From Bacillota bacterium (GTDB taxonomy: Bacteria > Bacillota > Clostridia > Oscillospirales > Acutalibacteraceae): a DNA stretch of 64,000 nt. The stretch covers positions 62,001 to 126,000 of the forward strand of contig JAETSA010000006.1 of assembly GCA_021769885.1 (NCBI GenBank). The letters run 5' to 3'. Position 1 is the first letter of the stretch. Each line of letters begins with the position of its first letter. Shown in pieces: positions 1-64,000 of this stretch. The translations under genes and the position numbers were made by a program. A model generated the notes under the pieces. It was not told the DNA's origin, did no database searches, and saw only the letters and a list, made by a program, of their open reading frames with translations.

Positions 1-999
1 GAAGGCTATCGCGCAAAGGGCTACAAGGTTTGGTGCGTCGGCGACGATATCTCCTGGATTCGCAAGGGCGAGGACGGCAGACTGTACGCTATCAACCCTG
101 AAAACGGTTTCTTCGGCGTAGCACCCGGTACAAATGACAAATCCAACCCCAACGCGTTGGCATCCACCAAGAAGGGCACAATCTTCACCAACGTTGCGCG
201 TAATCTCGACGACAACACCGTTTGGTGGGAGGGTCTTGACAAGAATCCGCCTGTCAATGCAGAGGAGTGGACAGGAATCAAGACAAACGGCGTAGAGTGG
301 AAAGCAGAGGGCAAAAACCTCGCGCATCCGAACAGCCGCTTTACCGCACCCGCAGTCAACTGCCCGTGCATCAGCTCCGAATTTGAAAATCCGCAGGGCG
401 TGCCGATTTCGGCATTCGTATTCGGCGGCAGACGTGCAAAGCTCGCGCCGCTGGTTTATCAGTCAAGAGATTGGAATCACGGTGTGTTCGTAGGCTCGAT
501 TATGGCGTCTGAAACCACCGCAGCTGCCGCGGGCGCAGTCGGCGTTGTCCGCCGCGACCCGATGGCAATGCTGCCGTTCTGCGGTTACAATATGGGTGAC
601 TATTGGAAGCACTGGATTGAAATCGGTGCAACACTCGATGCAGACAAAGCACCGAAAATCTTCAACGTCAACTGGTTCAGAAAAGACGACGAAGGCAACT
701 TTATGTGGCCGGGCTTCGGCGACAACCTGCGCGTTCTCGAGTGGATTCTCAAACGCTGTGACGGCGAAGTAGACGCAAAAGAAACCGCTATTGGCTATCT
801 GCCCTATGCAAAGGACATCAACATCGAAGGTCTGGAGGGCGAGGTTTCCCTTGACTCCCTTGAAAGCATCTTGGATGTAGACAAAGACCTTTGGGCAAAC
901 GAAGCAGAGGGCATCGCAGAGTTCTACGCAAAATTCGGCGACAAACTGCCGAAGGAGCTTGCTGACGAGCTCGAAACCCTCAAAGCAAATCTGAAATAA
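1..999 (+). CDS. pckG: Phosphoenolpyruvate carboxykinase (GTP), C-terminal part
   Basis: This is the C-terminal 332 residues of GTP-dependent PEP carboxykinase (EC 4.1.1.32), the cytosolic enzyme that interconverts oxaloacetate plus GTP with PEP, GDP and CO2. The frame is open from base 1, so the start and roughly 270 residues, including the nucleotide-binding kinase-1 motif, lie outside the window. Family blocks visible in order are GDDISWI, NPENGFFGVAPGT, HPNSRF, GGRRAKLAPLVYQSRDW, HGVFVGSIMASETTAAA and RRDPMAMLPFCGYNMGDYW. There is no frameshift, and an intrinsic terminator follows about 70 bp after the stop. In anaerobic gut Firmicutes the enzyme usually runs toward oxaloacetate; that direction is inferred from physiology, not seen here. 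Identity is very secure. Confidence 0.97.
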   Translation, partial: EGYRAKGYKVWCVGDDISWIRKGEDGRLYAINPENGFFGVAPGTNDKSNPNALASTKKGTIFTNVARNLDDNTVWWEGLDKNPPVNAEEWTGIKTNGVEWKAEGKNLAHPNSRFTAPAVNCPCISSEFENPQGVPISAFVFGGRRAKLAPLVYQSRDWNHGVFVGSIMASETTAAAAGAVGVVRRDPMAMLPFCGYNMGDYWKHWIEIGATLDADKAPKIFNVNWFRKDDEGNFMWPGFGDNLRVLEWILKRCDGEVDAKETAIGYLPYAKDINIEGLEGEVSLDSLESILDVDKDLWANEAEGIAEFYAKFGDKLPKELADELETLKANLK

Positions 1000-1068
1000 G
1001 CTCATAGCAAACTTGAAATAAAATAAGCTTAAAGCAAGCTTTCAGACGCAGTCAGAAAAATATAAAAA

Positions 1069-1107
1069 ACGTCCGCAGTACAAATCTGTACCGCGGATGT
1101 TTTTTGT
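1069..1107 (+). terminator. Intrinsic terminator of pckG
   Basis: Stem GTCCGC/GCGGAT extended by GTAC/GTAC around a short loop, followed by TGTTTTTTGTT. It closes the pckG transcript before the repeat array begins. Confidence 0.85.
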
Positions 1108-1133
1108 TATCTTAGGTATGAATTTCTGTTGTA

Positions 1134-1760
1134 GGTGTATTTATTCATATTGTAGGGGCGCATCACGAAGCGCCCGAGCACGGTCGGATTTCGCACTCAC
1201 CCAACGGCGGAGCACAACATGTAGGGGCGGGTCTCCGTGCCCGCCCGAGGAAGCGTAAAATTCACACAAATCCTACGGAACGACACAGAGGTCGTTCCCT
1301 ACGCCTGTAGGGGTCGGCGTTCTCGACGACCCGAGGGCAGTCGAATTTTGCACAAACCTAACGGCGATACGCGAATCCTGTAGGGGCGATTCACGAATCG
1401 CCCGAGGACGGTCGGATTTCGCACAAACCCAACGGCGATACGCGAATCCTGTAGGGGCGCTTCACGAAGCGCCCGAGCACGGCTGGATTTTGCACAAACC
1501 CAACGGTGATACACAAACTCGTAGGGGCGGATGCCCTCATCCGCCCGAGCAGACGTAAAAATTTGCGCAAACAAAAACGGCGGGAGCAAGTTACGGCTAC
1601 GCCATTACCCTTTTGTCGCTTCGCGCCATTTTCCCTATTAGGGAAATCTTCCCCGCCCTACACCAGTAGGGGCGTGCATTGCGCGCCCGCCGAAGTCTGA
1701 TAAATTTACGGAACGACACAGAGGTCGTTCCCTACACCCGAAAAATTCGCACACCCCCGC
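1134..1760. repeat. GTAG-hairpin (REP-like) array 1
   Basis: A gene-free stretch of about 630 bp between two convergent genes, filled with hairpin modules. Each opens with GTAGGG followed by an inverted repeat, or is the mirror form ending CCCTAC. Stems change along the array: GCATC/GAAGC, GGGTCTCC/GCCC, GAACGAC/GTCGTTC, GGGTCG/CGACCC, CGATTC/GAATCG, CGCTTC/GAAGCG, GGATG/CATCC. Linkers are near constant, of the type CGAGCACGGTCGGATTT then CACAAACCCAACGG. A 155-bp composite of three modules (1151-1305) recurs at 43564. A 61-bp nested cassette lies at 1590-1650. Open frames through the array are by-products of the repeats. Confidence 0.9.
1590..1650 (+). repeat. 61-bp nested hairpin cassette, copy a
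   Basis: Runs from GTTACGGCTACGCC to GGGAAATCTT and contains the hairpins TGTCGCTTCGCG(C/A)CA and TTCCCTA/TAGGGAA. It interrupts a GCGGGAGCAAG...CCCGCCCTAC module; the empty form of that module is at about 43998-44022. Three other copies have exactly the same length. Confidence 0.8.
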
Positions 1761-1769
1761 ACGGACAAT

Positions 1770-2243
1770 TCACGAGTCACCCGCAAAATCAACGCCGTCC
1801 TCAAATGCATCGGGTGCGCTGACATACAAATCTATATCCATTTCCGTGCCGGTGTCACAGCAAAACTGCATCACCTCTAAAGACGGCGCTAAACAAGGCG
1901 CGGGCTCGTCAAATCGGACAGTCGGCACAACAGCTAACGTAAACGTCACATCAAAATCCTGCTTGATTTTCTTTAAAACATTTACTTTTTCCAAAAGCGG
2001 TGCAATCGTTTTCCGCATTTGATTTTCAACAAGGACATCGTACTCGTCACAAGTGCCGAAACGCCAGGATGCAAAATCAAATGGCTTACCGTCCTGCCTT
2101 TTATCGCCGATTTTCCACGTCTTTTCGGGTTTTAGGTTTAGCAGATCCGAGATAATATCAGGGTCAAAATCACCTGTAATTCGGAAATATGTGTAGCATT
2201 GTGTTCTGTTGGTATGATAACAAATTCTTTCAGGATTTTCCAT
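1770..2243 (-). CDS. DUF4279 domain-containing protein
   Basis: A 157-residue soluble protein. It matches the DUF4279 pattern: an N-terminal strand TYFRITGDFDPDIISDLL, then KPEKTWKIGDKR and a SWRFGT motif, then a region describing a mixed alpha/beta fold. Members are small cytosolic proteins of unknown function, sometimes found as immunity-like or regulatory partners; no such partner lies next to this copy. The ATG at 2243 is preceded by AAAGGGC six bases upstream, which supports the start. It is transcribed after the downstream-facing RluA gene on the same strand with a 21-bp gap, so the two may share a transcript. The stop abuts REP-like array 1. Family call is reasonably sure; function is unknown. 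Confidence 0.75.
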   Translation of the reverse strand: MENPERICYHTNRTQCYTYFRITGDFDPDIISDLLNLKPEKTWKIGDKRQDGKPFDFASWRFGTCDEYDVLVENQMRKTIAPLLEKVNVLKKIKQDFDVTFTLAVVPTVRFDEPAPCLAPSLEVMQFCCDTGTEMDIDLYVSAPDAFEDGVDFAGDS

Positions 2244-2264
2244 TTAGTTGCCCTTTATAATTGT

Positions 2265-3227
2265 TTATAATTCCCCATCCCGAAATGCCCGCGCAAACCA
2301 AACGTCCGCAACCTGAAAGCACCTTCCGTTTAAATAATTCAAAATCCCCGCATCCGTGGTGAAGTCAAATTGCAGCTTGTAGGAATACAGAAACTGCTTT
2401 TTGTATCCGTATGCCTTATTCTGCGCGTTTCTGCCGTATTTGCCGTCGCCTAACAGCGGATGCCCGACAGATGCGAAATGTGCGCGGATTTGATGTGTGC
2501 GCCCTGTCAGTAAATCAACTTCGACTAAAGACAGCTTGCCGTCGCTTTCCAATACGCGGTATTTTGTGCGAATCGTTTTTGCGCCTGCTTCGGGCGTTTT
2601 CAGCACGCGAACCATATTTTTTTGCGCATCTTTGATTAAATATCCCTCTAAAATACCCGCCTGCGGCTTCGGCGTGCCGTGCAGAACGCACAAATAAAAT
2701 TTGTGCAGCTCTCGGTCTTTCATTTTTTGATTCAAAATCCGCAGGCTTTCGGCGTTCTTTGTCGCAATTACAATGCCTCCTGTGTTGCGGTCGATACGGT
2801 TGACAAGCGCGGGCACAAAGCTGCTTTCCTGCGCAGGGTCATATTCGCCTTTTTCATATAAATAACGCTTTACGCGCCCAATCAGCGTGTCAATAAATTC
2901 ACGGTCGTCAGGGTGGCAGAGCAGACCTGCGTTTTTGTTAAGCAGGAGAATATTTTCATCCTCATACAAAATATCCAAGGCTTTTCCGGCACGCAAAAAG
3001 TCATAAACCGTTTCGCTTTTCTCGAAAAATTCATCAGCAACAAATATTTTGACACTGTCGCCGACCTGCAAGCGTGTGGAAATTTCTGCACGCTTGCCGT
3101 TTATTTTAATATTCTTTGTGCGAATCGCTTTGTAAAGCATGGATTGCGGCAAATTCGGTGCGACCTTTTTTACGAATTTGTCGAGCCGCTGTCCCGCATC
3201 ATTTTGCGTGATCAAAAATTCTTTCAT
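2265..3227 (-). CDS. RluA-family pseudouridine synthase
   Basis: A 320-residue RNA pseudouridine synthase that isomerises uridine in rRNA or tRNA; the target cannot be told from sequence. An N-terminal S4 RNA-binding domain (about residues 12-60) precedes the catalytic domain. The catalytic aspartate lies in NRIDRNTGG near residue 145, a variant of the common HRLDRDTSG motif. RTHQIRAHFASVGHPLLGD, typical of RluA enzymes, follows near residue 260. The open frame reaches back to 3272, but the ATG at 3227 is chosen because MKEFLITQNDAGQRLD is a typical family start and AGGA lies about nine bases upstream. It is probably transcribed with the downstream DUF4279 gene. Confidence 0.92.
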   Translation of the reverse strand: MKEFLITQNDAGQRLDKFVKKVAPNLPQSMLYKAIRTKNIKINGKRAEISTRLQVGDSVKIFVADEFFEKSETVYDFLRAGKALDILYEDENILLLNKNAGLLCHPDDREFIDTLIGRVKRYLYEKGEYDPAQESSFVPALVNRIDRNTGGIVIATKNAESLRILNQKMKDRELHKFYLCVLHGTPKPQAGILEGYLIKDAQKNMVRVLKTPEAGAKTIRTKYRVLESDGKLSLVEVDLLTGRTHQIRAHFASVGHPLLGDGKYGRNAQNKAYGYKKQFLYSYKLQFDFTTDAGILNYLNGRCFQVADVWFARAFRDGEL

Positions 3228-3716
3228 ACCGTTTTTTCCTATACTATTATATATAGCCTTTTTTCTGTGCATTTTTTTCCTTCAAATAACTGCTATCAGT
3301 ATAGCACAAATCCGTAAAAAACGCCATAATTTTCGAAGTAAAGTCATAGAACAGAAAATCCATTGAAATTAGGCTGATTTTCTGTGCGGAGTGGGGAAAA
3401 TCATCGGATTTTTAGAAAAAATCCAAATTTTTTTATGAAAACGTATACACAATATCTATGTAAAATCAAGGGAATGCATACTTTTTTTGTATTTGCATAT
3501 ACTATATATGGAAAACAAGGCTTTTTTAACCGAAAATTTTTAAAAAAAATCGTTTTGTTACCCCTTTGTAACCAAATGTAAGATTTTTAACATTTTCACA
3601 AATATTCACCGAATTTCGTAAATCTAACTTCTAAAAAAAACGGAAAAAGCCTTGTTTTTGACAGATATTGACATTTCCGATTGTGCAAGTTAAACAAAAA
3701 GTCATCTTTTGAAAAT
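3228..3716. other. AT-rich intergenic region without recognised gene
   Basis: About 490 bp between the RluA gene and the promoter of the YabE-like gene. It is A/T rich with several homopolymer runs and one small inverted repeat, GTTACccctttGTAAC, near 3555. None of its short open frames has a ribosome site. It probably holds the divergent promoter for the RluA gene, but I cannot place one convincingly. Confidence 0.6.
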
Positions 3717-3745
3717 TTGACAATTAGCGGAGTTGGAAATATAAT
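3717..3745 (+). promoter_or_regulatory. Sigma-A promoter of the YabE-like gene
   Basis: Perfect consensus: TTGACA at 3717-3722, a 17-bp spacer, TATAAT at 3740-3745. Transcription should begin near 3752, leaving a leader of about 140 nt before the coding region. An ATG at 3744 lies inside the -10 box, so the 41-codon frame that begins there cannot be read from this transcript. Confidence 0.85.
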
Positions 3746-3751
3746 GACCGA

Positions 3752-3893
3752 AGTCACAAGCGATAATAACAGCGGCGCCGCGAAAAGACCGTGCCTTCTC
3801 AATCTTTTCAGAGAGCATACGGTCGGCGTCCAACAGCCTTTCGGACAGCAAAGTCCCATTTCCCGATAAGGTATGAGTTAAAGGAGCAGAATG
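3752..3893 (+). promoter_or_regulatory. Structured 5' leader of the YabE-like gene
   Basis: About 140 nt between the predicted start site and the gene. It includes a hairpin with arms GACCGT (from 3787) and ACGGTC (ending near 3824), with a secondary CTC/GAG pairing inside. It does not match a riboswitch family I can name, although wall-hydrolase genes of Firmicutes are often controlled by c-di-AMP riboswitches. AAGGAG at 3881-3886 is the ribosome site. Confidence 0.4.
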
Positions 3894-5147
3894 ATGATTA
3901 CTGAATTAAAAGGGTATGTAAAAGCGACCCGAACGACCGTTTGGAAGGTCGTCGCGCTGATTTTAGCGTTGGCTGTGCTTTGCGCAGGGACTGCTTTTGC
4001 TGCCGCTCCGAGCCTCTATGTCGTAGACATTTATGACGGTTCGGAAATCACAAGAGTAGAAACGACCAAAACGGACGCTTACGAAATTGTGAAACAAGCA
4101 GAGATTGATTTGTCCGAAAAAGATAAGCTTTCTTTGGACGCCTTTGTTCCGGGTGAGGATAGCGTGCTGACCATTTACCGTGCGGCGGCAGTCACTTTTG
4201 TACGTTTAAACGGTGAGACGGTTTACACGGTTTGTGCAGGAACAGTTGCAGATTTGTTGACGGAGCTTTCCGTTACGGTCGAAGAAGGGCAGTTAGTCAG
4301 CCTGCCGACCGCGACCGTCCTGAAAGACGGTATGACTGTGAAGATTACGAATGCGTATCACGTATCTGTAACGGCGGATGCTGTACAGCAAACCTTGCTT
4401 TTGGGCGAGGGGACTGTAAAAGATGCGCTTCAAAAAGCGGGTATCACTTTAGGTGAAAACGATGAGGTTTCCCCGTCGCTGGACAGCGCACTGTATGACA
4501 ACGTAAACATCACGGTTTACCGTGTGGAGTACACAGAACGCACGGTGAATGAAACGATTCACTTCACGAAGAAAACAGAAAAATCTTCGGCACTTTACAA
4601 AGGGCAGAGCGAGATTTTGCAGGCGGGTGCGAACGGCGAAAAGACCGTCACCTACCGCGACAAGATTGTAGACGGCGTTCGCGTTTCTTCCGAGGCCATC
4701 AGTGAAACCGTGCTTACAGAAGCCGTGCCGCAGATTACAGCGGTCGGTACAAAGCAAAAGGCAGTGGCAGTGGCGAGCCTTCGAAACGGCGGTACACCGA
4801 TTTCTGAGCTGACTGCGCCCGAAACTCTGCAAATCGTAGACGGCGCACCGACGCAGTATTCTAAAATTATTACCGGTAAAGCGGCGGCATATACCGCTTC
4901 GCCCGGTTCCAAAACGGCAAGCGGCCGTGCGGTAAAGCCCGGTTATATCGCCGTGAATCCGAACCAAATTCCCTATGGCAGTAAGCTGTGGATTGTTTCC
5001 ACCGACGGCATTGTTTACGGCTATGCCATTGCGGCGGATACAGGCGGATTCGTAAAAAAAGGCAAATTCACGGTGGATTTGTTTATGAACACCGAGGCCG
5101 AATGCAGACAGTGGGGCAGCAGAGACGTAGTGATTTACGTCCTGTAA
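3894..5147 (+). CDS. YabE-like secreted protein with DUF348, G5 and 3D domains
   Basis: A 417-residue exported wall-remodelling protein. An N-terminal hydrophobic segment (about residues 20-38, ending in AGTAFAAAP) is a signal peptide or anchor. Two DUF348 repeats follow (TTKTDAYEIVKQAEI and LLGEGTVKDALQKAGI regions), then a G5 domain (about 205-285), then a C-terminal 3D domain with the conserved aspartates in AADTGG and FTVDLFM. The 3D domain is related to MltA-type lytic transglycosylases. The first ATG is at 3891, but the ATG at 3894 is better spaced from AAGGAG. It is monocistronic, with a consensus promoter and a strong terminator. Cutting of peptidoglycan glycan strands during growth or spore germination is the family-based expectation. 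Confidence 0.9.
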   Translation: MITELKGYVKATRTTVWKVVALILALAVLCAGTAFAAAPSLYVVDIYDGSEITRVETTKTDAYEIVKQAEIDLSEKDKLSLDAFVPGEDSVLTIYRAAAVTFVRLNGETVYTVCAGTVADLLTELSVTVEEGQLVSLPTATVLKDGMTVKITNAYHVSVTADAVQQTLLLGEGTVKDALQKAGITLGENDEVSPSLDSALYDNVNITVYRVEYTERTVNETIHFTKKTEKSSALYKGQSEILQAGANGEKTVTYRDKIVDGVRVSSEAISETVLTEAVPQITAVGTKQKAVAVASLRNGGTPISELTAPETLQIVDGAPTQYSKIITGKAAAYTASPGSKTASGRAVKPGYIAVNPNQIPYGSKLWIVSTDGIVYGYAIAADTGGFVKKGKFTVDLFMNTEAECRQWGSRDVVIYVL

Positions 5148-5167
5148 CCTCTAAGATACTTGTGACG

Positions 5168-5204
5168 ATTCCCCCGACCGAAAAGGTCGGGGGCTTTTGG
5201 TTTT
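5168..5204 (+). terminator. Intrinsic terminator of the YabE-like gene
   Basis: Nine-base-pair stem CCCCCGACC/GGTCGGGGG with a GAAAA loop, then CTTTTGGTTTT. Confidence 0.92.
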
Positions 5205-5215
5205 GTGCCGTTTGC

Positions 5216-5560
5216 AAAATACAGAATGCATTTTACGCGTAGGGAATGCGCATTGCGCATTCCGCGGGCGCGCAATGCGCGCCCCTACGGTGGGTGCGTT
5301 TTTTACACATATCGTAGGGACAGCCCGGGCTCGCTGTCCGTTCTGCGGGCGAACACAGTTCGCCCCTACAGGTTGTGATTCGCCGTTGGGTTTGTGTAAA
5401 ATCGAACCGTGCTCGGGCTACGTGCAATCGCCCCTACAAGGTTCGCATAAACCTGTCATTCTGAGCCGTTAGGCGAAGAATCTCACACAGAACAAAGTAA
5501 ATTGGATAATGCGTAGGGAACGACCTTTGTGTCGTTCCGCAAGATTTTCATCCGATTTCG
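5216..5560. repeat. GTAG-hairpin (REP-like) array 2
   Basis: Lies between two convergent genes. Contains GTAGGGAATGCGCATTGCGC, a mirror-form CGCGCAATGCGCGCCCCTAC, a GACAGCCCGGGCTCGCTGTC stem, a GGGCGAACACAGTTCGCCCC mirror module and GTAGGGAACGACCTTTGTGTC. The AAACCTGTCATTCTGAG...AAGAATCTCAC motif, seen again near 26090, 34470 and 59920, separates two modules. Confidence 0.88.
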
Positions 5561-5609
5561 ACGGGCGTGTGTTACCTCCTCTCGCAGGAGAACTGTTCCG
5601 TAAATGAAT

Positions 5610-6395
5610 TTAGATAGTATTACTGTCTTTTTGAAAAATATCTAAAAAATGAAAGGACATACCGACACAGTCTGCGCGTTCGCACATTTGGAAATGATAC
5701 TGCATATACAATTCAAACTCGGCATCGCTGAAGCCGTCTATTATATCGCCGAAAAATTCCGACAGCATATCTGTGCCGACAAAGTGCAGTCTGCGCACAG
5801 AAAAGCTTTGCATAAGACTGTCAATCTCCGCCTTGCGCGAAAGGGAAAATACAAGTTCCGGTAAAGGTTTCATATGAAAATCCTGCGTTAGACGGTTGCT
5901 TTCTGCATATGCCTGTATTTGATGCTGTACAAAGAGATTATAGATTGTCGTATCGTTGTTGCAGTATGCGGCAAAAATAACACCGTTTGGTTTTGCAACA
6001 CGTATTGCCTCAGCGAGTGCATTTAATTTGTCAGCTTTGTTGAACAGATGATACATCGGACCGAGCAAAAGGACGATATCGTAGGTGTTGCTGTGCAAAA
6101 ATCTCAAATCAACTGCATTGCCCTTGAAAATGCGCAAATTGCTGTTATCTTTTGATTTTTACTTTAAAAGTGCAATATGCTTTGGCAGAAGCTCAACTGC
6201 ATCAACAGAATATCCCTGCGCGGCAAGAGCGAGAGAATACCGCCCTGTACCCGCGCCGATTTCCAAAATCCGCGCACCCTGAAATAAGTATTTTTGAATA
6301 TAGCGCATTGTCGTTAAATATTCTGTTTGACGGCTTTTGCGCAGAAATCGTGCATCTTCATCATATTGTGCGTAGTATTCTTCAACACAGTTCAT
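5610..6395 (-). pseudogene. SAM-dependent methyltransferase interrupted by an in-frame stop
   Basis: A class I methyltransferase of about 260 codons split by a single TAA (TTA on the plus strand at 6159-6161). The N-terminal part carries SAM motif I, ILEIGAGTGRYSLALA, and the acidic VDAVELLP strand. The C-terminal part carries RIFKGNAVDLRFL, YDIVLLLGPMYHLF and AKPNGVIFAAY. Both pieces are in the same frame, so this is a nonsense change and not a frameshift; AAA, GAA or CAA to TAA would explain it. The second piece lacks the SAM site and has no clear start. The ATG at 6395 overlaps the end of the double-GNAT gene by 14 bp. Either a recent pseudogene or a sequencing error. Confidence 0.8.
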
Positions 6396-7500
6396 AAAAC
6401 CGCTCCTGTTCCGTTTCTTTCCAATCCAGCCACTCCTCTTTTAAAATACCGTATTTTTGCGCATCGCCTGTGCCGCGCGCACCTTTTTTGTAATAGTATT
6501 GTGGAAATAATCCCTCTTTTTTCATTCCCAACTTTTCCATTACCTTGCCCGAAGCAGGGTTGCGCGTATCGTGACCGGCGGATATTCTGTGAAAACCGAC
6601 CTCGCAGAACAGAAAATCAAATACCGCTGTTGCCGCCTCAGTCATAATGCCCCTGTTCCAAAAAGGCGCGTCAATCTGCCAACCCATAACGGCTTCCCAA
6701 AGATTATCGTGGCGCACAACATCAATATTTCCGATAACCCTTCCCTCATATTCAATTGCCCAGTTGTAGCTGTCCATTTGTTTTGCTTCGTCAGCCCAAA
6801 GGCCGGCGATTTTTTCCGAATCAGCAAGCTCCTTGTGCGGCAGATAGCTTACATAACGGTTGACTTTCGGGTTGCTTGCCCACGTAAAAATATCCTTGTA
6901 ATCGGATTTTTTGAATTTTCGCAGGGTCAGCCGCTCGGTTTTGAGCGTTACCGTGCCCTTGTGGTGCGTTAATTCTTCGCCGTTTTTTGTCCAAAGGTAT
7001 TCTTTACAGCGGAAAGTTGCACTGCCGTCGAATTTTTGATAAGTGCTGTAATGATGGAACACAAGCCCACAATTGCGAAGCACCCGGCCGCTGTTAGGAT
7101 TTTTCACCGCGTGGCAGGAGCCGATTTTTACGGCATTCAGCTCGGTCTTTGCAAATCGAATCATTTCCTGTGCCGCCTCGGTGGCATAGCCCTTGCCCCA
7201 GCTTTGGTGCCGCAGATTGTAGCCGACGCGCCACTGCTGACGGTCGGTTTCCCAATAGACCCCGCCCGAGCCGATGAGCTCGCCGCTTACCTTTTCTACA
7301 AACCCGAAGTCGTAATCTGCGTCGGAACTGTGGTCAATACTGCGAAGCCATTCCAGCGTTGTGTCTATCGTTTCGTGCTTCGGATATGTCATATATTTCG
7401 CTACGCGTTCGTCGCTTGCCCATGCGAATACCGCGGGAGCGTCCTCGACGCACAGCGGTCTTAAAATTAACCGTTCGGTTTCCAATATCGGTGTGTACAT
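6382..7500 (-). CDS. Tandem GNAT (RimJ/RimL-type) N-acetyltransferase
   Basis: A 372-residue protein made of two complete GNAT domains, each of the RimJ/RimL type that moves acetyl from acetyl-CoA to an amine. Domain 1 (about 1-180) has TERLILRPL, the CoA-binding motif HQSWGKGYATEAAQ and NPNSGRVLRNCGL. Domain 2 (about 190-365) has TERLTLRKF, FWNRGIMTEAATA and NPASGKVMEKLGM. They join through a short charged linker with no frameshift. The open frame extends to 7662, but the ATG at 7500 has AAAGGAG eight bases upstream and gives the usual MYTPILETERL start. It overlaps the broken methyltransferase downstream, so both were one transcription unit. Substrates are unknown; small molecules, peptides or ribosomal proteins are all possible. 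Confidence 0.88.
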   Translation of the reverse strand: MYTPILETERLILRPLCVEDAPAVFAWASDERVAKYMTYPKHETIDTTLEWLRSIDHSSDADYDFGFVEKVSGELIGSGGVYWETDRQQWRVGYNLRHQSWGKGYATEAAQEMIRFAKTELNAVKIGSCHAVKNPNSGRVLRNCGLVFHHYSTYQKFDGSATFRCKEYLWTKNGEELTHHKGTVTLKTERLTLRKFKKSDYKDIFTWASNPKVNRYVSYLPHKELADSEKIAGLWADEAKQMDSYNWAIEYEGRVIGNIDVVRHDNLWEAVMGWQIDAPFWNRGIMTEAATAVFDFLFCEVGFHRISAGHDTRNPASGKVMEKLGMKKEGLFPQYYYKKGARGTGDAQKYGILKEEWLDWKETEQERFYELC

Positions 7501-7574
7501 ACGTGTTACTCCTTTGTGTATAAATTTTTCGGTTGATGCTCCCGACGCGTCTGGAGAGCGCAAACAGAAACTAT

Positions 7575-7608
7575 ATAAAAAACCGCCGATGCGTTGTGCA
7601 TCGGCGGT
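7575..7608 (-). terminator. Intrinsic terminator of the small peptide gene
   Basis: Eleven-base-pair perfect stem ACCGCCGATGC/GCATCGGCGGT; read on the minus strand it ends in TTTTTTATATA. It lies between the 30-codon gene and the GNAT gene, so the latter needs read-through or its own promoter. Confidence 0.88.
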
Positions 7609-7633
7609 GTGAAGAGCAAATTTTAAAAATTCG

Positions 7634-7726
7634 TTACTCCAAAGACGATGAACACAACACAAATAAGCCGAATGCGACGAGCGCTTCGGACGGTTTCATA
7701 TTCATCGAATGAAGTTTAAATTGCAT
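7634..7726 (-). CDS. Small 30-residue peptide gene, unknown function
   Basis: I do not recognise this peptide. It begins MQFKLHSMNMKPSEALV and ends in a hydrophobic stretch, AFGLFVLC, followed by SSSLE. The case for a real gene is its context: a TTGACA-16-TATACT promoter just upstream, an AGGCAGGTG ribosome site six bases before the ATG at 7726, and a strong intrinsic terminator 26 bp after the stop. That makes a complete monocistronic unit of about 160 nt. A membrane-active peptide, a signal-peptide-like precursor or a leader peptide controlling the GNAT gene behind the terminator are all possible. No cognate processing enzyme or immunity gene is adjacent. A dual-purpose small RNA is another reading. 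Confidence 0.6.
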   Translation of the reverse strand: MQFKLHSMNMKPSEALVAFGLFVLCSSSLE

Positions 7727-7754
7727 GGTGTTCACCTGCCTTTCATTTTGATTC

Positions 7755-7782
7755 AGTATAACACAAGATTTTGGTTTGTCAA
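7755..7782 (-). promoter_or_regulatory. Sigma-A promoter of the small peptide gene
   Basis: On the minus strand: TTGACA (7782-7777), 16-bp spacer, TATACT (7760-7755). Only one base departs from consensus. It drives the unit at 7634-7726. Confidence 0.8.
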
Positions 7783-7814
7783 GAAATTTTTTATTCTGTT
7801 CGTTTTTTTACAGT

Positions 7815-7860
7815 AAAACTGCCGCGTGAGGGGGAGACTGCACACGGCAGTTTTTGTTTT
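7815..7860 (-). terminator. Terminator hairpin downstream of the XRE gene
   Basis: Stem AAAACTGCCG/CGGCAGTTTT with a 20-nt loop. It has T-rich tails on both strands and so could act in both directions; on the minus strand it ends the regulator gene at 7873. Confidence 0.7.
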
Positions 7861-7872
7861 ATGGCACAGAGC

Positions 7873-8103
7873 TTACCGAAACACAAACAGCTTTTCCACA
7901 GGAATTTCAAATAAATCCGCAATGTCAAAAATCACATCCAACGATACACCCGCATTTGCAAGCTCGATTTTGCTGACCGTGGTGCGGTCAATGTCCAGCT
8001 TTTCGGCAAGGCTTTCCTGCGTGTAGCCGTTCAGCTTGCGGTAATATGCAATGTTCAGCCCCAAAAGACGATATTTCTGTTTATGACTTAATTTCATTTT
8101 CAT
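7873..8103 (-). CDS. XRE-family helix-turn-helix regulator
   Basis: A 76-residue protein that is almost entirely one Cro/C1-type HTH domain: GLNIAYYRKLNGYTQESLAEKL as the first helices, then DIDRTTVSKIELANAG across the recognition helix, then SLDVIFDIADLFEIPVEKLF. It should bind DNA as a dimer and has no extra sensory domain. The ATG at 8103 is used; a GTG one codon earlier is possible. No clear ribosome site precedes either, so translation may be weak or leaderless. Such single-domain regulators usually control neighbouring genes, but both flanks here are separate transcription units, one of them behind a MITE. Targets are unknown. Confidence 0.85.
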   Translation of the reverse strand: MKMKLSHKQKYRLLGLNIAYYRKLNGYTQESLAEKLDIDRTTVSKIELANAGVSLDVIFDIADLFEIPVEKLFVFR

Positions 8104-8170
8104 CACCGAAAAAATAATACAAGAATTTTTTCACGAGCAGCAGAGAATTAAAACCAACAAATTATGCTTA

Positions 8171-8444
8171 AGCTGGGGGGAGTCGAACACAATATGCCGA
8201 AAACTTGTTTTTGCGGCGAATTTTCACGTTTTCACCGTTGGAAGGCGTCAGCCTTCCTGCCGTCGGAGAAGCAAAAATTCATCTGCAACTCCTGCGTTTT
8301 CGGTGCTTCGCAGTTTAAAATAGTCATATTTTTGATGAAACAAGGCACAAAATCGACGGCATACTGCCGTATGCCGAGATTTTTAACGCAGTTTCAGCGG
8401 AAATAGGGCATTTTAAACCATATTGGGCTCGACTCCCCTCAGCT
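8171..8444. mobile_element. 274-bp MITE, copy 1, TA target duplication
   Basis: A non-coding element with terminal inverted repeats of about 27 bp (AGCTGGGGGGAGTCGA on the left; AGCTGAGGGGAGTCGA reading inward from the right), flanked by TA on both sides (8169-8170, 8445-8446). A copy of exactly the same length in the same orientation lies at 23237-23510. The bodies are nearly identical except for an internal hairpin whose two arms have both changed (GGAAGGC/GCCTTCC here). TA duplication and short inverted ends are the pattern of MITEs moved by IS630/Tc1/mariner transposases. No transposase is present in the window. Confidence 0.9.
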
Positions 8445-8500
8445 TAACATTCTACATTTTAAGAATTAGAATAAAGAAAACGCAAAAAAAGGTCGATTTT

Positions 8501-8815
8501 ATGTGTCGGAATATTTTAAAAATGGGGAAACCCTATAAACAGCGGCATCCCCGCACGCGCGCGCAAACGGATAGCCGAAATTTACAGCTTTCGCAAACGC
8601 TTGGGTTATGTGCGCTGGTTTGCGCCTTATTTTTTGCTTCGCTTGGTCTTTTATGCAGTTGTGTCGGCATTTGCCTGCTGAATACCGTTGCCGCTTCACC
8701 GCAGACAGCCGCAGAACGCAGCAGTGCACGCTTGGCAAACGGATGCGGGTTTGCGCTGTCTGTGCTGATGTTGGGGATGCGAACGGCGATTTTGATTTGG
8801 CTTTTTAAATTCTGA
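8501..8815 (+). CDS. Hypothetical small membrane protein
   Basis: A 104-residue protein I do not recognise. A basic N-terminus (KMGKPYKQRHPRTRAQ) is followed by two predicted membrane helices: about residues 45-68 (LVCALFFASLGLLCSCVGICLL) without any acidic residue, and about 85-102 (FALSVLMLGMRTAILIWLF). The longer frame upstream starts inside the MITE and is rejected. The ATG at 8501 has AAAAAAAGG eight bases upstream; a second ATG at 8522 is also possible. It follows the MITE by 56 bp, so the insertion may have replaced its original control region. No function can be assigned. Confidence 0.5.
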   Translation: MCRNILKMGKPYKQRHPRTRAQTDSRNLQLSQTLGLCALVCALFFASLGLLCSCVGICLLNTVAASPQTAAERSSARLANGCGFALSVLMLGMRTAILIWLFKF

Positions 8816-8956
8816 TAGAAATTTTTTAACTTTTTCTTAAATTTTGGCAGTGCATTTTAATGGATTTTATATTTTCTCTTCATTTTTCCGTAATCGGGGC
8901 AGGCTATACTCAGAATATACCAAACAACAGACCAATCTGATGACAGGAGAACAGTT

Positions 8957-9784
8957 ATGAATATTTTAGTTACCTTGGATTCTAATTATGTTTCCCCCTT
9001 ATGCACAATGCTTTCGTCGCTGATTCGTTCCAATCCGCGCGAAGCGTTCGATATATATGTCGCGTATGCGCACTTGACAGAGGCGGATTTCGAGAAAATC
9101 GGCAAATCGGTGGACGGCAGCGGCAGTCGGATTATCGGCATCCGCGTGCCCGATTCGCTGTTTGAAAAAGCACCCGTGTTAAAACGAATCACAAAAGCGA
9201 CGTATTACCGTTTGTTCGCGTCTATGTATTTGCCCGAATCGCTGGAGCGTGTTTTGTATATCGACCCTGATACGCTGATACTTCGGGATATTTCGGCATT
9301 CTATCATCTGCCGTTCGGAGACAATTTTTATGCGGGCTGTACGCATATGAATACCTTTACAAATTTTGTGCAGACCGCGCGGCTCGGAATGTCTCCGCAG
9401 AGCGCGTATATCAACGCAGGGGTATTGCTGATCAATTTGCGGGCACTGCGTGCGTTTTTCTCGGCGAACGATGTGTTCGATTTTGTGGAGCGGCACGCGT
9501 CAACTCTGTTCTTGGCGGATCAGGATGTGCTGAATGCCCTGTACGGCGACCGTATTTTGGCGCTGGACGCCAAAGTCTATAACTGCGATGAACGCGTCTA
9601 CCGCCGTCTGCAAAAGAAATTCGGCGATGTGGGCGCACAGGCGGTCGTCAAACAGGAAACCTGTATTTTACACTACGACGGAAAATACAAGCCGTGGAAA
9701 CCGAATTATAAAGGGGAGCTGATTCGGTTTTATCCGTACACATCACGTTACGCCTCTCGGCTTTTGCGGACGGAAAGCGTATGA
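8957..9784 (+). CDS. Glycosyltransferase family 8 protein
   Basis: A 275-residue retaining glycosyltransferase of family GT8, with a GT-A fold, using a nucleotide sugar and a divalent metal. The metal-binding DXD motif is DPDT near residue 103. Other family blocks are YYRLFASMYLP, YINAGVLLINL, DQDVLN and the C-terminal HYDGKYKPW with the conserved HxxGxxKPW pattern. It has no signal peptide or membrane segment, so it acts on the cytosolic side, probably on lipopolysaccharide-like or wall glycolipid acceptors. The ribosome site ACAGGAG lies eight bases before the ATG. Its stop overlaps the start of the VTT-domain membrane protein by 4 bp (ATGA), so the two are translationally coupled. Sugar and acceptor are unknown. 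Confidence 0.93.
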   Translation: MNILVTLDSNYVSPLCTMLSSLIRSNPREAFDIYVAYAHLTEADFEKIGKSVDGSGSRIIGIRVPDSLFEKAPVLKRITKATYYRLFASMYLPESLERVLYIDPDTLILRDISAFYHLPFGDNFYAGCTHMNTFTNFVQTARLGMSPQSAYINAGVLLINLRALRAFFSANDVFDFVERHASTLFLADQDVLNALYGDRILALDAKVYNCDERVYRRLQKKFGDVGAQAVVKQETCILHYDGKYKPWKPNYKGELIRFYPYTSRYASRLLRTESV

Positions 9785-10503
9785 ACAGGGCGGTTCAAAC
9801 TCTCAAAGAAAAGCTGCGTGCAATGACACGGCGGCAGTGGATAACTCTGCTTTTGCCCGTGGCAGTGCTCCTCGGTATTACCGCAGTTTTATATGTCGTG
9901 TTCGGCAGAAGACTGTTGGTTGTCGTAGAAGATCCGCAGGCATTTAAGGCGTGGATAGACAGCTTCGGTGTGTGGGGCGAGGCGGCGTTTGTCGGCATTC
10001 GAACGGCGCAGACGGTGTTTAAGTTTATCCCCGCCGAACCGCTGGAGGTTGGCTCGGGTTATGCATTCGGCGTGTGGGGCGGACTGTTTCTGTGTATGCT
10101 CGGCACGGAGCTCGGCAGTGCCGTGATTTTACTGCTTTCCAAAAAATACGGTATGCGCTTTGTTTCCCGCTTTACCGACCCTGAAAAGCTTCGGGAATTT
10201 TCCTTTTTGCAGGATGCTCGTCGCCTACGCCCGTTGCTGTTTCTGATTTACTTCATTCCCGGTGCACCCAAGGACTTACTGACCTATTTTGTCGCATTTA
10301 CGGATATCCGTCTGTGGGAGTATTTGCTGATTACCGCCGTGGCGCGGATTCCGTCTATCATTACCTCTACGATGTGCGGTGCCTATTTCGGAGAAAAGAA
10401 TTATCTTGCGGCAGTACTTGTGTATGCAGTCACCATACTTTTAAGCGGCGCAGGTGTTCTCGTGTATCGCCGTATTGCCAATAAGAGCAGAACAGAGATA
10501 TAA
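9781..10503 (+). CDS. TVP38/TMEM64 (VTT domain) family membrane protein
   Basis: A 240-residue integral membrane protein of the VTT/DedA-like superfamily, with about six hydrophobic segments. Diagnostic blocks are FIPAEPLEVGSGYAFG, GTELGSAVILLLSKKYG and YFIPGAPKDLLTYF, which correspond to the two re-entrant proline motifs of VTT proteins. Some members of the superfamily translocate or scramble lipid carriers across the inner membrane, including undecaprenyl-phosphate and phosphatidylethanolamine flippases of the DedA and DUF368 types. The 4-bp overlap with the GT8 gene upstream suggests the pair makes and moves a glycolipid; that is inference. A strong terminator ends the unit. Confidence 0.9.
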   Translation: MNRAVQTLKEKLRAMTRRQWITLLLPVAVLLGITAVLYVVFGRRLLVVVEDPQAFKAWIDSFGVWGEAAFVGIRTAQTVFKFIPAEPLEVGSGYAFGVWGGLFLCMLGTELGSAVILLLSKKYGMRFVSRFTDPEKLREFSFLQDARRLRPLLFLIYFIPGAPKDLLTYFVAFTDIRLWEYLLITAVARIPSIITSTMCGAYFGEKNYLAAVLVYAVTILLSGAGVLVYRRIANKSRTEI

Positions 10504-10505
10504 AG

Positions 10506-10537
10506 AAAAGCTGTCGCGAACGGCGACAGCTTTTCAT
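10506..10537 (+). terminator. Intrinsic terminator of the GT8/VTT unit
   Basis: Stem AAAAGCTGTCGC/GCGACAGCTTTT with a GAACG loop. The flanking A and T runs allow action in both directions. Confidence 0.88.
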
Positions 10538-10556
10538 GCATCGAAAAACTAATTTT

Positions 10557-10608
10557 GCTCCCCTTGTCAGGGGAGCTGTCGAGCGTAGCGAGACTGAGGG
10601 GTAGTCAG
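10557..10608. repeat. Dispersed Clostridia hairpin repeat
   Basis: CTCCCCTTGTCAGGGGAG followed by CTGTCGAGCGTAGCGAGACTG and AGGGGTAGTC. Related sequences occur at 22115-22290 and 34318-34380. The form is a palindrome, then a small CGAGCGTAGCG hairpin, then a GAGGGG end. Confidence 0.7.
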
Positions 10609-10696
10609 AAACCTTGTTGTATCCATGTTTTCTCCCACCTCAGTTTCACTTTTTTCTGCTTTTGATTTGTGCGTGCGGTAAAATTGTATCCGGATT

Positions 10697-11950
10697 TCAT
10701 TCTGCATTTTTCCTGCAAAACCGTTTCCACATCGGTATGCAGACAGCGGAAACCGCTACGGCGAGGACGGCAATGGCAATCCACATCCAAAACAGACTGT
10801 TCCAACCGTTCTGCGTTTCCAAAAGCTTGCCCGCAAGCAGATTCAGCGCGCCGCAGCCGATGTAGGCAACGGCATTCAAAAGTCCGCCGATAGTGCTCAC
10901 ATTGCCGAGCTTGGAAAATTGCAGGGGCACCATCGTAATCAGCATCACATTCACGGCAAACATACAGTTCGTCACGCCCGCCATCGAAATCAGTGCCAAT
11001 ACCATACTTTTTGTGCCGAACAGCTTTAATATCAGCAAAAACAAAATAGAGATAATGAAAAATATCATTGACGTGCCGATTTCGCTGTGCAGTTTTTTGT
11101 GCACGGCTTTTGCAAAATATGCGCCCGTCACATTCACAATCGGCAAAAGCATTGTCAAAAGCAGAGAAAACGAGGTGTTCGACCCGAATGTGTTTGCGAA
11201 AAATGCGGGTACCCATTGCGTGACGCTGTCCTTCAGCGTGCCCTGAATGACAATCGGAATCAGCATCAGCAGTACGCCGCCCGAAAGTGCCGCTTTGAAT
11301 GTTGCACCCAGTCCGTTTGTGCCATCGGATTTTTGTGCTTTTACAGGGGGTGCATTCTCCTTGGATACAAACCGTCTGCGCGTGCCGAACAGCCAAACAG
11401 CGGAAATCAGCAAATCGTAAAGTCCGCAGGTCAAAAATACATATTGCCACGGCAGGCAAAGAAGCGTGAAAAGGCTGACCGCATAGCTTAACAGCGTGCC
11501 GATAGGGACGGTTGTGGACATATCAATACCGAATTTTTCGCGGGTGGGCGCGTCAAAGTTCAGGGAAGCGATTTTTAGAATCGGCGTCCAGACCATAGAC
11601 TGTGCGATGCCGTTTGCCGCCCAAAACAGCAGAAGCGGTGTGTAGGTATGTATCAAAAATATACCGATATTGCAAAGTGCCGAAATCAGCAGTCCCGAAA
11701 AAACCAGCTTGCGCGTGTCGGCACGGTCACCGATTAAGCCGCTCACAAATTGCCCTATGCCGTAGCAAATGAAAAACACCGACGAAACAGCGGCAATCCG
11801 CGTTTCCGAAAAGACGGCGTTTGCCTGTAGCTCAGGCATCGCTGCCGAGAAATTCAAACGGCAGACATAGGTGGAAGCATACGCCAGCCAGCACAGCAAA
11901 AAGGTAAAGAATTGATTTTTGGACTTGTAACCGAAATATTTTTGTGTCAT
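10697..11950 (-). CDS. MFS transporter, OPA (organophosphate antiporter)-like
   Basis: A 417-residue major facilitator with about twelve membrane helices. The N-terminal YVCRLNFSAAMPEL and GIGQFVSGLIGDRAD segments are typical of the organophosphate:phosphate antiporter group (GlpT, UhpT, PgtP), with the loop 2-3 MFS signature partly kept in GDRADTRKLVFSG. The start codon lies only 35 bp from that of the divergent phosphodiesterase-like gene, so their promoters must overlap each other's coding ends. This suggests co-regulated uptake and cleavage of a phosphate ester, which is inference. A GAGG motif eleven bases upstream is a weak ribosome site. The substrate is not known. Confidence 0.85.
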   Translation of the reverse strand: MTQKYFGYKSKNQFFTFLLCWLAYASTYVCRLNFSAAMPELQANAVFSETRIAAVSSVFFICYGIGQFVSGLIGDRADTRKLVFSGLLISALCNIGIFLIHTYTPLLLFWAANGIAQSMVWTPILKIASLNFDAPTREKFGIDMSTTVPIGTLLSYAVSLFTLLCLPWQYVFLTCGLYDLLISAVWLFGTRRRFVSKENAPPVKAQKSDGTNGLGATFKAALSGGVLLMLIPIVIQGTLKDSVTQWVPAFFANTFGSNTSFSLLLTMLLPIVNVTGAYFAKAVHKKLHSEIGTSMIFFIISILFLLILKLFGTKSMVLALISMAGVTNCMFAVNVMLITMVPLQFSKLGNVSTIGGLLNAVAYIGCGALNLLAGKLLETQNGWNSLFWMWIAIAVLAVAVSAVCIPMWKRFCRKNAE

Positions 11951-11985
11951 AATGAAAACAGCCTCACATCAAGGAGAGATTACAT

Positions 11986-12879
11986 ATGTTTTTTAAAAAT
12001 GCGGAGAAAACCTATCTTGCGCACTTAGATACGCAGGGCGTTTTTAATAATACCACAAAAACCGCACTGCCGCAAACGGCTTTTGCAGAAACGGTTCGAA
12101 ATCATTTTAAAAATCTGAACGGCAAAACGCCGAAGGCATTGCTGATTGGGTTTGACGGTGCGCGTGCGGATGCGATGCACCTTTTGTGCGAGAGTGCAGA
12201 CGAGAAGGTGACAGGGGTGTTATTTAATTCCGCTTACAGTGCTGTGCAGACTTTGAAGACGCAGGGGGGCTTGTATTTAAGCTTCGCCGGCGGCGAACCG
12301 AGTGCCCCGCAGGAAACCTCGACTGCGCAGGGCTGGGCAGCGATTTTGACAGGCGTTTGGGGCGGAGAGAACGGAGTGCTTCGGCACGTGCCGCTGAAAA
12401 AGGAGTATCCGACCGTCTTGCGCGAGTTGGCGGGGCAGGGGAAGAAAGCCGCATTTTTGGCGGAATGGCCGGACCATTTCACTGTTACTTACAAGGATGA
12501 AATCGAAATTGCAAAGCGTGAAAATTTACCGTTGATTTTTCAAAAATATGCGGATGACCGTGCGCTGGAATCGGCATTTTTAGAGAAAATTGCGGGCGAT
12601 ACCGACTGCATATTCGGGATTTTCGAAGCCCCCGATTATAACGGACACACCACAGGTTTTTCTTTGGAAAATCCGCGATACGCCGCGTGCGTCTGCCGTT
12701 TGGATAATGTAGCATACCGCCTGATGGAAGCGGTCAAAAGCCGCCCGACCTATGAAAAAGAGGATTGGCTTGTGATGATCACCTCCGACCACGGTGGGCA
12801 CGACCGCCGCCACGGCACGCAAAAGCCATTTGACCGTATGACCTTTATTGCATCCAATAAACCGATTGGGTCAAAATAA
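11986..12879 (+). CDS. Alkaline phosphatase superfamily (type I phosphodiesterase-like) protein
   Basis: A 297-residue metallophosphoesterase of the alkaline phosphatase/nucleotide pyrophosphatase superfamily. The two-metal site can be read off: Asp in ALLIGFDGARAD (near residue 53), the nucleophile Thr in STAQGWAAILTG (near 107), Asp and His in APDYNGHTTGF (near 212), and the Asp-His pair plus a distal His in TSDHGGHDRRHG (near 265). There is no signal peptide, so it is probably cytosolic. The ribosome site AAGGAGAG is eight bases before the ATG. It is divergent from an OPA-like transporter, so a phosphate ester brought in by that protein is a plausible substrate. A strong terminator follows. 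Confidence 0.9.
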   Translation: MFFKNAEKTYLAHLDTQGVFNNTTKTALPQTAFAETVRNHFKNLNGKTPKALLIGFDGARADAMHLLCESADEKVTGVLFNSAYSAVQTLKTQGGLYLSFAGGEPSAPQETSTAQGWAAILTGVWGGENGVLRHVPLKKEYPTVLRELAGQGKKAAFLAEWPDHFTVTYKDEIEIAKRENLPLIFQKYADDRALESAFLEKIAGDTDCIFGIFEAPDYNGHTTGFSLENPRYAACVCRLDNVAYRLMEAVKSRPTYEKEDWLVMITSDHGGHDRRHGTQKPFDRMTFIASNKPIGSK

Positions 12880-12890
12880 ATTTACGGAAA

Positions 12891-12933
12891 GCAAGAGCCG
12901 CCGCACAAATTTTGTGCGGCGGTTCTTGCTTAT
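12891..12933 (+). terminator. Intrinsic terminator of the phosphodiesterase-like gene
   Basis: Long stem GCAAGAGCCGCCGCACA/TGTGCGGCGGTTCTTGC with an AATTT loop, then TTATAG. It carries a weak T-run but is a very stable hairpin. Confidence 0.8.
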
Positions 12934-12937
12934 AGAA

Positions 12938-13196
12938 AAACGGACAGCGAGCCCGGGCTGTCCCTACGGTGTGCGAAACAACGTACCACTTCGTAGGGGG
13001 CGACGACCTCGGCGCCCCGAGCACGGTCGGATTTTGCACAACCCCAACGGCGATACGCAAACCCTGTAGGGGCGATTCATAGTCGGATTTTGCAAAGCCC
13101 AACGTGATACGCACCCCGTAGGAGCGAACTGTGTTCGCCCGCGAAAACAGATGAAACTTCACGGAACGACACTGGGGTCGTTCCCTACACGGCGTC
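12938..13196. repeat. GTAG-hairpin (REP-like) array 3
   Basis: Lies between convergent genes. Modules: GGACAGCGAGCCCGGGCTGTCC with CCTAC (mirror form), GTAGGGGGCGACGACCTCGGCGCCCC, a truncated GTAGGGGCGATTCAT that has lost its right arm, GTAGGAGCGAACTGTGTTCGCCC and GGAACGACACTGGGGTCGTTCCCTAC. Linkers are the same as in the other arrays. Confidence 0.88.
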
Positions 13197-13201
13197 GGAT
13201 T

Positions 13202-13822
13202 TTATTTGAACCGTTTCTGATAGCTTTCCATATCAAACAAATCCAAAGTGCTGTCCTTTTTCAAATACAGCGGATGGTGCGGATGTCCTTTAACGGAAAT
13301 TTTGCCTGCTGAAACCCATTTTGCATTGTGGGCATTGCCGATTTCAATGATTTCCGATAGGCAGAGATTTAAGTATTTCCGCTTTTCAACAATGTTGCCC
13401 CACGCCGCCCAAACCGTCGGACGCTCGCCTTTGCACAATGTGAGTGCATATTGGAATGCTTTCTTGTTTTCTTCGTGTAAATGCGCATTGAAATTCCGCT
13501 CCATATCGTCGGGGTCGGTGGCGCGCTGGGCGTAGACGTTGAGCATAATAAAGCTGTCAAAGCCGTTGTGCAGGGCAATGCGCTCGGCGGATTTCAAGGT
13601 ATTGTCGAGTGCATCGGGCGCGGCGGTGGAGGGATTGATGCCGTAGCAAATCAACGGATTCTCCCCGCGCGTACCCAATATGTAACGGTATTCGTCGTAT
13701 TGGTTCGGCACAAACAGCCAGCGCGCGACATCGTAATCTTCGGCAGGCTGTAAGGCGCTTTCCAACGCAGGGGCGAAATCCAGAATTTCGACTTCGTTCG
13801 TTTCACATTGCGGAATATGCAT
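13202..13822 (-). CDS. DUF1643 domain-containing protein
   Basis: A 206-residue soluble protein matching DUF1643. Visible family motifs are GINPSTAAPDALDNTLK, MLNVYAQRATDP, VWAAWGNI and the histidine-rich KGHPHHPLYL near the C-terminus. The family has no established function; members appear in bacterial chromosomes and phages and have a fold related to uracil-DNA glycosylase-like proteins in some annotations, which I cannot confirm here. The start at 13822 lies two bases from the stop of the aldose-epimerase-like gene on the same strand, so the two are co-transcribed. The stop runs straight into REP-like array 3. Confidence 0.85.
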   Translation of the reverse strand: MHIPQCETNEVEILDFAPALESALQPAEDYDVARWLFVPNQYDEYRYILGTRGENPLICYGINPSTAAPDALDNTLKSAERIALHNGFDSFIMLNVYAQRATDPDDMERNFNAHLHEENKKAFQYALTLCKGERPTVWAAWGNIVEKRKYLNLCLSEIIEIGNAHNAKWVSAGKISVKGHPHHPLYLKKDSTLDLFDMESYQKRFK

Positions 13823-13824
13823 AT

Positions 13825-14700
13825 TTATTCGACCTCTGTTTCTGTGTTTTCGAAAAATTCTGCCGTCCAGGAGAACGCAAAGGTTTCGCCTGCGGGAAGC
13901 GCAACGATGCCGCGCTTTTCGGAAAAGTCATTTTTCTTTTCGTAGCTGTCGTTTATGCCGTACCAAGGCTCAATGCAGACAAACGGTGCGGCGGGCTTTG
14001 CCCAAACGGCAAGAAACGGGGCATCCGAGAAGGTGAAACGCATTTTCGTTTTTGCCGCTTGGCAGTGCAGTGTCACGAAGTCGGACTGCACATTCTCAAA
14101 AATCAGCGCATCCTTATCAAATAAATGCTCGGTGAGCGTCAGCGTGTCACTGTTTTCGAGAATCCAATCTTTTTCACCCGTAATGACTGAATCGGAATCG
14201 ATTCGCTCGCTTTGCAGCATCTCTTTTTTCTCAAAAACCAAGGTGTCACCGAGCGCACAGTTGAATGCAGGGTGCGCGCCGAGCGAAAAATACATCGTTT
14301 TTTCGTTGGGGTTTTTAACGGTGTGCGTTACGGTAAGTGCATTTTGGTTTACGGTAAATGTGATATACAGTTCGTAATCGTAAGGGTATGATTTCTTTGT
14401 TTCTGCATCGCTTTTCTGCAAGAATACAAGCTCGTTTTCACATTCGGCAATGCACTGAAAATCTCTGTGCCTTGCGAGTCCGTGGCGAATAATTTCATAT
14501 TCTTTTCCGTCAATGCGGCATTTGTCGTCTAACAGCTTCCCGATAATCGGAAATAAAATCGGGGACTGCCCGTTCCAAACGGATTTGTCGCCCTGCCATA
14601 AAAATTCGTGCCCGCTTTTGCTTGACTGCACGCTTGTGAGCACAGCTCCGAACGGTGCGACGTGGATTTTGAGAGATTCGTTTTGGATGGTGTAAAGCAT
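13825..14700 (-). CDS. Aldose 1-epimerase family protein (LacX-like)
   Basis: A 291-residue protein of the galactose mutarotase superfamily, which interconverts alpha and beta anomers of sugars or sugar phosphates. Family blocks are GAVLTSVQSSKSGHEFLWQG (near residue 25), SPILFPIIGKL, the substrate-binding HGLARHRDF (near 75), LGAHPAFNCAL (near 145) and the C-terminal glutamate region CIEPWYGIND. The open frame reaches 14718, but the ATG at 14700 gives the standard MLYTIQNESL start, with GAGTGG seven bases upstream. It is followed after two bases by the DUF1643 gene. Substrate cannot be told; LacX-type members act on hexoses or hexose 6-phosphates. Confidence 0.9.
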   Translation of the reverse strand: MLYTIQNESLKIHVAPFGAVLTSVQSSKSGHEFLWQGDKSVWNGQSPILFPIIGKLLDDKCRIDGKEYEIIRHGLARHRDFQCIAECENELVFLQKSDAETKKSYPYDYELYITFTVNQNALTVTHTVKNPNEKTMYFSLGAHPAFNCALGDTLVFEKKEMLQSERIDSDSVITGEKDWILENSDTLTLTEHLFDKDALIFENVQSDFVTLHCQAAKTKMRFTFSDAPFLAVWAKPAAPFVCIEPWYGINDSYEKKNDFSEKRGIVALPAGETFAFSWTAEFFENTETEVE

Positions 14701-14742
14701 CGAAGCCACTCTTTTCATAAAATTTGTAAAAGTATAAAAATA

Positions 14743-14772
14743 AAAGCAGATGTTTTGAAAGCATCTGCTTTT
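14743..14772 (-). terminator. Intrinsic terminator of the uracil permease gene
   Basis: Stem AAGCAGATG/CATCTGCTT around a nine-nt loop, followed on the minus strand by TTTATTTTTAT. Confidence 0.85.
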
Positions 14773-14789
14773 ATGATGTTTTTTTCTGC

Positions 14790-16181
14790 TTATTTCGCCT
14801 TAGCGGGTTTCGCTTTGCCGAGAATCAAATTGGTGATGATGCCGAGAATCAACGCGCAGGCAATAGAGGTCAGTGTCACCTGACCGAAGCTGACTGTAAG
14901 CCCGCCGATGCCGCAAATCAGAATGACGGCAACTACAAAGAGATTTTTGTTTTCGCCGAGGTCAACGCTCTGAATCATTTTCAGACCCGACACGGCAATA
15001 AAGCCGTAAAGTGTAACGCAGACACCGCCCATCACGCAGTTCGGAATTGTGGAAAGGAAGGTGACAAACGGACCGAAGAACGAAATCACGATAGCCATAA
15101 CAGCCGTTGCAAGAATCGTAATGACCGAAGCATTGCCTGTAATCGCAACACAGCCAACGGATTCGCCGTAAGTGGTGTTCGGACAGCCGCCGAAGAATGC
15201 ACCTGCAATAGAGCCGACGCCGTCGCCAAGCAGCGTTCTGTGCAGACCCGGGTCTTTCAGAAGATCCTGACCGATAACGGAGGAAAGGTTTTTGTGGTCT
15301 GCAATATGCTCTGCAAACACCACAAATGCAACAGGCACATATGCGACGGCAATGGTTGCAATATATTTTCCGTCTACAGCGGAGAGACCTTTTGCAGCCA
15401 TTAAGAATGAAAAGTCAGGAATCGCAAACAGCTTCATATTGCTGAAAACACTGAAGTCGATGACCTGCAAAGCGGTGTTGTTTGTTTTGATACCGATAAC
15501 GGTGAAAATCGCCGCCGCAGCGTAGCCGGCTAAAATACCGATAATAAACGGAATCAGCTTCGCCATCTTTTTGCCGAATACCGAGCAAATCATCACCACA
15601 AACAGTGTGACAAGTCCGCAAGCAAGCGCAACATAGGGGCTGGCGGCGGAAACGAGCGATGTGCCCTCAACAATCACACCGTCTACAATTTCCTGCGTAG
15701 GAACTTCTGTCATAACCTTGCCTAAGGTAAGGTCACCGACTGCGTTGCCTGCAAGGGAAAGCCCGATGATTGCAACCGTCGGACCGATGACAACGGCGGG
15801 CATCAGCTTGTCAATCCAGGCAACACCTGCAAATTTGATAACCAATGCAATCACGACGTAGACAAGTCCCGCAAATACGGCGCCGAGGATAATGCCGGCA
15901 TAGCCTGCTTCAGCGGAAGCCGCGCCTGCGAAGGCGGCGAACATAGAGCCTAAGAACGCGAACGACGAGCCGAGGAAAACAGGGCTTCTGAATTTCGTGA
16001 AAAGAAGGTAAACGATTGTGCCGACGCCTGCACCGAACAGTGCCGCAGATTGCGACATCCCGTTGCCGACAATAGAGGGAACTGCGATAGTTGCCGCAAG
16101 AATTGCAAGCAACTGCTGAAATGCGAACACAATAAGCTGTCCGAATTTCGGTTTGTCTTTGATGTTGTAAACAAGTTGCAT
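14790..16181 (-). CDS. uraA: Uracil permease, NCS2 family
   Basis: A 463-residue uracil:H+ symporter of the nucleobase-cation symporter-2 family, with fourteen expected membrane segments. Signature residues are visible: FAEHIADHKNLSSVIG holds the substrate-binding Glu and His of helix 8 (near residue 290), GGCPNTTYGESVG (near 333) matches the helix-10 binding motif, and GGVCVTLYGFIAVSGLK (near 390) is the family C-terminal signature. The ribosome site AGGAGGTCATCC lies directly before the ATG. It is monocistronic, with a likely promoter at 16215-16243 and a terminator downstream. Pyrimidine-dependent control through PyrR is common in the family, but I see no clear PyrR-binding loop in the short leader. 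A purine permease is much less likely. Confidence 0.93.
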   Translation of the reverse strand: MQLVYNIKDKPKFGQLIVFAFQQLLAILAATIAVPSIVGNGMSQSAALFGAGVGTIVYLLFTKFRSPVFLGSSFAFLGSMFAAFAGAASAEAGYAGIILGAVFAGLVYVVIALVIKFAGVAWIDKLMPAVVIGPTVAIIGLSLAGNAVGDLTLGKVMTEVPTQEIVDGVIVEGTSLVSAASPYVALACGLVTLFVVMICSVFGKKMAKLIPFIIGILAGYAAAAIFTVIGIKTNNTALQVIDFSVFSNMKLFAIPDFSFLMAAKGLSAVDGKYIATIAVAYVPVAFVVFAEHIADHKNLSSVIGQDLLKDPGLHRTLLGDGVGSIAGAFFGGCPNTTYGESVGCVAITGNASVITILATAVMAIVISFFGPFVTFLSTIPNCVMGGVCVTLYGFIAVSGLKMIQSVDLGENKNLFVVAVILICGIGGLTVSFGQVTLTSIACALILGIITNLILGKAKPAKAK

Positions 16182-16214
16182 TGGATGACCTCCTGATTTT
16201 ATTTTATCTTCAAA

Positions 16215-16243
16215 AGCATAGCATAGTATCCCGGAAAAGTAAA
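16215..16243 (-). promoter_or_regulatory. Probable promoter of uraA
   Basis: On the minus strand: TTTACT (16243-16238), 17-bp spacer, TATGCT (16220-16215). The fit is moderate. It is divergent from the plsY promoter 56 bp away. Confidence 0.55.
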
Positions 16244-16298
16244 GGTAAAAATCCCCTGAATTTTACCGAAACCGCACTTTTTCGCGAAAATACACCTA

Positions 16299-16327
16299 TT
16301 GACAAACAGACAGGCTCTTTTTATAAT
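16299..16327 (+). promoter_or_regulatory. Sigma-A promoter of plsY
   Basis: Perfect TTGACA (16299-16304), 17-bp spacer, TATAAT (16322-16327). The transcript begins about 40 bp before the coding region. Confidence 0.88.
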
Positions 16328-16374
16328 TATTTGCAAATACAACATATGAGTATCACAGAGGTGTCTTTTCATTT

Positions 16375-17016
16375 ATGCTTTCTTATATTCTCTCGGCGGC
16401 GGTAGCCTATTTGCTCGGTTCTTTAAGCTTCGGCATCATTCTTTCCAAGGTGAAATACAAAAAGGATATTCGCGACTACGGCTCAAACAATGCGGGTATG
16501 ACCAATACCTTGCGTACGTTCGGTAAGCGTGCGGCGGCGTTTGTATTTATCTTTGATGCGCTCAAGGGCTCGGCGGCGGTGCTTTTGGCAAAATATGTGC
16601 TCAGCTTTCGCGGCGACGCACAGCTTTGCGCGTATATTGCCCTGATTTTTGCAGTCGTCGGGCATATGTTTCCCGTTTACTTTAATTTTAAAGGCGGAAA
16701 AGGCGCGGCAACTGCACTCGGTGCCACCACAGCACTTGCACCGCTGACCTTTCCGCTGGTAATGCTTCCGTTTTTTGCGGTCGTAGGGATTTCAAAAATG
16801 GTATCGCTTGCATCGATCATTTCGGGGCTTCTTTTACCCTTTGTAACCTTTGGGATTTATTATTTCAAAGGCGAACCGGCGCTTGTCCCGACGATTTGCA
16901 CCGCAGTGGTTGCCGTTTTGATCGTGTTTATGCACCGTTCCAACATCAAACGGATTTTAAAAGGCGAGGAAAGAAAAATCGGCTCCGATAAATCGAAAGC
17001 CGAAAAAGAATCATAA
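16375..17016 (+). CDS. plsY: Acyl-phosphate:glycerol-3-phosphate acyltransferase PlsY
   Basis: A 213-residue integral membrane enzyme (EC 2.3.1.275) that makes 1-acyl-glycerol 3-phosphate from acyl phosphate, the first committed step of phospholipid synthesis. The three conserved cytoplasmic blocks are visible: YGSNNAGMTNTLRTFG (about 36-51), FNFKGGKGAATALGA (about 102-116) and HRSNIKRILKGEE (about 184-196). Five membrane helices separate them. The C-terminus is charged. It has a consensus promoter and AGAGGTG about ten bases before the ATG. Its last codons overlap the 3' end of the convergent DUF1294 gene by 6 bp. Identity is secure. Confidence 0.96.
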   Translation: MLSYILSAAVAYLLGSLSFGIILSKVKYKKDIRDYGSNNAGMTNTLRTFGKRAAAFVFIFDALKGSAAVLLAKYVLSFRGDAQLCAYIALIFAVVGHMFPVYFNFKGGKGAATALGATTALAPLTFPLVMLPFFAVVGISKMVSLASIISGLLLPFVTFGIYYFKGEPALVPTICTAVVAVLIVFMHRSNIKRILKGEERKIGSDKSKAEKES

Positions 17017-17301
17017 CAGCATCGGTAAGTACGAATACCACAGAACCAAAAGCCCGATTTGCACAAGCACCAAAGCGGGCAAGCCCCACATAAATTTTTT
17101 GTGCCGCGTTTTGTGGCGAATACAGCGCATCACAAGATACATCGGCAGTGCCGCACCAAGCGCACCGACCGTCAAAAGAGTCCTTTCGGGGACTCTTCTT
17201 TTTTTGTGAATTGCGGCGCGTTTGTCGTGCACAGTCATAATTACCCCGACTGCGGAAATACAAATACAATAGACAAGCAAAATTTTCGCTTCCAAAACCA
17301 T
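17011..17301 (-). CDS. DUF1294 family small membrane protein
   Basis: A 96-residue membrane protein with the DUF1294 layout: a first helix (LLVYCICISAVGVIMTV), the conserved DKRAAIHKKRRVPERTL stretch, a glycine-rich helix (TVGALGAALPMYLVM), the polar RHKTRHKKF block and a final helix. Function of the family is unknown. The open frame extends to 17364, but the ATG at 17301 gives the usual family start, with GGTGATG just upstream. Its 3' end overlaps plsY by 6 bp tail to tail, so no bidirectional terminator separates them. Confidence 0.85.
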   Translation of the reverse strand: MVLEAKILLVYCICISAVGVIMTVHDKRAAIHKKRRVPERTLLTVGALGAALPMYLVMRCIRHKTRHKKFMWGLPALVLVQIGLLVLWYSYLPMLL

Positions 17302-17358
17302 ATCATCACCGAATCTATTGTATTCTGTTTTTGCAAAAATGTCAAAGGGGAGTATACG

Positions 17359-18597
17359 ATGCATAAACGTTTTTTGTTCGCCTTTCTGTTTATTGTTGCG
17401 GCAGGGCTTGCGATTTATTTCTTTTCACAGCCGAAACACGATGCGCCGCTCCCGCAGTCGGAATCCGTACAGCCCGCGCCGAGCGTTGCCGCCGATGATG
17501 AGCTGTGTGCAGTGTGGGTGAATTACAATGAGCTGTCTATGAAATCGCTCGGCGGCGGCACGGAAGAAGATTTCAAAAATAAGGCGGAGGAAATGTGCCG
17601 TAACATCCGCGCGTGGGGAATGAACACCGTCATTTTGCACGTGCGTCCGTTTTGCGATGCGTTTTACCCTTCGGAGCATTTTCCGTGGAGTGCATATCTT
17701 TCAGGCACACAGGGGCAGGCGGTCGGCTATGACCCTGTCGGCATTTTTTTATCGTGCGCCAAGGCGCAAAATCTTTCCGTGCAGGCGTGGATTAACCCCT
17801 ACCGCGTGCTCCTATCGGCGGAATGGGCGGATTTGAGCGCAAACAATCCCGCAAAACAGTGGTACGAAGCGGGAAAATTCGAAAATCTGCTGTTGACAGA
17901 CAGTGGCATTTATTTGAATCCCGCATCCTTGGAAGCACAGACCTTGATTATTAACGGCGTGCGGGAGCTTTTGCAAAAATACAGCTTTGACGCCGTGCAT
18001 ATGGATGACTACTTTTACCCGACAACCGACCCGTCTGTGGACGCCCCGTCTTATGAAGCGTACCTGTCGGCGGGCGGCAGACTCACGCAGGATGATTGGC
18101 GGCGGGAAAATGTGAGTATGTTCGTAAGCGCACTGTATACGGCAATCAAAGCGCAGAATCCGCAGACACAGCTTGTGATAAGCCCCGGCGGGGATATTCG
18201 GAAAAATCACGACAATCTGTATGCCGATGTCGAACGCTGGGCGCGGGAACCCGGATTCTTGGATGTCTTGATACCGCAGTTGTATTACGGCTTTGAAAAC
18301 GGTACAAGGCCCTTCGCACAGACCGCCGCAGAATGGGCAAATCTTCGATTCGCGGAAAATGTAACGCTGTGCTTCGGGCTTGCCGCCTATAAATGCGGCA
18401 AAGAGGATGTGCACGCGGGCACGGGGTCGCTCGAATGGGCACAGCAGTCCGATATTCTTGCAAGGCAGTTAGAGCTTTGCCGTACCCTGCCGCACTACGG
18501 CGGCTTTGCGCTGTATACATATTCCAGTATTTACATGGCGGATTCCGACGAAAATATGAAAAAAGAGTGGAAAAATTTCAGAAATGTGTTACAATGA
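17359..18597 (+). CDS. GH10-like (GHL10/DUF187) family secreted glycoside hydrolase
   Basis: A 412-residue exported protein. An N-terminal anchor or signal (FLFAFLFIVAAGLAIYFFSQ, about residues 5-24) is followed by a low-complexity P/Q/S/A linker, then a TIM-barrel of the GHL10/DUF187 type. Typical blocks are CAVWVNYNELSM, HVRPFCDAFYPS, VQAWINPYRVLL, DAVHMDDYFYPT (near 215, with the paired aspartates), LVISPGGDI and YYGFENGTRPF. YngK of Bacillus subtilis belongs here; enzymes of the family are thought to cut wall or exopolysaccharide glycans. The ATG at 17359 follows AAAGGGGAG. The next gene, a wall amidase, starts 40 bp downstream, so both are probably co-expressed. Confidence 0.88.
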   Translation: MHKRFLFAFLFIVAAGLAIYFFSQPKHDAPLPQSESVQPAPSVAADDELCAVWVNYNELSMKSLGGGTEEDFKNKAEEMCRNIRAWGMNTVILHVRPFCDAFYPSEHFPWSAYLSGTQGQAVGYDPVGIFLSCAKAQNLSVQAWINPYRVLLSAEWADLSANNPAKQWYEAGKFENLLLTDSGIYLNPASLEAQTLIINGVRELLQKYSFDAVHMDDYFYPTTDPSVDAPSYEAYLSAGGRLTQDDWRRENVSMFVSALYTAIKAQNPQTQLVISPGGDIRKNHDNLYADVERWAREPGFLDVLIPQLYYGFENGTRPFAQTAAEWANLRFAENVTLCFGLAAYKCGKEDVHAGTGSLEWAQQSDILARQLELCRTLPHYGGFALYTYSSIYMADSDENMKKEWKNFRNVLQ

Positions 18598-18637
18598 GAA
18601 AAAGAACCTAAGATAAGGAGGAGATGACCGACCGAAA

Positions 18638-20431
18638 ATGCGAATCGATAAAAAACAATGGATAGGTGCGCTGATACTTTTACTGCTCAGTGTACCGATT
18701 GCAGCTTCGGCATACTTGCAAGGTTCGATTCTGAAAGCGGTTCAAGCACCTGCGGTTATACAGGAAACCGATTCGGAAGCAGAAAGCGCGACGACGTCCG
18801 ATTCCCCTGCAACCACCGAAGAGCCGACAAGCGATGCCCCTGTGATTTTGCGGGCAGTTTCGCCTACGGAGAATCTCTCAGCGGACGGCGGAATGCTTTT
18901 GGAGGTTACTGCAGAGGCTGCCAAGGATGCCAAGGTTTCCGTTACCCTCGGTAAGCTGTCAGCGACGCTTACGCCGACTTCGGAAACTGCGGACGGGACA
19001 GGCTTTGTAACCTATACAGGGGCATTCACGCTCCCTGCGGGCAAGCCGAAAAAACAGTCGCTCGGCACGCTCCGCTTCACGGCTGAAGTCAACGGACAAG
19101 TCGGAACGCTTTCGGGCGCAAATGTCACGGTGAATGCACTGCAATATGCCGACATCCCTATCGATGTCGGGCAGGGTACCGTGAAGCCGCCCGTGATTTC
19201 GGGCGAGGGTAAGGTGGACGTGCTGTCGCCCGAAACCGATTACGGCAGAGGTACGGCGCGTATCCTACGCGTCACTGCCGATTACGCTGAAACCTGCCCG
19301 GGCAATACCGCCAACGACCAATCCTCTCCGCTGTGCACGCCGTTCTTAGGCGGTACATACGATTACATCACAGGCGAGGGGACTTTTGACGGCAAGGCGT
19401 ATTATATTACGAAATCGGGCTATAAGGTCGAGCAGGCGGATTCCGAGAGCTTTGACGGCTACGTATTGCCGACCAATACCGCTTCGGTGTATAAATCCTA
19501 CACGAGCGGCGAAAGCCACGTGATTTTGACGATGAACTGGAAGGTGCCCTTTGTCTCGGAGCTGAAGCCGCAGGCATACCATAAGGGCTACACCGACCGC
19601 GTGTTTAATGTAACGAACTGCACGGCGCAGTATATTGATTTCACCTTTTATTACACCAATGCCGCTGAAGGCAGTGTGGATTTTTCGGGCAGTAATGTCG
19701 TGAAATCCGCCGAATGGCGAAGCATCGGGGAAAACGGCACAACGACCCTGCGCGTGTATCTGCGGCAAAACGGGAAGTTTTACGGCTACCGCGCGTATTA
19801 TTCGAGTGATAACCGCTTGGTGTTGAGCTTCCGCAATAAGCCGAAATCCGTGCGCAATGCCGTGGTCGCAATCGACCCGGGGCACGGCGGACGTGACTGT
19901 GGTGCGATTGCCGTAAACGGCGCATATGAATCCGCGCTGAATCTGCGTGTATCTGCACTGCTCAAGCAAAAGCTGGAAGCACAGGGCGTGCGCGTGGTGA
20001 TTTTCCGTACAAATGATGTTTATTTGAGCAAGGACGAGCGGCGGCAAAAAGCGCGCGAGTCGGGTGCGGATGCCTATATTTCTCTGCACCACAATTCCTC
20101 ACCGTCGTCCACCTTGAGCGGCACAGAGGTCTATTATTACCGCGCGTATTCGAAGCCCCTTGCGGCAAGCATCCACGCGAATCTCGCCGCATCCTGGCAG
20201 GATATTTATAAAAATAATGCCGCAATGCGCGCAAAGGTCATCCCGCAGGATGGCGGCGTGCGGTATTATCCGTTCGGCGTAACGCGTGTGGAGGAGTGCC
20301 CTGCGGTGCTCGTAGAGTGCGGCTATCTTTCCAACACGGCGGAGTGTGATGCCTGCTACGATCCTGTTAATCAGGACAAGACTGCCGAAGCAATCTGCCG
20401 CGGGATTCTCAATTATTTAAAAAACAGTTAA
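18638..20431 (+). CDS. N-acetylmuramoyl-L-alanine amidase (Amidase_3) with long N-terminal region
   Basis: A 597-residue secreted zinc amidase (EC 3.5.1.28) that cleaves the MurNAc-L-Ala bond of peptidoglycan. A signal segment (WIGALILLLLSVPIAASAYL, residues 9-28) precedes a Ser/Thr/Glu linker and about 300 residues of beta-rich sequence that I do not recognise beyond an Ig-like or AMIN-like look. The catalytic domain occupies about 408-597: VVAIDPGHGG gives the first zinc His, YESALNL the Glu ligand, SLHHNS the second His, and VECGYLSN the catalytic Glu. The ribosome site AAGGAGGAG lies upstream. It sits between a GH10-like hydrolase and a glucosaminidase, an evident wall-lytic cluster. Confidence 0.93.
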   Translation: MRIDKKQWIGALILLLLSVPIAASAYLQGSILKAVQAPAVIQETDSEAESATTSDSPATTEEPTSDAPVILRAVSPTENLSADGGMLLEVTAEAAKDAKVSVTLGKLSATLTPTSETADGTGFVTYTGAFTLPAGKPKKQSLGTLRFTAEVNGQVGTLSGANVTVNALQYADIPIDVGQGTVKPPVISGEGKVDVLSPETDYGRGTARILRVTADYAETCPGNTANDQSSPLCTPFLGGTYDYITGEGTFDGKAYYITKSGYKVEQADSESFDGYVLPTNTASVYKSYTSGESHVILTMNWKVPFVSELKPQAYHKGYTDRVFNVTNCTAQYIDFTFYYTNAAEGSVDFSGSNVVKSAEWRSIGENGTTTLRVYLRQNGKFYGYRAYYSSDNRLVLSFRNKPKSVRNAVVAIDPGHGGRDCGAIAVNGAYESALNLRVSALLKQKLEAQGVRVVIFRTNDVYLSKDERRQKARESGADAYISLHHNSSPSSTLSGTEVYYYRAYSKPLAASIHANLAASWQDIYKNNAAMRAKVIPQDGGVRYYPFGVTRVEECPAVLVECGYLSNTAECDACYDPVNQDKTAEAICRGILNYLKNS

Positions 20432-20469
20432 TTTTCCATTTGCTTTCATAGAAAGGACACGGTAAACCT

Positions 20470-22065
20470 ATGAAAAAGAAAAAAATTCTTCGTTCTTTGT
20501 TGGCGGTACTGCTGATTTTATGTGTGACCGCATTGCCCGTATTTGCTTTGACGGGTACGGTTGTAACACAGGGAAGCAGTTTGAAAATCCGAAAAGGACC
20601 GGGTACGGGCTATGAGGAAGCCTTTAAGTTAAGCCCGGGTGATTCCGTAACGATTTTAGGGGAATTTAAAAGTGATAAAGGCGATATTGAGAAGTATCCG
20701 ATTTGGTATAAAATCGCCTATGAAATGAAAAGCGGACAGGTTTTAGAGGGCTACGCAGCGGCGAATTACATTACGATTGACGGCGCGCCCGACCCTGTTC
20801 CCGGCGGCGAAGTGGATATTTACGCATATCCCGAAGCCTACCGTCCCTATTTAAAATCGCTTGCCGAAGCGCATCCGAATTGGAAATTCACATTCTTTGA
20901 CACGGGCTTGGATTGGAATACCGTGATGGATAATGAATGCTACCGCGGTGAGCCGTTCCGCAATGTGGTCAGCAAATCCAGTCCCGAAAGCTATCGTTAT
21001 AAAGACGAAAACGGCAACTATGTAAAATCCGCCGAAGGCTGGTATCAGGCTTCCGACGCAGTTGTCGCGTACTATATGGACCCGCGCAACCTGATGACGG
21101 AATCCCGCATATTCCAGTTTGAAAAGCTGACCTTTGATGCCAATGTGCATTCCGTAGCGGGCACCGAGGCAATGCTGAAAAACAGTTTTATGGCAAACAC
21201 CAAAATCACGGCGGACGACGGCAGACTGATTACTTACGCCGAAGCGATTTACGAAGCCGGCAAGGCGGCGAATGCAAGTCCGTATTATTTGGCGGCAAAA
21301 ATTATTCAAGAGGTCGGCAGAAACGGAAGCAATTCCACCAGCGGTACATATATTGCCAAAGACGGAACGGATTGCAGCGGCTATTATAATTATTACAATA
21401 TTCAGGCGACCTCTGCCACAAATGACCCCGTAAAGCAGGGCTTGCAATGGGCGGCACAAACCAATTCCGACGAAACCAAAAACTACGGCAGACCTTGGAC
21501 AAGTCCGTATAAATCCATCGTAGGCGGCGCGAAATACATTACGAAAAACTATATTGCCAAAGGGCAGGATACTCTGTATTTGCAGAAGTTTGACGTGACC
21601 GACGGCGGCAACGGCTTCTATTGGCATCAGTATATGACCAATGTGGCAGGCGCAGTCGGTGAGTCGGGCATCACCCAAAAAGGGTATGTCAATAACAATA
21701 TGTTGACGAACGATTTTGTGTTTGTGATTCCGCTTTACGATAATCTGCCCGCCGAACGCTCCCGTTTGCCGGGCGATACCTCGGTTGACCCTGCGCCGAT
21801 TCCCGACCCGAAACCGGTTGACCCCGACCCCGTTGACCCCGACCCGCCCGTCAATCCTGATCCGCCGAAGTGCGGCGATGTGAATGAAGACGGTACAATC
21901 AACGCGGTGGATGCACGCTGGGCGTTACAGGCGGCTTCCGGTGCCCGACAGCTTACCGAATCGCAGAAAAAACAGGCGGATGCGAACAACGACGGAAATA
22001 TCAATGCCGTGGATGCACGCTGGATTTTGCAAGCCGCATCAGGCGCCCGAAAATTAGAAGCATAA
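20470..22065 (+). CDS. Secreted SH3b / beta-N-acetylglucosaminidase with dockerin module
   Basis: A 531-residue secreted wall hydrolase. Order: signal peptide (about 1-27, ending PVFALTG), bacterial SH3 domain (about 30-100, SSLKIRKGPGTGYEEAFKLS), glucosaminidase domain (about 120-430; HPNWKFTFFDTGLDWNTVM, AAKIIQEVG with the likely catalytic Glu, SGYYNYYNI), a Pro-Asp linker of PDP/VDPDP repeats, and two dockerin-type F-hand repeats (GDVNEDGTINAVDARWALQ and NNDGNINAVDARWILQ). The last two share the AVDARWxLQAASGAR form seen in Oscillospirales. A dockerin should bind a cohesin or act as a calcium-dependent surface anchor; no cohesin is in this window. RBS AGAAAGGACACGG precedes the ATG. Confidence 0.92.
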   Translation: MKKKKILRSLLAVLLILCVTALPVFALTGTVVTQGSSLKIRKGPGTGYEEAFKLSPGDSVTILGEFKSDKGDIEKYPIWYKIAYEMKSGQVLEGYAAANYITIDGAPDPVPGGEVDIYAYPEAYRPYLKSLAEAHPNWKFTFFDTGLDWNTVMDNECYRGEPFRNVVSKSSPESYRYKDENGNYVKSAEGWYQASDAVVAYYMDPRNLMTESRIFQFEKLTFDANVHSVAGTEAMLKNSFMANTKITADDGRLITYAEAIYEAGKAANASPYYLAAKIIQEVGRNGSNSTSGTYIAKDGTDCSGYYNYYNIQATSATNDPVKQGLQWAAQTNSDETKNYGRPWTSPYKSIVGGAKYITKNYIAKGQDTLYLQKFDVTDGGNGFYWHQYMTNVAGAVGESGITQKGYVNNNMLTNDFVFVIPLYDNLPAERSRLPGDTSVDPAPIPDPKPVDPDPVDPDPPVNPDPPKCGDVNEDGTINAVDARWALQAASGARQLTESQKKQADANNDGNINAVDARWILQAASGARKLEA

Positions 22066-22114
22066 AATAAAATATGTAATCCTATTATTAAGGCGCGCAG
22101 AAGTCTGCAGAAAA

Positions 22115-22290
22115 AACTTGTTATCCTCCCTCTGACGAGGGTCGATTCCCCCACAGTGTGGGGGAAATGTCCGCGTAGCGGACAAAGGGGGACCGCCGCC
22201 GTCAGCGGGTGGCACGCGCAAAGCGCGTGACGGAGGGAGAGAAAATCCCGAAAATCAAGTTTTCTGACTACTCCTCAGTCTCGCTTCACT
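22115..22290. repeat. Dispersed hairpin repeat cluster (Clostridia type)
   Basis: A series of palindromes: CCTCTGACGAGG, GATTCCCCCACAGTGTGGGGG, TGTCCGCGTAGCGGACA, CACGCGCAAAGCGCGTG, then GGAGGGAGAG and CTCAGTCTCGCTTCACTC. The GATTCCCC/GGGGAAATGTC part is a distant relative of the 61-bp cassettes found inside the GTAG arrays, but here it stands alone. Confidence 0.7.
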
Positions 22291-22344
22291 CAATAGTCGC
22301 TGACGGTATCAGCCTATGACTATGGAATCCGGATTTACTTTTTT

Positions 22345-22389
22345 TGATACGCCAAGGCGCGCAGAAGTGCAAGCTTCTGCGCGCCTTGG
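22345..22389 (-). terminator. Intrinsic terminator of the 96-residue hypothetical gene
   Basis: Seventeen-base-pair stem CCAAGGCGCGCAGAAG/CTTCTGCGCGCCTTGG; on the minus strand it is followed by CGTATCAAAAAAAG. A T-run precedes it on the plus strand. It ends the unit at 22410. Confidence 0.65.
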
Positions 22390-22409
22390 TCGTTTCATAC
22401 AAAATTGTT

Positions 22410-22700
22410 TTACCGCAAATCCTGCAAATCTGCTGCGGAAATGTCGTTCTCCACATTATCCCTTGCAAGGTCTGTATCCAACACTGGGTAGATGTCGGGC
22501 ACGGGTGCTTCCGTTTTGTCAGCTTTCAGCGGCGGATTTGTGTGATACACCTTTTGACTCGGTGCGTGCGTCCCTGCAATAACCGCGTTGGCGCGCGCTT
22601 TTTTATGCTTCGCTTTGCCCTGAATTTCGGGCACTGCCGCCTCGTCGTTTTTAGGTTCCGTATGTGTGCGCGACGGACGCTTCATACCTTGTTTTGCCAT
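22410..22700 (-). CDS. Conserved hypothetical hydrophilic protein, 96 residues
   Basis: A small, charged, cysteine-free protein with no membrane segment, beginning MAKQGMKRPSRTHTEPKND and containing VPEIQGKAKHKKARANAVI and APSQKVYH. I know similar short proteins only as conserved hypotheticals of Clostridia; no function is established. The ATG at 22700 has a clear GAGGTG ribosome site, which supports a real gene. It lies 39 bp downstream of the MITE-interrupted DUF2798 gene on the same strand, so the insertion may also have reduced its expression. The composition (Lys, Pro, Thr rich) suggests a disordered or nucleic-acid-associated protein; that is a guess. Confidence 0.7.
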   Translation of the reverse strand: MAKQGMKRPSRTHTEPKNDEAAVPEIQGKAKHKKARANAVIAGTHAPSQKVYHTNPPLKADKTEAPVPDIYPVLDTDLARDNVENDISAADLQDLR

Positions 22701-22739
22701 AAAATCACCTCAAGGCTATTGTGTCCGCGCGGGTTTTAT

Positions 22740-23594
22740 CTATACTTGCGCTGTTGTGACTTCTTGTTCGAGCGCCTGTGTACGGTTTTGCTTGCATGCT
22801 TTGAACAGCGTGCGTACAAGGGGCTGTATAAAGAAAAGCTGTGTGAAAAATGCAAACGGGAAATTGAAGCAAACCAATTTCAGCCAGTTTGCGAGTAAGG
22901 TAAGCAGATGAAAGCCCTGAAAATAAGGGTAGTAAAGAATTGCGGCGAGCAAGCTCATAGACGGGCACATTAACCCGACCGTGGCGCAAATGACCGCAGT
23001 TTCAAATAAAACGGGATGTGTGGTCTTGGGGTCGAATACACGGCAGGCGAGCCGAAAAGAACACGGACTGCCCATCACGGTTTCCAATGTGTAGGCGAGC
23101 ACAAATTCAATCAAAATTACCGCCCAAATCGGCAGAAAGTGCCCGAACATCAGCACGCCGCCCTGCGCACGGATGGCGGACAAAACACTGCTTTCTCCCG
23201 TCAGCGACATAAGCATTTCACCGTTTACAACATATAAGCTGAGGAGAGTCGAACACAATATGCCGAAAACTTGTTTTTGCGGCGAATTTTCACGTTTTCA
23301 TCCTTGTCGGGCGACAGCCCGACGGCGGTTTCAAACGCAAAAATTCATCCACAACTCCTGCGTTTTCGGTGCTTCGCAGTTTAAAATAGTCATATTTTTG
23401 TTGAAACAAGGCACAAAATCGATGGCATACTGCCGTATGCCGAGATTTTTAACGCAGTTTCAGCGGAAATAGGGCATTTTAAACCATATCGGGCTCGACT
23501 CTCCTCAGCTTAAGCTGTAAAAAACATACGCGTGCACCGTGATGACTACCGTAATCAGCGCAAAAATCATTCTTTGAAATTGGTTCCTTGGCAT
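22740..23594 (-). pseudogene. DUF2798-like membrane protein gene interrupted by a MITE
   Basis: The gene starts at the ATG at 23594 (AAAGGAG seven bases upstream) and reads MPRNQFQRMIFALITVV then ITVHAYVFYSL before entering the 274-bp MITE, where a TGA follows two codons later. On the far side the same frame resumes as YVVNGEMLMSLTGESS and continues for about 160 residues with four hydrophobic segments, ending at 22740. Removing the element and one TA restores an intact DUF2798-type membrane protein of about 190 residues. The family has no known function. The rest is undamaged, so the insertion looks recent. Translation of the downstream part from an internal start is possible but would lack the first helix. 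Confidence 0.9.
23237..23510. mobile_element. 274-bp MITE, copy 2, inside the DUF2798 gene
   Basis: Same length and orientation as the copy at 8171. The terminal inverted repeats are perfect over 16 bp (AGCTGAGGAGAGTCGA at both ends) and imperfect to about 27 bp. TA flanks both sides (23235-23236, 23511-23512). The interrupted reading frame shows the empty site to be TACAGCTTATATG, so TA is a true target duplication. The internal hairpin is GTCGGGC/GCCCGAC, different in both arms from copy 1. Confidence 0.93.
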
Positions 23595-23776
23595 AGAAAT
23601 TCTCCTTTTTCGCATAAAAAAACACATACAGCCGTTGTGCGCAATCCAATCAGTGTTTTAAGTTCCGTAATCAGATTTACGTGCAAAACGCTACATGTGT
23701 CATCTTATGCTTATTTTGTTTTTTGCATTTTATCACAAATTTTTCGGAAAAGTCAAGAAAAATATGCGGTAAATTC

Positions 23777-23848
23777 CATTATTCATTTTTCATTATTCAT
23801 TAAAAATCCTGTCGGATGAACAATGAATAATGAATGATGAATAATGAA
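23777..23848. repeat. ATTCATT inverted repeat
   Basis: CATTATTCATTTTTCATTATTCATT on one side pairs with AATGAATAATGAATGATGAATAATG-type sequence on the other, around a loop holding AAAATCCTGTCGGATG. The loop echoes the tRNA-Val terminator 20 bp further on. A small dispersed palindrome without coding capacity. Confidence 0.7.
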
Positions 23849-23857
23849 GAATACAAA

Positions 23858-23890
23858 GAAAAAATCCCGTCGAAAACCGACAGGATTTTT
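23858..23890 (-). terminator. Intrinsic terminator of tRNA-Val
   Basis: Stem AAAATCCCGTCG/CGACAGGATTTT with one mismatch; read on the minus strand it ends in TTTTTTCTTTG. Confidence 0.82.
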
Positions 23891-23894
23891 CCTT

Positions 23895-23970
23895 TGGTGG
23901 ACGTTAACGGACTCGAACCGCTGACCCTTCGCACGTCAAGCGAATGCTCTACCAACTGAGCTAAACGTCC
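23895..23970 (-). tRNA. tRNA-Val (anticodon GAC)
   Basis: A 76-nt tRNA with encoded CCA. The acceptor stem is GGACGTT/AACGTCC with discriminator A. The D-arm is TAGCTCAGTTGGTAGAGCA, the anticodon loop TTGACGT gives GAC for valine codon GUC, and the T-arm holds GGTTCGAGTCC. It is a single gene with its own terminator downstream. Confidence 0.96.
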
Positions 23971-24118
23971 TTCTTTGTTGCTGTTGTATTATAGCGGAAT
24001 CCGCATAAAAAATCAAGTGTTTTTTTAAGATTTTTTCAAAAAGCAAGAAAAAAAGAGAAAAAGGCGCGCCGCCGCCGCATATAGTTTTATAAAAACAAAC
24101 AAAGGAAACGGTGAGAAA

Positions 24119-24976
24119 ATGCAGTTCAATGAAGATTTTTCGGAAGTAGCAGAACGCCCCTATACCTCGCGGGCGGCGCGGCGCGCGAATACCTTTACCG
24201 AAGAGGAAACACCGCCGCGAAAAGGGGATTTTCTTCTGCGCGTGACCGTTACGCAGATTATCTTATGCCTTTTGGTCGTGCTGGCGGTGTTCGGTCTCTG
24301 CAAATCGGATTCGCCGCGCTTTGCACAGCTGCGCACGTCGTACGAAACCCTGTTTTCGCGGGATATGGAGAAGAACGAACTGCGCGAAACCTTCCGCCGT
24401 GTGACAGCATTTGTTTTCAAGCCGCAAAATGCACAGGCGAACGCACCCGAAACCACGGAATCGCCGTCCGAATCGGCACAATCCGAATCCGAAAGCACAG
24501 ACTTCGGCGCAGGCGGCGAGGATTTACTGCCCTCGACCGACAAAGCCTCTTTTGCCCCGCTGACAGTTACGGGTACATTTCACAAGCCTGTCGCGTATAC
24601 GCGCATCACCTCAAAATACGGATATCGTGTGAATCCCGTCACAAATGAATACGGTTTCCATTCGGGACTCGATATGGCATCACCCGAGGGCACACCGATT
24701 TATGCCGCATTTTCAGGCACAGTCGAAACCGTGTCGGAATCGAACGGACGCGGCAAATACTTGATTTTGACACACAATAACGGTTTGCAGACGATTTATT
24801 GCCATTGCAGTGCGATTATGGTCGAAGCGGGCACGAAAATCAACGGCGGCGAAAAAATTGCCGAGGTCGGCGCGACAGGACAGGCAACAGGCCCGCACTT
24901 GCACTTAGAGGTCTTGCTGAACGGGATGCGCTACGACCCTGCGTGGCTGTTGGGGCTTTATGCGCTTCGCGGTTAA
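24119..24976 (+). CDS. M23 (LytM) family protein, SpoIVFA-like
   Basis: A 285-residue membrane protein with a cytosolic N-terminus rich in charged residues, one membrane helix (IILCLLVVLAVFGLC, about 47-61), a disordered Ser/Glu/Pro linker, and a C-terminal LytM domain (about 160-280). All four M23 zinc ligands are present: His and Asp in FHSGLDM (near 181) and the HxH in PHLHLEV (near 260). The gene overlaps by 17 bp a site-2 protease of the SpoIVFB type, the arrangement of the spoIVF operon. In Bacillus subtilis SpoIVFA holds and restrains SpoIVFB in the outer forespore membrane during pro-sigma-K processing. That role is inferred from context; a free wall endopeptidase is the alternative. 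Confidence 0.82.
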   Translation: MQFNEDFSEVAERPYTSRAARRANTFTEEETPPRKGDFLLRVTVTQIILCLLVVLAVFGLCKSDSPRFAQLRTSYETLFSRDMEKNELRETFRRVTAFVFKPQNAQANAPETTESPSESAQSESESTDFGAGGEDLLPSTDKASFAPLTVTGTFHKPVAYTRITSKYGYRVNPVTNEYGFHSGLDMASPEGTPIYAAFSGTVETVSESNGRGKYLILTHNNGLQTIYCHCSAIMVEAGTKINGGEKIAEVGATGQATGPHLHLEVLLNGMRYDPAWLLGLYALRG

Positions 24977-25568
24977 AGGCACGCAAATTGAGCTCGGCTT
25001 TTGGTTTGCGTTTGTCGTTTGCTTTTTGCTGACGTGCAGTGACAATACAGTGATTCAGCTGACCGTGTTATTTTCACTTTTGCACGAATGCGGACATTTG
25101 CTGTCGGATTGCTTGTTTGGCGTGCGCCCGCAGGCGATTCGGTTCGGTCTGTTCGGTATGACGATTGTCCGTGCGGCGGATTTGCGCCTCTCTTATCGGC
25201 AGGAAATCTGCACCGCACTTGCAGGTCCTGCGGTCAATCTGTTTTTCTGCCTGCTGTTTTTGAGCGCATACGGAATCAAAAACAATCTGCTTTTTCTGCA
25301 ATGCGGCATTGTGAATCTGTATATTTTCACATTCAATGCTATGCCCGTGTTCTCGCTCGACGGCGGACGGGCGTTGGAAGCGTTTTTGCAGTCACGTCTG
25401 CCAAATGAAAATCAAATCATAGCCATACAAAAAATTGTTTCCCTCGTTTGCATTTCCGTTGTGATGTGTCTTGGATTCATCATTTTATTTTCAAGCAAAC
25501 GAAATTTTACACTGCTTTTGATTAGTATATATCTCATTTTTGCTCTGTTTCAAAAATGCGGGACATAG
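24960..25568 (+). CDS. M50 site-2 protease, SpoIVFB-like
   Basis: A 202-residue polytopic membrane metalloprotease. The zinc motif is HECGH in LLHECGHLL near residue 42 (HExxH form), and the third ligand is the Asp of VFSLDGGRALEAF near residue 135, both typical of family M50. About five membrane segments are visible. SpoIVFB of Bacillus subtilis releases sigma-K by cutting the pro-sequence inside the membrane; the partner gene upstream, with its 17-bp overlap, supports the same job. The protein lacks the C-terminal CBS domain of longer relatives. Start: the ATG at 24960 lies inside the preceding gene, indicating translational coupling. Confidence 0.88.
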   Translation: MRFAVKGTQIELGFWFAFVVCFLLTCSDNTVIQLTVLFSLLHECGHLLSDCLFGVRPQAIRFGLFGMTIVRAADLRLSYRQEICTALAGPAVNLFFCLLFLSAYGIKNNLLFLQCGIVNLYIFTFNAMPVFSLDGGRALEAFLQSRLPNENQIIAIQKIVSLVCISVVMCLGFIILFSSKRNFTLLLISIYLIFALFQKCGT

Positions 25569-25852
25569 AGAAACTCCGGAACTTTGTCCTTTTTCGCCAG
25601 CGGTTCGAAAGGACGTGCAACTCTGTAGGGGGCGACGACTCGGCGCCCCACCGAAATCTGCGCAAATAAAAAACGGCGCGAGCAAGCCCGCGCCCTACAC
25701 CTATGCCAATCGTAGGGGCGGATGCCCACAGAAGGCTGATGAAATCTTTCGGAACAACACAGAGGTTGTTCCCTACACCCGTAGGGGCGATTCACGAATC
25801 GCCCGAGCAAGTCCCGGTTTCGCACAAACCCAACGGTAGAGCACCAACCCTT

Positions 25853-25951
25853 GTAGGGGCGGGGTGCGGGTCTCCGGTGGAGACCTCTGCATACGGAAGT
25901 ATGCAGAAGCACCGACCGAGCCGGCAGGTGAGACCTTCCACGCCCGCCCGA
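25853..25951 (+). repeat. 99-bp nested hairpin module, copy 1
   Basis: Outer module GTAGGGGCGGG...CCACGCCCGCCCGAG with about 70 bp inserted in its loop. The insert holds two further hairpins, GGTCTCCGGTGGAGACC and CTGCATACGGAAGTATGCAG. A copy with few differences and the same length is at 34034-34132; the empty form occurs at 36513 and 43793. Confidence 0.8.
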
Positions 25952-25989
25952 GCACGGTTGGATTATACACAACCCAACGGCGGGGGCAA

Positions 25990-26050
25990 GTTACGGCTAC
26001 GCCATTACCCTTTTGTCGCTTCGCGACATTTTCCCTAATAGGGAAATCTT
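25990..26050 (+). repeat. 61-bp nested hairpin cassette, copy b
   Basis: From GTTACGGCTACGCC to GGGAAATCTT, inside a GCGGGGGCAAG...CCCGCCCTAC module. Same length and nearly the same sequence as the copies at 1590, 33913 (inverted) and 36354. Confidence 0.8.
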
Positions 26051-26244
26051 CCCCGCCCTACCGATTGTTCAATTTACCCTATGCTATGTGAGATTCTTCG
26101 CCTGCGGCTCAGAATGACGGGATTTTGCAATCCGTAGGGGCGAACTGCGTTCGCCCGCGGACGGACGTGACGTCTGTCCCTACGCGTTCAAAATGACAGA
26201 ATTGCAAAAATTGCAGGGGCAATTGCACGCACCCCGTGAAAATC

Positions 26245-26724
26245 TTATTCCAAATCAAACAGTGCCTGCTCGTAATTTTGCACGTAATACCGTATATTGG
26301 TTCTGCCTTTTTGCATGACAGTGTGTCCCTCTTTCTCCGGCATTTCTTTTTGGGCTTCTGCGCCGCCCGGGTACTTTGGATTCAATTCTCCGTTGGCTTT
26401 CAGTGTGCGCCGGTAGGGCGTTTTATTTTCTGTGCGCTGTTCGCTTGCCCACGCGGCGATGGAAACAAATATACCTGCGGTAATCGGTTCTGTAAAGTCC
26501 GCGCCGTTTTGCTTTGCAAAGTATTCGCGGATTAAACCCACCGTAAGCAGTTTCCCGAACGGCACTGTGCGCATCACTTCGTCATACGCAATAGGCGGGG
26601 CAAAATACATTCTGTCTCCGCCGTATTTTTTTATGCTTTTTTCATCTGTGAGAATTTGTATTTTCGGCATATCCTTGCTGTCTTTTAGCATAGCATTAAA
26701 ATCTTTATTTGCTTCATTTGCCAT
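26245..26724 (-). CDS. MGMT-family (alkyltransferase-like) protein without active cysteine
   Basis: A 159-residue protein with the C-terminal DNA-binding fold of O6-methylguanine-DNA methyltransferase: MRTVPFGKLLTVGLIREYF (helix-turn-helix region), then AGIFVSIAAW, then PYRRTLKANGELNPKYPGG where MGMT has PCHRV. The methyl-accepting Cys is replaced, and the whole protein contains no cysteine. It therefore cannot be a suicide methyltransferase. Alkyltransferase-like proteins of this type bind alkylated DNA and hand it to nucleotide excision repair, which is the likely role. The ATG at 26724 follows AAAGAGGTG; the longer frame to 26775 is rejected. It runs into REP-like array 4. Confidence 0.82.
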   Translation of the reverse strand: MANEANKDFNAMLKDSKDMPKIQILTDEKSIKKYGGDRMYFAPPIAYDEVMRTVPFGKLLTVGLIREYFAKQNGADFTEPITAGIFVSIAAWASEQRTENKTPYRRTLKANGELNPKYPGGAEAQKEMPEKEGHTVMQKGRTNIRYYVQNYEQALFDLE

Positions 26725-26850
26725 CACTGTACACCTCTTTGTAAAAAGTATAACGGAAGTTATGCGGCTTTGCAATGAGACAGTTGAAAAAATATCTTTT
26801 TTCGTGTATCATAAAGAGCAGTACACAGTAAACAAAAGAAGAGGTATTTT

Positions 26851-28692
26851 ATGTTAAGTCGTGCACAGGAAAAACTGCTCGCCAAGGTGCAAAAGCCCGC
26901 GCGATATACGGGCGGGGAGTTAAACAGCGTTGTGAAAAATAAAGCGGATGTAAAACTGCGCTATGCGTTTTGTTTCCCCGACAGCTACGAAATCGGGATG
27001 TCGCATCTCGGTATGAAGATTCTCTACAGCCTCGTGAACGAACGCGCGGACGCGTGGTGCGAGCGCGTATTTGCCCCGTGGGAGGATATGGAAACGCTCC
27101 TTCGCGAAAACCATATGCCGTTGTATGCGCTCGAGAGCGGCGATGCGCTTTCGGAGTTTGATATGATTGGATTTACGCTCCAATATGAATTGAGCTACTC
27201 GAATGTCCTTAATATGCTCGACCTCGGCGGCGTGCCGATTCGAAGCGCGGACAGAACCGATTTAACGCCGATTGTGGTCGGCGGCGGACCATGTGCTTGT
27301 AATCCCGAACCGATGGCGGACTTTTTTGATATTTTCCTGCCGGGCGAGGGGGAAGAGGTCACCAATGAACTGATAGATTTGCTGATTGCACATAAAGAAA
27401 AAGGGTCGGACAAGCTTACCTTCCTGCGCGAAGCGGCAAAAATCGAGGGCGTATATGTGCCCGCGTTTTACGATGTGACCTATCACAATGACGGTACAAT
27501 CGAAGCCGTTACACCGAAGGAAACCGCGCCCGCCAAGGTCAAAAAACGGATTATCGCCGATTTGGATTCGGTGTATTACCCCGAAAAATTTGTCGTACCG
27601 TTTATCGATATTGTCCACGACCGCGCCGTTGCGGAAGTGTTCCGCGGTTGTATTCGCGGCTGCCGATTCTGTCAAGCGGGCTTTATTTACCGCCCGATTC
27701 GGGAAAAGTCCAGCGATACCGTCAACCGCCAGGCAAAGTGCCTGTGCGATTCTACGGGCTACGATGAGGTGTCGCTTTGCTCTTTGAGTACAAGTGATTA
27801 TACGGGAATTGAAACGCTGATTCCGAAAATGTTTCAGTGGGCACTGCCCGAAAAAATCAATGTGGCACTGCCTTCTTTACGTGTGGACAATTTCTCCGAG
27901 GAACTGATGGAAGAACTGAAAAAAGTGCGCAAAAGCGGTCTCACCTTTGCCCCCGAAGCGGGTACACAGAGACTGCGCGATGCCATCAACAAAAACGTCA
28001 CGGAAGAAGAGGTCTTAAAAACCTCTGCACAGGCATTTCGCGGCGGCTGGACTTCGGTAAAGCTGTATTTTATGATGGGACTCCCCACCGAAACCTTAGA
28101 GGATATTGCAGGTATTGCCGATTTGGCACAAAAAGTGGTCAATGAATTTTACAAAAATCCCGACAAGCCGAAGGGCAAAGGCGTTACGGTGAGCATCAGT
28201 GTGGCGTCGTTTGTGCCGAAGCCCTTTACGCCGTTCCAGTGGGAACCGCAGGACACTATGGAGCAGCTCGTCGCAAAGCAAAAGCACTTGATGGAAAATG
28301 TGCATACCCACAAAATTCAGGTGAGCTGGCATCAGTCGCGAACCAGCTTTTTGGAGGGCGTGTTTGCACGCGGCGACCGCAAGCTTTGCAATGTGATCGA
28401 ATCCGCGTGGCGCAAGGGCTGTAAATTTGACGGATGGGATGAATATTTCCTCTTTGACAAATGGATGGAAGCCTTTGAAGAAAACGGCATAGACCCCGCG
28501 TTTTACAGCAACCGCCGCCGTGAATTTTCGGAGATTTTGCCGTGGGATCATCTCGATTACGGGATTCGCAAGGCGTTTTTGGAAGAAGAAAACAAAAAAG
28601 CGCACGAAAGCGTCACCACGCCCCACTGCCGTCAGAAATGTGCCGCCTGCGGTGCGGCAAAACTAAACGGAGGGCATTGCGATGCAAAATGA
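26851..28692 (+). CDS. TIGR03960 family B12-binding-domain radical SAM protein
   Basis: A 613-residue radical SAM protein. The N-terminal region (about 30-200) resembles a cobalamin-binding domain (FPDSYEIGMSHLGMKILYSL, VGGGPCACNPEPMADFFD). The SAM cluster motif is FRGCIRGCRFCQ (CxxxCxxC, near residue 265). The barrel continues with GYDEVSLCSLSTSDYTG, FAPEAGTQRLRDAINKNV and LYFMMGLPTET. A short cysteine-rich tail (CRQKCAACGA) ends the protein. The family is strictly paired with the TIGR03936/DUF2344 protein, which follows here with an 11-bp overlap, and is thought to act in RNA modification or ribosome-related steps; the reaction is not established. RBS AAGAGG precedes the ATG. Confidence 0.93.
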   Translation: MLSRAQEKLLAKVQKPARYTGGELNSVVKNKADVKLRYAFCFPDSYEIGMSHLGMKILYSLVNERADAWCERVFAPWEDMETLLRENHMPLYALESGDALSEFDMIGFTLQYELSYSNVLNMLDLGGVPIRSADRTDLTPIVVGGGPCACNPEPMADFFDIFLPGEGEEVTNELIDLLIAHKEKGSDKLTFLREAAKIEGVYVPAFYDVTYHNDGTIEAVTPKETAPAKVKKRIIADLDSVYYPEKFVVPFIDIVHDRAVAEVFRGCIRGCRFCQAGFIYRPIREKSSDTVNRQAKCLCDSTGYDEVSLCSLSTSDYTGIETLIPKMFQWALPEKINVALPSLRVDNFSEELMEELKKVRKSGLTFAPEAGTQRLRDAINKNVTEEEVLKTSAQAFRGGWTSVKLYFMMGLPTETLEDIAGIADLAQKVVNEFYKNPDKPKGKGVTVSISVASFVPKPFTPFQWEPQDTMEQLVAKQKHLMENVHTHKIQVSWHQSRTSFLEGVFARGDRKLCNVIESAWRKGCKFDGWDEYFLFDKWMEAFEENGIDPAFYSNRRREFSEILPWDHLDYGIRKAFLEEENKKAHESVTTPHCRQKCAACGAAKLNGGHCDAK

Positions 28693-29350
28693 TATTCGTA
28701 TTTTTTTCACGAAAACAGGGATGGCAAAATATATTTCGCATCTCGATTTGATGCGCTGTATGAGCCGTGCGTTCAAGCGTGCGCAGATTCCGCTGTGGTT
28801 CACGGAAGGCTTTAATCCGCATTTGTTTATGACTTTTGCACGCCCGCTCTCTTTGGGGCAGGAAAGCCTTTGCGAGGTGGTCGATGTACGTTTGGTCGGC
28901 GAAATGACCTTTAAAGAGATGCAAACCCGTATGAATGCGGTGCTCCCGCGGGATATTACGGTGGTCGGCGTCGCGAAACCCGTGCACAAGCCGTCGGAAA
29001 TCGCCGTGGCGGAATATGCAATCAAGCTGTTTACCGATTCGCCGAACGCGCTTTGCGAATATATACAGTCAGGCTTTGAAGCCCAACAAATCACGGTACT
29101 AAAAAAAGCCAAGCAGGGCAGAAAAAAGATTGAAAAAGAAATCGATATCAAGCCGAATGTGTTGAACTTTGAGATTGCGCCGCAGGAAACGCACGTGCTT
29201 TTAAACGTATCGCTTACGGCAGGCGACCAAAACAATATCAACCCGACATTGCTTTTATCGGCACTGACAGCAGGATTCCCGTCCGAAATCGAAAATACAG
29301 AAATCCTTAAAACCAAAATTCTTATGGAAGACGGCGAACAATTTTGCTGA
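28682..29350 (+). CDS. TIGR03936/DUF2344 radical SAM-associated protein
   Basis: A 222-residue partner protein of TIGR03960 enzymes. It starts with IRIFFTKTGMAKYISHLDLM and the conserved FTEGFNPHLFMTFARPLSLG block, then a less conserved alpha/beta region. No catalytic cluster of its own is visible. It overlaps the upstream radical SAM gene by 11 bp. In many Firmicutes this pair precedes RNase G and ribosomal protein genes; here an XRE regulator unit and then rplS follow, about 1 kb later. It is probably an RNA-binding or substrate-presenting subunit, by association only. Confidence 0.92.
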   Translation: MQNDIRIFFTKTGMAKYISHLDLMRCMSRAFKRAQIPLWFTEGFNPHLFMTFARPLSLGQESLCEVVDVRLVGEMTFKEMQTRMNAVLPRDITVVGVAKPVHKPSEIAVAEYAIKLFTDSPNALCEYIQSGFEAQQITVLKKAKQGRKKIEKEIDIKPNVLNFEIAPQETHVLLNVSLTAGDQNNINPTLLLSALTAGFPSEIENTEILKTKILMEDGEQFC

Positions 29351-29474
29351 AATCTTACAACTGACGGTTGAATCGCGCAACCGTTCGTTGAATCAACGGA
29401 TGTTTTCTTTACTTTTTACGGTTTTCTCCGTAATAATGGAGGGGCAGAGACGTTCTGCAGAAAGGATGATTTAT

Positions 29475-29981
29475 ATGGAGAAAACACTCGGTAAGAAATT
29501 GTGTGCACTGCGGAAGACCGCAGGGCTGACGCAGGAGGCGGTTGCCGAAGCTTTAGGCGTATCGCCGCAGGCGGTTTCCAAGTGGGAAAATGATTTTTCC
29601 TGCCCCGATATTATGATGCTGCCGAAAATTGCACAGCTGTATGGCATTCGGATTGATGATTTGTTCGGCGACGGTGCCGTGCCGACGGCGCAACCCACTT
29701 TTGTGCCGCCCGTGAAAAATACGGATGTACCGCCCGAAAAACTGTATTTGAATGTATATGTGCTCTCCAAAGCAGGGGATGACATCAAGGTGCATATCCC
29801 GTTTGTGCTGGTGCGAGAATTGGTCGAAACAGGCAAGAATATTTCCGGACTGTTCGGCGCGGATTTAAGCGGTGTGGATTTGGAAAGCGTCTATCATCTG
29901 ATACAGAACGGCGCGGTCGGCGAGCTGGTGACCGTGAATACGCAGAACGGCGATACGGTGCGGGTCGTGGTGGAAGTATGA
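29475..29981 (+). CDS. XRE-family regulator with SHOCT-like C-terminal domain
   Basis: A 168-residue protein. The N-terminal HTH (about 5-60) reads KKLCALRKTAGLTQEAVAEA, GVSPQAVSKWENDFSCPD and PKIAQLYGIRIDDLF, the Firmicutes Cro/C1 type that usually precedes a membrane or sensor part. A Pro-rich linker follows. The C-terminal half (LYLNVYVLSKAGDDIKVHIP ... LVRELVETGK) resembles the SHOCT-like domain found in DUF4097/anti-sigma-type regulators. The ATG at 29475 has AAAGGATG upstream; the longer frame to 29388 is rejected. Its stop overlaps the next small gene by 4 bp (ATGA), so both are one unit. Confidence 0.85.
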   Translation: MEKTLGKKLCALRKTAGLTQEAVAEALGVSPQAVSKWENDFSCPDIMMLPKIAQLYGIRIDDLFGDGAVPTAQPTFVPPVKNTDVPPEKLYLNVYVLSKAGDDIKVHIPFVLVRELVETGKNISGLFGADLSGVDLESVYHLIQNGAVGELVTVNTQNGDTVRVVVEV

Positions 29982-30229
29982 AGCTGTACTTGCAAGTCCC
30001 GCCGCATGAAAAAACGTATACGTTTCACATTCCCGACCGTTTGGTTTTGAATCGCTTTGGATTTCTTATTTTGAAATGCGGACTGCGGAAAAGCGTGCCC
30101 GCCGTTCGGAAACTGCGTTACAAAATGTTTCGCCCGTTTCTTCGGTGCTTGCGCGGGTTTCGCAAACAGGGCGAGTGTCTTTTGGAAGCCAATTTGCAGA
30201 ATAATGTGCACATTTCCCTATATTTTTGA
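29978..30229 (+). CDS. Hypothetical basic protein, 83 residues
   Basis: A small arginine- and lysine-rich protein that I do not recognise, with RLVLNRFGFLILKCGLRK near its middle and RPFLRCLRGFRKQG near the end. The ATG overlaps the stop of the XRE/SHOCT regulator (ATGA), which is the main evidence that it is translated. In DUF4097-type regulatory operons a short cationic protein often follows the regulator with a similar layout, so it may be a partner of the SHOCT-like domain. No membrane helix is certain. The rplS promoter begins 18 bp after its stop. Confidence 0.6.
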   Translation: MKLYLQVPPHEKTYTFHIPDRLVLNRFGFLILKCGLRKSVPAVRKLRYKMFRPFLRCLRGFRKQGECLLEANLQNNVHISLYF

Positions 30230-30247
30230 AAAACTTATAAATAACAC

Positions 30248-30276
30248 TTGCATTTTCAAGCAAGTTGTGTTATCAT
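30248..30276 (+). promoter_or_regulatory. Promoter of rplS
   Basis: TTGCAT (30248-30253), 17-bp spacer, TATCAT (30271-30276). It lies directly upstream of the structured L19 leader. Confidence 0.65.
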
Positions 30277-30283
30277 ATCTAAG

Positions 30284-30395
30284 CATTTTATGCGTTGGTT
30301 TCTCACCAACGGCAGTTAATGGCAACATTAAAGCTGGCGGTCCTCTGCATTCGTAGAATGGTATGAACGCCTGAAAAGAATTAGGAGGACTAAAA
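30284..30395 (+). ncRNA. L19 (rplS) leader, autoregulatory
   Basis: About 110 nt between the promoter and rplS with several local hairpins: GTTGGTTTCTCACCAAC, a GGCAG...CTGGCGG region and CATTCGTAGAATG. Firmicutes rplS genes carry a conserved leader (Rfam L19_leader) that ribosomal protein L19 binds to limit its own synthesis. Position and fold agree, but I have not aligned it to the family model. AGGAGG lies at its 3' end as the ribosome site. Confidence 0.6.
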
Positions 30396-30737
30396 ATGGA
30401 CGCACTGAAAATTATGACCGAAGGTATGATTAAAGAGGAACGCCCCAGCGTTAAGGTTGGAGACGTTGTCAAGGTGCACGTAAAGATTCGTGAAGGCGAA
30501 AGAGAAAGAATCCAGGTGTTTGAAGGCACAGTCATTGCCAATAAGGGCAGCGGCGTTTCCGAGACCTTTACCGTTCGCCGTGTTTCCTACGGTGTCGGCG
30601 TGGAGAGAGTATTCCCCGTGAACTCCCCCAACGTTGCAAAGGTTGAAGTTGTCCGCGCAGGTAAGGTTCGCAGAAGCAAGCTTTACTATCTGCGTGACAG
30701 AGTCGGTAAAGCGGCAAAAGTTAAAGAGCTTATCTGA
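30396..30737 (+). CDS. rplS: Large ribosomal subunit protein bL19
   Basis: A 113-residue ribosomal protein at the 30S-50S interface. Motifs include [53 protein letters not shown] and [33 protein letters not shown] precedes the ATG. In most Firmicutes rplS directly follows trmD; here trmD is 26 kb away (56717) and rplS stands alone with its own promoter, leader and terminator. Identity is secure. Confidence 0.98.
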
Positions 30738-30758
30738 GTTTCTGAAATTCCATCTAAA

Positions 30759-30788
30759 ACGGAGCAGTTTTCGACTGCTCCGTTTTTT
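30759..30788 (+). terminator. Intrinsic terminator of rplS
   Basis: Stem ACGGAGCAGT/ACTGCTCCGT with a TTTCG loop and a run of seven T. Confidence 0.94.
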
Positions 30789-30801
30789 TGTCGTTTTATT
30801 A

Positions 30802-30900
30802 TCGTAGGGGCGAACTGTGTTCGCCCGCCGAAATTTCACCGCCGTAGGGGCGGATGCCTTCATCCGCCCGTGCTCGGGCTACGCGCAATCGCTCCTACTA
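30802..30900. repeat. GTAG-hairpin (REP-like) array 5 (short)
   Basis: Three modules: GTAGGGGCGAACTGTGTTCGCCC, GTAGGGGCGGATGCCTTCATCC and a mirror form GTGCTCGGGCTACGCGCAATCG...CTAC. It lies between two co-directional genes, after the rplS terminator. Confidence 0.85.
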
Positions 30901-30951
30901 TGTGCATTCCTTTATAAAATCAACTTTTCTATACAATTCCAACAATAATAC

Positions 30952-30980
30952 TTGTTAAGCACGAAAATATTTGTTATAAT
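30952..30980 (+). promoter_or_regulatory. Promoter of the ATP-grasp/alpha-E/transglutaminase operon
   Basis: TTGTTA (30952-30957), 17-bp spacer, TATAAT (30975-30980), giving a start near 30987 and a 25-nt leader. Confidence 0.72.
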
Positions 30981-31011
30981 TTATACATTCCAAGAAAACA
31001 GGGGGACGGCT

Positions 31012-32325
31012 ATGTACGGCTTGATTGACCACAAGGATGAAATCAATCGGCTTTTGTCGCGTTACGGTGTAAAATTCGGTATCTATAAGCAAAATGAATT
31101 TCACGAACGCCTGTTTCCGTTTGATACGATTCCGCGCATTCTTACAAAGGACGAATTTGCCTTTTTGGAACGCGGGCTTACCCAGCGCGTTTTGGCGCTG
31201 AATCTGTTTTTGAACGACATTTACGGCGAAAAAAAGGTACTGCGTGACGGCGTATTGCCCGAGGATTTCGTCTACCGTTCCACAGGCTTTTTGCCGCCCT
31301 GCGAGCATATCACGCCCTCCAAACGGGTCTACAATCATATTTCGGGTATCGACCTTGTGCAGGGCAAGGACTTGACTTGGTATGTTTTAGAGGACAATCT
31401 GCGCATTCCCTCGGGTGCGTCCTATCCGATGATTGCGCGCGATTTGTGCCGCCGTGCAAGCCCCTCTACCTTTCAGAACAATGCCGTTTTTGATAACCGC
31501 AGTTACGGCAAAATGCTCAAAAAGGTATTGGACGATGTGAATCTCGGCGGCATCAATGTGATTTTAACGCCCGGGCGGTACAATTCCGCCTTTTTCGAGC
31601 ATTCTTACCTCGCCGAGCAAACAGGCGCGGTATTCGCGATGCCGCAGGATTTGTTTGTCGAGGGCAATGTGCTGTATTACAGTGAGTATTCAGGCACACG
31701 CCGCCGCGTCGGCACGGTGTACCGCCGCATTTCCGACGAATATTTAGACCCGATGACGTTTCTTCCCGAGTCGCTGCTCGGCGTGCCGCATTTGCTGGAT
31801 GCCTACCGCGCGGGGAATGTGGCTGTTGTCAATGCGCCGGGCAACGGAGTAGCGGACGATAAAGGTCTATATTATTTTGTGCCCGCCTTGATTCGGTATT
31901 ATCTCGGCGAAACACCGATTCTCGAAAATGCGCCGACCTTTCTGCCGTATTACGAAAAAGATTTACACTATGTTTTAGAGAATTTAGATAAGCTTGTAAT
32001 TAAGGATGTTTCCGAATCGGGCGGCTACGGCGTGCTGTTCGGCTCGAATCTTTCTTCGCACGAAAGAGAAACCCTGCGCGCGGCAATTCTCGACTGCCCG
32101 CGCCGTTTCATCGCGCAGGAGGTCATCGACTTTAAGGATTTATCCGTCTTCGAGGACGGCAAAGTCACCGCACGCAAGGCGGATTTGCGCGCCTTTGTGC
32201 TCTACGGTGATGAAATATCCGTTTGGAAGGGCGGACTGACGCGTTTTGCGCGCGAAGAAGGCTCATATGTTGTCAATTCTTCACAGGGAGGGGGCTTTAA
32301 GGACACATGGGTATTATCTCGATAA
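31012..32325 (+). CDS. Circularly permuted type 2 ATP-grasp protein (DUF404/DUF407)
   Basis: A 437-residue predicted peptide or amide ligase of the circularly permuted ATP-grasp group. Family blocks: LTQRVLALNLFLNDIYGEKK, GIDLVQGKDLTWYVLEDNLR, RIPSGASYPMIARDL, VILTPGRYNSAFFEHSYLA, VVNAPGNGVADDKGLYYFVP and, near the end, ESGGYGVLFGSNLS and FIAQEVIDFKDLSVF, which hold metal and nucleotide ligands. The ATG at 31012 follows GGGGGACGG. The gene overlaps the alpha-E gene by 19 bp. The trio of ATP-grasp, alpha-E and transglutaminase genes is widely conserved and has been predicted to form or modify a peptide; the product is unknown. Confidence 0.92.
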   Translation: MYGLIDHKDEINRLLSRYGVKFGIYKQNEFHERLFPFDTIPRILTKDEFAFLERGLTQRVLALNLFLNDIYGEKKVLRDGVLPEDFVYRSTGFLPPCEHITPSKRVYNHISGIDLVQGKDLTWYVLEDNLRIPSGASYPMIARDLCRRASPSTFQNNAVFDNRSYGKMLKKVLDDVNLGGINVILTPGRYNSAFFEHSYLAEQTGAVFAMPQDLFVEGNVLYYSEYSGTRRRVGTVYRRISDEYLDPMTFLPESLLGVPHLLDAYRAGNVAVVNAPGNGVADDKGLYYFVPALIRYYLGETPILENAPTFLPYYEKDLHYVLENLDKLVIKDVSESGGYGVLFGSNLSSHERETLRAAILDCPRRFIAQEVIDFKDLSVFEDGKVTARKADLRAFVLYGDEISVWKGGLTRFAREEGSYVVNSSQGGGFKDTWVLSR

Positions 32326-33011
32326 AATCTACGGACAACCTGTTTTGGCTCGGGCGGTACGTCGAGCGCGTGTTCACAACGCTCAAGATGTTTACCGAAT
32401 GCTATGATTTGCTGATTGATGCCGATGAAACTGCCTATATTGATTTTCTTCGGAAGCTCGGCATCCCGAATACCTATGCCTATAAGCAGGATTTTATTAC
32501 CAATTTTCTGTTTGATGAAAATAACCCCAATTCGGTTTTGAGCACGATGCTTTCCGCCTACGACAATGCCGTTGTGATGCGCAATGAAATCAGCAGTGAA
32601 ACGATGTCTTACATTCAGCTTGCGGTCAATGCGATGCACCGCGGCAAGGAAAGCACCGCGCCGATGTTAAAGCTGCAGGAGGTGTTCGACTGTATTTTTG
32701 CTTTTTGGGGCTCTGCGGATGACTATGTGGAATCTGAAACAACCCGCAACATTCTGAAATTCGGCAGAAGTGTGGAACGAATCGATTTATACACGCGCTT
32801 TTCACAGCCGACACAGCTGATTCGTAAGGAGTTCAGTATTCTTTTGAACCGCCTGTACAAGGTCGGCGTCGAATGCAATATCGGCGCGATTGACCGTCTG
32901 ATGAAGATTATTTTGGAAAAAGACGATTTAGAAGCGGATAAATTTACCATTCAGCAGGAGCTGTCACAGCTGTTTGTGACCCTGTCTGCCGATGTGTACA
33001 CGCATTTATAA
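32307..33011 (+). CDS. Alpha-E domain (DUF403) protein
   Basis: A 234-residue all-helical protein of the alpha-E family. Typical motifs are the N-terminal STDNLFWLGRYVERV (about 8-22), AYDNAVVMRNEISSE, TTRNILKFGRSVERIDLY and a C-terminal helix with QQELSQLFVTLSADVY. The two xxLGRxxER / GRSVERI repeats are the conserved arginine-glutamate pairs of the family. No enzyme activity has been shown. It overlaps the ATP-grasp gene by 19 bp and precedes the transglutaminase-like gene by 12 bp. It is presumably a partner or substrate-recognition component of the ligase; this is inference from conserved neighbourhood. Confidence 0.92.
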   Translation: MGIISIKSTDNLFWLGRYVERVFTTLKMFTECYDLLIDADETAYIDFLRKLGIPNTYAYKQDFITNFLFDENNPNSVLSTMLSAYDNAVVMRNEISSETMSYIQLAVNAMHRGKESTAPMLKLQEVFDCIFAFWGSADDYVESETTRNILKFGRSVERIDLYTRFSQPTQLIRKEFSILLNRLYKVGVECNIGAIDRLMKIILEKDDLEADKFTIQQELSQLFVTLSADVYTHL

Positions 33012-33023
33012 GGGAGGAGCACA

Positions 33024-33803
33024 ATGCAGCGTTTGGAGTTTTCCTATTCTATGAAAATTGCATTTTCCTCGCCCGTGGTGCGCCATTGCTTTTCTCTGCG
33101 GTGTTTGCCGTTTTCCAATGCGCATCAGCGTGTATGCGAATTGTTTTTAGAGGTTTCGCCGCATAATGTGCTGACCGAAACGGCGGACGGCTTCGGCAAC
33201 CGCATTTTGACCGACCGCATAACGCAGGAGCACACGGATTTTTCCGTATACGTCAGCGGCATTGCCGAGGTGGATATAACCGCGAAAGAGAAAGAGGAAT
33301 TAAACGGAATTTATAAATATCCGTCGCAGTACACACACTGCGGGGAACGCTTAAACGAGGTCGCGGAAATTTGCCGCGTACAGTGTCAGGGTGAAACGCC
33401 GACCCAAACGGCAGGCATTGTGATGGCGGAACTGCGCCGCCGCTTCACCTATCAAAGCGGTGTCACCAATATCCAAACCACTGCGGAAGAAGCACTGGCA
33501 GGTGGGAAAGGTGTTTGTCAGGATTACGCACATATGCAAATCGCCGTTTGCCGTGCACTCGGCGTACCTGCGCGCTATGTCGTCGGTATGCAGGAGGGGA
33601 CAGGGGAAACGCACGCCTGGGCGGAAATCTATGACAACGGCATTTGGGTCGGGATTGACCCCACCAATAACAAATGGGTTGATGACCGCTATCTCACTTT
33701 AAGCCACGGCAGGGATTTTGCCGACTGCGGCATCAACCGCGGGCTGTTCATCGGCGGCGGCACGCAGACCCAAACCATAGAAGCCACCGTGCGGGTGGTG
33801 TGA
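33024..33803 (+). CDS. Transglutaminase-like cysteine protease family protein
   Basis: A 259-residue protein with an N-terminal beta region (about 1-120) common to bacterial transglutaminase-like proteins, and a papain-like catalytic core. The triad is visible: Cys in GKGVCQDYAH (near 165), His in ETHAWAEI (near 197) and Asp in GIDPTN (near 212). There is no signal peptide, so it is cytosolic. It is the third gene of the ATP-grasp/alpha-E operon, with GGGAGGAG six bases before the ATG. In this context it probably trims or crosslinks the product of the ATP-grasp ligase. Members act as amidases or proteases as often as true transglutaminases. Confidence 0.92.
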   Translation: MQRLEFSYSMKIAFSSPVVRHCFSLRCLPFSNAHQRVCELFLEVSPHNVLTETADGFGNRILTDRITQEHTDFSVYVSGIAEVDITAKEKEELNGIYKYPSQYTHCGERLNEVAEICRVQCQGETPTQTAGIVMAELRRRFTYQSGVTNIQTTAEEALAGGKGVCQDYAHMQIAVCRALGVPARYVVGMQEGTGETHAWAEIYDNGIWVGIDPTNNKWVDDRYLTLSHGRDFADCGINRGLFIGGGTQTQTIEATVRVV

Positions 33804-33912
33804 ATAGACCCCACCTCAACGGTGAATCGCAACCTGTAGGGGACAACCGATGACGCGTTTCGCAAAATCCACACAACCTAACGGCGATACGCAAACTTCG
33901 TAGGGGTCGGCG

Positions 33913-33973
33913 AAGATTCCCCTGATAGGGGAAATGTCGCGAAGCGACAAAAGGGTGATGGCGAAGCCGTAAC
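33913..33973 (-). repeat. 61-bp nested hairpin cassette, copy c (inverted)
   Basis: Runs AAGATTCCCCTGATAGGGG to GGCGAAGCCGTAAC on the plus strand, the reverse complement of the other three copies. It sits in the loop of GGGTCGGCG...CGACGACCC; the empty version of this module is at about 1310-1333. Confidence 0.82.
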
Positions 33974-34033
33974 CTCGACGACCCGAGAAAAGTTCGATTT
34001 TGCAAAAAAAGCCAACGGCGGCACGCAAACTCC

Positions 34034-34132
34034 GTAGGGGCGGGGTGCGGGTCTCCGGTGGAGACCTCTGCATACGGAAGTATGCAGAAGCACCGACCGA
34101 GCCGGCAGGCGAGACATTCCACGCCCGCCCGA
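34034..34132 (+). repeat. 99-bp nested hairpin module, copy 2
   Basis: Near-identical to the module at 25853-25951 (differences such as GCAGGCGAGACATT against GCAGGTGAGACCTT). The outer hairpin, two inner hairpins and length are all kept. Confidence 0.8.
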
Positions 34133-34622
34133 GCGAGGTGGTTTATATAGCACCCACGGCGAATCGCAACCTGTAGGGGCGCTTCACGAAGCGCCCACAA
34201 AAATCAGCACAACCCAATGGTGGTGTGCAACCCCGTAGGGGCGGGTTTCTACGCCCGCCCGAGCATGGTCGGATTTTGCACAAACCGAACGGTGAAACGC
34301 AACCCGTAGGTGCGAACTATAATGCCTCCCTTGTGAAAGGGAAGTGGCACGGCGTAGCCGTGACGGAGGGATTCTGCGCCTGAAAACGGACAGCCACAAG
34401 GGCTGTCCCTACGGTGATGCACGGACGGACAAGGATGTCCGTCCCTACGCGCAAATCCAATTCACGCTGTGCGATATGAGGTTCTGCGGCGGGAGCAAGT
34501 TTTCATCCTACCACGCTTAGAATGACAGGTTGTACAACCCCGTAGGGGCACGCATCGCGCGCCTGCGGAATGGGCATTGCCCATTCCCTACGAATTATCT
34601 ATTACACCGAACGGAGAAACAT

Positions 34623-34999
34623 ATGCAAAACATCGGCTATTGCGGCAACCACTGTACATATTGCTTTTTTACGGCGTGCAAAGGGTGCAGAAATGAGGAT
34701 GTCTGCTATTCTTACGCTGCTTTATTTAACAGTAAAAGTGCCCGAATGCCGTTTGCTGTGCGGCAAAAGGCTTAATCGGCTGTTGGGAATGTGACAACTT
34801 GGAGAAGTGCCAAATCGGGTTTTACTCTTCCGGCGAAAACGATGCGAAGGCATATGCTTTGTTCATTAAAAAATATGGGCATAAAGCATATACGCAAACG
34901 ATTGAAAAGCTGATTGCTAAAGGATATGACTATCCAAAGCAGTTTAAAGAAATTAACGATATACAGGAAATTCTGAACATATTTGAAAGCGAAATATAA
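34623..34999 (+). pseudogene. DUF3795-like cysteine-rich protein with a frameshift
   Basis: The ATG at 34623 (GGAG upstream) opens MQNIGYCGNHCTYCFF then TACKGCRNEDVCYSYAALFN. At the A-run 34734-34737 the frame is lost. One base later it resumes as KCPNAVCCAAKGLIGCWECD, NLEKCQIGFYSSGENDAKAY and a helical C-terminus to 34999. Adding one A to the run rebuilds a 126-residue protein with eleven cysteines in CxxC-like pairs, matching DUF3795 (a probable metal-binding family of unknown role). The rest of the frame is intact, so this is either a very recent mutation or a homopolymer error in the read or assembly. Confidence 0.8.
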
Positions 35000-35007
35000 T
35001 AAAAAAT

Positions 35008-35048
35008 CCCCCTGCAATCCAAAAGATTGCAGGGGGACAGCGTTTTTT
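35008..35048 (+). terminator. Intrinsic terminator of the DUF3795 gene
   Basis: Stem CCCCCTGCAATC/GATTGCAGGGGG with a CAAAA loop, then ACAGCGTTTTTTT. Confidence 0.88.
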
Positions 35049-35051
35049 TCA

Positions 35052-35240
35052 TCCCCGCCCGACCGCACACGGCAAATAGTAACCTGCAAATAAGCAGGTG
35101 GGTGTCTATCCTTGGGTTTAGTGCTCCCAACGTCCGCAGAAACTGCGGGAGGTCTGCACACCGCCTCGGAAATCCGACTCCCGAATAAAACGTGTTGGGT
35201 TAATATTGTACCGTGCGTTTCTCGCATCGGGCAGGTGGTT
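35052..35240 (-). ncRNA. ssrS: 6S RNA (RNA polymerase regulator)
   Basis: On the minus strand about 185 nt fold as a long rod. The 5' part GCCCGATGCG and 3' part GTGCGGTCGGGC close the terminal stem. The centre holds a large bulge between GGTGTGCAGACCTCC and GTTGGGAGCAC. The 3' half contains ACACCCACCTGC, a short hairpin and GCAGGTTAC, which corresponds in order and spacing to the ACAC...CACC-hairpin-GGUUAC segment of Escherichia coli 6S RNA. 6S RNA mimics an open promoter and sequesters housekeeping RNA polymerase in stationary phase. It lies downstream of the DUF1292 gene on the same strand. Ends are approximate and no own promoter is evident. Confidence 0.68.
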
Positions 35241-35270
35241 TATGTGTATGTGTTTTTTGCAGGAAATTCG

Positions 35271-35570
35271 TTATTCTTCCTCTTGAATATCGTAAAATTC
35301 AGAAAGACGTTCTTCAAAAATACTGCCGATCTCGTTAAATTCTTCGTCATCCTCAATCGGCTCTAAATAGGTTTCTCCGTCCTCCTCCGAAACCTTTAAA
35401 ATAATCAGCTCGCCGTCGTCCTCTAAAATTTCTTCCGCCTCATCATAAACGGGCAGGAGTGCGACGTAACGCGCATCCTCGGTTTCAATGCGGTCAAGCT
35501 CTTCAAATACGTGCTCCGTGCCGTCCTCATCTACGACGCTGACAATATCGGGGGTGTAATTTTCATCCAT
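35271..35570 (-). CDS. DUF1292 family acidic protein
   Basis: A 99-residue, very acidic protein (about one third Asp and Glu) with the DUF1292 pattern: PDIVSVVDEDGTEHVFEELD, then RYVALLPVYD, then LIILKVSEEDGETYLEPIED. The YrzB group of Firmicutes belongs to this family; function is unknown, and the gene is often found beside yrrL/ylqF or alaS-type genes, which is not the case here. The ATG at 35570 follows ACGGAGGCAAAAAC. The 6S-like RNA follows about 30 bp downstream on the same strand. Confidence 0.9.
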   Translation of the reverse strand: MDENYTPDIVSVVDEDGTEHVFEELDRIETEDARYVALLPVYDEAEEILEDDGELIILKVSEEDGETYLEPIEDDEEFNEIGSIFEERLSEFYDIQEEE

Positions 35571-35730
35571 TGTTTTTGCCTCCGTAAAATTCTATTTGTA
35601 TTTTACCCCGAAATCAGCCGCGCGTCAACTGTAAAAAATTACGAAAATAATGGAATCTCCGAAAAAAATCTATATAGTCCCAAAATATAATATTGTAAAT
35701 ACAAATTTTAAATATTTTTATAAAAAACTA

Positions 35731-35758
35731 TTGACAATTCACAAATGTGTGCTATAAT
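35731..35758 (+). promoter_or_regulatory. Sigma-A promoter of the orphan structured transcript
   Basis: TTGACA (35731-35736), 16-bp spacer, TATAAT (35753-35758), in an A/T-rich context. Both hexamers are perfect. Confidence 0.85.
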
Positions 35759-35857
35759 AAAGTTGAACAAAGGGAGAACACAAAAGAAATCCAAAAGCAA
35801 TTTCGTTCTGAAAAGCCCCTTGTTACATTCTTAAAGGAAAGTTGGGAGGCGAATCCA

Positions 35858-35911
35858 ATGTACTGTTTAACTGAAGAACCGCAGCATCAGGTTCGCTGTC
35901 CGTTGCGGTAA
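35858..35911 (+). CDS. Possible 17-residue leader peptide
   Basis: MYCLTEEPQHQVRCPLR, preceded by GTTGGGAGG with eight bases of spacing and placed about 95 nt into a transcript with a consensus promoter. The stop codon falls between the left arms of two alternative RNA pairings, so a ribosome on this frame would open both. Conservation cannot be tested here. Confidence 0.35.
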   Translation: MYCLTEEPQHQVRCPLR

Positions 35912-36071
35912 ATTCGACGGGTAATCTCTTGTCAAAAAATTTACCGTAAGAAACAAATTTAGATGAACGTTCCGTTACAGTTTTTAAAAGCGACAAAACA
36001 CAAACGATTTTCGTTTCCCCGTTGCCGCAACGGACAGCAAGATAGATTGAAAAATTAAATAGCGAAAAACG

Positions 36072-36112
36072 AACCCGCTTTGCAGGCGTCCCCTGTGAAG
36101 CGGGTTTTGTCG
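36072..36112 (+). terminator. Intrinsic terminator of the orphan transcript
   Basis: Outer stem AACCCGCTT/AAGCGGGTT, inner GCAGG/CCTGT, then TTTGTCGCG. The T-run is short but the stem is stable. Confidence 0.7.
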
Positions 36113-36177
36113 CGTCAGAACCGAAAATTTTTTCAGCTTTTCCGAGCAGGGTTTGCTTTTGCACAAACCAACGGCAG

Positions 36178-36615
36178 CCAATGAACCTCGTAGGGGCGAA
36201 CTGTGTTCGTCTGCAAAATTCGTACAACCCAACGGTGATGCACAATCCTGTAGGGGCGGATGCCATCATCTGCCCGAACACGGTCGGATTTTGCACAAAC
36301 CCAACGGTGAAACACAATTCCCGTAGGGGCGCTTCACGAAGCGCCCCTACGGGGTTACGGCTATGCCATTATCCTTTTGTCGCTTCGCGACATTTTCCCT
36401 AATAGGGAAATCTTCGTCTGTCCCTACGCGCGAATCAAATTCACATCATTTTTTTAAAGCGGACAGCCGCGAGGGCTGTCCCTACGATGTGCAAAACAAC
36501 GGTAAAATTGTAGGGGCGGGTTTCCACGCCCGCCCGCGCAAAGCTGGATTTTAACACCAATCCAATGGCGATACAGTCTGTAGGGGCGCTTCACGAAGCG
36601 CCCGAGCACCTCGAA
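36178..36615. repeat. GTAG-hairpin (REP-like) array 7
   Basis: Modules in order: GTAGGGGCGAACTGTGTTCG, GTAGGGGCGGATGCCATCATC, GTAGGGGCGCTTCACGAAGCGCC with CTAC (both ends marked), the 61-bp cassette at 36354-36414, GGACAGCCGCGAGGGCTGTCC with CTAC, GTAGGGGCGGGTTTCCACGCC and GTAGGGGCGCTTCACGAAGC. It separates the orphan transcript from the convergent XRE regulator. Confidence 0.9.
36354..36414 (+). repeat. 61-bp nested hairpin cassette, copy d
   Basis: GTTACGGCTATGCCATTATCC to GGGAAATCTT, between a CTACGGG module end and a GTCTGTCCCTAC module end. Three substitutions against the other copies; identical length. Confidence 0.8.
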
Positions 36616-36630
36616 TTCTGCTCGCAGCCT

Positions 36631-37641
36631 CTACGAAAGAAACGTGAAACTGCCGAATATGCAAAGCAGAACCAATACAATGATACCGACAATGATATTC
36701 TTCTTGTATTTATATTCCTTCTTTTTCAACACGCCGCCGAATACGATAGAGGCAATCGGAATGGGCGTGAGCAAATAGAGAATCCACATATCTCGTTCGA
36801 AGTCTTCGCCGAACAAACCGACTAAAGGACCGATTGCAATCGGCGTGCACAAGGTCACTGCAAACAACAGATTGGAGATGGTTTTCCATTTGTCGGGAAC
36901 GGGGGATTTCCGCATTTTATTCGGATTTTGGTAGAGATAGGCATAGAAAAACGAATTTTCCGATAAATCACTTTTTCGAAGATAATACAGCTGATTCGAA
37001 ACGCATATGCACAAAAAGCGCCCGACGTGCTGCATAAATTCGATATCCTCAAAATAAAATTTAGACTGCCGCATTTTTTCATTGTTGCGGTACAGGTTGA
37101 TATATAAATAATCTGTATAGATTTTGTATTCATAAACTGTGCTGGCGGCGCGTTCCGGCCATTGCTTTTGCAGCTTTTTGTGATCGTAAATGCGCCTGCC
37201 GTGCGCGATTGCACCAAACAGAAATACGCCGATGATAAATCCGATTATACCGTCCGACGCACTGTTCCAAAGGGAGGTGAAAATCCAATACAGGAAAAAC
37301 GCGGAAAACAAAATCGCGTTTCGGTAAAGCGGTTTGCCGATTTCTTTGCCGATTTCGCGCAGCTCCTCTTTTGTAAACGAAACCGTATAGGCTTCGTTCG
37401 GCATCGGCTCAGGTTCGGGCTGTGTCTTGCCTGCATCCGCCTCGTTGCCGACGTCTAAAATTTCATCCACCGAAACGCCGAAAATTTCTTTCAGGCGAAT
37501 CAGATTGTCAATGGTCGGCATCGTTTGTCCTTTTTCCCACAGACTGATGGTTTGCCGACTCACAAGCAGGCGCTGTCCCAACTCCTCTTGAGAAATGCCA
37601 AGAGCTTTTCGGTATGCTTGGATTTTTTCTCCCACAGCCAT
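36631..37641 (-). CDS. XRE-family regulator with membrane domain (YcxB-like)
   Basis: A 336-residue one-component membrane regulator. The HTH is at the N-terminus (GEKIQAYRKALGISQEELGQ, SRQTISLWEKGQTMPTIDNL, IFGVSVDEIL). After a Pro/Glu linker come two membrane helices (about 108-150), a cytosolic beta-rich YcxB-like region (VYEYKIYTDYLYINLYRNN, FYFEDIEFMQHVGRFLCI), and three more helices to the C-terminus. Such proteins sense membrane or wall state and regulate nearby genes; the neighbours here are a repeat array and tRNA-fMet, so the target is unclear. The ATG at 37641 is preceded by AAAGGAGTTGTAGAGG. Confidence 0.85.
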   Translation of the reverse strand: MAVGEKIQAYRKALGISQEELGQRLLVSRQTISLWEKGQTMPTIDNLIRLKEIFGVSVDEILDVGNEADAGKTQPEPEPMPNEAYTVSFTKEELREIGKEIGKPLYRNAILFSAFFLYWIFTSLWNSASDGIIGFIIGVFLFGAIAHGRRIYDHKKLQKQWPERAASTVYEYKIYTDYLYINLYRNNEKMRQSKFYFEDIEFMQHVGRFLCICVSNQLYYLRKSDLSENSFFYAYLYQNPNKMRKSPVPDKWKTISNLLFAVTLCTPIAIGPLVGLFGEDFERDMWILYLLTPIPIASIVFGGVLKKKEYKYKKNIIVGIIVLVLLCIFGSFTFLS

Positions 37642-37868
37642 CCTCTACAACTCCTTTAATAGAGATTACGGTATATTTTTCACTGCGCTGAGCGACTGCC
37701 CACAGAATACGCCGTGCCGTCTGACTATATTATAGCTGACTCCTGTAAAAAACAAAAGCATTTTCCGCTTGATTTTGTCAAGCAGGGCTTGCAATGCGGA
37801 TTTTCACCGCGTTTTGGCGATGTTTCATAATGCTTTTTCGCGAGTAGCAGAAATCTGCAAAAAAATCC

Positions 37869-37897
37869 TTGACAAATGGTTTCGGATGTAGTATTAT
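37869..37897 (+). promoter_or_regulatory. Promoter of tRNA-fMet
   Basis: TTGACA (37869-37874), 17-bp spacer, TATTAT (37892-37897), 28 bp before the mature 5' end. Confidence 0.82.
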
Positions 37898-37925
37898 ATC
37901 TAAGCACTCGAGAGAGCGTATATAT

Positions 37926-38002
<77 letters not shown>

Positions 38003-38003
38003 G

Positions 38004-38046
38004 AAAAGGAACACCCTTTGTCCGATAGACAAAGGGTGTTCCTTTT
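38004..38046 (+). terminator. Intrinsic terminator of tRNA-fMet
   Basis: Nineteen-base-pair stem AAAAGGAACACCCTTTGTC/GACAAAGGGTGTTCCTTTT with a CGATA loop. Confidence 0.9.
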
Positions 38047-38055
38047 CATCTAAAT

Positions 38056-38203
38056 CCGTCCTTGCGGACGGGATAAATCCGCCTGCGGCGGATGAAATCA
38101 CTTCGTGATGAAATCCGACTTCGTCGGGAATGGGGCGGATTTAATTTCATCTGCGAAGCAGATTTCATCCGTGTAATACACGGATTTCATCACGCTCTGC
38201 GCG
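38056..38203. repeat. Array of short-loop hairpins ahead of the four-helix-bundle gene
   Basis: At least six small hairpins in 150 bp: CCGTCCttgcGGACGG, TCCGCCtgcGGCGGA, ATCACttcGTGAT, CCGACttcGTCGG, ATCTGCgaaGCAGAT, CCGTGTaatACACGG. They are joined by repeats of GATTTCATC or its complement GATGAAATC. Stems differ; loops are three or four bases. The array ends at the promoter of the gene at 38260. Confidence 0.8.
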
Positions 38204-38209
38204 ATTTCA

Positions 38210-38238
38210 TTGAAAATAGATTGCGTCTATGGTACAAT
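38210..38238 (+). promoter_or_regulatory. Promoter of the four-helix-bundle gene
   Basis: TTGAAA (38210-38215), 17-bp spacer, TACAAT (38233-38238), ending 21 bp before the start codon. Confidence 0.7.
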
Positions 38239-38259
38239 TGCCGCAAAGAGGTGATTTCA

Positions 38260-38607
38260 ATGGCTGAAAATAAGCTTGCTGATATTTCAACAAAGTTTGC
38301 TATACAGATATTAAAACTGACCGATGACATCAAAGGACATTATTCCTTAGCAAATCAACTTGAACGTAGCGGAACAAGTATTGGTGCCAATATACGCGAA
38401 GCAAAGTATGCACATAGTCGTCCCGATTTTATTGCAAAATTGCAGATTGCACTTAAGGAATGCTACGAAACAGAATATTGGAGCGAGATTGCTCAAAAGT
38501 CCAATCTGATTTCCGAAGATATCGCTAAAATCACTTTACACGATTGTGGTGCCATTCGAAGAATGCTTATCTCCTCCATCAACACTGCCAAGGAAAATTC
38601 AAAATGA
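38260..38607 (+). CDS. Four-helix-bundle protein (S23/IVP family)
   Basis: A 115-residue protein of the family first noted inside 23S rRNA intervening sequences and related to the Avd accessory protein of diversity-generating retroelements. Visible motifs are KFAIQILKLTDDIKGHYSLA, NQLERSGTSIGANIREAKYA, FIAKLQIALKECYETEYWS and the C-terminal helix RRMLISSINTAKEN. Relatives form basic pentameric barrels that bind nucleic acid; the cellular role of the stand-alone form is unknown. The frame is open upstream through the hairpin array, but the ATG at 38260 follows AAGAGGTGATTTCA and a fitting promoter. No reverse transcriptase or rRNA lies nearby. Confidence 0.9.
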   Translation: MAENKLADISTKFAIQILKLTDDIKGHYSLANQLERSGTSIGANIREAKYAHSRPDFIAKLQIALKECYETEYWSEIAQKSNLISEDIAKITLHDCGAIRRMLISSINTAKENSK

Positions 38608-38696
38608 CTTTTTATGAGATAACCGTACAGGATACAGTTCTTATTAAGACGGCACGTAAAACGCAGAAATAAAGGTTATTTTTTAATGATTATAAC

Positions 38697-38737
38697 AAAG
38701 CAAACCAAAAAGCAAGCTCAGCGGTTTGCTTTTTTTA
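38697..38737 (+). terminator. Intrinsic terminator after the four-helix-bundle gene
   Basis: Stem AAAGCAAACC/GGTTTGCTTT with a 16-nt loop and a run of seven T. Confidence 0.85.
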
Positions 38738-38841
38738 TTTGGTTGCAATGAAGCGTGCCTGAGACAACAAAATATGGAGAAAAATACCGTAATTTGCGAA
38801 AAATCACCGATTTCGTGTAAAAAAATCAAAAAATATATAAA

Positions 38842-38861
38842 ATATGAACTATAGTTCATAT
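38842..38861. promoter_or_regulatory. 20-bp perfect palindrome, probable operator
   Basis: ATATGAACTATAGTTCATAT, 47 bp upstream of the XRE gene at 38909 and just before a TATATAAC sequence that may be its -10. The perfect two-fold symmetry fits binding by a homodimer such as the adjacent regulator. Confidence 0.6.
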
Positions 38862-38908
38862 ATGTGACGATATATAACGTGTAAAATTTCCTCTAAGGAG
38901 GTAGTTTT

Positions 38909-39193
38909 ATGTCGTTAAAAATCGAATTTGGAAGAATGGTACGGGCAAGCCGAAATTTGCTCAAGATGCGGCAAATGGAGCTTTCCAAGCTTGCGGATAT
39001 GGATCTGCGCCACATTTACAATATTGAACGGGGCTTGAAAGAGCCGAAATTGCGAACAGTAATTGTGCTCGCCGATATTTTGAAGCTGGATTTAAATGCT
39101 TTGAAAGCGTTTGCCGGGCACGATGAAAACGGTATCTATTGGAAATTCTACGACACATTGGAAGAAGCCGGACAGGGAGAATGTCACGACTGA
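38909..39193 (+). CDS. Small XRE-family regulator
   Basis: A 94-residue single-domain Cro/C1-type DNA-binding protein: FGRMVRASRNLLKMRQMELS for the first helices, KLADMDLRHIYNIERGLKEP across the recognition helix, and RTVIVLADILKLDLNALKAF for the last. The C-terminal 30 residues are acidic and polar. AAGGAGGTAG lies seven bases before the ATG. A perfect 20-bp palindrome upstream suggests autoregulation. The gene resembles small regulators carried by integrative elements, and it follows the four-helix-bundle gene by 300 bp, but no other mobility gene is here. Targets beyond itself are unknown. Confidence 0.85.
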   Translation: MSLKIEFGRMVRASRNLLKMRQMELSKLADMDLRHIYNIERGLKEPKLRTVIVLADILKLDLNALKAFAGHDENGIYWKFYDTLEEAGQGECHD

Positions 39194-39239
39194 TTCAAAC
39201 TGTGTGCGGCCGAACAGCAGCAGAAGCTCAATAAGACCC

Positions 39240-39283
39240 AAATAAAAAACACAAGCGGTAGACCGTCTGTCTGCCGCTTGTGC
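39240..39283 (-). terminator. Intrinsic terminator of the LRR-dockerin operon
   Basis: Stem CACAAGCGGTAGAC/GTCTGCCGCTTGTG with one mismatch; on the minus strand it is followed by TTTTTTATTT. Confidence 0.85.
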
Positions 39284-39340
39284 CGTTTAGAGGAAGGCGT
39301 ATCTTACGATACAACTTAATGAAAAAGTCAGAGCGTGTGT

Positions 39341-41638
39341 TTATGCGTAGCCGTTGAGCTTTTGGTTCAGAATCATCGCGTCGAACATATCCACTGCGCC
39401 GTCACCGTTGATATCTGCGGCGGCCAAGATGTAGGGATCGTCCGTCTCATAAGCGCCTATGGCGAGCGTTTTGATGAATGCGTAATCTGTCAGAGCCAAC
39501 TGACCGTCACCGTCTATGTCGCCGGGAAGCGTCACTTCCACTGCATCGGGTGTTGCTGTAATGGTAAAGCTGAGTGTTTTGCTGCCCTTGAAATTGCCGA
39601 TGCCTGTAACGGTTGCGGTAGCTGTGCCGGGTTCCGAATTATTTTCGTAGACTACGGTGTAGTCTACATCCTTTTGCAGAATGTAGTCGCCGCAGCTGAG
39701 TGCAAGCTCAGGCTCAACACCGTTTTTGTTTGCTGTCTGCGGGAGCACATTGCTGACAAGTACATCATCGGACAGGTCGCGGCGCAGGATGGCGAATTTT
39801 GCGAGCGCGGCGAAGATACTGTAATTGCCCTTGCCGACTACGGTGATGCTTGCTGTGCCGGCTTCCACATTATTCTTGTAGAATACCTCGTAATCTACAT
39901 CTTTCGTGAGCCGTTTTCCGCTTGCCGTGACGGTGAAATCAGGCAGAATCTCTTTGCCGGTATAGGTCTGATTTGCAATCGGGGAGATGACCATCGTGGT
40001 TACGGTTACTGTCTGTCCCTTGGCTTTTGCGGCAGTCTGAATCTCGATTGCCTTTTGATATGCCGCGCCGTTTCCGTTCGGGCAAACGATGGTGAAGTCG
40101 CCGCTTCCGTTAAACGCGGTTTCGTGGATGCTGTCAATCTCGTCCGAAAGGTATACGGTTTCTAAATTGGCGCAGTTTGCGAATGCTTTGGCTTCTACCT
40201 TTTCTACAGAACTGCCGAGCATAACGGTTTTTAAGGAAGCTGTGTTCTCAAACGCCGAAGCGGAAACCGTGGATTTTGTGCTAGCTTGGTCCGCGCTTGC
40301 CGCAAAGCGTTTTGCTGAATAGCTTTGTGCCTGCACGGCGGAAGTATCTTCCGTATCGCGGTAAATGACTTCGGAAAGATTGGTGCAGTCATCGAATGCG
40401 GTTGCATCTAAAGAACGCACATTGGTTAAGTCGATGGATTCAATCGTCGAGCAGTTGCCGAACGCGAGGGCGGCGAGGTAATCCACTTTGCCGAAGGTCA
40501 CGTTCTTCAGCGATTCGCAATCCTTGAAGCACTGCTCGGGCAGTTCCTGATAGGCGGAATTGCGGTCAAAGCCGACGGTAACAAGGTCGCGGCAGTGCCA
40601 GAATGCTTTTTGACCGATGATTTCGACATTCTTCGGGATGTACACGCTTGTAAGCCCGGTGTTGTAGAAGGCGGCATAGCAAATGGAGCTGACGCCTGCG
40701 GGAATGACTACGCTCTTGAGCGGGTTGTTGGAGCCGAAGTCTGTCCACTCGGGCAATTTTACAAGACCGTTGCCGTTATCATCCATCAAGTCAACTGTGT
40801 TGCCGAAAAGCTTGAAGGAGGCAGGCGGCAAATGAAGGCCGCCGAACGAGTTGTAGAAGTTGCGGACGGTCAGCGGAATGATGTATGTATGCATTTGCTT
40901 ACCGCTGGGGTAGCAGTACATTTCGGTCATATCCTTGCTGAATAAGACGCCGCCGTAAGAACGCAAATAGGGATTTTTGCTGTCTACTGTAATCTTGGTT
41001 AGATTCAGACAGTTCATCGCGATGTTGCGTTCGCTTTCTGTAGAACTGTAAGGTTTCAAAAAGCTGTCCGCGAGCGAAGCGAAAGAGGGCATTACGGTTT
41101 TTATAATCGTGTTCCACGGTTTACCGGTTTGTACCTCTACAGGCTTTACGTTTTTGCCGAGGTGCAGGGAAGTGATGTCCGTCATAGAGAATGCACCTGC
41201 GCCGATATCCGTAACGGATTCGGGAAGTACCAAATCGCCTGAAAGCCCCGTATCTACAAATGCGTATGCGCCGATGTAAGTCAGATTTTCAAGGTCTGCC
41301 AAGTTGATGATCGTGTCAGTGGAACCCATAAATGCCATCATACCGATTTTGGTAATGGTTTTCGGCAGTTGGATGCTTGTCGTTTTGGAAACCGTGAATG
41401 CACCGTCGCCGATGGCGGTCACGGGACTACCGTTGATTTCTGCGGGGACTGTGACGGCTTCGGGCTCTTCGGAACCGATGTACCGCGTAATGGTTACTTC
41501 GCCGTTTGTGACCTTGTATTCCAAATTATTGTAGGTGGGGGTTGTTGCCGCAAACGATGCAATCGGGAGTACCGAAAGCAACAGAACTGCGCTCAATGCC
41601 ACGGATAAAAGCTTGTAAATTCGATTAGACTTTTTCAT
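39341..41638 (-). CDS. Secreted leucine-rich-repeat (BspA-type) protein with dockerin
   Basis: A 765-residue surface or secreted protein. Order: signal peptide (about 1-30, LLSVALSAVLLLSVLPIASFA), LRR_5/BspA-type repeats (about 45-520; repeated ITxIGxxAFxxx units such as VTAIGDGAF, ITKIGMMAFM, LTYIGAYAF, VTDIGAGAF), two Ig-like modules of the MBG/YDG kind (TYTGKEILPDFTVTASGKRL and the ELALSCGDYILQKDVDYTV region), and a C-terminal dockerin with two calcium loops (DIDGDGQLALTDYAFI and DINGDGAVDMFDAMIL). BspA-type repeats serve in adhesion. It is the last gene of an operon led by an ECF sigma factor, directly following a probable anti-sigma protein (1-bp gap). Confidence 0.92.
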   Translation of the reverse strand: MKKSNRIYKLLSVALSAVLLLSVLPIASFAATTPTYNNLEYKVTNGEVTITRYIGSEEPEAVTVPAEINGSPVTAIGDGAFTVSKTTSIQLPKTITKIGMMAFMGSTDTIINLADLENLTYIGAYAFVDTGLSGDLVLPESVTDIGAGAFSMTDITSLHLGKNVKPVEVQTGKPWNTIIKTVMPSFASLADSFLKPYSSTESERNIAMNCLNLTKITVDSKNPYLRSYGGVLFSKDMTEMYCYPSGKQMHTYIIPLTVRNFYNSFGGLHLPPASFKLFGNTVDLMDDNGNGLVKLPEWTDFGSNNPLKSVVIPAGVSSICYAAFYNTGLTSVYIPKNVEIIGQKAFWHCRDLVTVGFDRNSAYQELPEQCFKDCESLKNVTFGKVDYLAALAFGNCSTIESIDLTNVRSLDATAFDDCTNLSEVIYRDTEDTSAVQAQSYSAKRFAASADQASTKSTVSASAFENTASLKTVMLGSSVEKVEAKAFANCANLETVYLSDEIDSIHETAFNGSGDFTIVCPNGNGAAYQKAIEIQTAAKAKGQTVTVTTMVISPIANQTYTGKEILPDFTVTASGKRLTKDVDYEVFYKNNVEAGTASITVVGKGNYSIFAALAKFAILRRDLSDDVLVSNVLPQTANKNGVEPELALSCGDYILQKDVDYTVVYENNSEPGTATATVTGIGNFKGSKTLSFTITATPDAVEVTLPGDIDGDGQLALTDYAFIKTLAIGAYETDDPYILAAADINGDGAVDMFDAMILNQKLNGYA

Positions 41639-41639
41639 T

Positions 41640-42701
41640 TTATTGTGCCTCCTTGGTCAGAATGAATGAAAATGCACGGTCTTCGTAGGTTACAGTCACG
41701 AGTGCTTTGTTTTCGAGCTCCATAAAATCCTTTTCCACTGTGATTTCACATACATTCAAGGGGATTTCCTGTTCGCTGCCGTCCGAATAGACCGCTATGA
41801 CCGTCATATCACTGAAGTCCAAATTGTCAAAGGACTCGACGGTAAAGGCGAAGTCCTCGGGGAAAACACCGTAGATAGAGTTCAGAATCTTGGTGTCCTT
41901 TTCGGCATTGACCGTTACCGTGTAGGTGAACGACAGCCCTTTGTAGAACACGGTCACATTGTATCTGCCCTGATCGCGGGAGAACCCGCGGTCAGTGGTG
42001 ACACTGCAATCGGAAAGCGGGATTTCGGTTTCTTTTCCGTCCTCCCAAACCGCCATTACACGCACACCCTGCATATCCAAAGGTTCGCCGATTTCGTATT
42101 CGGTTTTGAGTGTGTCAGGGAAGATGCCGTAAATGCGTGCAGGTAACTGCTCGGTATTTGCTTTTACGGCGGCGGGCTTTCTTTGCGTGACGGGTTCGGT
42201 CGACTCCGACGCAGTTGGTTCGGTGGATTCTTCTGCGGCGGTGGTGCTTTCGAGCTCGGTGCGCTCCGTCGGGTCGGGAAGTGCGGTCGTATTTTCTACG
42301 GTGAAGATGGAGGACAGCTTGTTGCTGATTTGCCGTTTGAGGGATGCGCCTGTTTCGGTTGTGGAATACATACTGCCTGCGGCAACAAGCAGTGCGGCGC
42401 AGGCGCAAATGGCGGTAAGCCGTTTGTATTTGCCTGTGTTTTGTGCGGAACGCTTTTGGATTGCTTTCAGGAATTTCTCCTGCGAGAGCAAAACCGTCAG
42501 CGTTGTTTTCGAAATGCCGTTTTCTCTTTGGAGTGCTTCCAAAGCTTCTGTACACGCGTCAATGAAGTCGCAGTCCATCGCGTCGCCTTTTTCAAATTCT
42601 GCATCCATCGCATCGGTTAAGAATGCAGAAAGCTCTGAAAAAGCTTGCTTGTCATTGAATACAGACAGTAAAACGGATTCGTCAACATACAATTTTTCCA
42701 A
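41640..42701 (-). CDS. Probable anti-sigma factor with two Ig-like (Big_3-type) extracellular domains
   Basis: A 353-residue single-pass membrane protein. The cytosolic N-terminal 95 residues are helical and acidic. One membrane helix follows (LTAICACAALLVAAGSMY, about 94-111), then a Thr/Glu/Ser linker, then two tandem Ig-like domains of the type IYGIFPDTLKTEYEIGEPLD and IYGVFPEDFAFTVESFDNLD, each with a VMAVWEDGKE or VIAVYSDGSE strand. The position one base after an ECF sigma gene, with this topology, is that of an anti-sigma factor. The extracellular Ig-like pair would then be the sensor. No zinc-binding anti-sigma motif is visible. A simple surface protein is the alternative. Confidence 0.7.
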   Translation of the reverse strand: MEKLYVDESVLLSVFNDKQAFSELSAFLTDAMDAEFEKGDAMDCDFIDACTEALEALQRENGISKTTLTVLLSQEKFLKAIQKRSAQNTGKYKRLTAICACAALLVAAGSMYSTTETGASLKRQISNKLSSIFTVENTTALPDPTERTELESTTAAEESTEPTASESTEPVTQRKPAAVKANTEQLPARIYGIFPDTLKTEYEIGEPLDMQGVRVMAVWEDGKETEIPLSDCSVTTDRGFSRDQGRYNVTVFYKGLSFTYTVTVNAEKDTKILNSIYGVFPEDFAFTVESFDNLDFSDMTVIAVYSDGSEQEIPLNVCEITVEKDFMELENKALVTVTYEDRAFSFILTKEAQ

Positions 42702-42702
42702 C

Positions 42703-43251
42703 TCAAATCCCTCCTTTTCTTTGAGATTGAATGGTAGAGGTTAGTTTGTTTTTTACCTGACTTCGCAATCGGGATGTTCGTTTTGCTGCCGCCGCAGGAG
42801 AAATACCGAGCAGCTCGGCAATTTCGGAAAGCGGCCGACGCTCTATGTATTTCATCCTGTAAAGCGTTTGCTCTTCCGTGGTGAGTGTGGAGAGCAGCAC
42901 GGCGGCAAGCTTGTCGTAATCCAAATCGGAAGCCTCGAAAGGCAGGGGATCAGCGGAAAGATTTTCTGCATCCTCCAACGGTACAGTGCGGTTTCGGTGT
43001 CGCACATACTGTTCGATTGCCTGCTTCAAAAAATTGTCGGCGGTGCGGTAGAGGAATGCGCGCGGATTTTCGAACGTTTCGCCCGAAAGCAGTTTGTTGT
43101 AGTACACCAAAAATGCTTCCTGTACGCAGTCATCCGCAGACACCGCGGCATCGCCCTTGCGGACGTTGCAGTATTTGATTAACGGCGTGTAGCACAGCTC
43201 GTAAGCCTTTTTCAGTGCTTCATCCGCCTGATGTTTTACAGCGCTGTTCAA
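42703..43251 (-). CDS. ECF-type RNA polymerase sigma factor
   Basis: A 182-residue sigma-70 family protein of ECF architecture. Region 2 (about 15-85) contains the DDCVQEAFLVYYNKL core-binding helix and PRAFLYRTADNFLKQ. Region 4 (about 120-170) holds LTTEEQTLYRMKYIERRPLS and the DNA-binding helix EIAELLGISPAAAAKRTSRL. The start is TTG at 43251, preceded by AAAGGGAGGAG with ideal spacing. It leads an operon with a membrane anti-sigma candidate and an LRR-dockerin protein, and so probably controls its own operon and other surface genes. I cannot identify its promoter motif with confidence. Confidence 0.9.
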   Translation of the reverse strand: MNSAVKHQADEALKKAYELCYTPLIKYCNVRKGDAAVSADDCVQEAFLVYYNKLLSGETFENPRAFLYRTADNFLKQAIEQYVRHRNRTVPLEDAENLSADPLPFEASDLDYDKLAAVLLSTLTTEEQTLYRMKYIERRPLSEIAELLGISPAAAAKRTSRLRSQVKNKLTSTIQSQRKGGI

Positions 43252-43426
43252 CGGATTCTCCTCCCTTTCGCTTAGTAGTCACCGAAAACAGGAAATATGA
43301 CATAAAAAATGTCTTTTTTTACAGATTTTTTTAAAATATGGGTTCGATTTCACTTGGAATGGGGCGTTTTGACATAATTTTGCACCCGAAAAAGCAAAAA
43401 AGCCCCGCGAGGGGGAAAGGGGGATG

Positions 43427-44140
43427 CGTAGGGAACGACCTCTGTGTCGTTCCGAAAAATTTTCGCAACCAAACGGTGAAGCGCAACCCGTAGGGGCGAA
43501 CTGTGTTCGCCCGCGGACAGCGTGCCCGGGCTGTCCCTACGATGTGCAAAGCAACGTACAACCTGTAGGGGCGATTCACGAATCGCCCGAGCACGGTCGG
43601 ATTTCGCACTCACCCAACGGCGGAGCACAACATGTAGGGGCGGGTCTCCGTGCCCGCCCGAGGAAGCGTGAAATTCACACAAATCCTACGGAACGACACA
43701 GAGGTCGTTCCCTACGCCTGTAGGGGCGATTCACGAATCGCCCGAGCACGGTCGGATTTCGCACTCACCCAACGGCGGAGCACAACATGTAGGGGCGGGT
43801 TTCCACGCCCGCCCGAGGAAGCGTAAAATTCACACAAATCCTACGGAACGACACAGAGGTCGTTCCCTACGCCTGTAGGGGCGCTTCACGAAGCGCCCGA
43901 GCACGGCTGGATTTTGCACAAACCCAACGGTGAACCACTCCGTAGGGGCGGGTTTCCACGCCCGCCCGAGCAAAGTCAGATTTCGCACAAACCGAACGGC
44001 GGGAGCAAGCTCCCGCCCTACGCCCTCGTAGAAGCACGAACAACCTTGCGGAACGACACTGGGATCGTCCCCTACGATTTATAAATCAAATTTACATTAC
44101 GCTGAATTTCACGGAACAACACAGAGGTTGTTCCCTACAA
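43427..44140. repeat. GTAG-hairpin (REP-like) array 8 with 155-bp tandem units
   Basis: About 710 bp with no gene, between two minus-strand genes. After GTAGGGAACGACCTCTGTGTC, GTAGGGGCGAACTGTGTTCG and GGACAGCGTGCCCGGGCTGTCC come units of exactly 155 bp (43564-43718, 43719-43873). Each is made of CGATTC/GAATCG, GGGTCTCC or GGGTTTCC/GCCC and GAACGAC/GTCGTTC hairpins with their linkers; a partial third unit begins at 43874 with a swapped CGCTTC/GAAGCG stem. The same composite, same length, is at 1151-1305. The empty GCGGGAGCAAGCTCCCGC module is near 43998. Confidence 0.92.
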
Positions 44141-44143
44141 ATA

Positions 44144-44890
44144 TCACTCCAACGCCTGCACGGAATTATAAAATTCCAAGGTCTTAAACCGATGCTCGGC
44201 TTTTCGCAAAAGATAAGTTTCGGTAATATAAGAAAGCTCGTCTAACAGTACGGGGTCTAATTTGAACTGATAAAGCGATTTCATTTCCGAAAAAACAATG
44301 TGCCGCATCGCGCTGACAAGCCCCAAAGGCAAAGAGAAGGGCGCAGTGGCAGGGGCGCAGTTGTCGCAATACAGAAGCCCTCGATCCATATCAAAATACA
44401 TCGTGTTGCTTTCAAAACAGCCGCATCGGTCGCACGCAATCAAATTCGGTGCATAACCCGCGAGTGTCAGCAACCGCAGTTCAGTCACGGATTTTAACTG
44501 CTTCGGGGGGTAGGTGTCGTTGCACAAAAAATACAGGGAATTTAAAATCACCCGCAAATTCTCTTTCGCATCTTCCTCTTCAGGCGAAAAGGCGTAGCCG
44601 AGCTCTAAAAGATATTCCGCAAGTGCCAAACGGTCTAAGCTGTCGCGCAGCTTGAAAAACATTTCAATGGGTCTTGCTTCGTCAATTATGTAGCTGTCCT
44701 TATTCTTAGTGAGCGTCAGCTCCGAAAAGCAGAACTTTGAGGTCGCCGCCGCCTTTTTGCTTTTCACAGATTTTGCACCGCGCACAAAGGCACGCAGGGT
44801 GCCGCGTGCTTCTGTTAAAACGGTCACAAGCTTGTCCCGCTCACCGATATTCTGTTCTTTGAGAATCAATCCCCGTGTTTTCAGGTGCAT
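44144..44890 (-). CDS. recO: DNA repair protein RecO
   Basis: A 248-residue recombination mediator that helps load RecA on SSB-coated single-stranded DNA. The N-terminal OB fold (about 1-80) has TRGLILKEQNIGERDKLVTV and LRAFVRGAKSVKSKKA. A helical domain with a zinc site follows: CDRCGCF and LYCDNCAP supply four cysteines. It is the last gene of the yqfC-to-recO cluster. Its ATG lies inside the hidden yqzL-like gene, a 50-bp overlap. The stop is followed by repeat array 8. Confidence 0.96.
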   Translation of the reverse strand: MHLKTRGLILKEQNIGERDKLVTVLTEARGTLRAFVRGAKSVKSKKAAATSKFCFSELTLTKNKDSYIIDEARPIEMFFKLRDSLDRLALAEYLLELGYAFSPEEEDAKENLRVILNSLYFLCNDTYPPKQLKSVTELRLLTLAGYAPNLIACDRCGCFESNTMYFDMDRGLLYCDNCAPATAPFSLPLGLVSAMRHIVFSEMKSLYQFKLDPVLLDELSYITETYLLRKAEHRFKTLEFYNSVQALE

Positions 44891-45002
44891 AGGGCTTTAC
44901 CTCGATTGTATCGTTTTGCAGTTCGGGACGGTGCGCACAAAACGCCAAATAGTCTTCGATACTGCCGCTTTTTGTGAAAACGTCCCAATAATTTATATCC
45001 AA
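44841..45002 (-). CDS. yqzL: YqzL-like small protein between era and recO
   Basis: A 53-residue protein starting at TTG (45002) and reading MDINYWDVFTKSGSIEDYLA then FCAHRPELQNDTIEVKPYAP. The WxVFxxTGSIxxYL core is the signature of YqzL, a short protein that lies between era and recO in many Firmicutes; place and sequence agree. It overlaps the recO start by 50 bp in another frame. A GGAAAGCGGTG site lies upstream with suitable spacing. A TTG start and short length make it easy to miss. Function is unknown; it may bind near DNA or membrane, but no evidence is visible. Its C-terminal 25 residues are longer than in typical members and may be dispensable. Confidence 0.75.
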   Translation of the reverse strand: MDINYWDVFTKSGSIEDYLAFCAHRPELQNDTIEVKPYAPENTGIDSQRTEYR

Positions 45003-45070
45003 AAGAAACACCGCTTTCCAAATAGTTTATCCTACATTTAAGATAGCCTAAGGAAAGCGGCAAATACCTG

Positions 45071-45970
45071 TTAATCTAATCCAAAATTGTGAATGAGTCC
45101 CTCGCGGTTGCGCCAGCCCTCTTTGACCTTGACCCAACATTTCAAATTGATTTTGCAGTCAAAGAAACGCTCCATATCGTGCCGCGCTAAGGTGGAAATC
45201 TTTTTGAGCATCGCACCGCCTTTGCCGATGATGATGCCCTTATGCGATTCGCGTTCGCAGTAAATGGTGGCTTCAATATCCAAAATATCGCTGTCGTCGC
45301 GTTCACGCATTTTTTCAATGGAAACCGCCGCGCCGTGCGGGATTTCCTTATCTAAAAGACGAAGCATCTTTTCACGGATAATCTCGCCCGCAAGCACGCG
45401 CTCGGGCTGATCCGTCAGAGTGTCATCGGGGAAAAAGTGTTCGCAGTCGAATGCCTGCTTTTTAAGCTCCGCGAGCAAAATATCCATACCGTTACCGTCT
45501 ATTGCAGAAACGGGGATAACCGCTTCAAAATCGGCCAGCGCGGAAAGATACGCAATCTGCGCCATCAAATCTTCTTTGTTTTTAACGGTGTCGATTTTAT
45601 TGATGGCGAGCAGGGCGGGGATTTTGGCTTTGCGGATTTTTTCGAGCAGTTCCAGCTCCGCCGCGTTACATTCCTTTTCGCCTGCTTCTGTGACAAACAG
45701 ACAGGCATCCACACCCGAAATGCTGTCGGAAACCGCCTTCACCATTTTCTCGCCGAGCTTTGTGCGCGGACGGTGAAAGCCGGGGGTGTCGGTAAATACC
45801 AACTGAATGTTATCGTCTGTCGTCAGCACACCCATAATGCGCGTGCGTGTGGTTTGCGGCTTGTTGGATACAATCGCAATCTTACTGCCCAAAAGCCGAT
45901 TTAAAATGGAGGATTTACCGACGTTTGCCTTGCCGACAATGGCGATAAATGCTGTTTTCGGTGTATTCAT
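45071..45970 (-). CDS. era: GTPase Era
   Basis: A 299-residue ribosome-assembly GTPase that binds the 3' end of 16S rRNA. G motifs: G1 GKANVGKS (residues 13-20, where GRPNVGKS is usual), G2 TTRTR, G3 DTPG, G4 NKID (near 124), G5 VSAIDG. The C-terminal KH domain (about 205-290) contains IIIGKGGAMLKKISTLARHD and CWVKVKEGWRNRE. It sits in the canonical order dgkA-era-yqzL-recO. A weak ribosome site (AAAGGACTAA) precedes the ATG at 45970. Confidence 0.97.
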   Translation of the reverse strand: MNTPKTAFIAIVGKANVGKSSILNRLLGSKIAIVSNKPQTTRTRIMGVLTTDDNIQLVFTDTPGFHRPRTKLGEKMVKAVSDSISGVDACLFVTEAGEKECNAAELELLEKIRKAKIPALLAINKIDTVKNKEDLMAQIAYLSALADFEAVIPVSAIDGNGMDILLAELKKQAFDCEHFFPDDTLTDQPERVLAGEIIREKMLRLLDKEIPHGAAVSIEKMRERDDSDILDIEATIYCERESHKGIIIGKGGAMLKKISTLARHDMERFFDCKINLKCWVKVKEGWRNREGLIHNFGLD

Positions 45971-45992
45971 ACAGTTTTGTTAGTCCTTTAAC

Positions 45993-46481
45993 TTATTTGG
46001 TACTGTTGTCCTGTGTGCCGTATTTCCCGAAGCCCTTGAAAATGAAAACGGTTGCCAATACAACGGAAAGCACAAAAATCAAAAGCATCAGCGGATTTTC
46101 GTGATAATAGGCGAATAAATCCAAAAACGCCTGCTTTTGCCCGAGAATCGAAATGCCCGCGCAGACGGCAAAAATCGCGCAGATAAGTACCGCGCCCGCC
46201 GCAGTATCCTTGGCGATTTTGCCCTTTTCGGTGTGCACCTCGCTTGCAAGGTCAACGGCACGCTCCACGGCTGTATTCACAAGCTCTGCCGCGACAACAA
46301 GCGCGTTTGCCAAAAATAACACGGCAAATTGTGTGCGGCTGACCTCGAAGAAATCATACACACCAAGGAAACTATACATATACAGCATACACACAAAGTG
46401 GATGCGCATATTGCGCTCATATAAAAGCGCATACCAAATGCCGCGAAAGGCATAGCCGAAGCTTTTCAATAGACTTTTCAT
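45993..46481 (-). CDS. dgkA: Diacylglycerol kinase family protein (undecaprenol kinase)
   Basis: A 162-residue membrane enzyme of the DgkA family. Firmicutes members phosphorylate undecaprenol and so recycle the wall lipid carrier. The conserved catalytic block AAELVNTAVERAVDLAS (near residues 66-82) includes the metal-binding Glu, and the N-terminal SFGYAFRGIWYALLYERNMR is typical. Three family helices are followed by an extra C-terminal helix (LMLLIFVLSVVLATVFIF) that takes the protein some 35 residues beyond the usual length of about 125. It lies 3 bp after ybeY and before era, as in Bacillus. Confidence 0.93.
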   Translation of the reverse strand: MKSLLKSFGYAFRGIWYALLYERNMRIHFVCMLYMYSFLGVYDFFEVSRTQFAVLFLANALVVAAELVNTAVERAVDLASEVHTEKGKIAKDTAAGAVLICAIFAVCAGISILGQKQAFLDLFAYYHENPLMLLIFVLSVVLATVFIFKGFGKYGTQDNSTK

Positions 46482-46484
46482 CGC

Positions 46485-46991
46485 TTACTCGCCGTCAAAA
46501 TAATAGCTGCCGTTGCGCTTGAGTCCGAGCTGTGTCAAAACCGCCTCTTCCTTTTCGCGCATATGTACAGCCTCTAAGCCGCCGTTTACGTGGTCATAGC
46601 CGAGCAAATGGAGCATTGAGTGCACGGTTAAAAACGCGACCTCACGCTGTAACGGATGCCCGTATTCCTCCGCCTGTGCCACGGCGCGTTCCATCGAGAT
46701 GACAATATCCCCGAGCATCTTTGCGCCGGTGTCGGGATTCAAATCATATACGCCGTTTTCACCCAAGGGGAACGAAAGCACGTCCGTCGGTTTGTCCAAA
46801 TTGCGGTGTTTTGCGTTCAGCTCCTGAATCCCCGCGTCGTCTACGAAGGTGACGCTGATTTCAGCCGAGCCCTCAAAATTTTCCTGCACCAAAACGGCAT
46901 GACAGCAACGTCGAACGAGCATACGCACGCCGGTCGGGATTTTTACTGCTTTTTGTGAATTTTGGATAATTACTTTGATTTTGTCTGTCAT
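46485..46991 (-). CDS. ybeY: Endoribonuclease YbeY (rRNA maturation)
   Basis: A 168-residue zinc endoribonuclease that helps process the 3' end of 16S rRNA and takes part in ribosome quality control. The metal site HSMLHLLGYDH (near 123-133, HxxxHxxGxxH) is intact, and LNAKHRNLDKPTDVLSFPL and LGDIVISMERA are the other family blocks. Its start overlaps the phoH stop by 4 bp. It is also read in an unbroken minus-strand operon with dgkA and era. Confidence 0.97.
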   Translation of the reverse strand: MTDKIKVIIQNSQKAVKIPTGVRMLVRRCCHAVLVQENFEGSAEISVTFVDDAGIQELNAKHRNLDKPTDVLSFPLGENGVYDLNPDTGAKMLGDIVISMERAVAQAEEYGHPLQREVAFLTVHSMLHLLGYDHVNGGLEAVHMREKEEAVLTQLGLKRNGSYYFDGE

Positions 46992-47950
46992 TTTCGTTTG
47001 GCCTCCTCATTTTTTTCGTATGCCTTAATAATTTCCTGCACAAGCCGGTGCCGTACCACGTCTTTTTCGGTGAATCGGCACACAGAGATGTCGGGAATGT
47101 TTTTGAGAATTTTCATGGCTTCCAAAAGCCCTGACTTTTTGCCGTCGGGCAAATCGATTTGGGTTACGTCGCCCGTGACCACCATTTTAGAGTTGAAGCC
47201 GAGTCTTGTCAAAAACATTTTCATTTGCTCTTTGGTAGTATTTTGTGCTTCGTCCAAAATAATAAAGCTGTCGTCTAAGGTTCTGCCGCGCATATAGGCG
47301 AGGGGAGCGACCTCAATACTGCCGCGCTCCTGATAGCGTGCAAATGCCTCCGCACCGAGCATATCAAACAGCGCGTCATATAAGGGGCGGAGATACGGGT
47401 CAACCTTTTGTTGTAAATCGCCGGGCAAAAATCCAAGCTTTTCGCCTGCTTCGACTGCGGGGCGCGTCAGAATGATGCGGTTGACCTCTTTGGCGCGAAA
47501 CGCCGTGACCGCCGCAGCCACCGCAAGATACGTTTTGCCTGTGCCCGCAGGACCTGCGCCCAAGGTGATTGTGTTTTGACGAATGGCTTCGACATATTTT
47601 TTCTGCCCGAGTGTTTTGGGCTTTACGGGCTTGCCTTTTGCGGTGATGCATATACAGTCGCCGCTCAGAGCCGAAAGCTTGTCCTCCGCACCCTCGCGTA
47701 CAAGCGAGAGCACATAGCGCACATTTTGCTCTGAAAGCGTTTCACCTTTGTTGATGAGCGTCAGCAGTCCGTTGATGGCACGCGTCGCTTTGGCGACATT
47801 GTCCGCCTCGCCGCTGATTTTCAAATCTGACCCGCGGCTGACGACCTGCACGCTGTATTCCTGTTCGATTTGGCGAATGTTCTCATCAAAACTTCCGAAC
47901 AGGCTGACGGCGTGTTCCATACGGTCTACGCTTATAATCTGTTCAAACAA
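46988..47950 (-). CDS. phoH: PhoH family ATPase
   Basis: A 320-residue cytosolic protein with an N-terminal KH-like region (about 20-80) and a P-loop ATPase domain. Walker A is GPAGTGKT (near 136), Walker B is FIILDEAQNTT, and LTRPAVEAGEKLGFLPGD and VVTGDVTQIDLP are family signatures. PhoH proteins are RNA-associated ATPases, often coupled to YbeY, with which this gene overlaps by 4 bp. The ATG at 47950 follows AAAGGAGAGG. Confidence 0.96.
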   Translation of the reverse strand: MFEQIISVDRMEHAVSLFGSFDENIRQIEQEYSVQVVSRGSDLKISGEADNVAKATRAINGLLTLINKGETLSEQNVRYVLSLVREGAEDKLSALSGDCICITAKGKPVKPKTLGQKKYVEAIRQNTITLGAGPAGTGKTYLAVAAAVTAFRAKEVNRIILTRPAVEAGEKLGFLPGDLQQKVDPYLRPLYDALFDMLGAEAFARYQERGSIEVAPLAYMRGRTLDDSFIILDEAQNTTKEQMKMFLTRLGFNSKMVVTGDVTQIDLPDGKKSGLLEAMKILKNIPDISVCRFTEKDVVRHRLVQEIIKAYEKNEEAKRK

Positions 47951-48007
47951 AGAACCTCTCCTTTAAATTCTGTGTAATTTTAATATATTATATCACGGAT
48001 TTTGTGA

Positions 48008-49180
48008 TTAGTCACTAATTTTTTCTACAAAAATCTCCTGATTTATCCCGATTTCTTTTTCACAAGTGACAGTTCCGCGCGTTGCAGGCTCTGCATTTTC
48101 AAAATCAAAGGTGATATCCTCCGAAAGCAGAACGCAGTCCGACCAAAGGGATTTATAAGCGCAGGCGAGCTGTTTTGCGGTATAGCGTGCACGGTCGCCC
48201 GCATCTGACAGCTCTGTTTCGGCATCGAATACCGCACCGTATTCCCGCGCAATGCCGACGGGGAGCTGTGTCTTGCCGTCGGAAAGATATTTCCGTACTG
48301 CATAGGATTCGCCTGCGATTGGGCGTCCGAGCGGTATGCGCAGACCGAAAAACTCGAAAATATACCGTTCGCGTGATGCCGAACAGCCGAAAAATGCTTT
48401 GTTTTCGCAGGAAAAATCCATCGGACGCTCGACTTTTGCATACACATTTCCCTGCGCCCCTTTTAGCGTTTCGGAATTGTCTGCATTTTGCACAACGCCT
48501 GAAATGAGCAAATCGTTTTTTAATACTGCTGACCCTATAGGCAGTACGGCAGTGCCCGAATAGACCTCGACTTTTGTCAGTATGCCCGCCTCGTCGGCGA
48601 TTATGTTGGATGGCGTTTCGGTGTCTAAAATTTCGGGCTGTGCAACACTTTCGCGTACCTCAATGACCACCTTGCAAGCGTCAATGTTGACTGCGGCAAA
48701 CGAAAGCCCGTCAATTTCATACAACAATTCGTCGGCGAGGACTTTCGCGTCCAAGGATTTTCGCCGAGCACCGACGGTAATGCCGAGATGCTCGGCGGCC
48801 TCTAAAACGGTTTCGCTCGGGATGTTTACATTCCCTGAAACCTCGACGGTCCAAATATGTGCCGACAGTATGCCGATGAGTGCTGCACAAACCGCGAATC
48901 CGATAAAAAGACCCATTCTTTTTTTGTTTTTGGCGGTCAAAAAGGGAAGACCGCATTTCTCCCGTATTTGAAGCTTGACGCCTGCCCGAAAGGCGGCAGG
49001 GCGGATATGCTTGTAGCCCCGAATGGTGGTTTTGCCCTCGAAGTATTCTCCGTGATTTTTCAAATCCCACAGCGGAATTTTGTATTTTACACACAAATTG
49101 ATAAAACGCTCGGGAAATCCGCCCGTGCCTGTAAAAATCACATATCCCAAAAAGAATCGAATCAATTTTACAATCAGCAA
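48008..49180 (-). CDS. yqfD: Sporulation protein YqfD
   Basis: A 390-residue membrane protein of the YqfD family, made in the mother cell under sigma-E in Bacillus. The N-terminal 85 residues are cytosolic (GYVIFTGTGGFPERFINLC, YKIPLWDLKNHG). A membrane helix follows (MGLFIGFAVCAALIGILSAH, about 88-107). The large outer part begins WTVEVSGNVNIPSETVLEAA and carries the family ADEAGILTKVEVYSGTAV segment. It follows yqfC by 18 bp and precedes phoH by 58 bp. Its function in engulfment or spore formation is only partly understood. Confidence 0.94.
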   Translation of the reverse strand: MLIVKLIRFFLGYVIFTGTGGFPERFINLCVKYKIPLWDLKNHGEYFEGKTTIRGYKHIRPAAFRAGVKLQIREKCGLPFLTAKNKKRMGLFIGFAVCAALIGILSAHIWTVEVSGNVNIPSETVLEAAEHLGITVGARRKSLDAKVLADELLYEIDGLSFAAVNIDACKVVIEVRESVAQPEILDTETPSNIIADEAGILTKVEVYSGTAVLPIGSAVLKNDLLISGVVQNADNSETLKGAQGNVYAKVERPMDFSCENKAFFGCSASRERYIFEFFGLRIPLGRPIAGESYAVRKYLSDGKTQLPVGIAREYGAVFDAETELSDAGDRARYTAKQLACAYKSLWSDCVLLSEDITFDFENAEPATRGTVTCEKEIGINQEIFVEKISD

Positions 49181-49198
49181 CCGCGCCGCACCCCCAAT

Positions 49199-49483
49199 CT
49201 AATTTTCAAAATCAATTTGCAGAATTTCGCCGTTTATCTCGGTTTGGTTTTCGGAATACGCCCGAATGGTCAAATCCTCGCCGCTGAAGCGGATGACGCA
49301 GATGCCTGCATTCAGCTTGATTTGGTCAGCCGTATACTCCAATACACCGCGGCAGCCGTCTACAAGTACCTCGCGATTGCCCTGCATTTCAATGTGCGGC
49401 ACGTCGCGCCGCGCGATTTCGGGAATATCCAACGCCTGCTGTACGGCGCTTGGTTTTATTTTTGCGGCTCTCTTTTTTCGCAC
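49199..49483 (-). CDS. yqfC: Sporulation protein YqfC (YabP family)
   Basis: A 94-residue member of the YabP/YqfC family. It opens with a basic stretch (RKKRAAKIKPS), then HIEMQGNREVLVDGCRGVLE, YTADQIKLNAGICVIRFSGE and LTIRAYSENQTEINGEI, a small beta-sandwich-like fold. Start is GTG at 49483, well placed after GCGGAGGTGG. The gene is sigma-E dependent in Bacillus subtilis; I see no convincing sigma-E promoter here. It heads the yqfC-yqfD-phoH-ybeY-dgkA-era-yqzL-recO run. Confidence 0.93.
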   Translation of the reverse strand: MRKKRAAKIKPSAVQQALDIPEIARRDVPHIEMQGNREVLVDGCRGVLEYTADQIKLNAGICVIRFSGEDLTIRAYSENQTEINGEILQIDFEN

Positions 49484-49563
49484 TGCATTCCACCTCCGCT
49501 CATAGAAATTTATGCAAATGCATATGGTTTAATGACCGAATCTTTTTGGTGGTGAAACGCAAA

Positions 49564-50622
49564 ATGCAAAAACCGCGATTTCAAAAATGGCTGCCCGCGC
49601 TTTTTTGCGGTGCGGTCTGTTATATACTGTTTTCTGCGCCCGAGCTTTGTGCACGCGGTGTGCGTGAGGCACTGGCAATCTGCGGCAATACGGTGATTCC
49701 GTCACTGTTCCCGTTTATGGTGGTTTCGGGCTTTTTGGTGCATTCGGGAACTTCCGCCGCCCTTGGACGCATTGCCGCACCGATTACGGCACGGCTGTTC
49801 CGCCTGCCGGGCGTGAGCGCGGGTGTGATTCTGATGTCGCTTGTCGGGGGCTTCCCTGTCGGCGTGAAAATGACCGCACAGCTTTTGGATGCGGGACAGC
49901 TAACCGAATCGCAGGCGAAGCGAATGTGCTTATTCTGCGTGAATGCAGGACCTGCTTTCGTGATTTCCGCTGTAGGCACAACGGTACTCGGCAGTACGTG
50001 TGCGGGTGTTTTGCTGTATGCCGCTTTGTGTCTTGCTACCCTGTTACTCGGCATATGCACGCAATTTTTTGCGGAGAAAGAACCGTGTGCTTCGAAAAAG
50101 GAACGAGTGCTCCTTCTGACAAATCCCGCCGTCGCGCTGTCTGACGCGGTACGTGAATCGGTGTATGCTATGCTGCAAATCTGTGCGTGGGTGGTGCTGT
50201 TCGGCGCGCTCGGCACATATCTGCAAGCCCTGCCGTTGCCGAATACCGTCACCGTCCTTATAAATTGTATTACTGAGGTCACAGCGGGTGTGCACGCGGC
50301 GGCGGGACGGTTCTCTCTGCCGATGTTAGCCGCCGTGCTTGCATTTTCGGGACTGTCTGTGCACTGCCAAATTTTAGGCGAACTCAAGCACTGCGGTGTG
50401 CGGTACAGCGTGTTCTTTTTGGCACGCCTTACAGCCTGTGCACTGTCTTTTTTGATTTGCGCAGGGCTTCTGAAGGTATTCCCCTGTGAAATCAGCGTGT
50501 TTTCTGCGAACGGCACGGTCGTGCCCGCGGCGTATTCGGTATCCGCACCGTCGTTTCTTATGCTTATGCTGATGAGCATTTTACTGATTTTAGAGGTTGA
50601 ACCGCGCCGCAAGGTATGTTAG
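49564..50622 (+). CDS. ylbJ: Sporulation integral membrane protein YlbJ
   Basis: A 352-residue polytopic membrane protein related to nucleoside recognition (Gate) domain proteins. Typical blocks are GNTVIPSLFPFMVVSGFLVH, RLFRLPGVSAGVILMSLVGG, FPVGVKMTAQLLDAGQLTE and CVNAGPAFVISAVGTTVLG. About eight membrane segments are visible. YlbJ is a sigma-E-dependent protein needed for spore cortex formation in Bacillus. The frame reaches further upstream, but the ATG at 49564 gives the family start; a GTG at 49552 is an alternative. It diverges from yqfC, so two spore genes share the intergenic region. Confidence 0.92.
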   Translation: MQKPRFQKWLPALFCGAVCYILFSAPELCARGVREALAICGNTVIPSLFPFMVVSGFLVHSGTSAALGRIAAPITARLFRLPGVSAGVILMSLVGGFPVGVKMTAQLLDAGQLTESQAKRMCLFCVNAGPAFVISAVGTTVLGSTCAGVLLYAALCLATLLLGICTQFFAEKEPCASKKERVLLLTNPAVALSDAVRESVYAMLQICAWVVLFGALGTYLQALPLPNTVTVLINCITEVTAGVHAAAGRFSLPMLAAVLAFSGLSVHCQILGELKHCGVRYSVFFLARLTACALSFLICAGLLKVFPCEISVFSANGTVVPAAYSVSAPSFLMLMLMSILLILEVEPRRKVC

Positions 50623-50659
50623 AATATAAATGTATATAAAACTAAGGATGTGAATTGCG

Positions 50660-50866
50660 TTGCGCGAAAAACGGGAAATTGCACCGAAATGTGAATATTG
50701 CCGATACGGGCGGTTGTCGCCTGACGGGGAAACGGTGCTTTGTGAGAAAAAAGGCGTGGTCGAGCGCGACGGAAAATGCCGAAGATACAAATACGATATT
50801 TTAAAGCGGCAGCCGCGCCGCCGCCCCGAAATGCCCGTGTTTTCGGCAGAGGATTTTGAACTGTAA
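50660..50866 (+). CDS. Conserved hypothetical protein with four cysteines
   Basis: A 68-residue basic protein starting at TTG (50660) after AAGGATGTG. It reads REKREIAPKCEYCRYGRLSP with C-x2-C, then TVLCEKKGVV, then DGKCRRYKYDILKRQPRRR, so four cysteines are spaced as a small zinc or iron site (x2, x14, x11). I know it as a conserved short protein of Clostridia with no assigned role. It starts 37 bp after ylbJ and ends 12 bp before mutS2, so it is read in the same operon. Spacing and conservation of the motif support translation. Confidence 0.72.
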   Translation: MREKREIAPKCEYCRYGRLSPDGETVLCEKKGVVERDGKCRRYKYDILKRQPRRRPEMPVFSAEDFEL

Positions 50867-50878
50867 TAAGGATTTAAA

Positions 50879-53260
50879 ATGATGAACAAGCATTATGAAG
50901 CGTTGGAGCTTCCGAAAATTTTAGAACGCCTTGCGGCACTGACCGCTTGCGAGGAGGCACACGAGCAGGCGCTCGCCCTTACCCCTGCGACGGATTTTTT
51001 TGAGGCGGAGCGTCTGCTTTCACAAACCGAAGCGGCACATATTTTAATTGCCAAATTCGGCGCGCCGTCGTTCGGCGGACTGTTGAATGTCAACAATGCA
51101 CTTTGGCGTGCGCAGTCCGGCGGTACGCTTTCTATGCGTGAGCTTTTAGATGTCGCGCAGACGCTGCGCGTGCTTCGGGGCATTCTTACGTGGCGTGAAA
51201 AAAGCGCAGGTATGGAAACGGCGATTGACGATTTGTTCGCGTCGCTTTGCTCGAATAAATATTTAGAGGATAAAATCAATACCGCGATTCTTTCCGATGA
51301 AGAAATGAGCGATAACGCATCTGCGGAGCTGAAAAATATCCGCCGCAAAAAGCGCGTGCAGGATTCGAAAATCCGCGAGCAGTTAGAAAAGCTTTTGCGC
51401 TCGCCAACCTACAAAAACAGCCTGCAGGAAGCAATCATCACCCAGCGCAACGGGCGGTTTGTCGTACCCGTAAAAGCGGAGCACCGCGCCGAGGTCGCGG
51501 GTATGGTGCACGACACTTCGGGCAGCGGCTCGACCGTGTTTATCGAACCTGCGTCCGTGGTCGAAGCAAATAATGAAATCAAAGTGCTCGAAAGCAAGGA
51601 ACGTGATGAAATCGAGCGTATTCTCGCGGAGCTTTCCGCAGAAGCGGGGAGCTTTTATGACAGCATCCGCATTAGCTATGAAAGTGCGGCGGAGCTGAAC
51701 CTGATTTTCTCCAAAGCAAATTTGGCTTACAGTATGAAAGCCAGCAAGCCGATTTTGAATGCGATGGGCGAAATCGAACTGAAAAAAGCGCGGCATCCGC
51801 TTTTAAATATGAAAACTGCCGTCCCGATTGACATTCGTTTAGGGCTGGATTTTGATTCTTTGGTGATTACAGGTCCGAACACGGGCGGCAAAACGGTATC
51901 CATCAAGACCTTGGGGCTTTTAACATTGATGGCATCGTGCGGACTGTATATTCCCGCGTCGGATAATTCCCGCGTGGCGGTATTCTCGAAGGTGCTCGCC
52001 GACATCGGCGAAGAGCAAAGCATTGAGCAGTCGCTGTCCACTTTCTCGGCGCATATGACGAATATTGTGTCCATCGACCGCGAAGCGGATGACAGCACGC
52101 TGATTTTGATTGATGAATTGGGCGCGGGAACAGACCCTGTGGAGGGTGCCGCGCTTGCCGTGGCAGTGTTGGAAGCCTTTCGGCGTAAGGGCGCAAAGCT
52201 TGCCGCGACGACGCATTATTCCGAGCTGAAAGAATATGCGCTGTCTACCGACCGTGTGGAAAATGCTTCTTGTGAATTTTCCGTCGAAACCCTCAGCCCG
52301 ACCTATAAATTGCTCATCGGCATTCCGGGGCGCTCCAACGCGTTTGCCATTTGCGACCGCTTGGGACTGCGCGCAGAGATCATCACCGCCGCAAAATCGC
52401 AGGTTGCCGCCGAGAACCGCCGTTTTGAGGATGTGGTGGACACCTTAGAAACCGCCCGCGCCGAAATGGAGCAGGAAAAGGAAAAAACACTTGCACTGCA
52501 AGCGCAGATTGACGAGCTGCGCAAAAAAGCAGAACAAAAATACGAAGATGCAGTGAAAAAGAGCGAAAAAGAAACGGAGCGCGCACGCGGGGAGGCAACC
52601 CGTCTGGTCGAAAATGCCCGCCGTGCGGCGAACGCACTTTTAATGGAGGTTGACCGACTGAAAAAAGAGCAGGCGAAAGAGAAAAACGCCGCTGAAATGG
52701 CGCGTAAGGCGAAGGCGGCAATGAAATCGCACCTGAGCGCGATTGACGATTTGACTTCCGAGCAGTTCGAAGCGGCGGACGACGGCGATTATGTGTTGCC
52801 GCGCGCACTCAAAATCGGCGATACGGTACTGGTTACCACACTCGGCACACGTGCAGCGGTGACGGCATTGCCCGATTCGAAACAGATGGTCGAGGTGCAG
52901 GCGGGCGCGATGAAAATGAAAGCGGCAATCGGGAATCTCCGCTTGGTGTCGGGCAAGCCGCAAAAAAGCACAGCACCCCGCCGCACTGCCGTGTCGCGCG
53001 ACCGCGCACCGGTTTCTTCCGCAATGCGCGTCGATTTGCGCGGCAAAAATGCCGAAGAGGCACTGATGGATTTGGATATGTTCTTAGACGGTGCAGTGCG
53101 TTCGGGGCTTACGGAAGTGACGATTGTGCACGGCAAGGGCACGGGCGTTTTGCGCAAAGCTGTGCAGACGCATCTGCGCACGCACCCGAACATCCGCACC
53201 TTCCGACTCGGCGTATACGGCGAGGGCGAGGACGGCGTGACGATTGCGGAATTGAAATAA
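50879..53260 (+). CDS. mutS2: Endonuclease MutS2
   Basis: A 793-residue MutS-family ATPase with a C-terminal nuclease-like Smr domain. The clamp/core region is at about 1-310, Walker A GPNTGGKT near 335, and the signature helix region STFSAHMTNIVSI followed by LILIDELGAGTDPVEGAAL near 405. A long coiled coil runs from about 510 to 620 (rich in EKEKTLALQAQIDELRKKAE). A KOW-like patch follows, and Smr is at about 716-793 with VDLRGKNAEEAL and VHGKGTGVLR. MutS2 suppresses recombination and, in Bacillus, splits collided ribosomes. Two adjacent ATGs (50879, 50882) follow TAAGGATTTA. Full length. Confidence 0.96.
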   Translation: MMNKHYEALELPKILERLAALTACEEAHEQALALTPATDFFEAERLLSQTEAAHILIAKFGAPSFGGLLNVNNALWRAQSGGTLSMRELLDVAQTLRVLRGILTWREKSAGMETAIDDLFASLCSNKYLEDKINTAILSDEEMSDNASAELKNIRRKKRVQDSKIREQLEKLLRSPTYKNSLQEAIITQRNGRFVVPVKAEHRAEVAGMVHDTSGSGSTVFIEPASVVEANNEIKVLESKERDEIERILAELSAEAGSFYDSIRISYESAAELNLIFSKANLAYSMKASKPILNAMGEIELKKARHPLLNMKTAVPIDIRLGLDFDSLVITGPNTGGKTVSIKTLGLLTLMASCGLYIPASDNSRVAVFSKVLADIGEEQSIEQSLSTFSAHMTNIVSIDREADDSTLILIDELGAGTDPVEGAALAVAVLEAFRRKGAKLAATTHYSELKEYALSTDRVENASCEFSVETLSPTYKLLIGIPGRSNAFAICDRLGLRAEIITAAKSQVAAENRRFEDVVDTLETARAEMEQEKEKTLALQAQIDELRKKAEQKYEDAVKKSEKETERARGEATRLVENARRAANALLMEVDRLKKEQAKEKNAAEMARKAKAAMKSHLSAIDDLTSEQFEAADDGDYVLPRALKIGDTVLVTTLGTRAAVTALPDSKQMVEVQAGAMKMKAAIGNLRLVSGKPQKSTAPRRTAVSRDRAPVSSAMRVDLRGKNAEEALMDLDMFLDGAVRSGLTEVTIVHGKGTGVLRKAVQTHLRTHPNIRTFRLGVYGEGEDGVTIAELK

Positions 53261-53261
53261 G

Positions 53262-53290
53262 TTGCAAAATCGTTTTTAATATGGTATGAT
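53262..53290 (+). promoter_or_regulatory. Promoter of the Asn-rich lipoprotein gene
   Basis: TTGCAA (53262-53267), 17-bp spacer, TATGAT (53285-53290), beginning right after the mutS2 stop. Confidence 0.65.
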
Positions 53291-53318
53291 TAAATAAATA
53301 TTCTACGGAGGAATTTAT

Positions 53319-53717
53319 ATGCAGAAAAAGATTCTTGTGATTGCATTGTGTCTGTTGGCGGTTGTGTTTCTGACGGTCGCCTGCAATAAAAACAAAGAGC
53401 AGGATAACGACTATGTTCCGATTGATTACACCACCGACGAAGCCGGCGAAAAATATGTTACCAACATCTACGGCGATTTGATTCCCGTGACCACCTCAAA
53501 AGACGGCGGTATGGAACTGCTAGATGATTTGTATACCAAAACCTCGGAGCAGGTGGCTAGCGATGATGATAACGGCAATAATGGCAATAACGGCAATAAT
53601 GGTGATAACGGTAATAACGGCAATAATGGTAACAACAGCAACAACGGCGGTGGAATCAATGTCGGTACGGACGATATACGGAACAACGGTGACAAAGATG
53701 CTGTAATCACTTGGTGA
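53319..53717 (+). CDS. Small lipoprotein with Gly-Asn repeat
   Basis: A 132-residue predicted lipoprotein. The signal peptide ends in the lipobox LTVAC (Cys22), so diacylglycerol is expected on that cysteine. The mature part has about 65 ordinary residues (including DEAGEKYVTNIYGDLIPVTT) and then a run of NGNNGNNGNNGDNGNN type (residues about 85-108) encoded by 9-bp DNA repeats. The conserved YVTNIYGDLIPVTT stretch recurs in short lipoproteins of Clostridia, but no function is known. ACGGAGGAATTTAT precedes the ATG and a fitting promoter lies upstream. The repeat DNA could vary in length without breaking the frame. Confidence 0.8.
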   Translation: MQKKILVIALCLLAVVFLTVACNKNKEQDNDYVPIDYTTDEAGEKYVTNIYGDLIPVTTSKDGGMELLDDLYTKTSEQVASDDDNGNNGNNGNNGDNGNNGNNGNNSNNGGGINVGTDDIRNNGDKDAVITW

Positions 53718-53748
53718 CAAAAGCGTATATGTTTTGCCAAATTTCTGC

Positions 53749-53777
53749 TTGACAACTGCATATTTATTTAGTATAAT
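53749..53777 (+). promoter_or_regulatory. Sigma-A promoter of the ylxM-ffh operon
   Basis: Perfect TTGACA (53749-53754), 17-bp spacer, TATAAT (53772-53777). A hairpin CCCTGTAAAG/CTTTACAGGG with a short T-run starts about 5 bp after the -10, so the 5' end of the transcript is capped by a stem. Confidence 0.88.
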
Positions 53778-53837
53778 ATCACCCTGTAAAGCCTTTCGCT
53801 TTACAGGGCTTTTGTATCGGAAAGGAAAGGGTGCATT

Positions 53838-54200
53838 ATGGCAACGAATGTTGAAATTACCATTTTGCTGGATTTTTACGGCGAAATGCTGACCGAAAAA
53901 CAGCGTGACTTCCTCGGCTATTATTATAATGACGACCTTTCTCTTTCAGAAATCGCCGAAAACGAGGGCATCACCCGTCAGGGCGTGCGTGACGCCATCA
54001 AGCGTGCCGAAACCTTGCTGTATGAAATGGAAAGCAAGCTGGGCTTTGCTAAGAAGTTAGACGGCATTAAGGAAAATCTCCGTCAGATTATTGCGTGCGC
54101 CGAGTCTATTAACGCATACAATCTCGAGCACGAGCTTTCGCGTGAGATTAACGAAACCACCGTCCGAATCAAGTCTTTGGCATTAGATGTGATTGAATAA
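53838..54200 (+). CDS. ylxM: UPF0122 protein YlxM
   Basis: A 120-residue HTH protein of the YlxM family, a partner that stimulates the SRP GTPases in streptococci. It contains LLDFYGEMLTEKQRDFLGYY and the sigma-region-4-like DLSLSEIAENEGITRQGVRD helix pair, followed by a long helix (AETLLYEMESKLGFAKKL). It starts the operon that continues with ffh 14 bp downstream. GGAAAGGAAAGG precedes the ATG. Confidence 0.94.
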   Translation: MATNVEITILLDFYGEMLTEKQRDFLGYYYNDDLSLSEIAENEGITRQGVRDAIKRAETLLYEMESKLGFAKKLDGIKENLRQIIACAESINAYNLEHELSREINETTVRIKSLALDVIE

Positions 54201-54214
54201 GAGGAACGAAAAGT

Positions 54215-55561
54215 ATGGCATTTGAAGGATTATCCGACAAATTAGAGTCCGCATTTAAACGCCTGCGTCAAAAAGGCAGTTTGAATGAAAGCGACGTTAA
54301 GGAAGCCATGCGTGAAGTGCGTTTGGCACTTCTCGAAGCGGACGTCAACTATAAGGTTGCAAAGGATTTTACCAATAAGGTTACCGAGCGTGCCATTGGT
54401 GCGCAGGTGATGGAAAGCCTGACCCCCGCGCAAATGGTCATCAAAATCGTCAATGAGGAATTGACCGCTTTGATGGGCGGTTCGGGCAGTCGGCTGGCAT
54501 CCGCCTCGCACCCGCCCACAATCGTAATGATGTGCGGTTTGCAAGGTTCCGGTAAAACGACGCACTGCGCAAAAATCGCCTTAAAGCTCAAAAAAGAGGG
54601 GCACCGTCCGTTGCTCGTTGCGTGTGACGTGTACCGTCCTGCGGCGATTAAGCAGTTACAGGTTGTCGGCGCACAGGTGGATGTACCTGTGTTCGAAATG
54701 GGGCAGATTGACCCCGTCGAAATTGCACGGGAAGCTTTAAAACTCGCGAAAGACCACGGCTATGACTACGTATTTTTGGATACGGCAGGTCGTTTGCATA
54801 TTGACGAAACCCTGATGCAGGAATTGAAAAATATCAAGTCCACCGTGCATCCGCACGAGATTTTGCTCGTCGTGGACGCAATGACCGGTCAGGACGCCGT
54901 TACAGTTGCGACTTCGTTTGATGAAGCACTCGGCATCGACGGTCTTGTGCTCACCAAAATGGACGGCGACACCCGCGGCGGTGCGGCGCTTTCCGCAAGA
55001 GCCGTCACAGGCAAGCCGATTAAATTTGTCGGTATGGGTGAAAAGCTGGACGAGTTGGATTATTTCTACCCCGACCGTATGGCGTCGAGAATCCTCGGTA
55101 TGGGCGATGTGCTGTCGCTGATAGAAAAGGCGGAAACCGCACTTGACGAGAAAAAGGCGGCGGAGCTTGAAAAGAAGCTTCGCAAAAATAAATTTGATTT
55201 GAACGATTTGCTTGACCAGCTGCAGCAGGTGCGCAAAATGGGCTCTATGAAAGACCTTTTGTCTATGCTGCCGGGTGTGGGCAGTAAGCTTCGGGATGTA
55301 GATATTGATGAGCGGCAGTTCGACCGCGTGCAGGCAATCATCTACTCTATGACCCCTGAGGAGCGCGCAAAGCCCGAGCTCATTAACCCTTCCCGCAAAC
55401 GCCGTATCGCCGCAGGCTGCGGTATGCAGGTGGAGGATGTCAACAAACTGCTCGCACAGCATAAGCAAATGCTCAAAATGTTTAAGCAGTTTAATTCCAA
55501 AGGCGCACGCCGCCGTTTGAACCGTATGGGTATGGGCGGCTTCGGCGGATTTAATATGTAA
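54215..55561 (+). CDS. ffh: Signal recognition particle protein Ffh
   Basis: A 448-residue SRP54-type GTPase that binds 4.5S/scRNA and signal sequences for co-translational export. The N domain has MREVRLALLEADVNYKV. The G domain has GLQGSGKTTHCAK (G1, near 108), DTAGRLHID (G3) and LTKMDGDTRGG (G4, near 246). The M domain (about 310-448) ends in the methionine- and glycine-rich RRRLNRMGMGGFGGFNM, with the RNA-binding SRKRRIAAGCGMQVEDVN block. It lies in the order ylxM-ffh-rpsP-khpA-rimM-trmD. Full length. Confidence 0.98.
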   Translation: MAFEGLSDKLESAFKRLRQKGSLNESDVKEAMREVRLALLEADVNYKVAKDFTNKVTERAIGAQVMESLTPAQMVIKIVNEELTALMGGSGSRLASASHPPTIVMMCGLQGSGKTTHCAKIALKLKKEGHRPLLVACDVYRPAAIKQLQVVGAQVDVPVFEMGQIDPVEIAREALKLAKDHGYDYVFLDTAGRLHIDETLMQELKNIKSTVHPHEILLVVDAMTGQDAVTVATSFDEALGIDGLVLTKMDGDTRGGAALSARAVTGKPIKFVGMGEKLDELDYFYPDRMASRILGMGDVLSLIEKAETALDEKKAAELEKKLRKNKFDLNDLLDQLQQVRKMGSMKDLLSMLPGVGSKLRDVDIDERQFDRVQAIIYSMTPEERAKPELINPSRKRRIAAGCGMQVEDVNKLLAQHKQMLKMFKQFNSKGARRRLNRMGMGGFGGFNM

Positions 55562-55624
55562 GTTCCTGACACAGTTGTGTTTGGCAAAATAAAGTTATTT
55601 ATAAATTTTTTGGAGGAAAATCAA

Positions 55625-55870
55625 ATGGCAGTAAAAATCAGACTGCGCCGTATGGGCGCAAAAAGAGCACCGTTCTATCGTGTAGTTGTGGCGGATTCCA
55701 AATCTCCGCGTGACGGCAAATTCATCGAAGAAATCGGCACCTATGATCCGATGAAGAATCCCGCGGCAATCAACATCGATGTTGAAAAAGCACAGCAGTG
55801 GATTAAGAACGGCGCACAGCCTACCGATACGGCAAAGGCGCTTCTCAAGCAGTGCGGCGCGATTAAATAA
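55625..55870 (+). CDS. rpsP: Small ribosomal subunit protein bS16
   Basis: An 81-residue ribosomal protein needed for 30S assembly. It reads [40 protein letters not shown] and [20 protein letters not shown]. The ATG at 55625 follows TTGGAGGAAAATCAA; the longer frame to 55577 is rejected. Full length and unambiguous. Confidence 0.98.
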
Positions 55871-55888
55871 GCAGGAGGTCTTTTAACT

Positions 55889-56122
55889 TTGGAAGAACTT
55901 CTGAAAACCATCGCAATGGGGCTTGTCGACGAACCCGACGCTGTTTCGGTCACAATGGATGAATCTGATGAAAGAGGCAATGTGGTGTATCATTTGCACG
56001 TTGCCGAAAGCGATATGGGTCGCGTCATCGGTAAGCAGGGCAGAATTGCCAAAGCCATCCGTACCGTGATGAAAGCGCGTGCCACCAAGGACGGCGTTCG
56101 CGTGCAGGTCGAAATCGACTGA
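55889..56122 (+). CDS. khpA: KH-domain RNA-binding protein KhpA
   Basis: A 77-residue protein with one KH domain: ELLKTIAMGLVDEPDAV, then the GRVIGKQGRIAKAIRTVMKA helix-turn-helix with the GxxG loop. KhpA forms a complex with KhpB (Jag) and binds many RNAs; it also affects cell length in Streptococcus. Start is TTG at 55889 after GCAGGAGGTC. It sits between rpsP and rimM, its usual place in Firmicutes. Confidence 0.95.
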   Translation: MEELLKTIAMGLVDEPDAVSVTMDESDERGNVVYHLHVAESDMGRVIGKQGRIAKAIRTVMKARATKDGVRVQVEID

Positions 56123-56134
56123 CAGGAATAAACA

Positions 56135-56166
56135 CAGCGCGCAGAATTTCTGTGCGCTTTTGTTTT
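56135..56166 (+). terminator. Hairpin between khpA and rimM, probable attenuator
   Basis: Stem AGCGCGCAGAAA/TTTCTGTGCGCT with one mismatch, then TTTGTTTTA. It lies within an otherwise tight operon and so may reduce, not abolish, read-through to rimM and trmD. Confidence 0.6.
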
Positions 56167-56184
56167 ACGGAGAAATTTATTTTT

Positions 56185-56727
56185 ATGAAAAAACCTTATT
56201 TGGAAATCGGAAAAATCGTAGGGACGCACGGGGTGCGCGGCGAGGTAAAGATTCAGCCGTGGTGTGACAGTGCCGAATTTCTGTGCGGATTTTCGACGCT
56301 GTATTTAGATGCAAACGGCAAACAGCCTTTGCGCACTTCGCGTCTGCGTCCGCACAAAAATGTGGTGCTCGGCGTGTTCCAAACGGTCGATACAATGGAA
56401 AAAGCCGAAGCCTTACGCGGTAAAATTCTGTATATGAACCGTGCGGATGCGCCCCTTTCCGAAGGCACGTTTTTTGTGCAGGATTTGTTGGGATGCAAAG
56501 TGACGGATGCGGATTCCGCCGAAGAATACGGTGTGCTGTCCGAAGTGATTCCCGGTGTCGGTGCAAACGATGTTTGGGCTGTCCGCAGTGCGGACGGCAG
56601 GGAAACGCTGGTGCCTGCTGTACCGAATATTGTGCTCGAAACCGATGTGGACGCAGGCGTCATCCGTATCCGCCCGATTCAAGGCTTATTTGACGGAAAA
56701 GAGAGTGTGATACGCGATGCGGATTGA
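56185..56727 (+). CDS. rimM: Ribosome maturation factor RimM
   Basis: A 180-residue 16S rRNA-processing factor that binds bS19/30S head. The N-terminal beta barrel reads LEIGKIVGTHGVRGEVKIQP, and the PRC-barrel at the C-terminus (about 95-175) has GTFFVQDLLGCKV, EVIPGVGANDVWAV and VPAVPNIVLETDVDAG. The ATG at 56185 follows ACGGAGAAATTT with a slightly long spacing. It overlaps trmD by 11 bp. Confidence 0.95.
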   Translation: MKKPYLEIGKIVGTHGVRGEVKIQPWCDSAEFLCGFSTLYLDANGKQPLRTSRLRPHKNVVLGVFQTVDTMEKAEALRGKILYMNRADAPLSEGTFFVQDLLGCKVTDADSAEEYGVLSEVIPGVGANDVWAVRSADGRETLVPAVPNIVLETDVDAGVIRIRPIQGLFDGKESVIRDAD

Positions 56728-57463
56728 TATTATGACGCTGTTTCCCGAAATGTGTGAAGCGGTGCTGTCTGAAAGCATCCTCGGCAGAGCACGGGAACGG
56801 GAATTTGTGGATTTGCGCACTGTCAATATCCGTGATTTTACAAAGGACAAGCACAACCGTGTGGATGACGCCCCCTACGGCGGCGGTATGGGGATGCTTA
56901 TGCAGACCCAGCCGATTTACGACTGCTATCAATCCTTATGCGAAGAAGGCGCAGAAAAACCGCATCTCGTCTATCTTTCCCCGCAGGGGCAAACGCTGAC
57001 GCAGGAAAAGGTGAAAGCACTTTCCAAGTTGCCGCATCTGGTATTACTTTGCGGGCATTATGAGGGCGTGGATGAACGCGTGCTCGAGGAGATTGTCGAT
57101 GAAGAAATCTCCATCGGCGATTACGTGCTCACGGGCGGCGAACTGCCCGCCTTGGTGCTGACAGATGCGATTTGCCGTATGTGTGACGGCGTACTGCCGA
57201 ATGACGAGGCAAAGGAGCTGGAGAGCCACTACAACGGGCTTTTGGAGTATCCGCAGTATACGCGCCCGCCTGTGTGGCGGGGGAGAGCCGTGCCCGATGT
57301 GCTTTTGTCGGGGCATCACGCCAATATCGAAAAATGGCGGCGGGAGCAGTCCCTGCTTCGCACATATGCACGCCGCCCCGACTTGTTGGAAAACGCCGAT
57401 TTGACTGAAAAAGATAAAAAGTTCTTAGAGCAGTGCAGAAAAGAAGCACAGCGCAAAAAATGA
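56717..57463 (+). CDS. trmD: tRNA (guanine-N1-)-methyltransferase TrmD
   Basis: A 248-residue SPOUT-class enzyme (EC 2.1.1.228) that makes m1G37 in tRNA. The trefoil-knot SAM site is visible as LLCGHYEGVDERVLEEIVDE and EISIGDYVLTGGELPALVL (near 110-145), with DDAPYGGGMGMLMQ near 52. The C-terminal domain has YTRPPVWRGRAVPDVLLSGH. It ends the operon; rplS, its usual next gene, is 26 kb away in this genome. No clear terminator follows. Confidence 0.98.
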   Translation: MRIDIMTLFPEMCEAVLSESILGRAREREFVDLRTVNIRDFTKDKHNRVDDAPYGGGMGMLMQTQPIYDCYQSLCEEGAEKPHLVYLSPQGQTLTQEKVKALSKLPHLVLLCGHYEGVDERVLEEIVDEEISIGDYVLTGGELPALVLTDAICRMCDGVLPNDEAKELESHYNGLLEYPQYTRPPVWRGRAVPDVLLSGHHANIEKWRREQSLLRTYARRPDLLENADLTEKDKKFLEQCRKEAQRKK

Positions 57464-57496
57464 TATCGAATTTTTACCGTTTTATCAAAAAAACTG

Positions 57497-57525
57497 CTGA
57501 CAAGCAAAAAAATCTATGTTACAAT
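57497..57525 (+). promoter_or_regulatory. Promoter of the membrane protein/acyltransferase pair
   Basis: CTGACA (57497-57502), 17-bp spacer, TACAAT (57520-57525). It is about 60 bp before the start codon. Confidence 0.65.
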
Positions 57526-57587
57526 AAAACAGACGTGTCGGTCTTGATTTGCAAAGCACGTCAGTTTCAGTATTTACGGAGGTACGG

Positions 57588-58400
57588 ATGAAAAGTTTTA
57601 TTGATTACATTGAAGAAACCTTTCAGGGCGAAAAAGATGACGGCACATTATACCGTTACAAACGTATGGTTATGGACCGTATGACAGAGCGTGCCAATGA
57701 AATTACGCACGCGGGGCTTCAGGATGAGCAGGTGCTGTATGACCTGGTCGTCAGCGAGTTTCCGCGGCTGAAAGAAAATTATAAGAAATTCTCCGCGGAA
57801 GAGCGCGCGAAAAAACGTGAGAAATTTTTAAATAAGTTTATGATATTCGGCACGGTGGGGTTGATTTTGGCCTTGGTGATTGTTTATTTGGCGGTCAGCT
57901 TCTTAACCGATGCGTGGCGCTCCACTTGGGTTATTATCGTGGACGGCATCCTCGCTTGGGTTGTGTTCATTATGAGCGTGTTTATCCGCCGAGTTTCGGG
58001 AATGCGCCGTATTTTTCACCCGATTGCGCGTGTGTTGCTCGGAATCAGCGTGATGTGCGTCACAACCGTGCTGTTCTTAATCTCTATGGCGGTACTGCAC
58101 CTGCCGAACAGCTGGCTCATCTATCCGTTCGGGGTCACGATGATTTATGTTGCCGATGCGATTTATGCGACCGTTACCAAGCAAAAGCTGCGTATCATCA
58201 ACTATCTTATTTACATACCCGCCGCTATGCCGATGCTGTATGTATTCCTCGGTGCGCTCGACATCATTCCGTGGCATCCGGGCTGGCTGTTGATGCCGCT
58301 TGCCGTTTTGATTGATTTAATCATTGTTTTTGCAAAAATGATGAGCAATAAAAAATACAAATATAAACCGGAGGTGGATGCTGCATGGAACGAAAATTAA
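57588..58400 (+). CDS. Hypothetical polytopic membrane protein (DUF6320-like)
   Basis: A 270-residue protein with a cytosolic helical N-terminus (about 1-85, FIDYIEETFQGEKDDGTLYR, rich in Lys and Glu) and six membrane helices (from FMIFGTVGLILALVIVYLAV at about 88 to LLMPLAVLIDLIIVFAKMM at about 250). I do not know a function; the layout recalls DUF6320-type proteins found next to condensation-like acyltransferases in Clostridia. That arrangement is present here, with a 16-bp overlap into the next gene. The ATG at 57588 follows ACGGAGGTACGG. It may export or anchor the product of its partner; this is inference. Confidence 0.72.
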   Translation: MKSFIDYIEETFQGEKDDGTLYRYKRMVMDRMTERANEITHAGLQDEQVLYDLVVSEFPRLKENYKKFSAEERAKKREKFLNKFMIFGTVGLILALVIVYLAVSFLTDAWRSTWVIIVDGILAWVVFIMSVFIRRVSGMRRIFHPIARVLLGISVMCVTTVLFLISMAVLHLPNSWLIYPFGVTMIYVADAIYATVTKQKLRIINYLIYIPAAMPMLYVFLGALDIIPWHPGWLLMPLAVLIDLIIVFAKMMSNKKYKYKPEVDAAWNEN

Positions 58401-59662
58401 ATGCCGAATTGTGGGACAAAATGCATTATTTGTTCCGTGACTACAATGACCGTATGGTTCACGTGGAGCTGCACTACGATTTTGAATTGGATGTGGATGT
58501 GCTCAAAACGGTGCTGATTTGCTTCTTTGAAAAGGCACCTGTGCTCCATTCCAGCTTTAAGGATAACCACGTCAGCCCCTATTGGATTGTCAAGCCCTAC
58601 CGTATTGACGATATTTTGTCGGTTTCCTATCCTACCGATGTAGACAGTGCCGTCAATGACTTTTTAACGCAGTATATTCCGCCTGACAGTGATATTCAAA
58701 TGAAAGTCGCCGTATTTTTCCACGACGGAAAAACCACGCTGTGCATTGTGGAAAATCATATGTGTATGGACGGCGGTGATTTTAAATATTTTCTCAAAGC
58801 CTTCTGCAAGAACTATAACGATTACGCCGAGCGCAAGATAAGCCCGATTGATTTGCGTGAGGGTTCGCGCTCCTACGACCAAGTGTATAACGATTTCTCG
58901 AAAACCGAACAGCGTATGGCGCGGAATCTTTATAAAAATGTTTCCTCAAAGGACAATCACAAATTCCCGCTGACGCCCGACAGTATCCGCGACCGCTCCT
59001 TTATTGCGCGCCGAAAAATCAGCGCGGAAAAATTGGCACAGGTCAAAGCCGCAGGCAAAAAGCACGGCGCGACCGTCAATGATATGCTGTTGACTGCTTA
59101 CTTTTTCAGTTTGTACGAGCTGGCAAATTACAATGCGTATGACAGCGTCACAATTGCGTGCGCCATTGATTTGCGCCGCCATTTAAAGGATGTCAGCGAC
59201 GAGGGATTGACAAACCACACTGCGTGGATGCAGTGCAATATTCCTGAGCGCGGGCAAACGATTTTTGAAACGCTCAAATACGTGGTGCACAGCTCCAATC
59301 AGTTTAAGCAGGACAAATTTATGGGACTGTACGGTCTGCCGCTTTTGAAGCTCGGCTATAATATCCTGCCCCACGCCGCGAGCGAGGAGATTATCAAAAT
59401 CGGCTATTCGAACCCGCTGCTTGCTATGAGCAATATCGGCATTTTGGAAGTCGATAAGTTAGCCCTTTGCGGTCACGAGCCGACCGACGGTTTTATGACG
59501 GGTGCGGTAAAATACAAGCCGTTCGTGCTGTTGAGCGCGACCACACTGCGCAATGTCGTCACGCTTTCTATGTGTGTGCGCGGCAATGATGAGGATCAAA
59601 AAATCGTCGAGCATTTCTTTGATTTAATGGAAAAAAATCTCGACACCTTGGCGCAGGGCTGA
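58385..59662 (+). CDS. Condensation-domain-like (alcohol acetyltransferase-type) acyltransferase
   Basis: A 425-residue cytosolic protein of the chloramphenicol acetyltransferase/condensation superfamily. The catalytic HxxxDG motif appears as ENHMCMDGGDF (near residue 122). The N-terminal lobe has FFEKAPVLHSSFKDNHVSPY, and the C-terminal lobe holds TVNDMLLTAYFFSLYELANY, IACAIDLRRHL and SNIGILE, matching the bridge and DFGWG-like latch regions. Members acylate alcohols, amines or wax esters; the substrate is unknown. Starts at an ATG 16 bp inside the membrane-protein gene, with GGAGGTGG ahead. The pair is promoter-driven and otherwise isolated, flanked downstream by repeat array 9. Confidence 0.85.
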   Translation: MERKLNAELWDKMHYLFRDYNDRMVHVELHYDFELDVDVLKTVLICFFEKAPVLHSSFKDNHVSPYWIVKPYRIDDILSVSYPTDVDSAVNDFLTQYIPPDSDIQMKVAVFFHDGKTTLCIVENHMCMDGGDFKYFLKAFCKNYNDYAERKISPIDLREGSRSYDQVYNDFSKTEQRMARNLYKNVSSKDNHKFPLTPDSIRDRSFIARRKISAEKLAQVKAAGKKHGATVNDMLLTAYFFSLYELANYNAYDSVTIACAIDLRRHLKDVSDEGLTNHTAWMQCNIPERGQTIFETLKYVVHSSNQFKQDKFMGLYGLPLLKLGYNILPHAASEEIIKIGYSNPLLAMSNIGILEVDKLALCGHEPTDGFMTGAVKYKPFVLLSATTLRNVVTLSMCVRGNDEDQKIVEHFFDLMEKNLDTLAQG

Positions 59663-59729
59663 TTGAAACGCAAAAAAGTATTACGCAAGACAACAGGGAC
59701 GGTTTTGAAATTAAAAAAATCACACAACC

Positions 59730-59955
59730 TGACGGCGAGGCAAAACGTCGAAGGGAACGACCGAAGACGCGTTCCGCAAAATCCCACAAACCCAACGGTT
59801 GCCCACCAATCGTAGGGGCGATTCACGAATCGCCCGGGCAAGGTTGGATTTTGCAAAAACCAAATGGCGGGCGTGGAAGCCTGCCACCACGTGTGTATCC
59901 AATTTACATTGCTCTATGTGAGATTCTTCGCTTCGCTCAGAATGACAAATTTGTA
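59730..59955. repeat. GTAG-hairpin (REP-like) array 9
   Basis: A decayed module (GGGAACGACCGAAGACGCGTTCC), GTAGGGGCGATTCACGAATCGCC, a partly lost GCGGGCGTGGAAGCCTGCC and the GTGAGATTCTTCGCTTCGCTC...AGAATGACA motif. It separates two co-directional genes and, with 59663-60035, accounts for the gap between them. Confidence 0.82.
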
Positions 59956-60035
59956 GGAATCTTACACCCGCTTGCCAAAATCCAAAAAATCGGCTAAAAT
60001 ATCTATAAATCATTTTGAAAACAAGGGGAAACAAA

Positions 60036-61238
60036 ATGGAAAAAAACAAAGCTTGGCTAATCCGCGGGCTTGCCGTTCTCGGACTGCTCATTTATATCAC
60101 GTTGTTTATTTCACAATATCAGACGCATGGGCTGGATGCGGTGCTGACACGCCGTCTGCCGCAAATGATTTTGGTGGTTGCCGCACTGTTTGCCATGCTC
60201 ATAAAAACCTTTTTACCGTCGAACGGTACGAAAATCTCCAAGGCGGAAATACAGGCGGGCTTTGACCACGCCGTGCAGTCTTTCCGTGCGGAAGATGCCC
60301 GCGCGAAAAAGATATTTTACCGTGGTTATGCTGCCTCTTGTGAAAATAAGTACCGTCCGTCGGACTTTTGGTATAAACGTGCGCTGAAAGCGGCAAAAAG
60401 TCCGTCTGCGCGTGCAGAAATCCTTTCTTTTCTCGGTATGAATGCGTTGGAGCAGGGGAAGTATACCGAAGCACAGCAGATTTTAGAGGAATCCGCCGCG
60501 ACCGACAGAACCTGTGTCGGCGCGTGGTGCAAGCTTTCAGATGTATACGCGGCACGCAGAGATGTTGCGGGCGCTATGCAGATTGCCGAACGCGGCTTGG
60601 GCTTTTGTCCGCAAAGCGTGGCGTTGCTGTCGAGAACAGGGGATTGCGCTTTCCGTTTGGAAAATTATGAAACCGCCCTGCGGGATTTCAAGATGGCGCA
60701 ACGCTTAGACCCGACCTCTGCAGTGCTGGCGGGCAATGTGGCGGTTGCGTATGCTGGCTTGGGCGACGCGCAAAATGCCTATGCCGAGGCGGCGCACGCA
60801 CAGGCGCTCGGCCACAAAAATTATGATGCCGTTTTGGGGAAAATTGCAAGCTTGTTGCGCGTATACGAGGCGCGAAAAGTCCATTACACAGGTGCATTCA
60901 CCTTAGAAACGGCGGAGGGCGATTTTAAGGAGGACTGCAACGAAGCCCAGCTCTACGCCGCACTGCAGGCGGTGTTCCGCGAGGAATCGGAATTTCTGAT
61001 TCTCACCCCGCCCGCACCGATTCAGGATGTGCTGTTTATGCAGGCGGCAAAATCCGACGACGGCAGTATCTACGTAGAAGTTGCCGTCGGCGAGGACTGC
61101 CGATTCCGTGAAGCCTATCACTGTGTTTGCTCCGAATCCGAAACAGCGCGGATGTTTATGGCGCTTTTAACGGAGCAACGCCTGCCGGAATTTAGCCGAT
61201 TTTCCAAAACGGAGAGGGGATACACAGATGGCGATTGA
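60036..61238 (+). CDS. Membrane-anchored TPR protein
   Basis: A 400-residue protein with two N-terminal membrane helices (about 8-25 and 42-60: LAVLGLLIYITLFI, MILVVAALFAMLI) followed by tetratricopeptide repeats (about 95-290). Repeat units show A-L-G/Y patterns such as ALEQGKYTEAQQILEESAAT, LENYETALRDFKMAQRLDPT and LGDAQNAYAEAAHAQALGHK. The last 110 residues form a different, mostly beta, domain (FLILTPPAPIQDVLFMQAAK) that I do not recognise. It overlaps the HD-domain gene by 11 bp. A scaffold role at the membrane is likely; no partner is proven. AAGGGGAAACAAA precedes the ATG. Confidence 0.82.
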   Translation: MEKNKAWLIRGLAVLGLLIYITLFISQYQTHGLDAVLTRRLPQMILVVAALFAMLIKTFLPSNGTKISKAEIQAGFDHAVQSFRAEDARAKKIFYRGYAASCENKYRPSDFWYKRALKAAKSPSARAEILSFLGMNALEQGKYTEAQQILEESAATDRTCVGAWCKLSDVYAARRDVAGAMQIAERGLGFCPQSVALLSRTGDCAFRLENYETALRDFKMAQRLDPTSAVLAGNVAVAYAGLGDAQNAYAEAAHAQALGHKNYDAVLGKIASLLRVYEARKVHYTGAFTLETAEGDFKEDCNEAQLYAALQAVFREESEFLILTPPAPIQDVLFMQAAKSDDGSIYVEVAVGEDCRFREAYHCVCSESETARMFMALLTEQRLPEFSRFSKTERGYTDGD

Positions 61239-61776
61239 GAAATGCTGTATTTCCACCTTTCATAACCACAATTTTGACCCGACTCTGCCGACGGCGGAGG
61301 ATATTTGTATAGAGGATATTGCCCACGCACTGTCGTATATCTGCCGCGCCAACGGGCATTTTCGGGCGTTTTATTCGGTGGCGCGTCATTCCCTAAACTG
61401 TGCTTACGAAGTGAAAGCACGCGGCTTTTCCGAAAAGGTACAGCTTTTAGCCCTCCTGCACGACAGCGCGGAAAGCTATATCGGGGATTTAACGCGCCCC
61501 TTGCGGCGGCACATCCCTGAATTTACCGAATATGAAAAACAGCTCCAAAAGCTGATTTACGAAAAGCTTGCCACCACCGCCGTTACACAAGAAGAAGTCG
61601 CCGCTGTAAAGATGTCGGACGACAGTCTTTTATATCACGAATTTCGTACTTTTCACGGCGCAGAATTGTTTGAAACCGCACCCGAACTGCATATCACACT
61701 TGCACCCGACAAGCCCTTCGAGGAAACCGAGCGGGAATTTTTAGAGATGTATCAATATCTGCTTTCTTTTATATGA
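61228..61776 (+). CDS. HD-domain phosphohydrolase (YfbR-like)
   Basis: A 182-residue metal-dependent phosphohydrolase of the HD superfamily. The ligands are visible: His in SVARHSLNCA (near 52), the HD pair in LALLHDSAESYIGDLTRPL (near 76-77), and Asp in KMSDDSLL (near 131). The AESYIGDLxRPLK pattern is that of YfbR-type 5'-deoxynucleotidases and phage-encoded relatives, which cleave dNMPs. The start overlaps the TPR gene by 11 bp. Substrate specificity beyond nucleotides cannot be read from sequence. Confidence 0.88.
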   Translation: MAIEKCCISTFHNHNFDPTLPTAEDICIEDIAHALSYICRANGHFRAFYSVARHSLNCAYEVKARGFSEKVQLLALLHDSAESYIGDLTRPLRRHIPEFTEYEKQLQKLIYEKLATTAVTQEEVAAVKMSDDSLLYHEFRTFHGAELFETAPELHITLAPDKPFEETEREFLEMYQYLLSFI

Positions 61777-61899
61777 AGTCTCAAACCGAACGGCAGGAGC
61801 TTTCTCTTGCCGCGTCATTATCGGTGCGTTGCAAGCGGCGAAGCGCGTAATCCGAACTTCACGCTTCATCGATTCTTTTTTTGTGTGTGCACTACGCCT

Positions 61900-62397
61900 T
61901 CATCTTTCTTGTCCCTTTCGGTTTACCGCCTTTCTCAACTTGTGCAATATTTTCGTAAACTCCCACCATGTTAAAACTGTATTTCTTCTTAATGTCTTCC
62001 CGATAGTATGAAGCAGAACCTTTCTTCCCGAATCAACGAGTGCCTGACTGAAATTAGGATTCCTTGAAAGGGCGCTGTATGCATTTTCTATTAGTGAAAA
62101 ATATTCTTTAGAGAAACGCTCTAACTTTCTCCCGTTCCAATACAAGTATTTTTCCCACTTTTGGGCACTACCGACTGCTTTCGCCTCTTTTGCATTCATA
62201 TATAAAACTCGTTGTTGCTCACCGGCATCTTCGAATTTCAATGACTGCAGAAATGCTTCCATACACGGGATGTTCGTAAATCCGTCAAAGTCAAAACAGT
62301 TAGGAGCAAAATTTGAAAGTGTGTTCGCCGGATACCTTCCTTTTGAATAAATATTGATAACCAAAATGCCAACTCCTCTATATTTCGAATCTTTCAT
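61900..62397 (-). CDS. NADAR-domain protein
   Basis: A 165-residue protein. YPANTLSNFAPNCFDFDGF (about 23-41) followed by PCMEAFLQSLKFED (about 44-57) is the diagnostic N-x-LSNF and E-A-F-L-Q-S pattern of the NADAR superfamily (YbiA-like). Members hydrolyse N-glycosidic bonds in riboflavin intermediates or remove ADP-ribose from nucleobases, in which case they counter DarT-like toxins. A C-terminal region (about 70-165; NGRKLERFSKEYFSLIENAY, VLTWWEFTKILHKLR) completes the domain. No toxin lies next to it. The ribosome site is weak. It sits between the chromosome-side HD gene and a half-tRNA that marks an integration point. Confidence 0.8.
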   Translation of the reverse strand: MKDSKYRGVGILVINIYSKGRYPANTLSNFAPNCFDFDGFTNIPCMEAFLQSLKFEDAGEQQRVLYMNAKEAKAVGSAQKWEKYLYWNGRKLERFSKEYFSLIENAYSALSRNPNFSQALVDSGRKVLLHTIGKTLRRNTVLTWWEFTKILHKLRKAVNRKGQER

Positions 62398-62611
62398 TTA
62401 TTTCAAGCAAAATCTTATGCGCATTCATTCTCTTCAAGAGGGGAGAAAATCAAGGTATTCCCTTTATTTGCGAAAGATTGTATTTGCTTTAGAAATTAGC
62501 AATTAGTATATCGCATTTTATGGGAATTTCAAGAGGGATTCCACACTTCCTGTTGCAGAAGTTCCACAATCAACATCGATGCTTTTTGTGCAGAAAAACG
62601 AATCTGCGTAC

Positions 62612-62645
62612 AAAAAAAGAAGCAAGCTTTTGAACCTGCTTCCTC
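62612..62645 (-). terminator. Terminator downstream of the half-tRNA-Arg
   Basis: On the minus strand, stem GGAAGCAGG.../...GCTTGCTTC with a TTCAAAA loop, then TTTTTTTGT. This is the natural end of a tRNA transcript whose 5' half is missing here. Confidence 0.75.
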
Positions 62646-62649
62646 TTGA

Positions 62650-62690
62650 CACCCCCTGCGGGAATCGAACCCACATCTAATCCTTAGGAG
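62650..62690 (-). other. 3' half of tRNA-Arg(CCT): probable attachment site of an integrative element
   Basis: Forty-one bases that fit a tRNA exactly from position 32 onward: anticodon loop CTCCTAA (anticodon CCT), stem GGATT, variable AGAT, T-arm GTGGG-TTCGATT-CCCGC, and acceptor half AGGGGGT with G73. CCA is not encoded. The upstream half is absent from the next 300 bp on the minus strand. A break at the first base of the anticodon loop, with the native terminator kept on the 3' side, is what a tyrosine-integrase element leaves at its distal att site. The whole tRNA would then lie at the other end, to the right of this window. Confidence 0.65.
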
Positions 62691-62928
62691 AACATTTTAC
62701 ACATTTTTCCCTGATACGGTTTGGTCTACCACGATGCTCCAAACCCGCATAAATACTGGGTTTTTAAGCGAACACCTTATTTTTTCGTCGCTCCTGTTCC
62801 TGCTAATTTCTCGTGATGATTCGAACTCCGATTAGCAAGCAATTAGCAAGGACGGCCGGGTAGGGGAACACCTTTTTTACTCCCCAAAAAACTAATCATA
62901 ACACAAATTCCACCCGAACACAATATTT

Positions 62929-62972
62929 ACCTACAACCTTAGCGGTGCAGACCTACAACCTTAGCGGTGCAG
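62929..62972. repeat. Tandem duplication of a 22-bp unit
   Basis: Two exact copies of ACCTACAACCTTAGCGGTGCAG (62929-62950, 62951-62972). Each includes the left arm of the terminator-like hairpin that follows, so either copy can pair with CTGCACCGCT. Confidence 0.85.
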
Positions 62973-63003
62973 ATTTCATTTTTGAGTCTGCACCGCTTTT
63001 TTC
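62963..63003 (+). terminator. Terminator-like hairpin with duplicated left arm
   Basis: AGCGGTGCAGA/TCTGCACCGCT with a 13-nt loop, then TTTTTTC. It lies just upstream of the small gene at 63020, so it may end a transcript from further left or attenuate that gene. Confidence 0.75.
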
Positions 63004-63019
63004 ATTTAAGGAGGCAATT

Positions 63020-63275
63020 ATGTCAGAATATCAATTAGAAATCAAAACAGGAGGGACTGCTTCTGCTCCGGCTTGTCAAAAGAGGGTATCACACAGACTT
63101 GGAACAAATTAAAGAGGGGCTTCCATCCCTAAAAATCACCCGCATTGTAAAAAGCGTTAAGTATATGCTCTATTGGGAATTTGATACGAAAGAAAGTTCC
63201 GGAAAAAGCGAAGCAGAGGTACAGAAATATATTTCCCTTTGTCAACAGCTTGAAGAATTCAAAAGCACTGAATAG
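63020..63275 (+). pseudogene. Small protein gene with a frameshift in an A-run
   Basis: ATG at 63020, ideally spaced after AAGGAGGCAATT, reads MSEYQLEIK and then stops after about 30 codons. One A too many in the run 63044-63047 explains this. The +1 frame continues QEGLLLLRLVKRGYHTDLEQ, IKEGLPSLKITRIVKSVKYM and LYWEFDTKES to TAG at 63275. The repaired product has about 84 residues with an alpha/beta pattern and no known family. It lies on the putative integrative element. As with the DUF3795 gene, a homopolymer error cannot be excluded. Confidence 0.6.
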
Positions 63276-63311
63276 CTACAATATATTAAATATTTTTCTA
63301 TGCAGCGTTGT

Positions 63312-64000
63312 CTAAGGTCGGATTTCCCTTTCACTCTGTGAATCGGAGGGCGGTTCGGGAGAAGGCTCCTGTGAAGGTGCAGTGGCGATAATGGGGGCGG
63401 GTTCTTCGGACACTATGGGTTCCTGTGGTGCGGTCGTTTCGGGGATCACATAATCTTCGGGCGGAATGCGTAGCACCTGACCTGCCTTGATATCTCCCTT
63501 ATCCTTTATGCCGTTATATGCCGCTATTTTATCGGCTGTTGTATGAAAACTCTCGGCGATTGCCGACAGGGTATCGCCGGACTGCACGGTGTAAGTACCG
63601 GTGGTGGGTTCGGACGGCTGCCCTGTCGGATCGCTTTGAGCAGGAGTGTCCCCATTATCTGATACGGGATCGGTTACGGCATCTGTGTGATGCAGATATT
63701 CTGCCGTACCTGTCGGCAAACTGCCCCATACGCCGGAAAAGGTGTAACTGCCGGATGTATTTGGCTTAAACTGAACGGTGATACTTTCACCCGGTTTGAA
63801 GGTCTGCGTATATGTTTTATCTCCGGCATCGTTCTGAATGAGACAATAACCGCCGCATTCTTTTACGGTGCCGCTTGCGGTAAGTATGACCGTGTATGTA
63901 TTACCTTGAGCAAGAGAATAACTGCCGTTTTCAATGGGTGATATTTCTGTGCCGTCTGCTCCTGTAACCGATTCCACTGTAACCTCATAGCAGGCGGAGG
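63312..64000 (-). CDS. LysM-containing protein (N-terminal part outside the window)
   Basis: The frame is open at the window edge, so 229 or so C-terminal residues are seen. A beta-rich region with SYSLAQGNTYTVILTASGTV and TFKPGESITVQFKPNTSGSY comes first. A Pro/Asp/Thr linker and one LysM domain follow (about 50 residues: TYTVQSGDTLSAIAESFHTT, then KIAAYNGIKDKGDIKAGQVL), and then a long Pro/Glu/Ser tail. LysM binds peptidoglycan or chitin-like glycans, so this is a wall-associated protein. It lies on the right of the half-tRNA, on the putative integrative element, where wall-binding proteins for conjugation are common. Product and full length are not determinable here. Confidence 0.8.
   Translation of the reverse strand, partial: SACYEVTVESVTGADGTEISPIENGSYSLAQGNTYTVILTASGTVKECGGYCLIQNDAGDKTYTQTFKPGESITVQFKPNTSGSYTFSGVWGSLPTGTAEYLHHTDAVTDPVSDNGDTPAQSDPTGQPSEPTTGTYTVQSGDTLSAIAESFHTTADKIAAYNGIKDKGDIKAGQVLRIPPEDYVIPETTAPQEPIVSEEPAPIIATAPSQEPSPEPPSDSQSEREIRP

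Follow-up and report, generated by a model that had tools for sequence, protein, structure and literature searches.

Introduction

As far as the available text of these papers goes, GTAG REPs and BIMEs consist of a GTAG foot and a short palindrome, are intergenic, lie mostly 3' of genes and are clustered (Di Nocera et al. 2013, PMC3733652; Nunvar et al. 2010, PMC2817692), and the REPs flanking orthologous RAYT genes change yet still pair (PMC3733652; PMC2817692). Heterodimers prevail over homodimers in most REP families according to the parts available of Di Nocera et al. (2013, PMC3733652), in which protection from clearance is the suggested reason. The terms Firmicutes and Clostridi are absent from the texts of PMC3733652 and PMC2817692. 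REPINs, in the excerpted account of Bertels and Rainey (2011, PMC3116915), are inverted REP pairs that are thought to be mobilized in trans, and tandem arrays are oriented by chromosome side. The available sections of Quentin et al. (2018, PMC6006769) describe IS200/IS605 enzymes as acting on the lagging-strand template and report in-frame REPs in RAYT genes, namely those of TnpA-REP subclass 2.4, in which the insertions generally lie between HuH and Y and probably have little impact. The genes described here bear on how RAYTs choose REP hairpins and how new pairings arise.

The hairpin modules analyzed here share the GTAG foot, the palindrome and the clustering with the published GTAG REP families and BIMEs. 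In the latter, so far as the excerpts describe them, RAYT genes are flanked by REPs, whereas here the hairpins lie within the gene as a rule. The closest published account appears to be that of the subclass 2.4 tnpAREP genes with in-frame REPs: the likeness, within the portion of that paper available, extends to the in-frame REPs, a variable region after the HUH strand, the motif NH[IFV]H, from which some of our proteins depart, and a REP family of its own for each tnpAREP. In contrast to subclass 2.4, our genes have hairpins at two fixed positions, before and after HUH, in inverted orientation; the stems of the two are matched and mostly change together, and the gene set is drawn mostly from Clostridia. 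A small insertion at alpha-B, which that paper also describes, may correspond to hp1, the hairpin before HUH. A matched inverted pair that brackets HUH and changes in concert was not found in the literature searched, which was available in part, and the pair appears to be new.

Arrays of GTAGGG hairpins

The window is the whole stretch of DNA that was analyzed, 64,000 nucleotides (C18:62001-126000) within a genome of 2.32 Mb in 38 contigs. It has 71 GTAGGG sites, and a strong hairpin follows at 45 of them. The preliminary description had reported GTAGGG hairpins at nine intergenic places, regarded as nine arrays with at least ten stem sequences. The hairpin listing of the window has hairpins at all nine places and 20 different 8-nt arms; eight places hold several hairpins, and the ninth is one strong hairpin and hardly an array. 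The elements are as follows (window positions; arrays are given without strand):

1152-1735, array of nine GTAGGG hairpins between convergent ORFs
1579-1661, minus strand, E2-capped hairpin of the GGCGGG..CCCGCC kind with the cap in its loop
5239-5538, array of five hairpins, two hetero-stem inverted pairs among them
12942-13188, array of three hairpins
25625-26183, array of 4+2 hairpins, between which lie two capped ones
25853-25949, E3-capped hairpin inside the 25625-26183 array
25979-26061, E2-capped hairpin inside the 25625-26183 array
30804-30869, plus strand, two hairpins in tandem
33836-34591, array at the site of the preliminary description: five plain GTAGGG hairpins, two capped ones and several decayed modules
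33900-33984, plus strand, hairpin with stem GGGTCGGCG/CGACGACCC and a 60-nt E2 cap in its loop
34034-34130, plus strand, hairpin with stem GGGCGGG/CCCGCCC and an E3 cap in its loop
34173 and 34235, plus strand, plain GTAGGG hairpins of the 33836-34591 array
34388-34412, 34423-34448 and 34567-34591, minus strand, plain GTAGGG hairpins of the same array
35048-35240, minus strand, 6S RNA (Rfam)
36190-36603, array of six hairpins
38047-38119, plus strand, Gut-1 RNA (Rfam)
43428-44138, array of 14 hairpins, the longest of the 864-kb sample
59812-59835, plus strand, lone hairpin

A described RNA family was rejected as the identity of the arrays: the Rfam matches in the window are two tRNAs, Gut-1 and 6S, and none overlaps any array.

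To place these arrays in their genome, we used a sample of 864 kb made up of the window and 40 stretches from the same genome. The 10-mer CGTAGGGGCG occurs in 529 genome copies compared with 5 for its reversed control. In the sample, a hairpin score of at least 8 is reached at 354 of 1216 GTAGG sites versus 7 after shuffling, and a hairpin follows 445 of the 821 GTAGGG sites when no selection for pairing is made; 29 other hexamers of the same composition, pooled, have a hairpin at 478 of 6180 sites, 276 of them being the overlapping TAGGGG. The copy number of CGTAGGGGCG and the shuffled-site and hexamer controls rule out a chance origin. CGTAGGGGCG is unusable as a marker in many relatives because its reversed control is equally frequent there (for example G019, 35 versus 32).

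For stem pairing, hairpins scoring below 6 were dropped, as were non-GTAGGG starts (551 to 527) and three overlapping double calls (527 to 524). Pairing at stem positions 3 to 8 is seen in 436 to 508 of the resulting 524 hairpins versus shuffled maxima of 190 to 287, counts that overstate covariation because the hairpins were chosen for pairing; positions 1 and 2 are almost invariant. The stems of this genome covary, in agreement with the earlier statement that they vary while keeping both arms complementary. There are 48 different well-paired arms, 25 of which have at least three copies, and the mixing of these 25 recurrent arms in the arrays of one genome is unlike the published GTAG REP families as the available texts describe them. 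With GTAG immediately 5' of a short palindrome and many intergenic copies, both as expected of REP elements, the assignment of the modules to the GTAG-type REP/BIME elements is strongly supported.

Y1 genes of this genome

A Pfam Y1_Tnp search of the genome gave four matches, two of them above the cut-off, and a three-sequence profile search gave seven Y1 gene copies in nine pieces. All seven contain GTAGGG hairpins, and six have an inverted hairpin pair around the HUH codons, in which hp1 is on the sense strand 5' of these codons and hp2 on the opposite strand 3' of them. Hairpins within one gene are identical or nearly so, and the stem differs from gene to gene:

L013, arm GGCGGGGG
L014, arm GGGGCGAC
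L016, arm GGGCGCGC; hp2 GGGCGTGC
L017, arm GGACGGAC
L018, hp2 arm GGGACGAT; hp1 arm GGGGCGAT with an E3 cap in the loop
L019, arm GGGCGAAC; hp2 shorter by one base at the foot

Two of the copies are broken, L018 being interrupted by stops and L019 being matched in two frames. In L015 (L002), hp2 is inside the gene, a same-stem hairpin lies 5' of the ORF and another lies in the last codons. The preliminary description had proposed a link to RAYT-type Y1 enzymes, to be checked by a search for a Y1 gene flanked by these hairpins. L002/L015 is such a gene, and the link holds for this genome in that its Y1 copies all carry the hairpins, usually within the gene and in L002 also at its ends. Of the two observations that the preliminary description named as refuting, absence of a Y1 transposase and stems that do not covary, neither applies to this genome. 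In the 864-kb sample, each of the seven Y1 arms is present in 4 to 70 copies, the sampled gene hairpins counted in, and an exact match to one of the seven stems is found for 194 of the 524 hairpins.

Pfam PF01797 (Y1_Tnp) is found in all five Y1 proteins searched, in three above the cut-off. The RAYT model NF047646 is the best NCBIfam match of the five, with L017 above its cut-off (81.3 bits versus 80) and the other four at 48.4 to 69.2 bits. The best match in both sequence and fold is E. coli TnpArep, 4er8, and the proteins have the HUH motif, the catalytic Tyr motif and the Y1 fold that characterize RAYT/TnpA-REP. Compared with the subclass 2.4 motifs NH[IFV]H, WQ and YIxNNP, variants occur: the HUH motif of L017 starts with DH, and the P of the Y motif is absent in two of three aligned proteins. 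When three Y1 proteins of this genome were aligned, the first had 34% and 37% identity with the other two. Among the best 80 of 356 confirmed relatives, the closest Y1 match with a name comes from Ruminococcaceae bacterium UBA7212, and as judged from this match the organism lies outside the proteobacteria. In total, the RAYT association of the hairpins is strongly supported.

Combining these data, we suggest that the modules are quite probably GTAG-type REP hairpins in BIME-like mosaics that are spread by several co-resident RAYT (TnpA-REP, Y1/HUH) enzymes. In this model, (i) each enzyme would recognize GTAG together with its own hairpin where the lagging-strand template is single-stranded, (ii) it would cut beside the hairpin and move or copy hairpins into gaps 3' of genes, (iii) the in-gene pair would stand in for the REPs that flank the gene in a classical REPtron and would change with the specificity of the enzyme, and (iv) arrays would then grow from stems of several families that have a linker of about 45 nt in common. 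The movement, its single-strand route and the cause of stem mixing are what we infer from these patterns.

Stem mixing and array composition

We distinguish class A hairpins (GTAGGGG or GTAGGGT) and class B hairpins (GTAGGGA or GTAGGGC); tandem class A hairpins have a median gap of 46 nt. The same arm is shared by 9% of hairpin pairs with a downstream linker identity below 40%, by 15% at 85-92.5% and by 43% above 92.5%. Where both flanks are at least 85% identical, 7 of 10 pairs share their stem, and of two such pairs printed as differing one looks like the same stem in shifted register. The earlier suggestion of stem exchange with conserved linkers therefore stands in part: one linker hardly predicts the stem, but true exchange is weakly shown because pairs with both flanks alike mostly share it, and cassette shuffling by recombination or single-strand transposition, then proposed as the cause, is accordingly a putative one. 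The linker-stem pattern fits joints at hairpins better than stem exchange between fixed linkers.

Joints at hairpins are part of an explanation in which stems and linkers are mixed without a transposase, by recombination between arrays and template-switch correction of arms. The low predictive value of the downstream linker (15% at 85-92.5% versus 9% below 40%) agrees with it, as does the sharing of stems between pairs with both flanks alike, which one-sided joints would give, and so does a case in the relative G024, in which six copies of one element keep a near-identical inter-hairpin spacer, with one substitution, and the 3' stem flips with compensation from GAGC/GCTC to GACC/GGTC. Such recombination leaves unexplained that stems match the in-gene Y1 pairs and that the same arms recur in other species, and we regard mixing without a transposase as possible but rather doubtful.

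Arrays tend to be composed of different stems. Array mates have the same arm in 41 of 1063 pairs versus 67.5 expected (0 of 1000 permutations as low), and adjacent hairpins in 9 of 375 versus 21.0 expected; a neighbor effect beyond the array-wide avoidance of repeated stems was not significant in a within-array shuffle. Among the 120 head-out pairs of this genome, two share an arm and 118 are of two different stems. Inverted pairs and tandem arrays with a preferred orientation are shared with REPINs, whereas the same-stem inverted pair that is the replicative unit of REPINs, according to the accessible part of the published account, is not the rule in this genome. Same-stem inverted pairs are present at loci of the relatives G031 and G004 (L197-L199, L208).

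At L190-L193, L197-L199 and L202 (G024, G031, G004), inverted hairpin pairs lie inside an apparent outer inverted repeat resembling AAATTTGAGTTTGTCGGG. Read by eye, this repeat looks like a MITE-like scaffold with stems that differ by species.

Gene context and strand orientation

By crude ORF calls, five of the nine places in the window are between convergent and four between co-directional ORFs, as reported before. The accompanying claim that none is between divergent genes fails genome-wide: among 149 hairpin groups, of which 26 consist of one hairpin, 38 are convergent, 73 co-directional and 16 divergent, and 22 are in an ORF or at an end. Convergent placement is enriched, with 38 of the 127 placed groups versus 115 of 747 ORF pairs. 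This enrichment and the covariation of the stems would suit hairpins that are primarily RNA elements (terminators or mRNA 3'-end stabilizers) maintained 3' of genes by selection, with a Y1 link that is historical.

The orientation of the hairpins, on the other hand, tracks the replication strand. The leading strand was assigned by the sign of GC skew per contig, which is a proxy only and switches locally in C26. The lagging-strand template corresponds in sequence to the G-rich strand. In class A, GTAG is on the G-rich strand in 243 of 332 hairpins (p 1e-17) and, counted per group, in 99 of 128; class B has the opposite bias, with 53 of 192 (p 4e-10). The class A bias persists between convergent genes (54 of 79) and beside lagging-strand genes (42 of 63), the latter being weak in another count (28 versus 16). 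Given this dependence on the replication strand, and that GTAG feet and stem-matched Y1 genes are needless for an RNA role, we consider a primary RNA function unlikely; an RNA role and the REP/RAYT role may coexist.

Matched hairpin pairs in a wider set of Y1 genes

A profile search of genome contigs gave 356 confirmed Y1 relatives. The best 80 of these 356, together with further search loci and those of our own genome, made up 117 loci, from which six without the HUH pattern were left out (gene criterion, motif MP[ND]HxH), to give 105 distinct Y1 genes, mostly from Clostridia. At least one hairpin on each side is found in 80 of the 105, a 5' hairpin only in 7, a 3' hairpin only in 13 and none in 5, which makes 25 genes with one side or both bare of hairpins; both internal hairpins are in the expected windows in 66, and 39 are without the full internal pair. 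One open frame runs through hp1, HUH and hp2 in 65 of the 66, and the peptides encoded by the hairpins differ between stems.

After removal of cores at least 80% identical (5 of the 66 gene pairs dropped), 61 non-redundant genes were left. The 8-nt arms of hp1 and hp2 are identical in 40 of the 61, with 36 different arms, compared with a permuted mean of 2.0 and a maximum of 9 (10,000 permutations), and the within-gene arm identity is 7.38 of 8 versus a permuted mean of 4.78 and a maximum of 5.38 (10,000). Over gene pairs, which are not independent, the differences in hp1 and hp2 correlate with a rho of 0.80. For 85 gene pairs with cores that are 60-75% identical, both stems are shared in 9% and different in 79%, and one stem alone differs in 12%; in some of the mixed cases, L074 for example, the loop side is retained and the basal stem is different. 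In a subgroup of Y1 genes (L069, L086, L090, L101, L105), a CTAC-side hairpin after HUH is accompanied, 86 nt further downstream, by a GTAG hairpin whose stem is different; hp1 was looked for in these five and not found.

An alternative, which seems quite improbable to us, is that REPs inserted neutrally into these genes because surface loops tolerate them, and that they are uninformative on the working of the enzyme. In its favor, the hairpin-coded residues 40-48 and 99-107 of L055 fall in coil in the predicted fold (mean pLDDT 86.1), the available part of Quentin 2018 reads the subclass 2.4 insertions likewise and the reading phase of hp2 varies (49, 16 and 1 of 66). Against it, the hairpins occupy like positions in genes with a mean core identity of 51% at the nucleotide level, the phase of hp1 is the same in 62 of 66, the two stems mostly change together, the pairwise result points towards a joint change above chance, and independent neutral insertion is rejected because it would not give matched pairs. 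Because hp1 shares one phase in 62 of the 66 genes and hp2 in 49, at least the position of hp1 looks ancestral.

Returning to spread by RAYT enzymes, we propose tentatively, and as a reading that falls somewhat short of an even chance, that in this Y1 clade selection maintains, within the coding sequence of the transposase, a tag for the enzyme's own recognition, namely a matched inverted pair that brackets HUH and changes with specificity, and that the E2 cap invades hairpin loops. If this is true, the gene would be both the source of the enzyme and a reference copy of the hairpin, and the target hairpin could be read from the coding sequence. If the cognate hairpin is present twice in each gene of the clade, sequence would reveal natural pairs of enzyme and hairpin by the dozen, with stem-swapped partners as controls. 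These genes extend REP/RAYT biology in Clostridia, and the wildly varying peptides of these transposases are accounted for by DNA hairpins instead of protein function.

Dispersed copies of cognate and orphan stems

Dispersed hairpins within about 5 kb match the stem of the local Y1 gene in 35% of cases versus 11% with the Y1s swapped (swap maximum 31.8% of 5000); this comparison covers the named loci, 22 of 67 of which had dispersed hairpins, 72 hairpins in all. Across 36 same-genus genomes and part of the relatives' Y1 fragments, the three genomes that contain the cognate Y1 of GGGACGGCG have 30, 5 and 0 dispersed copies of this stem, versus five non-zero genomes of 33 without that Y1 (p 0.008). 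The excess of GGCGGGGGCT in cognate-Y1 genomes is not significant (p 0.086), and the cognate Y1 of GGACAGCCC is found in a single genome only. A putative pairing of enzyme and hairpin by stem is thus supported at the level of sequence, from the matched in-gene pairs and partly from copy numbers.

The association with Y1 genes is not strict, and orphan stems are common. GTAGGGACAGCCC has 64 copies in this genome, in which no cognate Y1 was found, and some genomes without a detected Y1 carry hairpins, such as G019 with 21 copies of one stem and no Y1 match at all. Six orphan arms that are abundant here (GGGCGATT, GGGCGGGT, GGGCGCTT, GGACAGCC, GGGCGGAT and GGGTCGGC) recur in other species within Y1 genes such as L044 and L099, L085 and L172, L108, L040, L094 and L035, in which the loops can differ. 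In the model of spread by co-resident RAYTs, stems without a Y1 here would be leftovers of lost enzymes.

Capped hairpins

Some GTAG hairpins, of many different stems, have one of two structured inserts in the loop: E2 (59-62 nt), a three-hairpin cap, or E3, which measures about 70-79 nt. The 864-kb sample holds 34 copies of E2 and 54-56 of E3. GTAGGG sites without a local hairpin have the complement of their arm 40-200 nt away in 61 of 294 cases (arm-swap control 14.1, maximum 27), and many of these 61 contain E2 or E3. Foot-anchored arms are paired at 7 or more of 8 positions around 26 of 34 E2 copies (shuffled mean 1.4) and 35 of 54 E3 copies (3.4), and strict 7-nt arms enclose 21 of 34 E2 and 27 of 56 E3 copies, versus 2 of 136 and 6 of 220 in the controls. 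In 21 of 29 cases, joining the flanks of E2 yields a hairpin that lies at most one edit away from an uncapped one in the same genome sample. Invasion of hairpin loops by the E2 cap would suggest that the hairpins are extruded in living cells.

IS1397 reportedly inserts into the REP loop. REP-targeting IS of the IS1397 type insert into REP palindromes, in the available part of the account by Tobes and Pareja (2006, PMC1525189), and in this they resemble the E2 and E3 caps; by comparison, the caps are short and structured, and too short for a transposase gene. In the relatives, many E2 copies are also in GTAG hairpins of other stems as judged by eye and without a count, the G001 and G002 copies shown being exceptions. 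Across 59 genomes including our own, E3 is present in 18 and E2 in 14.
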